Positions 1-34,320 of a stretch of 34,320 nucleotides of DNA are shown one piece after another. The translations under genes and the position numbers were made by a program. The stretch lies in the NCBI GenBank assembly GCA_003979035.1, contig RXOA01000108.1, positions 1 to 34,320 of the forward strand, read 5' to 3'. The notes under the pieces were generated by a model. That model was given only the letters and a program-made list of their open reading frames with translations. It did not search any database and was not told the DNA's origin. Numbering within the stretch: the first letter of the stretch is position 1; every line of letters begins with the position of its first letter. This DNA is from Candidatus Bipolaricaulota bacterium (GTDB taxonomy: Bacteria > Bipolaricaulota > Bipolaricaulia > UBA7950 > UBA9294).

Positions 1-1118
1 ACAAGACGCTTCAGGCTTCGTGTGAGATTCACTGTGTGATCCCTCATTGCCGGGAACACTCGTGCGAGTTCCGGAATCGCCATGGTGAAGACGATCACGC
101 CCGTGACGAGGCGAACCATCTGGATGGGAACCGGACTGGAGGAAAGCTGCATCAAGCGTCCGCCGGCATTCAGCCCGCCGAAGAACATGGCCGAGAACAG
201 AATGCCGATTGGGTGATTTCGCCCGACCATGGCAACGGCCATCCCGTCGAAGCCGATGTTCGTGAGCTGTCCGTGAAGACGATACATTGCGTGCGTGGGA
301 GAGCTTCCCATCAGAATCATCGTGGCGGCAAGCCCGGCGCTCATTCCGCCAAGCACAAAAGCAAGGAACATCGTCCGCTTGCTTCGGATTCCGCCGTATC
401 GTGCCGCCGAAGGATTCAGCCCGGCGGCCCGCACCTCGTACCCGATCGAAGTGTGCCACAGCACGAAGTACACAATCAGAGCGAATGCGATCGCGATGAA
501 GATTGCGTACGTCAGATCGGTTCCGCGGATCAGCTTGGGAAAGACCGCGCTGGGTGGAATGGCGATTGTCTGGTCGGCCGAGAACGAATTCAACAGTACC
601 GCGCCGATGAGGAAGATCGAGAGAAAGTGAGCGATCCAGTTGAACATGATCGTCGAAATCACTTCGTGGACACCGCGAATCATTTTCAGCAGAGCGGGGC
701 CGACACTCCAAAGGGCGCCCGCGGTCATGGCAAATATCAAGGCGACGATGTGATGCAGGCCGGGCGGCAACGTAAAGAAGCCGACGCTAACGGCCGCCAA
801 CCCTCCCATGATCAACTGTCCCTCCGCGCCGATGTTGAACATCCCTGCCCGCAGGCAGATGGAGAAGGTCAGCCCCGTAAGCACCAACGGTGCTGCAAGT
901 GTTCCGGAGTCGGCCAATCCCCACTTGCTGCCGAAAGCGCCTACGAGCATCGCCTTGTAGGCGACAATCGGGTTGTAGCCCCACAGCCACATTACCAAGG
1001 CTCCGATCAGCAGGCCGACGATGGCGGCGAGTACGGATTCGAACGCCGGATGAAGTCCGGTCAGGGTGCGATGGACACCCCGAAGCAAGCGAGAAGTATG
1101 TTCCTGGGGTTCCGTCAT
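1..1118 (-). CDS. ABC transporter permease, BMP/nucleoside-type (truncated at left window edge)
   Basis: Open minus frame from ATG at 1118 to the window edge, translated by eye: MTEPQEHTSRLLRGV...GMFNIGAEGQLIMGGLAAV...; the GAEGQ motif and hydrophobic segments fit the branched-chain/BMP permease family. ATGA overlap with the upstream ATPase stop. Confidence 0.88.
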   Translation of the reverse strand, partial: MTEPQEHTSRLLRGVHRTLTGLHPAFESVLAAIVGLLIGALVMWLWGYNPIVAYKAMLVGAFGSKWGLADSGTLAAPLVLTGLTFSICLRAGMFNIGAEGQLIMGGLAAVSVGFFTLPPGLHHIVALIFAMTAGALWSVGPALLKMIRGVHEVISTIMFNWIAHFLSIFLIGAVLLNSFSADQTIAIPPSAVFPKLIRGTDLTYAIFIAIAFALIVYFVLWHTSIGYEVRAAGLNPSAARYGGIRSKRTMFLAFVLGGMSAGLAATMILMGSSPTHAMYRLHGQLTNIGFDGMAVAMVGRNHPIGILFSAMFFGGLNAGGRLMQLSSSPVPIQMVRLVTGVIVFTMAIPELARVFPAMRDHTVNLTRSLKRL

Positions 1119-2716
1119 GACACCGGTTCCTCCTCTGTGACGCCTCCCATGAGCAGTCCTACACGCTCTCGATTCAAGCTCGCAGGCGAGCAAACGGTCA
1201 TGAACTTCCCTTCGTACATGATGGCGACGCGATCTGAGAGAGCGAGAACTTCATCCAGGTCGGCGGATACGAGCAAAATCGCCCTTCCGTCGCCTCGCAT
1301 CTCCACAAGCAAGTCGCGAATGTACTTGGCCGCGCCGATGTCGAGTCCGCGAGTGGGTTGTGCCGCCACAATGATCGCCGGATCCTTGGCCAGTTCGCGA
1401 CCTACGATCAGCTTCTGCTGGTTGCCGCCCGATAGGCTCTTCGCCGGGGCGCTCGGCCCCGTGGCGCGGATCTCGAAGCGATCCATCAGTGCACGAACAT
1501 GGCGGTTGATCGTGGGCCACTTCAGGAACCCCAATGGACCTTGAAATTCCTTCCATCGCTGGACACCGAGAATGGCGTTCTCTGCCAATGTGAACGGCAG
1601 GACAAGCCCAAACTCCCACCGATCTTCCGGAATGTGCGCAACGCCCAGGCGATAAATCGCCCGCGGATCCTTCCCGAGAATGTTCGTTCCGTTGATGGTG
1701 GCCACACCCGCGAAAGGATTCCTCAGCCCGGTCAGACACTCGACCAATTCGGTCTGACCATTGCCTTCCACCCCCGCGATTCCGAAGATTTCCCCGCCAT
1801 ACACATCAAAAGAGATGTCATCGACTGCGATCTCGTCTGTGTTTCCACGGCTTGAAAGGGATTCGACGTGGAGGATGCTGTCCGCCGATCGATCAACTTC
1901 CTCACGATCGCGGCAGATCGGGAGATCCTCGTCTCGGAGCTCGACGGCATCGGCTTCCTTGTCCAGGACATCACCGACCATCAACCTCGCAAGGTGTTGC
2001 GTCGATGTTTCCTTCGTGACGAGATCCCCGACAAGCTCACCATGACGCAGCACGATGATTCGATCGGTGACCGATTTCACTTCCTTGAGTTTGTGGGTGA
2101 TCAAGACGATCGACTTGCCTTCGGTTCGCAATCTGCCAAGCAGCTCGAACAGATCGTCCACCTCAAGCGGTGTTAGTACGGACGTCGGCTCGTCGAGAAT
2201 CAGAAGATCTACGTTCCGAGACAGGACCTTGAGGATTTCGACGCGCTGCTGCTCGCCAACTGCGAGTTTCTCGACAGGTACGTCAAGAGGCACCTCGAGT
2301 CCGCTTCCCGCCATCACGGCCTCGAGCCGTTCCTTGGCCCGCGCAAGTCGGATTCGCGTGAACGGTTTCTCGTGGCTCAGCGCGACGTTCTCTGTGGCCG
2401 TGAAGGTCCCGACAAGTGCGAAATGCTGATGAACCATCCCGATTCCGAAGTCAAGAGCTTCGCGGGGGCTGCCGAAGCGAATCTGCCCCCTAGGGGAAAC
2501 GACACGGCCTTCACTTGGCGGAAGCAACCCGGACAGCATCTTTGTCAACGTTGTCTTGCCCGCGCCGTTCTCTCCAAGGAGACCGACGATTTCGCCGGAA
2601 TGAAGCTCCATCGTGACGTTGCGGACAGCCGCGGTTCCATCACCATAGATCTTCGTGATATTCTCGGCTCTCAGAAAGTAGCTATCGACGTTGTCGGATA
2701 CCAGCGACATGTTCAT
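1115..2716 (-). CDS. Duplicated ABC ATPase of BMP/nucleoside or simple-sugar transporter
   Basis: Two ATPase halves: GENGAGKTTL Walker A, LDEPTSVLTP Walker B, second half LSGGNQQKLIVGREL. Start taken at MNMSLVSDN after AGGTGG. Confidence 0.93.
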   Translation of the reverse strand: MNMSLVSDNVDSYFLRAENITKIYGDGTAAVRNVTMELHSGEIVGLLGENGAGKTTLTKMLSGLLPPSEGRVVSPRGQIRFGSPREALDFGIGMVHQHFALVGTFTATENVALSHEKPFTRIRLARAKERLEAVMAGSGLEVPLDVPVEKLAVGEQQRVEILKVLSRNVDLLILDEPTSVLTPLEVDDLFELLGRLRTEGKSIVLITHKLKEVKSVTDRIIVLRHGELVGDLVTKETSTQHLARLMVGDVLDKEADAVELRDEDLPICRDREEVDRSADSILHVESLSSRGNTDEIAVDDISFDVYGGEIFGIAGVEGNGQTELVECLTGLRNPFAGVATINGTNILGKDPRAIYRLGVAHIPEDRWEFGLVLPFTLAENAILGVQRWKEFQGPLGFLKWPTINRHVRALMDRFEIRATGPSAPAKSLSGGNQQKLIVGRELAKDPAIIVAAQPTRGLDIGAAKYIRDLLVEMRGDGRAILLVSADLDEVLALSDRVAIMYEGKFMTVCSPASLNRERVGLLMGGVTEEEPVS

Positions 2717-2743
2717 GGTTCCACCTGGTTCGCCCTGTCCGAT

Positions 2744-2780
2744 GCAAGAAAAGGGAGAGGAATGGGGCATCCCTCTCCCG
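2744..2780 (-). terminator. Intercistronic hairpin/attenuating terminator between substrate-binding protein and ATPase genes
   Basis: Minus strand GGGAGAGG-gatgccccatt-CCTCTCCC followed by TTTTCTTG. Confidence 0.7.
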
Positions 2781-2807
2781 TGATTGCTACTCGTTCGCGG
2801 CCCTCAT

Positions 2808-4016
2808 TTACGGAGAGCCGAGTTCGTATTCCGCGCTGCTTCGGATGGCGTTCATCTCGTCATCGGTGTTGGCTGTGATGACCTGGATTGAGCCATCAAG
2901 GATTCCCTCTTCCATCTCCGTAATCGCATCCCAGATCTCATTCGGGAGCGCGGCGCGCTCGCCAGCCCAGGCAGCGATCGTCTCGTAGAAGTCGATCTCC
3001 GCACCGGCTGCGATTCCGAAATCGATGAACTCAAGTAGGTCCACGGCCTTGCTGAGCTTGACGCCCGAATTGGCCAACGTGCCCACATAACCGCCGGCAA
3101 GACCTGCCGCGGCATTGGTGGCAACTTGATCGAAGAACGTTCCCATCTCAACGGCCTTGATCGCCTCGTAAACGGCTACGTCCACGCGCTTCATACCACT
3201 TGCCAGCGTGTGGGAGAAGTAGTCCTGGTTTGCGTCGACGCCGAAGTAGTAGGGAGGTCCGGACATCGTTCCTGCTTGAGTGTGTGCGTTGACGACGGCA
3301 CGATGATCACCGAAGCCAACCGGCCCGGCGACGTTGTACACACCGACGGCACCGGCGGCAAGCTGCGCGGTAGTCGTCGACTCGCCCAGTTCTTCATCGT
3401 CGAAGGAGTAGATGTAGTTGTAGAGGAACTGAATTCCGGGGTTGGTTCCGTAGATCTCTTCCCACTTCGCATTGGCCCAGGCAATCCCGTAACGAAGACC
3501 TGCTTCGAAGTGATACAGAACGGATCCTGGCACGCCCAACACAGCGCCCAAGTGTGAGTAGCCGTAGTACGCAGCCGTCATGGCGCCGAGGGCGCCGACC
3601 AGCGCGGACATTTCATTCTCGTTGAACACCAGGTTCATGATGTTCGGCCCTTGCGTGTTCCACGGGGGCGGACCTGCTGCAACATCAACGATAGCGAACG
3701 GCTGATCCGGGAAAGCTGGAGCGACTTCGTTCAGCGCTCCGGTGAGGAGGAACCCGGTAGCAACGATCAAATCGTAGGTTCCGTCCCGGGCGGCATTCCG
3801 CACATTCGGCAGATAGTCACTCTCCGAGGTGCTCGCAAGCGTGACAACTTCCCATCCGAATTCTGCGGCTGCCTGCTTTGCTCCGGCGAAGGCCATGTCG
3901 TTAAACGACTGGTCCCCTTCGCCGCCAACATCCAGAATGACCGCCACTCTCTTTGCGGATGCCGCAAAGGACAATCCCAGAGCCAGCACTAGACAGAGAA
4001 CAAAGATTCTCTTCAA
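2808..4016 (-). CDS. BMP family ABC transporter substrate-binding protein
   Basis: Signal peptide LKRIFVLCLVLALGLSFAASA followed by VAVILDVGGEGDQSFNDMAFAGAKQAAAEFGWEV; TTG start preceded by AAGGAGG. Confidence 0.9.
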   Translation of the reverse strand: MKRIFVLCLVLALGLSFAASAKRVAVILDVGGEGDQSFNDMAFAGAKQAAAEFGWEVVTLASTSESDYLPNVRNAARDGTYDLIVATGFLLTGALNEVAPAFPDQPFAIVDVAAGPPPWNTQGPNIMNLVFNENEMSALVGALGAMTAAYYGYSHLGAVLGVPGSVLYHFEAGLRYGIAWANAKWEEIYGTNPGIQFLYNYIYSFDDEELGESTTTAQLAAGAVGVYNVAGPVGFGDHRAVVNAHTQAGTMSGPPYYFGVDANQDYFSHTLASGMKRVDVAVYEAIKAVEMGTFFDQVATNAAAGLAGGYVGTLANSGVKLSKAVDLLEFIDFGIAAGAEIDFYETIAAWAGERAALPNEIWDAITEMEEGILDGSIQVITANTDDEMNAIRSSAEYELGSP

Positions 4017-4197
4017 CGCAACCTCCTTGGTTGTGCGCCTCTTGCTGATTTGACCGGTTTCCATGGTATCACGGATTGGTGAATCCATGGTGCCGGCCAA
4101 CCGTCCTGCCTCAGCAACACATTTCGGCCTTCTGTTCAGCGCTTGGTGTAGAAGTCCACCTTTCCAAGCTTGCGCAGCCCAACCCCTCCATCAACCT

Positions 4198-4212
4198 GTC
4201 GGACCGTCCGAC
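4198..4212. repeat. Perfect inverted repeat GTCGGAC-c-GTCCGAC, possible operator
   Basis: 7-bp arms with 1-bp spacer in the intergenic region upstream of the bmp operon and of the 4333 gene. Confidence 0.5.
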
Positions 4213-4332
4213 CGCCTAACCCATAAATCATTCTACAGGAAGACGATCATGGCAGCCAAGACATTGAAGATCATGCATCTTGAGGGGGTCTTGATGTACG
4301 CTCGTCATTGACTTAAGGAGTTGTTCGCCAGC

Positions 4333-5268
4333 GTGGCAAGGATCCTGTTTGCGATAGGCGTTCTCAGCATGTTCAGTGTGGGAGGTGTGGCATCTTCTTC
4401 GTCCGCGGAGGCCTGGGGACAGGCGGGAGGAGTCTGCCTTGCTTCCTGGGCGCCGTGTGTCGCGCTTCATCAAGCGTACGGCGAGTACCTCTTCCAGGGG
4501 ATCCGCCCGGATGTCCCGGACGAGGTGGCGACCGCTTCGCAGCAGACACGAGGCGCCGTCGAGCGGCTGTTGCTGCTTGTCGCCGATGACCCGAGTCCAC
4601 CTGCAGATCCGATTGTTGCAGCGACGGCATTGCTCCACCGACTGGACGAGGTGGAGCAGCACTACCGTGAAATCTTCCAGCAGCTTGACGATCTCGTGGA
4701 TCCCGATCCGGAGGCTCTGCTTTCGATGCTGGAAGATGCTTCCGATGCCGGGTTCTTCGTGATGATTCTCGACGTCAAGGAATCGCTTGATGTTCTTGTA
4801 GAGTCTCTTCTGGCGGAGATCGGCGATGCCGACGACCGGACGCGGTTTTCGGCGGCGTTCATCGCCGAAGGACTCCTCACGGCACCGGGAAGTGTGCGGT
4901 TTGATCCCCAGTGGATCGAGGCTCTCGTCTATCTTGGAGAGGCCAGTACTGCCGTCCTTCCAGTGGAAGCCGTCGACGCAATCGGGCGATTGATCGAAGT
5001 GGCGGAAGGCCCGGACGAGCTGACCGCAGAAGACTGGCGACACATCCGGAGCGAAGCCGCCCGATTGAAGGAGGCCCTCCACGGAGCGTTCGTGACGCCG
5101 GAATCGCCGACCCTCGCTTCTGAGCAGTCCCCGAACGAGATCAGCAGTTCCGGTGATCACGACCAGCGGGGCGCGGTGGCATCAACCAAACGGTGGACAC
5201 TTGCGGTGGTCATCGGTCTCGGCCTGATGATCGCACTCGGCATCGTTGCAGCCGACGCCCTCCGCTAG
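4333..5268 (+). CDS. Hypothetical protein with N-terminal signal/TM and C-terminal TM helix
   Basis: AAGGAG followed by GTG start MARILFAIGVLSMFSVGG...; C-terminal WTLAVVIGLGLMIALGIVAADALR. Confidence 0.7.
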   Translation: MARILFAIGVLSMFSVGGVASSSSAEAWGQAGGVCLASWAPCVALHQAYGEYLFQGIRPDVPDEVATASQQTRGAVERLLLLVADDPSPPADPIVAATALLHRLDEVEQHYREIFQQLDDLVDPDPEALLSMLEDASDAGFFVMILDVKESLDVLVESLLAEIGDADDRTRFSAAFIAEGLLTAPGSVRFDPQWIEALVYLGEASTAVLPVEAVDAIGRLIEVAEGPDELTAEDWRHIRSEAARLKEALHGAFVTPESPTLASEQSPNEISSSGDHDQRGAVASTKRWTLAVVIGLGLMIALGIVAADALR

Positions 5269-5272
5269 GGCA

Positions 5273-5707
5273 TCACTCCGTCGGAAGCCGCGCGATTCGC
5301 CAGTACTCCTGAACCGTCTGGATCAATCGCTCAAAATCCTTGGAATCGACCGGCTTGGTCATGTAGCTTGCCGCGCCGCTATCATAGGCGCGAACCATAT
5401 CCTCGTCCCGCTCGGAGTTCGTCAAGACGATCACCGGAATCCTCCGCAGACGTTCGTCCTGCTTGATGTCCGCAAGGACCTCGAGTCCGTTCGCTTTGGG
5501 GAGCTTGAGATCGAGAAGAACCAAGTCGGGCTTGGGTGCGTCATCAAACTCGCCTTGCCGGTGGAGGAAATTCAGTGCCTGCTCGCCATCGTAGGCGAAG
5601 TAAAGGTCGCACTTGAACTCACTCTTTCGCATGGCACGCTTGATGATCATCACGTCGTCCTCGTTGTCCTCGACAACCAGAACGTTCATTCGGTCCGGGC
5701 TAAGCAT
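5273..5707 (-). CDS. Rcp1-like single-domain response regulator
   Basis: NVLVVEDNEDDVMIIKRAM...PDLVLLDLKLPKANGLEVL...IPVIVLTNS...YMTKPVD; receiver domain only; overlaps end of the kinase gene. Confidence 0.9.
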   Translation of the reverse strand: MLSPDRMNVLVVEDNEDDVMIIKRAMRKSEFKCDLYFAYDGEQALNFLHRQGEFDDAPKPDLVLLDLKLPKANGLEVLADIKQDERLRRIPVIVLTNSERDEDMVRAYDSGAASYMTKPVDSKDFERLIQTVQEYWRIARLPTE

Positions 5708-7556
5708 GGGTTTCCACCTCGCTTCTGGCCGTTGCTTTGGGCAGGGTGAAGAAGAACGTGCTTCCCACTCCCACCTCGGATTCCACCCAGATATCCCCCC
5801 CATGTTCTTCGACGATCCGCTTGCAGATCGCCAAACCAGCGCCTGTCCCTTCGACATCTTTACGAGGGTTTAGCTTCTCGAAGATGCCGAAAATCCTTTC
5901 ACGGTAGCGGCTTTCGATTCCGATTCCGTTGTCCTTTACAAAAAACGTACACATACCGTTACGATTCTCCTTGTGGGTCCATCCAACGTGCAATGTGGGC
6001 AAAGCCTTATCATTGTACTTGATTGCGTTGACAATCAGATTACTGAACAACTCTCCGATTCGCACCTCGCTTCCAACCACGGTAGGAAGATCCTCATCAA
6101 TCCGGAGATTCACGCCACGCAACCGCATCTCAAGATCCTCACGCGTCTCATCGAGTAGCCTTCCGACGGGGATTCGCTCCGTGGAAGCCGAGTCGATATG
6201 GATGCTGGAGAGCGAAAGGAGATCGTTGATCAGCGCCCGCATCCGGCCCGATGTCTTCCGCAATGTTTGGAGATAGGTATTGCCCTCTTCATCCAGTTTG
6301 TCGGCGTAATCCTCGATCAGGAAGCCGCTGAACGCTTCCACCGTGCGGAGCGGCTCTTTGAGGTCATGGGAAACGACGTAGGAGAACTCTTCGAGTTTTT
6401 GGAGCGTCCGCTGAAGGTTCTGCGTCTTCTCCAGCAGTCCTTCTTCAAGGCGCTTGATCTCCGTGATGTCAATGAAGTGGTCAATCCGTCCGCCACGGTA
6501 TCGCTCCGTTTCCACGGGGATGGAGCGATAGGCCAATACTCGTTCATCTCTTTCCATCCCCGGCTTGACGCGGCAGGTATAGGATTCGACCGGTGTCCGG
6601 GTCTCGATGGCCTGCTCGACGACACGACTGACTTCCTCGCAATTCTCGAAGACCCCGACAAACCGGGCAAACGCCCGCATGGAATCGATTCCGATCAGTC
6701 GGTCGCGGTCGATTCCGAAGAACCGGCCGATGGTCTCGTTCGCCCAAACGACATGATGTTTCCGATCGCTGATGATGATTCCCGAGTCAAGCGTGTCCAC
6801 GGCGGCTTCGATGAGAAACCGGTATCGCGCTTCCGCTTCCATCAAGCGTCGCTCCAGGGCCACCACTTGGCGACGATCCTGTGCCTCAAGGAGAGCCATC
6901 CGATCCGAAATCCGTTGCGCGCGCAGCTCCATGGGAATCTGCTCGCGGCGCTCGTTCATGAACCGTGTCTTGATGTCGCGGATCTCTCCCCGCTCGAACA
7001 GGCGCATCAACTCGGTCTTCATGCGATCCAGTTCCTCCGGATGGACGTATTCCGAGAACTGCAGCGACCGCTTGGTCATGTGCCCGAGAATACTGCGTGA
7101 CATCTCGTTCCGTCGGAGGATGGTTCCCTCGCGATCGATGAAGTGGAGGACATTCAGAGACCCTTCGAATACTTCATCGTCGTGGCGATCGTCAAGGGAA
7201 TGAGCATGCCGCCAACGGTCCCGCATCGCCGCGCGTTTGCCCGCCACCAACCCGATCACGGAAGCGATACAGAGATTGGTGATGAACAGCGTGCCAATGA
7301 GAATCCCGCCCGAATGCAGCAAGAACGGCACGCCGACAGCCGAGGTCAGGATGGCGATGACGAGAGCCCCACGCAGCCGAACGGTTGCTGCGACCAACGC
7401 AAGCGGGACGGCGAGTGCGATGAAGACAAGAGGAATCGGCACGGTTCCGGGGATTCGTAGAACGACGAGCACGAGCACGGCGATGACGTACGCCGAAGCG
7501 ATGACGATACCCTTCTCCACAGTGTTGGATCGCTTGGTCACTGGTCCATTCCTCAA
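5700..7556 (-). CDS. Membrane PAS-domain sensor histidine kinase
   Basis: N-terminal TM helices, PAS-like regions, HisKA SYVVSHDLKEPLRTVEAFSGFL, HATPase motifs NLIVNAIKYND, DNGIGI, GTGAGLAICKRIVEEHGG. Start could be TTG at 7556 or GTG at 7541. Confidence 0.92.
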   Translation of the reverse strand: MRNGPVTKRSNTVEKGIVIASAYVIAVLVLVVLRIPGTVPIPLVFIALAVPLALVAATVRLRGALVIAILTSAVGVPFLLHSGGILIGTLFITNLCIASVIGLVAGKRAAMRDRWRHAHSLDDRHDDEVFEGSLNVLHFIDREGTILRRNEMSRSILGHMTKRSLQFSEYVHPEELDRMKTELMRLFERGEIRDIKTRFMNERREQIPMELRAQRISDRMALLEAQDRRQVVALERRLMEAEARYRFLIEAAVDTLDSGIIISDRKHHVVWANETIGRFFGIDRDRLIGIDSMRAFARFVGVFENCEEVSRVVEQAIETRTPVESYTCRVKPGMERDERVLAYRSIPVETERYRGGRIDHFIDITEIKRLEEGLLEKTQNLQRTLQKLEEFSYVVSHDLKEPLRTVEAFSGFLIEDYADKLDEEGNTYLQTLRKTSGRMRALINDLLSLSSIHIDSASTERIPVGRLLDETREDLEMRLRGVNLRIDEDLPTVVGSEVRIGELFSNLIVNAIKYNDKALPTLHVGWTHKENRNGMCTFFVKDNGIGIESRYRERIFGIFEKLNPRKDVEGTGAGLAICKRIVEEHGGDIWVESEVGVGSTFFFTLPKATARSEVETHA

Positions 7557-7662
7557 ACATCACCCTAAGCGGAGATCGACTCACCTTCGATTGCACGATA
7601 CGGAAATCGGCGAACATCCGACAGGACACAGATCACCTAGGAGGAAGACGTTGTTCAGTCCG

Positions 7663-8337
7663 CTAGATGATGAGATTGGGATCGAGATTGACGGAGAACG
7701 GTTCCATGATCTTCTGGAGGTAGTCCTCACGTAGGATGCGGATGCGACGATTCTCCATGGCGATAATTCCGCGACTCTCAAGTTCGCTCAAGGTGCGGAT
7801 TGCGGTCTTCGAAGAGACGCCAGCCATCTCTGCAAGTTCTGCCCGCGACAGCTCGACGCCGCTCTTGCCGAGATGGAGAATCAAACGGGCAAGTCGTTCC
7901 TTACTCGAGGAGTACGATCGCTCCGCAAGTTTGTTCTGAAACGCTTTCAGTTCCTCGGAGAGTTTTTCGTACAGGCGAAAGATGGTTTTTGGATGTCGTT
8001 CGAGGAAATGGAAGAAGTCCCCTCGCTCGATGAAGCCGACGACCACAGGGTCCAGAGTCTTCGCATACGCGTTGTGACTGCCCTTGTCGAACAAAGTCGT
8101 TTCGCCCAGGATTTCTCCCGGTCCGGCAATCTTGAGGATTTGGCTCTTGGCACGTGTGCTGCGCTTCACCAGCTTCACCATGCCGTCGAAGATCAAGTAG
8201 AAGCCGAAAGCAGGCGCACCTTCGTGGAAGATGATCTCTCCCTTTCCACACTCAATCCGACGAATGGTCTGTTTGAGCCTCTCGAGATCTTTGGCCTTGA
8301 GATCGGAGAAGATGCGGAAATCCTTCAGTTCTGCCAT
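7663..8337 (-). CDS. Crp/Fnr family transcriptional regulator
   Basis: cNMP-binding fold GEIIFHEGAPAFGFYLIFDGMVKLV..., C-terminal HTH LSRAELAEMAGVSSKTAIRTLSELESRGII. Confidence 0.92.
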   Translation of the reverse strand: MAELKDFRIFSDLKAKDLERLKQTIRRIECGKGEIIFHEGAPAFGFYLIFDGMVKLVKRSTRAKSQILKIAGPGEILGETTLFDKGSHNAYAKTLDPVVVGFIERGDFFHFLERHPKTIFRLYEKLSEELKAFQNKLAERSYSSSKERLARLILHLGKSGVELSRAELAEMAGVSSKTAIRTLSELESRGIIAMENRRIRILREDYLQKIMEPFSVNLDPNLII

Positions 8338-8443
8338 CCCTACCCCCCCTTGACCGTCCTCCGGTTCCCCGAACGCGGGAGCGATCTGGTACGTGTCGAT
8401 AGTTACCCCTGATCACCACTCAAGCGAGGTCACACGTCCGCTC

Positions 8444-8472
8444 ATTCTATCAGATAGGACAAGGTGTGCCAA
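8444..8472 (-). promoter_or_regulatory. Predicted promoter of the Crp/Fnr gene
   Basis: Minus strand TTGGCA-17 nt-TAGAAT. Confidence 0.5.
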
Positions 8473-8563
8473 GCGATGCATAAGGCGCCGTCGAACGGCA
8501 GAAGTGCGTCTGGTACGGCTCGTTGTTTGTCGGACACACTGAGTGAATGTGTGCCGTTCGATC

Positions 8564-8592
8564 TTGACAGCGACTCCCGTGGGGCATAAACT
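8564..8592 (+). promoter_or_regulatory. Predicted promoter of tRNA-Leu
   Basis: TTGACA-17 nt-TAAACT, about 16 nt upstream of the mature tRNA 5' end. Confidence 0.75.
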
Positions 8593-8608
8593 GACCGCCG
8601 CTCACAAC

Positions 8609-8694
<86 letters not shown>

Positions 8695-8742
8695 CACCTC
8701 TGGCATCCTCGGCAGGCGTTCGCGCCTGTCGAGTTTTCTTTG

Positions 8743-9741
8743 TCATCGAACCGCCAACACGCCGAGAAAGACAAACAGTGCATGGACAATCCAGAAACGC
8801 ATCGTGATTCTCGGCTCGGCCAACGTGATGGCGGGAACAAGAAACGATCGGTGCGGGGACGCTGTCTCCTCGAAATGATGGTGCAACGGAGCCATCCGAA
8901 ACAGGCGCAGTCCCGTGGTTCGAAACAGTCCGACTTGAGCGATGACAGAGAGAGATTCCAGCAAAGGAACGGCGGCGAAGAACGGAAGGAAGAGGACAAG
9001 ACCGTTGTCGATCGCCAGCACGGCAAGTGTTCCCCCCAGCGCGAACGAGCCGACGTCCCCCATGAACAGCCGGGATGGGTAGCTGTTGCTCCAGAGAAAC
9101 CCGATGAGGACCCCAATCAGCAGGACAATCGATGTGGCGGACGTTGAATCGGGGAGTGAGACCACGAGCCCAATCATCGAGATCGCAGCAATCCCCGTGG
9201 CGAGACCGTCCAGTCCATCGGTCAGGTTCATGCTGTTGGTAGCGCCCGTGAACACTAACCATGTCAGCGGGAAGGTCAGCCAACGAGGGATCTGGACGAC
9301 CATTGACGCAAACGGGACGATGAACTCGGTCCGAAGCAGATTCGGGAAGAGACCGATCATGACGGCCCAAGCGATTGTCCCGAGAGCGATTTTCTGCCAG
9401 GGACGCATCCCGGATCCAGGCGCGACCCGTTCATGGCGGCGCTGGGACAAGAGGTCATCGAACAGACCGATCGCCCCAAACAACACGGATGCGACATAAA
9501 CGATCCAGCATGACGGCGAACCGCGGCCCATCCACGACAGTGCGGCGAGGCTTCCTCCCCAAACAAGGAGAACCACGACGCCTCCCATCGTCGGCGTACC
9601 TTCTTTCATCAGGTGCGACCGCGGGCCTTGCTCGCGGATGTGTTTTCCGACGCAATGGTTGCCCATGACGCGCGAGAAAGCGCTGGACATCGCGGCACAT
9701 GCAACACCGGCTGCAAGCGTCCAACCCAAAAGGGCGGTCAC
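8743..9741 (-). CDS. mraY: Phospho-N-acetylmuramoyl-pentapeptide-transferase
   Basis: GPRSHLMKEGTPTMGGVVVL, NLTDGLDGLATG, FRMAPLHHHFE motifs; GTG start overlaps upstream stop as GTGA. Confidence 0.93.
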   Translation of the reverse strand: MTALLGWTLAAGVACAAMSSAFSRVMGNHCVGKHIREQGPRSHLMKEGTPTMGGVVVLLVWGGSLAALSWMGRGSPSCWIVYVASVLFGAIGLFDDLLSQRRHERVAPGSGMRPWQKIALGTIAWAVMIGLFPNLLRTEFIVPFASMVVQIPRWLTFPLTWLVFTGATNSMNLTDGLDGLATGIAAISMIGLVVSLPDSTSATSIVLLIGVLIGFLWSNSYPSRLFMGDVGSFALGGTLAVLAIDNGLVLFLPFFAAVPLLESLSVIAQVGLFRTTGLRLFRMAPLHHHFEETASPHRSFLVPAITLAEPRITMRFWIVHALFVFLGVLAVR

Positions 9742-11069
9742 GATTTGGGGAACTTGTATACGCCGTCTGTTTCCAGAATCTTCCTCCGCGAAGCGGCGCA
9801 CACCCGACGGTCCGAGTCGCCGGCTTGAATCGCAAGGCGAAACAAGTCATATGACGTCATGAGGCAGAATCCCTGAGATTTGCAGCCGCGGCGAACCGCG
9901 TCCGTGTACTCGGTGGATCGTTGCCGGGGATCGAGGTGCCTGAATCCACTGACAACGAGGATCCCTTTCTTGGGGTCGGTGTTCTCGGTTCGTGCGCGGT
10001 CGATGAACCCCAACAGACGGCGATACGGCTGGACATCGACGGCACTGTCCGATGCAGCGAACATCATCCAGGCATCGCCTTCGAGGGAGCGGATGAGAAG
10101 CCCGTCCCGATGTTGCTCTGCCTCGAACCCAAGAGCGCGGCAAGCATCCTCTCCCGCTTGCCTGAGAGCCCCTTGGCTTTGCGCGAACAAGAGGCGCTTC
10201 ATCAGCGTGGCCGAGTCGTATCGTTTCCGAGTCTCTTCGATCTTGTCGCTGAGCTTGTCGCGCCGGCTGGTCAAGCTGGCAAGCTCGTCCCGCAGAGCAG
10301 GCTCTCCCGCCGTTTCGTAGGAGCCGATCCAATCGGGCGCGCCTTCGAATCCCGTACGAGAACAGCCTTTCATCACGGCTTCGACCAGTGCCGTCGCTTC
10401 GGACGCGGGGGATGCGCCGCACGTTGGCGGAAGAAGAACAAGCCGGCCCTCTCCGTAAGGAATCTCTACCGCGATGACATCACCGATCCGATTGCGGGCA
10501 AGCACGGTGGCAAAATGCTCGATCGGCGTCTCGAGAAGATCCTGGTAAACCGCCTCGTATTGAAGTGTTCCTATCATCCGATTGAGGAACTCCTCAAATG
10601 GGCTATCCGTCCCGGCGAGCCGAATATCCGTGCCCCGGCGGGGGACGAAGCGGCTGTTCGCCGGGAATGACAGATGGTATTGCCGATCGACATGCGAGAC
10701 GGACGGCAGCCAGCTGTAGCGATCGATTCGCTCGGAAGGGCCGTCATCGGAAAGGATATGAAGAGCCCGTCCATGCGGGCGAAGACGGCACACCAACGTT
10801 CCTCCCGCCTTGAGCAAGAGATCGGATGCCTCTCGTCGTCGCCGGGCCATCGCGGAGGACACGGCACGTCCGAGACCGAGATCGTGCCCTCGATGGGTTC
10901 GACGATCTCCCGAACCGTCGATTCCAACGGTGGCCCAATGGCTGGGAATGGACAAGGGATCGACCAAGACGGCGTCAACCGAGGAGAACGATGGGGCATC
11001 GAAGAAGCCCTCGCGGGCGAGAGCTTCGTGAGCAAGCATCCATTCGACTGCAAGCAGGTGTCGCATCAT
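9738..11069 (-). CDS. Uncharacterised protein with coiled coil and degenerate restriction-endonuclease-like C-terminal region
   Basis: Long ORF with GTGA overlap to mraY; LGFEAEQHRDGLLIRSLEGDAWMMFAASDSAVDVQPYRRLLGFIDR...KGILVVSGFRHLDPRQRS...GFCLMTSYDLFRLA resembles PD-(D/E)XK-like folds but lacks an E-x-K. Confidence 0.7.
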   Translation of the reverse strand: MMRHLLAVEWMLAHEALAREGFFDAPSFSSVDAVLVDPLSIPSHWATVGIDGSGDRRTHRGHDLGLGRAVSSAMARRRREASDLLLKAGGTLVCRLRPHGRALHILSDDGPSERIDRYSWLPSVSHVDRQYHLSFPANSRFVPRRGTDIRLAGTDSPFEEFLNRMIGTLQYEAVYQDLLETPIEHFATVLARNRIGDVIAVEIPYGEGRLVLLPPTCGASPASEATALVEAVMKGCSRTGFEGAPDWIGSYETAGEPALRDELASLTSRRDKLSDKIEETRKRYDSATLMKRLLFAQSQGALRQAGEDACRALGFEAEQHRDGLLIRSLEGDAWMMFAASDSAVDVQPYRRLLGFIDRARTENTDPKKGILVVSGFRHLDPRQRSTEYTDAVRRGCKSQGFCLMTSYDLFRLAIQAGDSDRRVCAASRRKILETDGVYKFPKS

Positions 11070-11078
11070 TGCGCCGCT

Positions 11079-11107
11079 ATCTTATCGCGGGGGTTTCTTC
11101 GGTCCAA
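11079..11107 (-). promoter_or_regulatory. Predicted promoter with leaderless spacing for the 11069 gene/mraY unit
   Basis: Minus strand TTGGAC-17 nt-TAAGAT, then 9 nt to ATG, no Shine-Dalgarno. Confidence 0.55.
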
Positions 11108-11150
11108 GCGCAACCGGGTTTGGAAGGAAAGCATCAGCTAGGGAATGGCG

Positions 11151-11852
11151 CTACTCAAGCGCTCCGAGAAGGGCCTGCCCCAACTCCGCGGGTTCGACAC
11201 GCGACAAGGCCAGCTCGACATCCTGCAGAAGGATTACGGAGCCGCCAAGATAGGCGAGGCGCTGTTCCACGGCCGAGTACACCGACAGGTAATCCAGCGG
11301 ACTGCCCCCTCCTTCTCGATAATCGCCGAGGGCATCAGAGATGTGCATGACAAGGAGGTTGAATCTCTGTTGAGGGAGAGCTGTTCCCCCGGTGGAACTT
11401 GGATTGCCGGCGAAGATTCCCTTGGAGAAAAGGAGATCGCGAACACCCGCCTGCAATTGCGCGCGAAGCTGCACCTCGAAACGAATCGCCGACAAGGCAA
11501 CCCGGCGACTGATTCCCTCGACGACTTTGTCGATCAACCAGTCAACTGGGAGGGCCTGTTCCAGAGTCATCGCTAGCGCGAGCAGAACAGCCTCTTTGTC
11601 TGCCAGAACTCCCGTCGCTTGAATGATACGATCGGTGACGAGAAACGCATCCTGCGGCGTGAGCGTGTTGGCGGAGATTCCAAACTGGAAGGCGTCGAGA
11701 ATTCTGTCTGTCGAGGGAATGGACGCCGCTCTCAGAAGATCTTCCACCGAGTCAAGCGGAGTCTGGGCCGAAACCTGCGTCCCAGCAGCCGCCACGAGCA
11801 CGACGGTCAGAGACAGGGCCAACATTGCGATCACAGTTCTGCCAAGCTTCAT
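11151..11852 (-). CDS. Hypothetical secreted/periplasmic protein
   Basis: Signal peptide MKLGRTVIAMLALSLTVVLVAAAGTQVSAQ; start overlaps preceding gene stop (ATGA-type). Confidence 0.75.
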   Translation of the reverse strand: MKLGRTVIAMLALSLTVVLVAAAGTQVSAQTPLDSVEDLLRAASIPSTDRILDAFQFGISANTLTPQDAFLVTDRIIQATGVLADKEAVLLALAMTLEQALPVDWLIDKVVEGISRRVALSAIRFEVQLRAQLQAGVRDLLFSKGIFAGNPSSTGGTALPQQRFNLLVMHISDALGDYREGGGSPLDYLSVYSAVEQRLAYLGGSVILLQDVELALSRVEPAELGQALLGALE

Positions 11853-12430
11853 GCGTCGCCTCCTGCCAACCCGATATAGCGCACGGAACTGTAGCCGCCG
11901 TAGCTGCGTACTGTCTCATCTGCGGCCGGATCCTGTCCCCACCACTGCCCGTCAACCACGAAAGCGTATTCATAGCGGCCGGGATCTAGGGTTAGCTCAA
12001 CTCTCCAAATGCCGTCCAGATCTTCGTCAGCGAGAGGCGTTGCCTCCCAATTGTTGAAGCTACCGACAAGGACGACTTCGGAAGCATTGGGTGCTGGGAC
12101 AAGGAACACGGTGGTTCCAAAGGCCACGCCGCCGCCGGCCTCCGCCAGACGCTCGGCTGGGTTGAGCTGCGGAGAAAGCTCCGGCAGGAACAATCCTCCG
12201 ACGATAAGGAACACGGCCGCCGTTGCTGCGAGAACGACGAGCTGGCCCATCCGGCCCGCCTTGCTGGGTGCGACTAGATCACGTATCAGATCTCCGAATC
12301 CCGGTTTGGGCAATCGTCCTTCGAGTTCTTCCGAGATGCGTGACTCGAGCCCCTCAAGGCGATCCCGGTGGAGGGCGGCCTCGTGTTCGAACGTCTCCTT
12401 CAGCTGGTGCTCAAGATCATCGTTGTACAT
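11849..12430 (-). CDS. Putative anti-sigma factor: cytoplasmic helix, single TM, extracytoplasmic CBM48/AMPK-glycogen-binding-like domain
   Basis: TM LVVLAATAAVFLIVGGLFL; CBM48 signature VVLVGSFNNWEATPLADEDLDGIWRVELTLDPGRYEYAFVVDGQWWGQDP; overlaps the sigma factor gene. Confidence 0.8.
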   Translation of the reverse strand: MYNDDLEHQLKETFEHEAALHRDRLEGLESRISEELEGRLPKPGFGDLIRDLVAPSKAGRMGQLVVLAATAAVFLIVGGLFLPELSPQLNPAERLAEAGGGVAFGTTVFLVPAPNASEVVLVGSFNNWEATPLADEDLDGIWRVELTLDPGRYEYAFVVDGQWWGQDPAADETVRSYGGYSSVRYIGLAGGDA

Positions 12431-12977
12431 GATCGGTCAAGCCATCCTTCTCCATGATTCTCTTTAACTGGATCTTCGCTCGATGGATCCTCGTCTTCAC
12501 GGTCCCTTCAGGCACGGCAAGAATCTCGGCAATCTCATTGTAAGCCAGTTCATTGTAAAACCTGAGCACGAGCGGTGTTCGGTACAAGTACGGAAGCTGA
12601 TCCAGCGCCTTCCTCACCTGTCCCAGTCGAACGTCTCGTGCGTACTCCACAGCAGGATCGGATCCGCCCGCGATCTCATCGGGTGGCGGGATCACCGGGT
12701 GATAGCGGCGGTGTCTGAGCCGGTTTCGGCAGAGATTCGATGCGATGGTAAAAATCCACGTCGAGAATTTCTTGTCGAGCTTGTAGCGGCGCAAGTTCTC
12801 ATAGGCACGAATGAATGCGTCGTGTGTGATATCTTCCGCATCCGCCGGATTGTGAAGGAAACCCAAACACAACCCGAACACGGCGTCCTTGTAACGGGCG
12901 ACGATTTCCCCCCAAGCTTCCGTCTCTCCCTGCAGCGATGCACGCAACAGACTCACCTCGTCGAACAGCCTGTACAC
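12417..12977 (-). CDS. ECF-type RNA polymerase sigma factor
   Basis: Region 2 DAEDITHDAFIRAYENLRRY.KKFSTWIFTIASNLCRNRLR; region 4 LPYLYRTPLVLRFYNELAYNEIAEILAVPEGTVKTRIHRAKIQL. GTG start after AGGAGGT. Confidence 0.92.
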   Translation of the reverse strand: MYRLFDEVSLLRASLQGETEAWGEIVARYKDAVFGLCLGFLHNPADAEDITHDAFIRAYENLRRYKLDKKFSTWIFTIASNLCRNRLRHRRYHPVIPPPDEIAGGSDPAVEYARDVRLGQVRKALDQLPYLYRTPLVLRFYNELAYNEIAEILAVPEGTVKTRIHRAKIQLKRIMEKDGLTDHVQR

Positions 12978-13173
12978 GCCGGCCTGACCTCCTGCTGACC
13001 AATATACACCGAGTTTATCGATTGGTTTCGCGTTTCGACATCGGTCACCTCCCATCAGGACGAATCCCCCGAGAGAGGCGGGACGGCGTTCACCAACGGG
13101 ACCGTTGTATCCAGGTAGACTCCTCCTAGATTGGCCCATAGGGAGGCTACGCGTGCGAGAACAAGGAGGAGAT

Positions 13174-14532
13174 ATGCCTGCGTTTGGAGAAGCAGCGCCA
13201 AGAGGTTTGATTCGTCGCATACTAGTCGCGATGCTGCTTTGCGGGTTGGCCTTCGGGATTGCTGCCTGCCGAGGGTTTTTCGGGCAAGCCCCGATTGCCC
13301 TCCTCGACTTCACATCAGGCAACGATCAGGAAGCGCCCGTGGTGTATGTGTTTGATCTCGCTGATTCGAACGACCCGGATGGCCTGATTGTGGGCTACGA
13401 ACTGGACTACGGTGATGGCGCCGCAGCGGATATCGGAACGGACGTGACCGATACGCCTACGCATACGTACGACGAGGCGGGGACCTTTGAAATCACACTG
13501 ACGGTCACCGACAACGACGGGCGAATCGGGATGGTCAGTCGAACGATCACGATCGGGCCGGCAATGATTACGTTCTCCGTCGATCGTGACGGAAGCGGCG
13601 TGACTTGGGACTATGACATCTGGCAGATGAAATCTGACGGATCGGAGCAGGGAGCGATCTACCTAAACACGGGCGATGAAGAAGTGTTCCCGGCGCTTGT
13701 GCCCACGACCAGGAACAGAGTCGCCTACGCCTCGGATGCAGATGGCGATTGGGACATCTTCACCATCAGCCTTGCCGGAGGTCCGCTCGGGCAGAACCAG
13801 CTGACCGAGCAGACATCGAGCGAAATCCAACCTAGCTGGTCGCGGAACGGGGCATTGATTGCGTTCTCGTCCAATACTGCCGCTCCAGCTTCGACGGACA
13901 GCTGGGAGATCTGGACGATGACCTCTGAGGGGTTGTCGCAGGCAAAGCTGACCTCCCAGAGTCCCTCCTGGGCGATCGCCCCCTCGTACTCAACTGCAAG
14001 CGATGATCTCCTGTTCGTCTCGAACAAGGATGCAGCGGGCGGGAGTTCGATCTGGCTTTGGGACAGCGTGACCGAAACGGCAACTGAGTTGTTCGACGGG
14101 CCGGGGCGCGATGGAGATGCGTCCCCGACTGGGTTCGAAGCTTCTCTGGCGACTGCAGTCGGCCTTCCGGCGGTGGCAGGGATCTCGAAACCGGTATGGA
14201 GTCCGACGGGCACCGAGATTGCTTTCTCGAGCGAGCGCCTGGGGTTCGGCGGGATCGTTGACATCTGGGTCATGGACGCGGCCGGTGAGAACGAAGTGAC
14301 GCTCGAAGCGTATGTCGAAGCGATTGTTGGTTCATCGCTTTCCGGGATCACCACCGATGACGATGAATTCTGTCCGTTCTGGTTGGAGGATGGGAGCGGC
14401 CTCGTGTTCGCGCGAGTTGAAACAAGCGGCTTGTACAACCTGTACAAAGTCTCGTTCGACGATGGTGTGGTGACGAAGCTGACGGCAATCGGCGACAACG
14501 TCTTCCCCGCCGTCAAGGAGTTCGACCTTTAG
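13174..14532 (+). CDS. Lipoprotein with PKD domain and TolB/PD40-like beta-propeller repeats
   Basis: AAGGAGGagatATG; lipobox-like LAFGIAAC; PKD DPDGLIVGYELDYGDG..THTYDEAGTFEITLTVTDN; repeats QPSWSRNGALIAFSSN, KPVWSPTGTEIAFSSER. Confidence 0.88.
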   Translation: MPAFGEAAPRGLIRRILVAMLLCGLAFGIAACRGFFGQAPIALLDFTSGNDQEAPVVYVFDLADSNDPDGLIVGYELDYGDGAAADIGTDVTDTPTHTYDEAGTFEITLTVTDNDGRIGMVSRTITIGPAMITFSVDRDGSGVTWDYDIWQMKSDGSEQGAIYLNTGDEEVFPALVPTTRNRVAYASDADGDWDIFTISLAGGPLGQNQLTEQTSSEIQPSWSRNGALIAFSSNTAAPASTDSWEIWTMTSEGLSQAKLTSQSPSWAIAPSYSTASDDLLFVSNKDAAGGSSIWLWDSVTETATELFDGPGRDGDASPTGFEASLATAVGLPAVAGISKPVWSPTGTEIAFSSERLGFGGIVDIWVMDAAGENEVTLEAYVEAIVGSSLSGITTDDDEFCPFWLEDGSGLVFARVETSGLYNLYKVSFDDGVVTKLTAIGDNVFPAVKEFDL

Positions 14533-14588
14533 GAGTTGAGCCGAATGGTCTACTTGATCCGGAACCAGCGCCTGAACTAAGGGCTGGA

Positions 14589-16112
14589 TCAGCGCCGCGA
14601 GGCTGTCCCAGACAGGTTCGCGGCGCTTCGCTTTGCGCCGAGTCGAGTCCGAACTCGGATCCAGACTCCCCAGGCGATCCATGCTGCAATCCATCCTAGC
14701 AGAAGCGGAATCTCCCCCCATGCGACATAGAGAGAGCGATCCCGGCGCAGCTCGACTTCGGCGGAAAGGATGCCTTGTGAACCCGATTCGGCAAGGATCG
14801 ACCCTCGAGGATCGATGACGCCCGAAATCCCGCCATTTGCCGCCTGCGCAAGATATCGCCGCGTTTCCACAGCACGGAACACGGCGCAGGCGAAGTGCGC
14901 CTCGAGCTCAGAGCTGTAGGCAAACCAGGCATCGTTCGTGATGACGACAAGCAGTTCCGCTCCGTTCGCTGCGAACCCCCTCGTGATTGCAGGAAAGCTT
15001 GACTCGAAACAGATCGGTGTTCCGTAGACATCAACCGGAGACACGTCGGCCCCTCGGGACACATCGAGCGGCAGGAACGAGCGAACAAGGACGCCGAGAC
15101 CAAGTCGGTCGAGAAGCCCGCGTGCCGGAATCCACTCCCCAAACGGCACCAGACGAATCATGTCGTAGCGATCCTTGACTTGCCCGTCTTCGCCGATCAG
15201 AACGGCGGCATTGTAGACTTTCCCATCGCGTAGGTCTCCCGTGCCGAAAAGCAGCGATATTCCCGAAGACCGCGCGAGTTCCTCGAATCGGGGGAGAAGT
15301 CTGGAGTCGACCAGGATGTATCCGGGCAAGATGGATTCCGGAAACACGATGAGATCAGGTTGAGCCTCGGCCGCCGTTGCGCCAAGTTGCAGGTAACGAT
15401 CTCGAAGATCGAGAAGATGAATCCCATCCAGTTTGACGTCCTGGGTGACGTCAGATCCGATGACGGCCACGGACATAGGTTCCGGCGGGGAATCGGTAGA
15501 AGAAATCGGAAACACGGCAAACACGGCGGCTATGGCGATCACAACACACGAAAGCAGTACGGGAAAAGGCGAGCGGCGTCGCGCGGCCAAGGCAAGTCCG
15601 CCGTTGGCGAGAAGGATGAGTGTGGACATGAACCACGGGCCGAAGACACTTGCCGCTTGGATGAGCTCCGGTGTTCGATACAGCGCCGAATACAACGTGG
15701 AGAATCCGAACCCCATCGATCCTTGTGCCCGCAACCACTCCATCAGCGTCCACAGGAAAGGAGACACGAGCATGAAGGCCGTTGCCGTGCCCCACCGGCG
15801 TTCCGCTAGCGTTACGGCAGCCTTCCAGATCGCGACGGACAAGCCGTAGAAGCCAATCAATGCGATATAGCCTGCGAGAACCATCGGCGTGAACCGCCAC
15901 AATGTCAGCAACCAGCGTAAATCGACGGCAAAGAAAGCTACTCCCAGGGCCCATCCGGTAAGGAAACCGGAACGCCGTCCATGCAGAAGAAGCGCAGGGA
16001 CCAATGCAGCAAAAACCATGACACCCAGCGGCAGATGCCCACTGGGCATCGAAAGCGCGAGCACGGCGCCGGCAAGCCAGGGGTAGATTTTCTGTATCCG
16101 TAGCTTCGCCAT
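14589..16112 (-). CDS. lnt: Apolipoprotein N-acyltransferase
   Basis: CN-hydrolase motifs FPESILPG, GTGDLRDGKVYNAAVLI, PICFESSFPAITRGFAANGAELLVVITNDAWF after multi-TM region. Start at MAKLRIQKIYP; upstream ORF extension is antisense to lgt. Confidence 0.92.
   Translation of the reverse strand: MAKLRIQKIYPWLAGAVLALSMPSGHLPLGVMVFAALVPALLLHGRRSGFLTGWALGVAFFAVDLRWLLTLWRFTPMVLAGYIALIGFYGLSVAIWKAAVTLAERRWGTATAFMLVSPFLWTLMEWLRAQGSMGFGFSTLYSALYRTPELIQAASVFGPWFMSTLILLANGGLALAARRRSPFPVLLSCVVIAIAAVFAVFPISSTDSPPEPMSVAVIGSDVTQDVKLDGIHLLDLRDRYLQLGATAAEAQPDLIVFPESILPGYILVDSRLLPRFEELARSSGISLLFGTGDLRDGKVYNAAVLIGEDGQVKDRYDMIRLVPFGEWIPARGLLDRLGLGVLVRSFLPLDVSRGADVSPVDVYGTPICFESSFPAITRGFAANGAELLVVITNDAWFAYSSELEAHFACAVFRAVETRRYLAQAANGGISGVIDPRGSILAESGSQGILSAEVELRRDRSLYVAWGEIPLLLGWIAAWIAWGVWIRVRTRLGAKRSAANLSGTASRR
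14592..14626. terminator. Strong hairpin in the 3' end of lnt, possible bidirectional terminator or pause
   Basis: GCGCCGCGA-gg-CTGTC-cca-GACAG-gt-TCGCGGCGC; no clean U-tract. Confidence 0.35.
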
Positions 16113-16121
16113 ATACTCTGG

Positions 16122-16127
16122 ATCATA
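16122..16127 (-). promoter_or_regulatory. Predicted -10 (TATGAT) of lnt with leaderless spacing
   Basis: TATGAT followed by 9 nt then ATG; no Shine-Dalgarno; no good -35. Confidence 0.4.
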
Positions 16128-16145
16128 TCGGTTGGGGGGGATGCG

Positions 16146-16964
16146 ATGCACCCGATACTTGCTGAGTTGGGACCGGTCACGATTCGCTACTACGGCTTGA
16201 TGTACGTGGTTGCCATCTGTGTCGGAATGTGGCTTCTCTCCCTGGAAGTGAAGCGGAAACACATTCCTCTGCCGACCGAGCGCCTGTTCGATTTGTTGTT
16301 GTGGGTGATTCCGGCGGCGATCATTGGAGCGCGGCTGTACTACGTTGCGTTCCAGTGGAGCTACTACGCGCGCTACCCCATCGACATCCTCAAGATATGG
16401 GAGGGAGGCCTGGCGATTCACGGAGGCGTCTTGGGCGGCGTGCTGGTCGTGTTTCTGTTCTCGCGTCGCACCCACGTTCTGTTCTGGCGGCTCACCGACG
16501 CGTTGGCGCCGAGTCTGATCCTCGGACAAGCGATCGGGCGGATCGGAAACCTGATGAACGGAGACGCGTTCGGTCTGCCGACGTCCCTTCCGTGGGGGAT
16601 CAGATTCCCGGCCGAATCCCCTGCCGGACGGGCCTTTCCGAACCAGGCAACGCATCCGACGATGATCTACGAGATGATGGGGAATCTTGCGATCTTCTCT
16701 CTATTGTGGTTTGTCTTGCGGAAGCGGGGCTATCGAGACGGGTTTGTCACGGCGCTCTACTTTTCTCTGTACTCGCTCGTGCGATTTCTGGTCAGTTTTG
16801 TTCGAGCCGACAGCCTGTGGCTTGGCTCGTTCCGCATCGCCCAAGTCGTCAGCCTTGCCTTGATCGTTGGGTTCGGCTCCTGGATCGCGGTCGGACGTTT
16901 GTATAGGCGGGCTACAAACGGAAACGAGAACCAAGGTAGAACTGACGTGCAAGGGGGTTCGTAA
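16146..16964 (+). CDS. lgt: Prolipoprotein diacylglyceryl transferase
   Basis: MHPILAELGPVTIRYYGLMYVV, GARLYYV, GGLAIHGGVLGG, GRIGNLMNGDAFGLPTSLPWGIRFP, HPTMIYEM. Confidence 0.96.
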   Translation: MHPILAELGPVTIRYYGLMYVVAICVGMWLLSLEVKRKHIPLPTERLFDLLLWVIPAAIIGARLYYVAFQWSYYARYPIDILKIWEGGLAIHGGVLGGVLVVFLFSRRTHVLFWRLTDALAPSLILGQAIGRIGNLMNGDAFGLPTSLPWGIRFPAESPAGRAFPNQATHPTMIYEMMGNLAIFSLLWFVLRKRGYRDGFVTALYFSLYSLVRFLVSFVRADSLWLGSFRIAQVVSLALIVGFGSWIAVGRLYRRATNGNENQGRTDVQGGS

Positions 16965-17625
16965 CGAGTTCGTCGGCCGTTCCTTCGACGATGATCTTCC
17001 CTTCGTGAATCAAGTATGTGTAATCGGTCACGGCGAGCGTGTCTCGGACATTGTGATCGGTAATCACGAAGCCGATCTGCTGTTCCTTCAATCGGTTGAG
17101 ACAGCCCTGCAGATCATGGATTGTCAGCGGATCAATCCCGGAGAACGGCTCGTCAAGAAGGATGAAAGACGGCGATGTGGCCAGCGCGCGCGCGATCTCC
17201 AATCGCCTGCGTTCCCCCGAAGACAGCGTAGACGCCAGGTGGGACTGGAGCGATGTCAATGCAAATTCCTCCAGCAGCTGTTGGCGAGTCCGCTCCATTT
17301 CGTTTCTTGATTGCGTCCACTCAAGGACGAGGTTCAGATTGTCGGCGACTGTCGCTTTTACGAAGATCGACGGTTCTTGCGGAAGGTAGCTGACTCCCAT
17401 CCGCGCTCTTTGGTGGAACGGAAGCGAGGCGAGATTGCGGCCGTCGAGTGTCACCGAACCCTGCTCGGTGCCGATGAATCCGACCATCATTCGGAAGGTC
17501 GTTGTTTTTCCCGCTCCATTGGGGCCGAGAAGCCCGATGATCTCGCCCCGAGAGACCCGAAGCGACAGGTGATCGACCACACAGCGCTGTTGGTAGTGCT
17601 TCACAAGGTTTGCGGCTTCAAGCAT
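16912..17625 (-). CDS. lptB: LPS export ABC transporter ATP-binding protein
   Basis: GLLGPNGAGKTTTFRMMVGF, YLPQEPSIFVKATV, LSSGERRRLEIARALATSPSFILLDEPFSGIDP, C-terminal ARQFYLGSRFRL. Confidence 0.93.
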   Translation of the reverse strand: MLEAANLVKHYQQRCVVDHLSLRVSRGEIIGLLGPNGAGKTTTFRMMVGFIGTEQGSVTLDGRNLASLPFHQRARMGVSYLPQEPSIFVKATVADNLNLVLEWTQSRNEMERTRQQLLEEFALTSLQSHLASTLSSGERRRLEIARALATSPSFILLDEPFSGIDPLTIHDLQGCLNRLKEQQIGFVITDHNVRDTLAVTDYTYLIHEGKIIVEGTADELVTNPLARQFYLGSRFRL

Positions 17626-18472
17626 CGTTCTCCGGGTTCAACAGAGTCTCATCAAGCTCCACCTCGAATTCGAGGAACACCTGTCCGTCCGCCTCCCAGC
17701 CGTTCGAAGTCACGCGCAGTGTATCTGCAGTGATTTCCCCCTGCGAGAATGACGCGGAAACATCTCCCTCCAACAGGATCGACGACACCAGGGTCGAGTC
17801 CTCCGTCGTCTCCAGGGTCATCGTTTCGCAATGATAGATGTCGTCGCCGATTTCGACGATGACAGAACGCTCGATGACAACTTGATCGTTGACCATCGAC
17901 GCGATCTCGGCGGAGATGTCGGCGATTCGTCCGTCTTCCAGTTCGATGCTCAAGACAACCCCGCCGTGAAACGAGAGGTGCTCATTCGGCAGGCTGAGTT
18001 CCATCATCGGGGCCGTCAACCACCCGGCGGAAAACAGCGCGGAAGCTTCCGACCCTAACAGTGTTTCGTCTTGTCGCCACCACATCATCTCATCGGCGGA
18101 TAGCGTGTACTCGCGGGATCGGGTCTCCGTCCGATGAGCGATCAGCGAAGGGGATTGAGTCAACTTCCCCTGCTGTGGGGTGAAATCGACGTGACCCGCG
18201 GTCACGGACAGCGTCACGTCGCCCTGTTTCGCGAATTGAAGCGTAAGCCCTGAGAGGCTTCCGGTTTGCGTCTCTTGCATCATGGAGCCCGACGTTGCGT
18301 CCAGCAACCACCTCACGTCGCCCGATTCGTCATACCCGACCAAATGAAGGGCATGAATGTCGGCCGGCCGGGTTCCCGATTCGGAAGATCCAATCGGGGC
18401 GAACACAACGGCCGCAAACCCGCCGGCAAAACACAGTGCTGCCAGGGTCAACAGCAATGTCTTTCGAGACAT
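17618..18472 (-). CDS. lptC: LptC-like periplasmic LPS export protein, possibly with a LptA/OstA-like second half
   Basis: N-terminal TM then beta-rich repeats; adjacent to lptB; two successive OstA/LptC-like halves. Confidence 0.7.
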   Translation of the reverse strand: MSRKTLLLTLAALCFAGGFAAVVFAPIGSSESGTRPADIHALHLVGYDESGDVRWLLDATSGSMMQETQTGSLSGLTLQFAKQGDVTLSVTAGHVDFTPQQGKLTQSPSLIAHRTETRSREYTLSADEMMWWRQDETLLGSEASALFSAGWLTAPMMELSLPNEHLSFHGGVVLSIELEDGRIADISAEIASMVNDQVVIERSVIVEIGDDIYHCETMTLETTEDSTLVSSILLEGDVSASFSQGEITADTLRVTSNGWEADGQVFLEFEVELDETLLNPENDA

Positions 18473-20052
18473 GCTTGGACAAAGCCAACGAAGAGAGGGT
18501 GAGGGTTGACGAACCGGGACTTGAATTCCGGGTGGAATTGGACGCCGACAAACCACGGATGGTCTTCCAACTCAAGGATCTCGACCAGCCGCCCGTCAGG
18601 AGATGCTCCCGTGACGTGAAACCCTGCGCTGGAAAATGCTTCCCGATAAGCGGTATTAAACTCGTAACGATGTCGATGGCGCTCAGAGATCTCCGGTGTC
18701 TTGTAGCACGAAACACTGATCGAGTCGGGCGCGAGAACCGCCGGATAGGCACCAAGCCGCATGGTTCCGCCCTTGTCGCGAAGTTCGGATTGGGTCTCCA
18801 TGAGATCGATGACAGGATGGGGAGTCTCGGAATCGAACTCAGAACTGTTGGCGCTCTTCATACCGAGACGATTGCGCGCAAACTCGATTGCCGCGCATTG
18901 CAGTCCAAGACAAATCCCGAAGAACGGAATCCCGTTCGTGCGGGCGTAGGAGACCGCCTCCACTTTCCCGTCCACGCCGCGATCCCCGAAGCCGCCGGGG
19001 ATTAGGATGCCATCTACATCGGACAAGTAGCGCTCCGGACCGTGCTCGTCAACGGATTCCGCGGAGACCCACAAAGGATCGATGCCGACTTCGCAGTGAA
19101 TGCCGGCATGAATGAGCGCTTCGTGAATGCTGATGTACGAATCTCTCAGTTCGATGTACTTCCCGACGATCGCGATGCGTACTCGGCGCGAGGGATGGCG
19201 CAGCTTCTCGACCCTCCGGCTCCAAGGTCCCATGTCGGGCATCCGTGGAGGGAGCTTCAGCCCCGTGGAAACCGCTGCATGAAGGCCTTCCCGTTGGATG
19301 ACAAGCGGGACATCGTAGATGGAGAACTGATCGATGTCCTCGATGACATTGGTTTCGGGAACGTCACAGAACAGGGCGATTTTCCGACGAACATCAGCGG
19401 GGATCGATCGTTCCGCTCGCGCCACGATGGCATCGGGCTGGATTCCGATCCCCCTCAATTCCTTCACACTGTGCTGGGTTGGCTTCGTTTTCAGCTCATC
19501 GGTACTCGACATCTGTGGCAACAAGGTGAGATGAACGAAGAACGTGTCGTCCGCCGGGAGTTCGTCCTTTAGCTGGCGCAGCGCTTCGAGGAACGGAAGG
19601 CTCTCGATGTCGCCGACGGTTCCTCCGATTTCCACGACGGCAATCTCCGCGGCGCAATCTTCAAGGGGTCTTTGGATCAGCTTCTTGATCTCGTCCGTGA
19701 TGTGCGGGATTACTTGCACGGTCTTGCCTAGAAACGATCCGGCACGCTCCTGACGAATGACACTCCAATAGACCTGTCCCGTGGTGGCGTAGTTGCGGGC
19801 GGATAGATTTTCGTCAAGGAACCGCTCATAGCGGCCGATGTCAAGATCCGTTTCCTTGCCATCGTCCGTCACAAACACTTCGCCGTGTTCGTAAGGGTTC
19901 ATCGTGCCTGCGTCGATGTTGACGTAGGGGTCGATTTTCTGCAAAGAGACGCGGTACCCGGATTGTTTGAGGAGGAGGCCAATCGAGGCCGTGACGACCC
20001 CCTTGCCGAGTCCGGAGAGGACCCCACCGGTGACGAACACGAACTTGCGCAA
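18448..20052 (-). CDS. pyrG: CTP synthase
   Basis: KFVFVTGGVLSGLGKGVVTASIGLLLK, KIDPYVNIDAGTMNPYEHGEVFVTDDG, GATase motif GICLGLQCAAIEFARN, GVQFHPEFKSR. TTG start after GGAGG; ATG at 20064 is the alternative. Confidence 0.96.
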   Translation of the reverse strand: MRKFVFVTGGVLSGLGKGVVTASIGLLLKQSGYRVSLQKIDPYVNIDAGTMNPYEHGEVFVTDDGKETDLDIGRYERFLDENLSARNYATTGQVYWSVIRQERAGSFLGKTVQVIPHITDEIKKLIQRPLEDCAAEIAVVEIGGTVGDIESLPFLEALRQLKDELPADDTFFVHLTLLPQMSSTDELKTKPTQHSVKELRGIGIQPDAIVARAERSIPADVRRKIALFCDVPETNVIEDIDQFSIYDVPLVIQREGLHAAVSTGLKLPPRMPDMGPWSRRVEKLRHPSRRVRIAIVGKYIELRDSYISIHEALIHAGIHCEVGIDPLWVSAESVDEHGPERYLSDVDGILIPGGFGDRGVDGKVEAVSYARTNGIPFFGICLGLQCAAIEFARNRLGMKSANSSEFDSETPHPVIDLMETQSELRDKGGTMRLGAYPAVLAPDSISVSCYKTPEISERHRHRYEFNTAYREAFSSAGFHVTGASPDGRLVEILELEDHPWFVGVQFHPEFKSRFVNPHPLFVGFVQACLERHCC

Positions 20053-20135
20053 GAGAGCCTCCATGGGTTTTATGGAAGGATACGAGAAACGCGGGCACTC
20101 GTTCAACCGGGCTCTTGAGTGCGTATCGGAATCCG

Positions 20136-20165
20136 TTGGAGAACAGGGACGGGGTTGCGTATACT
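20136..20165 (+). promoter_or_regulatory. Predicted secG promoter
   Basis: TTGGAG-18 nt-TATACT. Confidence 0.45.
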
Positions 20166-20183
20166 TCTCAAAAGACTGAGAAG
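20164..20183. repeat. Inverted repeat CTTCTCA-aaagac-TGAGAAG overlapping the predicted secG start site
   Basis: Perfect 7-bp arms. Confidence 0.5.
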
Positions 20184-20204
20184 CAATGAAAGGATCGGTA
20201 TTCG

Positions 20205-20426
20205 ATGCGCTTGTTCTTGGAAATCGTACTCGTTCTGGACTGTCTTGCTCTTGTCGGAATGGTCCTCATGCAGATGAGCGAACACTCCGGACTTGGCGGC
20301 GCATTTGGCTCGGGGATGTCCGGCACCGTATTCGGACGTGACGAAACGCGAGATCCCAAGCGCACCGTAACCTATGTGCTTGCGGCTCTCTTTGTTCTGC
20401 TTGGATTCGTTCTCTCCGTGTTCTAG
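20205..20426 (+). CDS. secG: Preprotein translocase subunit SecG
   Basis: Two TM helices with VLMQMSEHSGLGGAFGSGMSGTVFG. Confidence 0.93.
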   Translation: MRLFLEIVLVLDCLALVGMVLMQMSEHSGLGGAFGSGMSGTVFGRDETRDPKRTVTYVLAALFVLLGFVLSVF

Positions 20427-20515
20427 CGGTCGCGTCCAGTAGATGTGGTTTCTCGCTTCCTGTTCCTCTTCTGGGGATGTGATCGATTGGAGCCGGAACA
20501 TCTGAGGGAGGCGAA

Positions 20516-21133
20516 TTGGCGCAACAACGCGTGTTGCTTGCCACAAGAAATCCCGGGAAAATACGCGAAATACGGGAAATTCTCTCATCGGCTCCGGATC
20601 TTGTTCTGTTCACTGTCGATGAAGTCCCGTTTCCGGATGTCGACGAAACCGGGACAACATTCCTCACCAATGCACTGCTGAAGGCCCGCGTCATTGGCGA
20701 GTTGACCGGGTTGGCCGTTCTTGCTGACGATTCAGGGCTTGAGGTTCCGTCATTGGGTGGAGAACCAGGCGTGCGGTCCGCCCGCTATGCCGGCGAGCCC
20801 GCCGACTATGAGGCCAACAATCAGCTCCTACTTCAGCGATTGGCCGAGCTCGATGATCACGGAGAGCGGCGGGACCGATCGGCTCGATTCGTGACCTGGG
20901 TGGTTCTTCGCATGGATCAGCAGCGTGAGTTCTCTTGGCAGGGAGAACTGCGCGGTCGGATCCTGGAAACACCGCGTGGTACAGGGGGGTTCGGCTACGA
21001 CCCGTTGTTCGTTCCCGAAGGGCGAGCAAAGACGCTTGCCGAGATGGGACCCGCTGAGAAGAATCGAATGAGCCACCGCCGCCGAGCCCTGCAACACGTT
21101 CTCATGTTCTTCGAACAGCAACGCAAGCCGTAA
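20516..21133 (+). CDS. rdgB: XTP/dITP diphosphatase, RdgB/HAM1 family
   Basis: VLLATRNPGKIREIREIL, VLADDSGLEVPSLGGEPGVRSARYAG, GTGGFGYDPLFVPEGR, KNRMSHRRRAL. Confidence 0.95.
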   Translation: MAQQRVLLATRNPGKIREIREILSSAPDLVLFTVDEVPFPDVDETGTTFLTNALLKARVIGELTGLAVLADDSGLEVPSLGGEPGVRSARYAGEPADYEANNQLLLQRLAELDDHGERRDRSARFVTWVVLRMDQQREFSWQGELRGRILETPRGTGGFGYDPLFVPEGRAKTLAEMGPAEKNRMSHRRRALQHVLMFFEQQRKP

Positions 21134-21186
21134 CCCGGTGCCATTCTCCGTCTGAGAAGAGTGCGGTACGGAATTTGCGTATTATC

Positions 21187-22308
21187 CTATGAGTCTTCTT
21201 CCGATGGCGTCAGCGGCGGCAGCAGGTCCGAGAGTTGTTTTAGAAGGCGTTTCTGGGCCGGCGTGATGTGGGTCGGGATCACGACTTCGATCCGGACAAC
21301 GTGGTCCCCACGTCCGTTGCTCTGCAGGTCGGGGACGCCTTTCCCCTTGATGCGGATCACTGTTCCGGATGAGGTTCCCGGAGGAACGGTGATCGTCGTC
21401 TCTCCCCACAGTGTCTCCACGGGGATGCGTGCCCCAAGCACTGCTTGGGGGTAATGCAGCTTCAGCACGGAGAGGATATTGCGTCCTTCCCGCTTGAACT
21501 GGTGGTGCGGGATGATCTCGATTACGATGAACAGGTCTCCTGCGGGGGCGCCATCGATGCCGGCGTTCCCTTGTCCTTTGAGGCGCAGGCGCGAGTTCTC
21601 GGAGACTCCGGCCGGCACCGTCACGGAGATCTTGCTCTTCTCTTTCACCCGACCGGATCCGTGACACCGATGGCACGGGGTTGCCGTCACATCCCCCTTG
21701 CCCTGGCATTCAGGGCAGGTTTGGACGTTGATGAAACTCCCGAGCAAGCTCTGCTGGTGATACTCCACTTGTCCCCGACCGTGACATGTCGGGCAGGTCG
21801 TCTTGGTGGTGCCCGGCTCAGCGCCGTTCCCTTCGCATCGGTCGCAGCGAACAAGACGAGGTGCGGTGACTTTGATCTTGGTCCCGATGGCAGCGTCTTC
21901 CAGGGAGATCCTCAGTTTGTATTCGATATCTTCGCCCTGGCGAGCTGCAGTTCGGCGCGATGCGGTCCGCCCGCCTTGGCGGAAGAAGAGATCAAACAGG
22001 TCATCGAATCCGCCGAAGCCAAACTCCGAATACGCCTGACGAGCGCGGCGGAAGTCCGTGTCGCCAAACGTGAATCCTTGTGCGGGGCCGGCGTGGCCAT
22101 ACCGATCGTACTGCAGGCGTTTCTCCTGGTCTGAGAGAACCTCGTAGGCTTCAGCGACGCGCTTGAACTCCTCTTCCGCCCGGCTTTTGTTCTCCGGGTT
22201 CTTGTCCGGATGGAGCTCCTTCGCCTTGCTGCGGTACGCCCGCTTGATCTCTTCCTGGGTTGCCTTGCGATCCAGCCCCAGGATCTCGTAGTAATCTGTC
22301 TTGGCCAC
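21187..22308 (-). CDS. dnaJ: Chaperone DnaJ
   Basis: DYYEILGLDRKATQEEIKRAYRSKAKELHPDKNP; four CxxCxGxG-type motifs. GTG start. Confidence 0.96.
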   Translation of the reverse strand: MAKTDYYEILGLDRKATQEEIKRAYRSKAKELHPDKNPENKSRAEEEFKRVAEAYEVLSDQEKRLQYDRYGHAGPAQGFTFGDTDFRRARQAYSEFGFGGFDDLFDLFFRQGGRTASRRTAARQGEDIEYKLRISLEDAAIGTKIKVTAPRLVRCDRCEGNGAEPGTTKTTCPTCHGRGQVEYHQQSLLGSFINVQTCPECQGKGDVTATPCHRCHGSGRVKEKSKISVTVPAGVSENSRLRLKGQGNAGIDGAPAGDLFIVIEIIPHHQFKREGRNILSVLKLHYPQAVLGARIPVETLWGETTITVPPGTSSGTVIRIKGKGVPDLQSNGRGDHVVRIEVVIPTHITPAQKRLLKQLSDLLPPLTPSEEDS

Positions 22309-22328
22309 GCCGTCCGCTTCCCTTTCCC

Positions 22329-24779
<2,451 letters not shown>

Positions 24780-24805
<26 letters not shown>

Positions 24806-25865
24806 GAACTTCCTCCTCCGCATGACGGGCGCGAGCACCGAGGAAGAACGCCTCCAATCTCGCGCCAATGTAACTCGTCGCGGACAATGCTTTGCTGTAG
24901 TCCATCCACAGTGGAGCAATGATTCCAAGAACACCATCATGGGGGCCGTACCCGGACGTGACCACGCTGAAGCCTTCCATCCCTGGCAACGGCATGTCCC
25001 CAATGGCGATTGCGACGCCGGGATCCCCTTTGCGGTAGGCGTAAACAGCTTTCACAAAGGCCGTTGGATCCTTCAATGAACTCATCAGGCCGGCGAATCG
25101 ATCCAATGCGGTCTCAGGCTCCACAAGGCGAAGTTCCGGGAGCAAGTTTGCCAACCCCTCAAGAAAAAGAGGCTGCCGCTGTTCGCGCGCCAACAAGAAC
25201 CTCAATACGCGAAGCGCCTGTCGGACGGACGGCTCGTACCAGACGTCCGAACGATCTTCGGAAGCCAGTTGAAGAACACGGTCCAACGTCACGCCGCGAA
25301 GGTTGTCATTGATCAGCTGATTCACCCGCTCGAAGACATCGTGATCGTCATCGATGTGCGTATCGACGGGAACGACGCCATGTTTCACGACGCCAATATC
25401 GGAGATCACGACCAGGAGCGCCGAATGCGCCGAAAGTCGTGTCAGCACAACGCGGTTGAGCCGAGTCTCCTCAGCGCGTGCGGGAATCACAAAGCCGACA
25501 CAACCGGTGATGCTTGCCAGCACAAAGGCTGTATGCTGCATCGTCTCCGCCACTTCAAGATACGGCATCTCATATGCTTCGACGATGGCGTGCTGCTCCC
25601 GGTGGGTCAGTTCCGAAAGATCGAGGAGCCATTCCACGAAGAAACGGTATCCTTTTGCGGTTGGAACGCGTCCCGATGAGGAGTACGGCTTGCGGATGAA
25701 CTCGCGCTCCTCAAGATCGCTCATGTCATTGCGCACCGTGGCCGATGACACGCGTAGCCCGTAGTCTTCAAGGATCATTCGCGATGAAACGGGTTCTCGG
25801 TAGCGAATATACCGATCAACGATCTCTTTCAGAATCAGCCGCTGTCTCTCAGGTAGGGTCATCAT
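24780..25865 (-). CDS. hrcA: Heat-inducible transcription repressor HrcA
   Basis: LPERQRLILKEIVDRYIRYREPVSSRMILEDYGLRVSSATVRNDMSDLEEREFIRKPYSSSGRVPTAKGYRFFV; GTG at 25877 is an alternative start. Confidence 0.94.
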
Positions 25866-25870
25866 CGTAT

Positions 25871-25897
25871 TTAGCACTTAAGATTACTGTCTGCTAA
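25871..25897. promoter_or_regulatory. CIRCE-like HrcA operator (degenerate inner arms)
   Basis: TTAGCACTT-N9-GTCTGCTAA versus canonical TTAGCACTC-N9-GAGTGCTAA, at the predicted hrcA start site. Confidence 0.8.
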
Positions 25898-25925
25898 TGA
25901 TAGGCGGCGTTGGGTTTTTTGTCAA
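25897..25925 (-). promoter_or_regulatory. Predicted sigma-70 type promoter of hrcA operon
   Basis: Minus strand TTGACA-17 nt-TATCAT. Confidence 0.8.
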
Positions 25926-25933
25926 TGCCGGTC

Positions 25934-25962
25934 TTGACAGACTGCTCACATCGGCCTATAGT
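25934..25962 (+). promoter_or_regulatory. Predicted sigma-70 type promoter of the leader/ABC transporter operon
   Basis: TTGACA-17 nt-TATAGT, back-to-back with the hrcA promoter. Confidence 0.85.
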
Positions 25963-25971
25963 GGCTCCAAG

Positions 25972-26076
25972 ATGAATCAAGCAAGGAGCACCGAACGAGT
26001 CCAATTGCGGCACGTGACCGGCTCCTGCTTCTATTTCTGCTATTGGTTTAGCCCCGGCTTCTGCGAAACGCGCTAG
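25972..26076 (+). CDS. Putative aromatic/Cys-rich leader peptide MNQARSTERVQLRHVTGSCFYFCYWFSPGFCETR
   Basis: ATG 9 nt after a TATAGT -10 element; CFYFCYWFSPGFC run; TAG stop in hairpin; terminator follows. Confidence 0.6.
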   Translation: MNQARSTERVQLRHVTGSCFYFCYWFSPGFCETR

Positions 26077-26104
26077 CGATTCACAAGCGCGTTCCGGAGA
26101 AGCC
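26056..26104 (+). promoter_or_regulatory. Nested hairpin in leader containing the leader stop codon (candidate 1:2 stem)
   Basis: GGCTTCT/AGAAGCC outer 7 bp and AACGCGCT/AGCGCGTT inner 8 bp, both perfect. Confidence 0.65.
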
Positions 26105-26111
26105 AGTTGCC

Positions 26112-26145
26112 GACTGCAGGCATTTGCCTGCGGTCTTTTCTTTTT
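26112..26145 (+). terminator. Intrinsic terminator/attenuator upstream of the ABC transporter
   Basis: GACTGCAGGC-attt-GCCTGCGGTC stem (one G-U) followed by TTTTCTTTTT. Confidence 0.9.
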
Positions 26146-26334
26146 GGCGTACGGGTAGAGATGAGAAAGATGTGGAAACCAAGGAGGTGAGTCGATTCCA
26201 TAGGAAAAGAGCGCAAGGATGGAAGACGCCGCCCGCGCAACGGACCGGCAAAGATCGCTGCCGCGGGCGGTGCTGTGGAGCAGCCCTGTGACCAGGGCTG
26301 CAGGAAGGATAGCTTACAAGATGAAGGAGTTGTT

Positions 26335-27333
26335 GTGAAGCGAAATGCGCTGTTGATCATGATAGGGCTGTTGGTTTGCGTTGCGCTTGTCGGAGTCTCG
26401 GCTCCGCTGAAGGTTGGTATCTGCAAGATCGTGGAACATCCGGCGCTCGATGCGGTGGAACAAGGGGCGATCGATGCGTTGACAGCCGCCGGATACGAAG
26501 ACGGAGTTGACGTGGAGTACCTCCTTGCCAGCGCTCAAGGTGACTACACTGTGGCGATCTCGATTGCCCAGAACTTCCGGGCGCAGGGTGTGGATTTTGT
26601 CGTTGCCATTGCGACGGCGACAGCCCAAGCCGCAGCAGAAGTGTTCCGGGGTACGGATGTCCCGGTGATCTACGCCGCCATTACTGATCCGGTCGGAGCT
26701 CTGCTTGTCCCCGATGCCACCGATCCCAGCGGCAATGAGAACATCACCGGTGTGTCGGACATGATCAATGTCGCCGATGACATCCGACTTCTTCAGGAAC
26801 TGTCCGATGAGATCGATTCGATCGGCATCGTGTACAACCCCGGCGAGGCGAACTCCGTGGTGCTGACGGACATGGCGCGCGAGGCAGCGGAAGCCCTTGG
26901 CCTGTCGCTGATTGCGGCGAGCGCGGATACGTCGGCGAATGTTCCGATTGCCGCGCAGTCGCTGATCGGGCGGGTTGATGCCCTGTACGTGACAACGGAC
27001 AACACGGTCGTCTCTGCGATTGATTCCGTGCTCGCCGTCTCACGAGAGGCAAAGATTCCGTTCCTTGTCGCCGATCCAACGAGCCTCGCCAGTGCGACGC
27101 TTGCCGTCGGATTCGACTACTACGATTTGGGCTTGACGGCCGGAGATTTGGTGTTGCGGATTCTCGACGGCGCGCGCCCGAACGAGATCCCGGTGACGTT
27201 TGTTTCGGGGGCCGGAATCCACTTGAACGTCGATGAAGCGATCCTGATCGAATTTGAGTTTCCGGCGTCGGTCGTTGAGCGAGCGTCTTCGGTGCTGTAC
27301 GGCGGCGTGAGTTTCACCAAGAACGAGGAATAG
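26335..27333 (+). CDS. ABC transporter substrate-binding protein, TrpX/ABC_sub_bind (PF04392-like)
   Basis: GTG after AAGGAG; KRNALLIMIGLLVCVALVGVSAPLKVGICKIVEHPALDAVEQGAIDAL...; VIYAAITDPVGALL, ITGVSD, SIGIVYNPGEANS. Confidence 0.9.
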   Translation: MKRNALLIMIGLLVCVALVGVSAPLKVGICKIVEHPALDAVEQGAIDALTAAGYEDGVDVEYLLASAQGDYTVAISIAQNFRAQGVDFVVAIATATAQAAAEVFRGTDVPVIYAAITDPVGALLVPDATDPSGNENITGVSDMINVADDIRLLQELSDEIDSIGIVYNPGEANSVVLTDMAREAAEALGLSLIAASADTSANVPIAAQSLIGRVDALYVTTDNTVVSAIDSVLAVSREAKIPFLVADPTSLASATLAVGFDYYDLGLTAGDLVLRILDGARPNEIPVTFVSGAGIHLNVDEAILIEFEFPASVVERASSVLYGGVSFTKNEE

Positions 27334-27348
27334 GACGGGAGATCGGCG

Positions 27349-28248
27349 ATGGAGACGCTTCTCATACACGCACTCGAACAAGGGCTGGCCTACGGGATTG
27401 CCGCGCTTGGCATTTTCCTGACCTATCGCATTCTCGACTTCCCTGATCTCACCGTTGATGGGAGCTTCGTGACCGGAGCGGCCATCGCCTCTCTTCTCTT
27501 GTCCAGATACGGATTTGACCCGTTCTCCGTGCTTGTCATCGCGTTCGTCGCCGGAGCGGCGGCAGGAACGGTGACCGGATTGCTGCACACGAAGATGAAG
27601 ATCACCCGCCTCTTGTCGGGCGTGCTGATGATGATCATGCTGTATTCGATCAACCTGCGGATCATGGGGCGGCCAAACCTGTCCCTGCTTCGCATTGACA
27701 CGGTGACGCGACTTGTCGACGCAGCCTGGTCCGGGCTTGGACCGGTGGCGATTCTGGTGTTCATCACGATTCTGGCGATGGGCGTTAAGTTCGCCTTGGA
27801 CCTATTCCTGCGCACGGAACTTGGGTTTGCGCTTCGTGCTACTGGGGACAGTGAGACGATGATCATCGCCCAGGGAGTCAACACCAACACCATGAAGGTT
27901 CTTGGTGTCGCTGTCGCCAACGGATTGGTTGCCCTCTCCGGCGCATTGGTGGCGCAGTACAACGGATTCGCGGATGTTGGAATGGGAACCGGGACGATCG
28001 TGACCGGTCTTGCAGCCGTCATCATCGGAGGTACGCTGATCCGATCTTCGCGGATCGGATGGATGACTGCTGGGGTCCTGGTCGGATCGGTCATCTACCG
28101 ACTGGCGGTCGTGCTGGCACTGCGCTACGGCTATGTCATCGGATTCCAGGCGAGCGACATGAAGCTGGTGACGTCTCTTCTGGTGATTTTGGCGTTGGTG
28201 GCACCAACGCTCCGCGAACGCCGACAAAGGAAGGTGCGGGCATGCTGA
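27349..28248 (+). CDS. ABC transporter permease (TrpY-like)
   Basis: METLLIHALEQGLAYGIAALGIFLTYRILDFPDLTVDGSFVTGAAI...; multi-TM, adjacent to the binding protein. Confidence 0.9.
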   Translation: METLLIHALEQGLAYGIAALGIFLTYRILDFPDLTVDGSFVTGAAIASLLLSRYGFDPFSVLVIAFVAGAAAGTVTGLLHTKMKITRLLSGVLMMIMLYSINLRIMGRPNLSLLRIDTVTRLVDAAWSGLGPVAILVFITILAMGVKFALDLFLRTELGFALRATGDSETMIIAQGVNTNTMKVLGVAVANGLVALSGALVAQYNGFADVGMGTGTIVTGLAAVIIGGTLIRSSRIGWMTAGVLVGSVIYRLAVVLALRYGYVIGFQASDMKLVTSLLVILALVAPTLRERRQRKVRAC

Positions 28249-29030
28249 GCCTGAGAGGTGTCTCCAAGGTTTTCCAGATAGGCGCTGATCGCAAGGTTGC
28301 GATCCGGCAAATCGATCTTGATCTTCGCTCCGGTGAGTTCTTGACGATCATCGGCTCCAATGGTGCAGGCAAGAGCACGCTCCTGAATCTCATTGCAGGA
28401 ACAGTTCCCCCCACGACGGGCACGATCCGGCTGGCAGACATGGACATCACCGGTGTGCCGCCTCACATCCGAGCGCGGCGGATCGGTCGCATCGTTCAAG
28501 ATCCGCTGGCCGGAACGGCTCCGTCGATGACGGTTGCGGAGAACCTTGCTCTGGCCTCGAAGCGAGGGCGTCGGACGCTGCGACTCGGTCTTCCATCCCG
28601 GATGCACCGCCGCATCCGCGCGCAACTAGAGGTGCTGAACATCGGCATGGAAGATCGTCTTGACTGCAGTGTGTCGACTCTTTCCGGTGGAGAGCGGCAA
28701 GCGCTGACGATTCTGATGGCAACCCTTGCCCAGCCGGAGATCCTGTTGCTTGATGAACACACGGCGGCGCTCGATCCAAGCAACGCCGCGATGATCGTGC
28801 GGATGACCTGCGCATTCGTTGAACGGCTTGGGCTGACGACGTTGATGGTGACCCACAATATGGAACAGGCGATCGAACTCGGCGATCGTCTGGTGATGAT
28901 GCACAAAGGCGAGATCATTCATGATATCGCCGGAGAGGCAAAGGCCACCACAAGCGTTGGCGAGCTGGTCGACATGTTCTCTCGGCATCACATTGTTGAC
29001 GATGAACTGCTGCTCGAACGCGTGTGCTGA
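28242..29030 (+). CDS. ABC transporter ATP-binding protein (TrpZ-like)
   Basis: IIGSNGAGKSTLLNLIAG, LSGGERQALTILMATLAQPEILLLDEHTAALDP; ATG overlaps permease stop. Confidence 0.93.
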   Translation: MLSLRGVSKVFQIGADRKVAIRQIDLDLRSGEFLTIIGSNGAGKSTLLNLIAGTVPPTTGTIRLADMDITGVPPHIRARRIGRIVQDPLAGTAPSMTVAENLALASKRGRRTLRLGLPSRMHRRIRAQLEVLNIGMEDRLDCSVSTLSGGERQALTILMATLAQPEILLLDEHTAALDPSNAAMIVRMTCAFVERLGLTTLMVTHNMEQAIELGDRLVMMHKGEIIHDIAGEAKATTSVGELVDMFSRHHIVDDELLLERVC

Positions 29031-29032
29031 CC

Positions 29033-29177
29033 GTGGGGAAGCTTGAGGACCCCGACGCCAGGAGAAGCCCGGGGAGGTGTGTGGACACGCTAGGGAGGGC
29101 GTGAGGAACTACCCCCAACGGTGTCATAAAGGCAGCAAGGACTCTACCGCTGTGGCCGACCTAGCTGTCTTTCCCAC
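29033..29177. ncRNA. Candidate structured RNA or terminator region between convergent genes (unassigned)
   Basis: Closing stem GTGGGGAA...TTTCCCAC, internal stems CCCCG/CGGGG and CACGC/GCGTG; non-coding except overlap with the secA 3' end. Confidence 0.25.
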
Positions 29178-31752
29178 AGCAGTTCTTGTATTTCTTCCCC
29201 GATCCGCACGGGCACGGGTCGTTTCGTCCGACCTTCGTCGGGAGCGTGACGGGCTTCGACTTGCCCCGCGGGGGATGGCTGGCGCTCTGACGCGCGTCTC
29301 CCAAGGCGGATGCACTGTTGTGAACCAGCTGTACCTTGCGCTGGGCATCGTGCGGCGCTCCCGATTTGGCCGGAGCAAGGCGAGCACTGAGAACGAGGCG
29401 CACGATCTTTGCGCTGGCCCGGGCAAGCATCTCTTGAAACAGCGTGAACGATTCGCGTTTGAATACCACAAGAGGATCGGTTCCGCCGTATGCGGTCCAC
29501 CCGATCCCTTCACGAAGATCGTCCAAGGTGTAGAGATGTGCCAACCACTGCTCATCAATCGTTCCCAGCATCAGATAGCGTGCGATCAAGGGGAATTGTG
29601 GTCCCAGCCGTTCCTTCTGCCGGCCAAGCGCCGTTCGCAGTTGATCGAGAAGGAATGATGACAGTTGTTCGGCAGAGATCTGCGCGAGTTCGATCGACGC
29701 CTGTCCGGTCAACGCCGCGACTTCTCGCCCCAGCCCCTCCAGATTCCAGTCTTCTTCGGGAATCGATGGGTCGGCGTATCGGGAAACCAGATTGGCTACG
29801 TATTCGATGAACAACTCGTCGAATCGATCATCGAGATCATCGAGAGAGATCTTCTCCGCCGAGTCTTGCGGCGGAAGCAGGAGTCGATCACGCAACGAGT
29901 AGATGGCGTCGCGCTGTTTCGACATCACCATATCGTAGTCGATCAATCGCTTGCGGATTTCGAAGTTGCGGCCTTCCACGCGCTTCTGTGCCCGCCGGAT
30001 CGCGCCGGTCAGCATCTCGTGCTCGATGGCTTCCCCTTCTTCCATCCCCAGGCGATCGAGCAATCCTCCGATCCGCTCGCCCCCGAAGATGCGAAGAAGA
30101 TCGTCGGTCAGCGACAGGTAGAATTGCGACGAACCGGGGTCGCCCTGCCTTCCGGCACGACCGAGCAGCTGATTGTCGATGCGGCGGGATTCGTGGCGTT
30201 GACAACCGATGACGTGAAGTCCGCCGATCTTGGAGACGTTCTCTCCAAGTTTGATATCCGTGCCGCGTCCCGCCATGTTTGTGGCGACGGTGATTGCCCC
30301 GGGCTGCCCCGCATCCTGAACGATCTCCGCCTCTTTCTCGTGGTGTTTGGCGTTCAACACGGTGTGGGCGAGCTTGCGCGCTTTGAGCAGGCGAGAGAGC
30401 TGTTCCGACTTCTCGATCGAGTTGGTGCCGATGAGGACGGGGCGGCCCTGTTCGTGAAGGCTCTTCGTTTCATCCGCGATGGCTTCGAATTTCGCCTTCT
30501 CCGTGCGGAAGATTCTGTCGGGAAGAGCCTCACGGATCAGCGGGCGGTTGGTCGGGATCTCAAGCACCGGGAGGCCGTAGATCTGCTTGAATTCCTCTTC
30601 CTCCGTCTTGGCGGTCCCCGTCATGCCGCACAGGCTTCCGTAGAGACCGAAGTAGTGCTGCAGCGTAATCTGAGCCAGGGTCTGCGATTCCCGCTGGACT
30701 GTGAGCCCTTCCTTGGCTTCCAAGGCCTGATGCAGACCGTCCGAGAAACGGCGATCGGGCATCAGCCGTCCGGTGAACTCATCCACGATCATGACGCGGC
30801 TGTCTTTGACGATGTAGTGGCTTTCCTTCTTGAACAGATGAAGGGCTCGAAGCGCGTTCAAGAGGTAGTTCTGGTTCTCCCTGGCTTCCTCGGTTTCGTC
30901 GTAGAGGTTCTCGACGGAAAGAAGGCGCTCTGCCTTGTGGACTCCCTCGTCGGTCAGTGACAACCGGCGTGCCTCTTCATCAATGTCGAAGTCAATGTCT
31001 CGACGGAACGATCGGGCGATTCCAGCGAACTTCCGGTACTTGTCGATGGTCTGAGATGTGGCGCCGGAGATGATCAGCGGGGTTCTTGCCTCATCGATGA
31101 GGATGTTGTCGATTTCGTCGACGATGGCGAAATCCAGTGGGCCCTGCACCTTTCGATTGGCATACAGCACCATGTTGTCACGGAGGTAGTCGAATCCAAA
31201 TTGGTTGTTGGTCCCGTAGATGATGTCGCAGGCGTACGCCGCCTTCCGCTCCTCGACCTCCATCCCATCTTGCAGGAGCCCCACCGAGAGTCCGACGGCT
31301 TCGTAGGCAGGCCCCATCCACTCCCGATCGCGCCGGGCCAGATAGTCGTTGACCGTAACCACATGGACTTTGCCGACAAGGGCATTCAGAGCCGCAGGCA
31401 TCGTTGCGACAAGGGTCTTCCCTTCCCCGGTCTGCATTTCGGCGATCCTCCGGTCATCCATGACGAGCGCCCCGAGAATCTGCACGTCGAACGGACGCAT
31501 CTCGAGTACTCGCGTGGCAACTTCGCGGATGACCGAAAATACGAGGGGGCGGATCTCCTTGCGTGAGGCGCCGTCGGCGAGACGCTTGCGGCTCCGATCG
31601 ATCTCCTCACGCAACGCAGCGTCGGAGAGCGCGGAGACTTCGTCGGCCCGCTCATTGATCTGTTGAATCTCTTTATCGTAGCGAGCAAGCTGCTGGGCGT
31701 CGGTTTGCCCGAGAAGGTAGTTGACAGCGTGGCGAAAGCGTTGATTACCCAT
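29161..31752 (-). CDS. secA: Preprotein translocase subunit SecA with C-terminal SEC-C zinc motif
   Basis: MQTGEGKTLVATMPAALNAL, VNDYLARRDREWMGP, FVDEIDNILIDEARTPLIISG-type DEAD region, GRQGDPGSSQFYLSLTDDLLRIF, PCPCGSGKKYKNCCG. GTG at 31761 is an alternative start. Confidence 0.97.
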   Translation of the reverse strand: MGNQRFRHAVNYLLGQTDAQQLARYDKEIQQINERADEVSALSDAALREEIDRSRKRLADGASRKEIRPLVFSVIREVATRVLEMRPFDVQILGALVMDDRRIAEMQTGEGKTLVATMPAALNALVGKVHVVTVNDYLARRDREWMGPAYEAVGLSVGLLQDGMEVEERKAAYACDIIYGTNNQFGFDYLRDNMVLYANRKVQGPLDFAIVDEIDNILIDEARTPLIISGATSQTIDKYRKFAGIARSFRRDIDFDIDEEARRLSLTDEGVHKAERLLSVENLYDETEEARENQNYLLNALRALHLFKKESHYIVKDSRVMIVDEFTGRLMPDRRFSDGLHQALEAKEGLTVQRESQTLAQITLQHYFGLYGSLCGMTGTAKTEEEEFKQIYGLPVLEIPTNRPLIREALPDRIFRTEKAKFEAIADETKSLHEQGRPVLIGTNSIEKSEQLSRLLKARKLAHTVLNAKHHEKEAEIVQDAGQPGAITVATNMAGRGTDIKLGENVSKIGGLHVIGCQRHESRRIDNQLLGRAGRQGDPGSSQFYLSLTDDLLRIFGGERIGGLLDRLGMEEGEAIEHEMLTGAIRRAQKRVEGRNFEIRKRLIDYDMVMSKQRDAIYSLRDRLLLPPQDSAEKISLDDLDDRFDELFIEYVANLVSRYADPSIPEEDWNLEGLGREVAALTGQASIELAQISAEQLSSFLLDQLRTALGRQKERLGPQFPLIARYLMLGTIDEQWLAHLYTLDDLREGIGWTAYGGTDPLVVFKRESFTLFQEMLARASAKIVRLVLSARLAPAKSGAPHDAQRKVQLVHNSASALGDARQSASHPPRGKSKPVTLPTKVGRNDPCPCGSGKKYKNCCGKDS

Positions 31753-31767
31753 AGGAGTCACCGGGTC

Positions 31768-31796
31768 AGTATAGGAACGTCGCCCATACCGTTCAA
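31768..31796 (-). promoter_or_regulatory. Predicted secA promoter
   Basis: Minus strand TTGAAC-17 nt-TATACT. Confidence 0.65.
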
Positions 31797-31802
31797 GGAG
31801 GA

Positions 31803-34160
31803 TCAGTCCTCCAGGCGGTCGAGGGCGATGGAGAGGACTTGCAGCTTGCCCCGAAGCTCCGCCGCATTCGTCTCGATCTGCTCGCGCTCCGAAGCCAACA
31901 GATCGCCTTGTTCTTGTTGCGCTTGGAGCAGAGCGAGTTTGGAGCGAACAATCGATGCGGCCCGCTCGTACGCTGAAGCGGCCATCTGAGGTGTGGATCC
32001 GAGCTGCAACACGGCGTTCAGTTGATGAAGATCGCCAAGCGCCATGTACGCCCCCTCATCGTTCGGTGCGATGCTGGTCTGCAATGCCAGCGCGTCCTGC
32101 AGACCGAGGACATCACGAGAGATTTCCTTGTAGCGCTCCGCCGTCAGATAGACGGTTTCCGATGCCGAAACCATGGCCACCAGTTGGTCGATGCGGTTGA
32201 CGATCAGATCAAGTCCCGCGGCCAAGATTTCTTCTGCCTCAGCATCCTGGCCAAGCGATCGGCGAACGTAACCGAGCGCCGGATAGGCGCGAACGTAGTC
32301 GGGTCGAGCCGCGATGAGTCTCTCGAGGATTTCAGCCGCCGTTTGCCCATCGCCGCGCCGCTGAGCGACCAGCGCCCGTAGGTAGGACGCCTGAACTTCA
32401 ATGTCCCGGGGCGGATGACTGGCCATGAGGAAGTCAAGGTAGCGGTCTGCGGCTTCAAGATCCTCCCTTGAGAGACTGACGTTCGCCAACTGAAGGTAGA
32501 CCTCCTCGGAGATGAACCGCGTCAGGCAGAGTTCCAGGTTCTCCGCTGCTTGCTCGATCTTTCCTTGTTGGAGCTGAGCCGCCGCGAGGTAGTAGTACGT
32601 CTGGCGGGCTGCGAAATCGCAGCGAATGCTTGCTGAGAGGAGCGCTTCCGCTTCGGCGGGCTCGCCGGCATCGAGAAACTGCACTCCGCGCTGGTACTGA
32701 ATGTTGGCGCCAAGATCGCGGATCGCGATGAACGACACTGCAATCCCGATGATGGCCAAGAATATCGCCAGAACGGGGATGGTTCTGTTCGGCAGGCGGA
32801 AGCTGAATGTCTGTTTGTCACCGTAGGCCGGCGAGAAGACGAGACCGAGAAGGACGACCGCCGCCCAGGACGACGCGGGAAGATGGGCCGGGAAACTGAC
32901 GATGGCATGGACGCAGAACACGATGATCCCGGCAACCAGAAGCAGGACATCGAATTGCTCCCATTCTCGACGGTTTGCACGAAGGCGGATCCATACGCCG
33001 GCGAACAGGAACACAATCAGCCACAGCGTGGCGATGCCGCCGACGATTCCCAATTCGGCAAGAACCTGGATGTACTCGCTGTGCGCCTGCGCGGCACGGG
33101 CGATTGGCGCGGTGTAGGATGCCCCCCGCGGAGTGGAGAGAAAGGCCACCTTGTAGGGGACGAACTCCAGCTTGTAGTTCCCGAGTCCCACTCCGACCAC
33201 GGGGTGATCCCTGAACATCTCCAGGGCGATCCACCAGTCTTCGGATCGCGTTTGCCCCGAGCTTCTCGCCCAGACTTCGGAGAACCATGTGCTCCCGTCA
33301 TCGGACAATACAACGACGGAATTCAGCGGACCGGAAGGGGCGGCGAACAATCCTACCAGGGTTGCCGATAGGACAAGGGCGATCAGCCAGCGGCGACTGG
33401 AGGAGATCGGGGCCACGGGACGGAAGATTGCCCATCCGGCGATCAAACATACGATGGCGATGGACAGCGCAACGATTGTTCCCGTTTGGTTCACGAACAG
33501 GACGACGCCGAAACAGACGGCGATCATCGCAAGCGAAAGCGTCCGCAGGATTCGTGACCTCAATCGGACAAGAAGCACGATGCTTGGCAGCAGAAGATAG
33601 GCGAGATAGCCTCCGAGGTAATTGCGGTTGCCCATGGTTGAGATGATTGCATCCAGCGGATTGTCGCCCGGGCCTCCGGGAACCACGCCTGCGTACTGGA
33701 GGAGTCCATAGATGGCTGCCAACGTGCCGGCGGCGAGTAGAGCGAATAGGATTGCTGTGACATCGCGAGGGTGTTGCACAAGGTTGCTGGCCAACAGGAA
33801 CGTCCCTCCGAAGCAGAGCATCAAAGCGACGCTTTGCAGCACGACGGAGGAATTGACCGCATTGAGCATCGACAGCAACGCGGAGAGCACCAACAGGGCG
33901 AACGGGAAGATCAATCGAGGCACGCGAACCGTCCACGTTCCCCGTCTCCAGGAAAGGATCCCCCATGTTGCGTAGAGTGTCCCGACGCCGACAAGGGCGA
34001 GGATGGATTTCGTGTAGCCGTACTCCGACGCCGTCGGCCAAACGAAAAGAGGAATGGCGAAGCAAAGCACGGCAAATGCCAACAACAAGCCACGAGGCCG
34101 GCGAGCGATTGTCGATGGATCTTGATTTGGCCTTGATGCTGCGATGCCCGGAAGCTTCAT
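31803..34160 (-). CDS. O-antigen ligase/polymerase-like membrane protein with C-terminal TPR region
   Basis: About 12 hydrophobic segments, Wzy/WaaL-like WWIALEMFRDHPVVGVGLGNYKLEFVPYK..AHSEYIQVLAELGIVG, then TPR-like repeats. Confidence 0.88.
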   Translation of the reverse strand: MKLPGIAASRPNQDPSTIARRPRGLLLAFAVLCFAIPLFVWPTASEYGYTKSILALVGVGTLYATWGILSWRRGTWTVRVPRLIFPFALLVLSALLSMLNAVNSSVVLQSVALMLCFGGTFLLASNLVQHPRDVTAILFALLAAGTLAAIYGLLQYAGVVPGGPGDNPLDAIISTMGNRNYLGGYLAYLLLPSIVLLVRLRSRILRTLSLAMIAVCFGVVLFVNQTGTIVALSIAIVCLIAGWAIFRPVAPISSSRRWLIALVLSATLVGLFAAPSGPLNSVVVLSDDGSTWFSEVWARSSGQTRSEDWWIALEMFRDHPVVGVGLGNYKLEFVPYKVAFLSTPRGASYTAPIARAAQAHSEYIQVLAELGIVGGIATLWLIVFLFAGVWIRLRANRREWEQFDVLLLVAGIIVFCVHAIVSFPAHLPASSWAAVVLLGLVFSPAYGDKQTFSFRLPNRTIPVLAIFLAIIGIAVSFIAIRDLGANIQYQRGVQFLDAGEPAEAEALLSASIRCDFAARQTYYYLAAAQLQQGKIEQAAENLELCLTRFISEEVYLQLANVSLSREDLEAADRYLDFLMASHPPRDIEVQASYLRALVAQRRGDGQTAAEILERLIAARPDYVRAYPALGYVRRSLGQDAEAEEILAAGLDLIVNRIDQLVAMVSASETVYLTAERYKEISRDVLGLQDALALQTSIAPNDEGAYMALGDLHQLNAVLQLGSTPQMAASAYERAASIVRSKLALLQAQQEQGDLLASEREQIETNAAELRGKLQVLSIALDRLED

Positions 34161-34169
34161 CACAGAAGG

Positions 34170-34175
34170 ATTATA
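34170..34175 (-). promoter_or_regulatory. Predicted -10 (TATAAT) with leaderless spacing for the O-antigen ligase-like gene
   Basis: TATAAT then 9 nt then ATG; no Shine-Dalgarno; weak -35. Confidence 0.45.
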
Positions 34176-34320
34176 AGCCAGATGTGGACTTCGCGGTATC
34201 ATCGGCGCCGGGACGCAGCCGCCGCAGGGCGGCATCCCCGAGAAGCGGGGCCAACCGGCGCGCCATTCCGGGCCAGAGATCCCACCGTCTGGTCAGGGCA
34301 TCGAACACTTGGCTTGGGAA
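34171..34320 (-). CDS. C-terminal fragment of an upstream CDS (truncated at right window edge)
   Basis: Open minus frame FPSQVFDALTRRWDLWPGMARRLAPLLGDAALRRLRPGADDTAKSTSGL* from the edge; too short to assign a family. Confidence 0.4.
   Translation of the reverse strand, partial: FPSQVFDALTRRWDLWPGMARRLAPLLGDAALRRLRPGADDTAKSTSGL

Follow-up and report, generated by a model that had tools for sequence, protein, structure and literature searches.

Leader peptides with amino acid-matched control codons and their probable role in transcription termination upstream of an aromatic ABC importer operon in Bipolaricaulota

Introduction

Transcription attenuation driven by translation of a short leader peptide is textbook knowledge that stems from a few phyla. 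The Escherichia coli trpL, pheL, thrL and hisL leaders share a short ORF with cognate codons, a hairpin near the stop codon and an intrinsic terminator before the gene. The trpL leader of Sinorhizobium, which controls biosynthesis and carries a run of Trp codons only, uses the classical alternative pairing. Its mRNA has no 5′ UTR (PMC7298713).

Transporters of the TrpX type are associated with a different mode of tRNA-charging control: the trpXYZ operon of Streptococcus suis has an upstream T-box (PMC9382623), i.e. an element that binds tRNA directly, without translation, and acts on a terminator. A third system, pil1 of Streptococcus gallolyticus, relies on the repeat length of its leader and not on amino acid codons; there, a ribosome on the leader peptide directly destabilises the upstream terminator (PMC3894217).

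Here we analyse a leader in the window, the whole 34,320-nucleotide stretch of the Candidatus Bipolaricaulota bacterium contig RXOA01000108.1, where it precedes an ABC importer operon. Its parts are those of the E. coli leaders and, like trpL of Sinorhizobium, which belongs to another phylum, it probably lacks a 5′ UTR. Unlike in E. coli, the Bipolaricaulota leaders probably start leaderless, without a Shine-Dalgarno sequence, no antiterminator is detectable, the conserved spacing runs from the control codons, and not from the stop codon, to the first hairpin (P1), and the cargo includes importers preceded by mixed-amino-acid runs. An open-access literature search retrieved no paper in which Bipolaricaulota and transcription attenuation are mentioned together.

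Results and Discussion

The promoter, 34-codon ORF, nested hairpin and intrinsic terminator that the preliminary description of this DNA had read from the letters are all present at the positions collected in Table 1. The −10 box and the leader ATG are 9 nt apart, which leaves no room for a Shine-Dalgarno sequence. This arrangement recurs in family f1, to which the window belongs, and in most f4 relatives (about 9 nt in f1, 6–11 nt in the majority of f4). A promoter of the window type is not clearly visible in two leaders of f6 and in a few of f4. Judging by the −10 spacing and the absent Shine-Dalgarno sequence, the leader mRNA is probably leaderless or nearly so. Neither the whole window nor the leader region matched any Rfam leader, T-box or riboswitch family at the curated gathering score, which sets this locus apart from the T-box-controlled trpXYZ operons. 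The expectation that such operons carry T-boxes elsewhere holds: in addition to S. suis (PMC9382623), T-boxes lie upstream of TrpX relatives at 2 of 20 scanned loci outside the phylum, in Caldatribacterium and in an Atribacteria MAG.

Table 1. Leader, terminator and transporter features in the window (position 1 is its first letter)
Feature	Positions	Strand	Remarks
Promoter TTGACA-17-TATAGT	25934..25962	+	TTGACA 25934-25939, 17 nt spacer, TATAGT 25957-25962
Leader ORF MNQARSTERVQLRHVTGSCFYFCYWFSPGFCETR, 34 codons	25972..26076	+	ATG 25972, stop TAG 26074-26076; aromatic leader in 45/45 orthologues
P0 hairpin, approximate arms	25979..26030	+	Codons 3-6 pair with the codons directly before the aromatic run; f1 family only
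Control codons TTC TAT TTC TGC TAT TGG TTT	26029..26049	+	Trp, Tyr and Phe in 45/45 leaders
P1 hairpin (nested)	26056..26104	+	Overlaps the leader stop codon; folding z, position, arm swap
Intrinsic terminator GACTGCAGGC-ATTT-GCCTGCGGTC-TTTTCTTTTT	26112..26145	+	Hairpin 26112-26135, then TTTTCTTTTT
Shine-Dalgarno-like AAGGAGGTGA	26181..26190	+	3′ of the terminator, ~145 nt before the transporter start; recurs in relatives
TrpX-like substrate-binding protein (PF04392)	26335..27333	+	GTG start; profile match
ABC permease (PF02653)	27349..28248	+	Profile match
ABC ATPase (PF00005)	28242..29030	+	Profile match

Short ORFs are common and the leader was first noticed in a single sequence, as would be expected if an ORF had come by chance to lie ahead of an ordinary upstream terminator. 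To this explanation we attach practically no probability, since it is refuted by conservation of the leader among orthologues drawn from whole genomes that belong to the window's family and class within the phylum Bipolaricaulota. We counted an ORF as leader-like if a stretch of 6 residues held at least 4 aromatic ones, Trp among them, and if it lay no more than 450 nt upstream of the transporter gene. Such an ORF precedes the TrpX-like gene in 45/45 orthologues, as against 0/45 on the reverse strand; these are draft and related genomes, so the counts are not independent, and contamination of MAGs is possible. The matching of codons to cargo described below likewise speaks against chance. An aromatic leader precedes the importer in every examined Bipolaricaulota genome that has the importer. 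Outside the phylum, the candidate leaders of TrpX relatives were not convincing (leader-like ORFs at 8/62 loci versus 2/62 on the reverse strand).

The preliminary description had left it open whether the leader senses aromatic amino acids or Cys. Each of the 45 leaders has codons for all three of Trp, Tyr and Phe, which upholds the aromatic part, and Cys codons occur in only 17 of the 45, on which ground we reject Cys sensing. The runs end variously, with CYWFSPGF in the window and FFWYWTRA, FYWYWFEHGF, SRWYWFSVGI, YVWYWFA* and YSYYYWFLRF* in relatives (asterisks mark stop codons). In f1 the control codons are the rarer synonyms, judged against the window genes: the f1 core has 17 TAT to 4 TAC and 18 TTT to 1 TTC, versus 127 TAC to 35 TAT and 199 TTC to 58 TTT in the genes.

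Ahead of the aromatic run, the f4 and f6 leaders (e.g. L018, L111-L131, L023 and L024) have a Shine-Dalgarno-like AAGGRGGTGATC in frame. In many f4 members the last Trp codon follows it at exactly 38 nt, and no start codon lies at a usable distance. Since its Val codon is always GTG while the neighbouring residues vary, it seems to be the nucleotides of AAGGRGGTGATC that are kept.

The architecture extends beyond the TrpX-like importer. A pattern search for Tyr, Trp and Phe codons followed by a terminator retrieved leaders in genomes without TrpX, upstream of a LivK-type binding protein (PF13458). We then searched 33 family genomes with the f1 terminator sequence and obtained 30 matches in 15 of them, and none with the reversed control pattern; two of the 30 are the two strands of one hairpin, giving 29 distinct sites. 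At all 29, a leader ORF ends shortly before the terminator, and at 27 a promoter is placed as in the window. Cargo was assigned by running Pfam on representatives of each type and, for the other homoserine dehydrogenase and LivK members, by visible similarity. TrpX-like cargo (4/29) is preceded by W/Y/F runs, and LivK-type cargo (12/29) by mixed F/L/V/I/M/Y runs such as FLVYFIIMLL, HLVYWITLF and FFVQFGMMM. Homoserine dehydrogenase (6/29; L218, L220, L221, L223, L224 and L232) follows Thr runs (GTTTY, YTTTTC, TTTTTR and similar), a PLP enzyme of Cys/Met metabolism (3/29, one of them in the window's own genome) follows MMM, and chorismate mutase (2/29; L210 and L226) follows FYWYYYF and FFFYF. 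The remaining two sites (L216 and L217) carry TTT/TTTT runs before a protein of about 160 amino acids without a Pfam match (MKAVKWN.../MKAIRWN...), which is presumably linked to threonine. This agreement between control codons and cargo is the strongest evidence that the ribosome very likely senses tRNA charging on these leaders.

The site from the window's genome lies at about 529-760 on the minus strand of G000:C78 (locus L002) and has the leader MNSAGPSASRDHQEAARVSLAPGAFMMMHRAALSR*, followed by a hairpin and a similar terminator before the gene of the Cys/Met-metabolism PLP enzyme. In four genomes of genera g32 and g36 (L175 +, L176 +, L177 − and L178 +), an apparent LivG-type ATPase gene lies divergent from the LivK gene and has a leader of its own (GLHWFM, EFFWF, LRLF), with an internal Shine-Dalgarno-like sequence, a hairpin and a terminator.

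The cargo matching also bears on two rival readings. A compact leaderless ORF ahead of a strong terminator resembles the leaderless trpL of Sinorhizobium (PMC7298713), and the terminated RNA or the leader peptide could itself be the product, as with rnTrpL/peTrpL, operon readthrough being constant and low. We regard such action in trans as very improbable: the leader peptides lack conservation beyond the control run, and their control codons go with the kind of gene that comes next, which speaks for an element acting in cis. Equally remote is a TnaC-like arrest, in which a free aromatic amino acid would bind the ribosome and the nascent peptide would stall it. The short aromatic motif near the stop codon of f4 leaders (e.g. 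VWYWFA*) is what such an arrest would call for; however, the same architecture occurs with Thr, Met or mixed hydrophobic runs, conservation ceases past the run, and the stop codon follows the run at anything from 9 to 30 nt.

What is constant is the position of P1 relative to the control codons. Counted from the first nucleotide of the last Trp codon, P1 starts 8–13 nt downstream in 42 of the 45 TrpX leaders, and the three exceptions have more aromatic codons past the last Trp, with P1 starting 9 nt after the last Phe. For the other cargos, with control runs picked by eye, P1 starts 3–11 nt after the last control codon in 34/36 leaders. The stop codon, 9 to 30 nt after the last Trp codon, falls before, inside or at the tip of P1. 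In the bacterial ribosome, the mRNA channel takes up 11 nt past the first P-site nucleotide, and stem-loops 11–12 nt from that nucleotide hinder A-site tRNA binding (PMC7282821). Given this channel length and the fixed spacing, the conserved relation appears to be that between P1 and a ribosome on the control codons; the variable distance of the stop codon argues against a ribosome at the stop codon in this role. On its other side, P1 ends 0–5 nt from the terminator by folding (7 nt in the window if the strict 26056-26104 stem is taken).

P1 and the terminator are predicted in all leaders, with folding z below −1.5 in 17/17 f1 and 26/26 f4 members. Because MAFFT alignment puts the 3′ arm of P1 out of register, we examined the pairing by swapping arms between leaders. 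Own arms reach −31.4 kcal/mol versus −17.6 kcal/mol for swapped arms in f1, and −24.1 versus −19.9 kcal/mol in f4. The sequence of P1 diverges while its pairing is kept by compensating arms; in f1 the 5′ arm is also part of the reading frame, and coding constraint could account for some of its conservation. The P0 signal, confined to f1, is weaker than that of P1 (z below −1.5 in 11/17; own arms −18.8 versus swapped arms −15.0 kcal/mol).

With control codons, a stem at the stop codon and a terminator, the leaders carry the parts list of the classical three-stem attenuator, in which a stalled ribosome frees a segment that pairs with the 5′ arm of the terminator. The candidate antiterminator of the preliminary description (26102-26121) is not conserved among relatives. 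To look for any other, we asked by a duplex test whether either terminator arm pairs with an upstream segment better than shuffled sequence does. The 5′ arm found no partner in 43 TrpX leaders of f1 and f4 (mean z −0.1 to 0.9), and neither arm did in 36 leaders with other cargo (mean z 0.16 for the 5′ arm and 0.17 for the 3′ arm), so that a conserved alternative partner is undetected for both arms in about 80 leaders. Applied to E. coli, the same test recovered the trp (−2.65), phe (−3.11) and thr (−5.59) switches and missed his (−0.45), i.e. one of four controls. A ribosome mask had no effect in equilibrium folding, but this result counts for little, since that test also misses the E. coli trp, thr and his switch. 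Furthermore, the terminator arm is almost invariant (GACTRCAGG) and the P1 arms are free to vary, which argues against conserved pairing between them. Considering both the missed control and the partnerless 5′ arm, we judge a classical switch to be unlikely.

Taken at the level of its inputs and outputs, the locus is probably an attenuator in which a ribosome on the leader senses aromatic tRNA charging and controls the terminator of the aromatic ABC importer operon. A ribosome would load at the 5′ end of the leaderless or near-leaderless transcript and translate the leader. When Trp-, Tyr- or Phe-tRNA is short, it would stall over the aromatic codons, immediately at the base of P1, which would itself slow decoding of the last control codons; when aromatic tRNA is ample, it would pass on, end at the stop codon and depart. 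By the logic of supply, a held ribosome would give readthrough, and a departed or absent ribosome termination. Since no antiterminator was detected, we propose that the switch is direct. With the ribosome held, P1 would fold between it and the terminator, leaving few nucleotides from P1 to the terminator, and the retained ribosome might hinder the terminator hairpin or keep RNA polymerase in a termination-resistant coupled state. The pil1 leader (PMC3894217) is a precedent for direct action of the ribosome on the terminator; against a direct block counts the fact that the stalled ribosome does not overlap the terminator. The direct switch as specified here is a tentative proposal that may well prove wrong. 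We would be similarly cautious, and inclined to doubt, about its extension to a phylum-wide class of antiterminator-free attenuators in which P1 serves as a ruler at the front edge of the ribosome and the codon mix is tuned to the substrates of the cargo.

The cargo of the window leader fits aromatic sensing. The TrpX-like protein scores 236.9 bits against PF04392 (ABC_sub_bind; cut-off 25.9); against the TrpX equivalog NF041285 it scores 211.8 bits, under the 390-bit cut-off, and is thus related only. Solved members of PF04392 bind Phe (VC_1101, 3LKV), Trp (SP1069, 3LFT) or Tyr (CD0873, 6HNI) (PMC6816091). At the specificity positions given in PMC6816091, 17 aligned Bipolaricaulota proteins have an invariant Asp (Asp247), which aligns with Glu-263 of CD0873, and an invariant Tyr (Tyr262), which aligns with Tyr-279 of CD0873, Tyr-262 of VC_1101 and Gln-284 of SP1069. 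Following the reasoning of that study, the pocket looks more like those of the Tyr- and Phe-binding relatives than like that of the Trp-binding SP1069, and the name TrpX therefore calls for caution. Among draft genomes, trpA is found in 5/43 with TrpX versus 22/57 without it, and chorismate synthase in only 31/100 of the class. Import is thus probably the main source of aromatic amino acids.

Bipolaricaulota thus appear, from sequence comparison, to sense amino acid shortage by means of ribosomes without an RNA switch of the E. coli type. Attenuation appears as a general form of amino acid regulation in this uncultured and deep-branching phylum, whose leaders for aromatic, branched-chain/hydrophobic, threonine and methionine genes share one plan. 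The control codons also offer predictions of transporter substrates: all three aromatic amino acids for the TrpX-like importer and a mixed hydrophobic set for the LivK-type importers. If the lack of an antiterminator holds true, a ribosome can control termination with less RNA machinery than is assumed in the classical model, and the plan would be simple enough for a compact synthetic sensor.

Several further features surround the leader. Just past the terminator, many f1 genomes have a Shine-Dalgarno-like GGAGGTG, 150–200 nt before the transporter start and with no consistent start codon downstream; a mini-ORF 3′ of the terminator was rejected as a conserved element, being present only in genus g4. 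G+C-rich hairpins lie between the terminator and the transporter gene in the window (26215-26320) and at L011, L015 and L022, and in genus g13 this gap holds tandem copies of a GCCCGTCCGC hairpin. Beyond the operon, positions 29040-29180 may hold an RNA gene, for which Rfam gave no match. On the promoter side, a degenerate CIRCE-like repeat, TTAGCACTT-N9-GTCTGCTAA, occupies positions 25872-25898 of the window and is accompanied by a divergent promoter on the minus strand (25925-25897) that faces hrcA-grpE-dnaK-dnaJ. The −35 boxes of this promoter and of the leader promoter are 8 nt apart.
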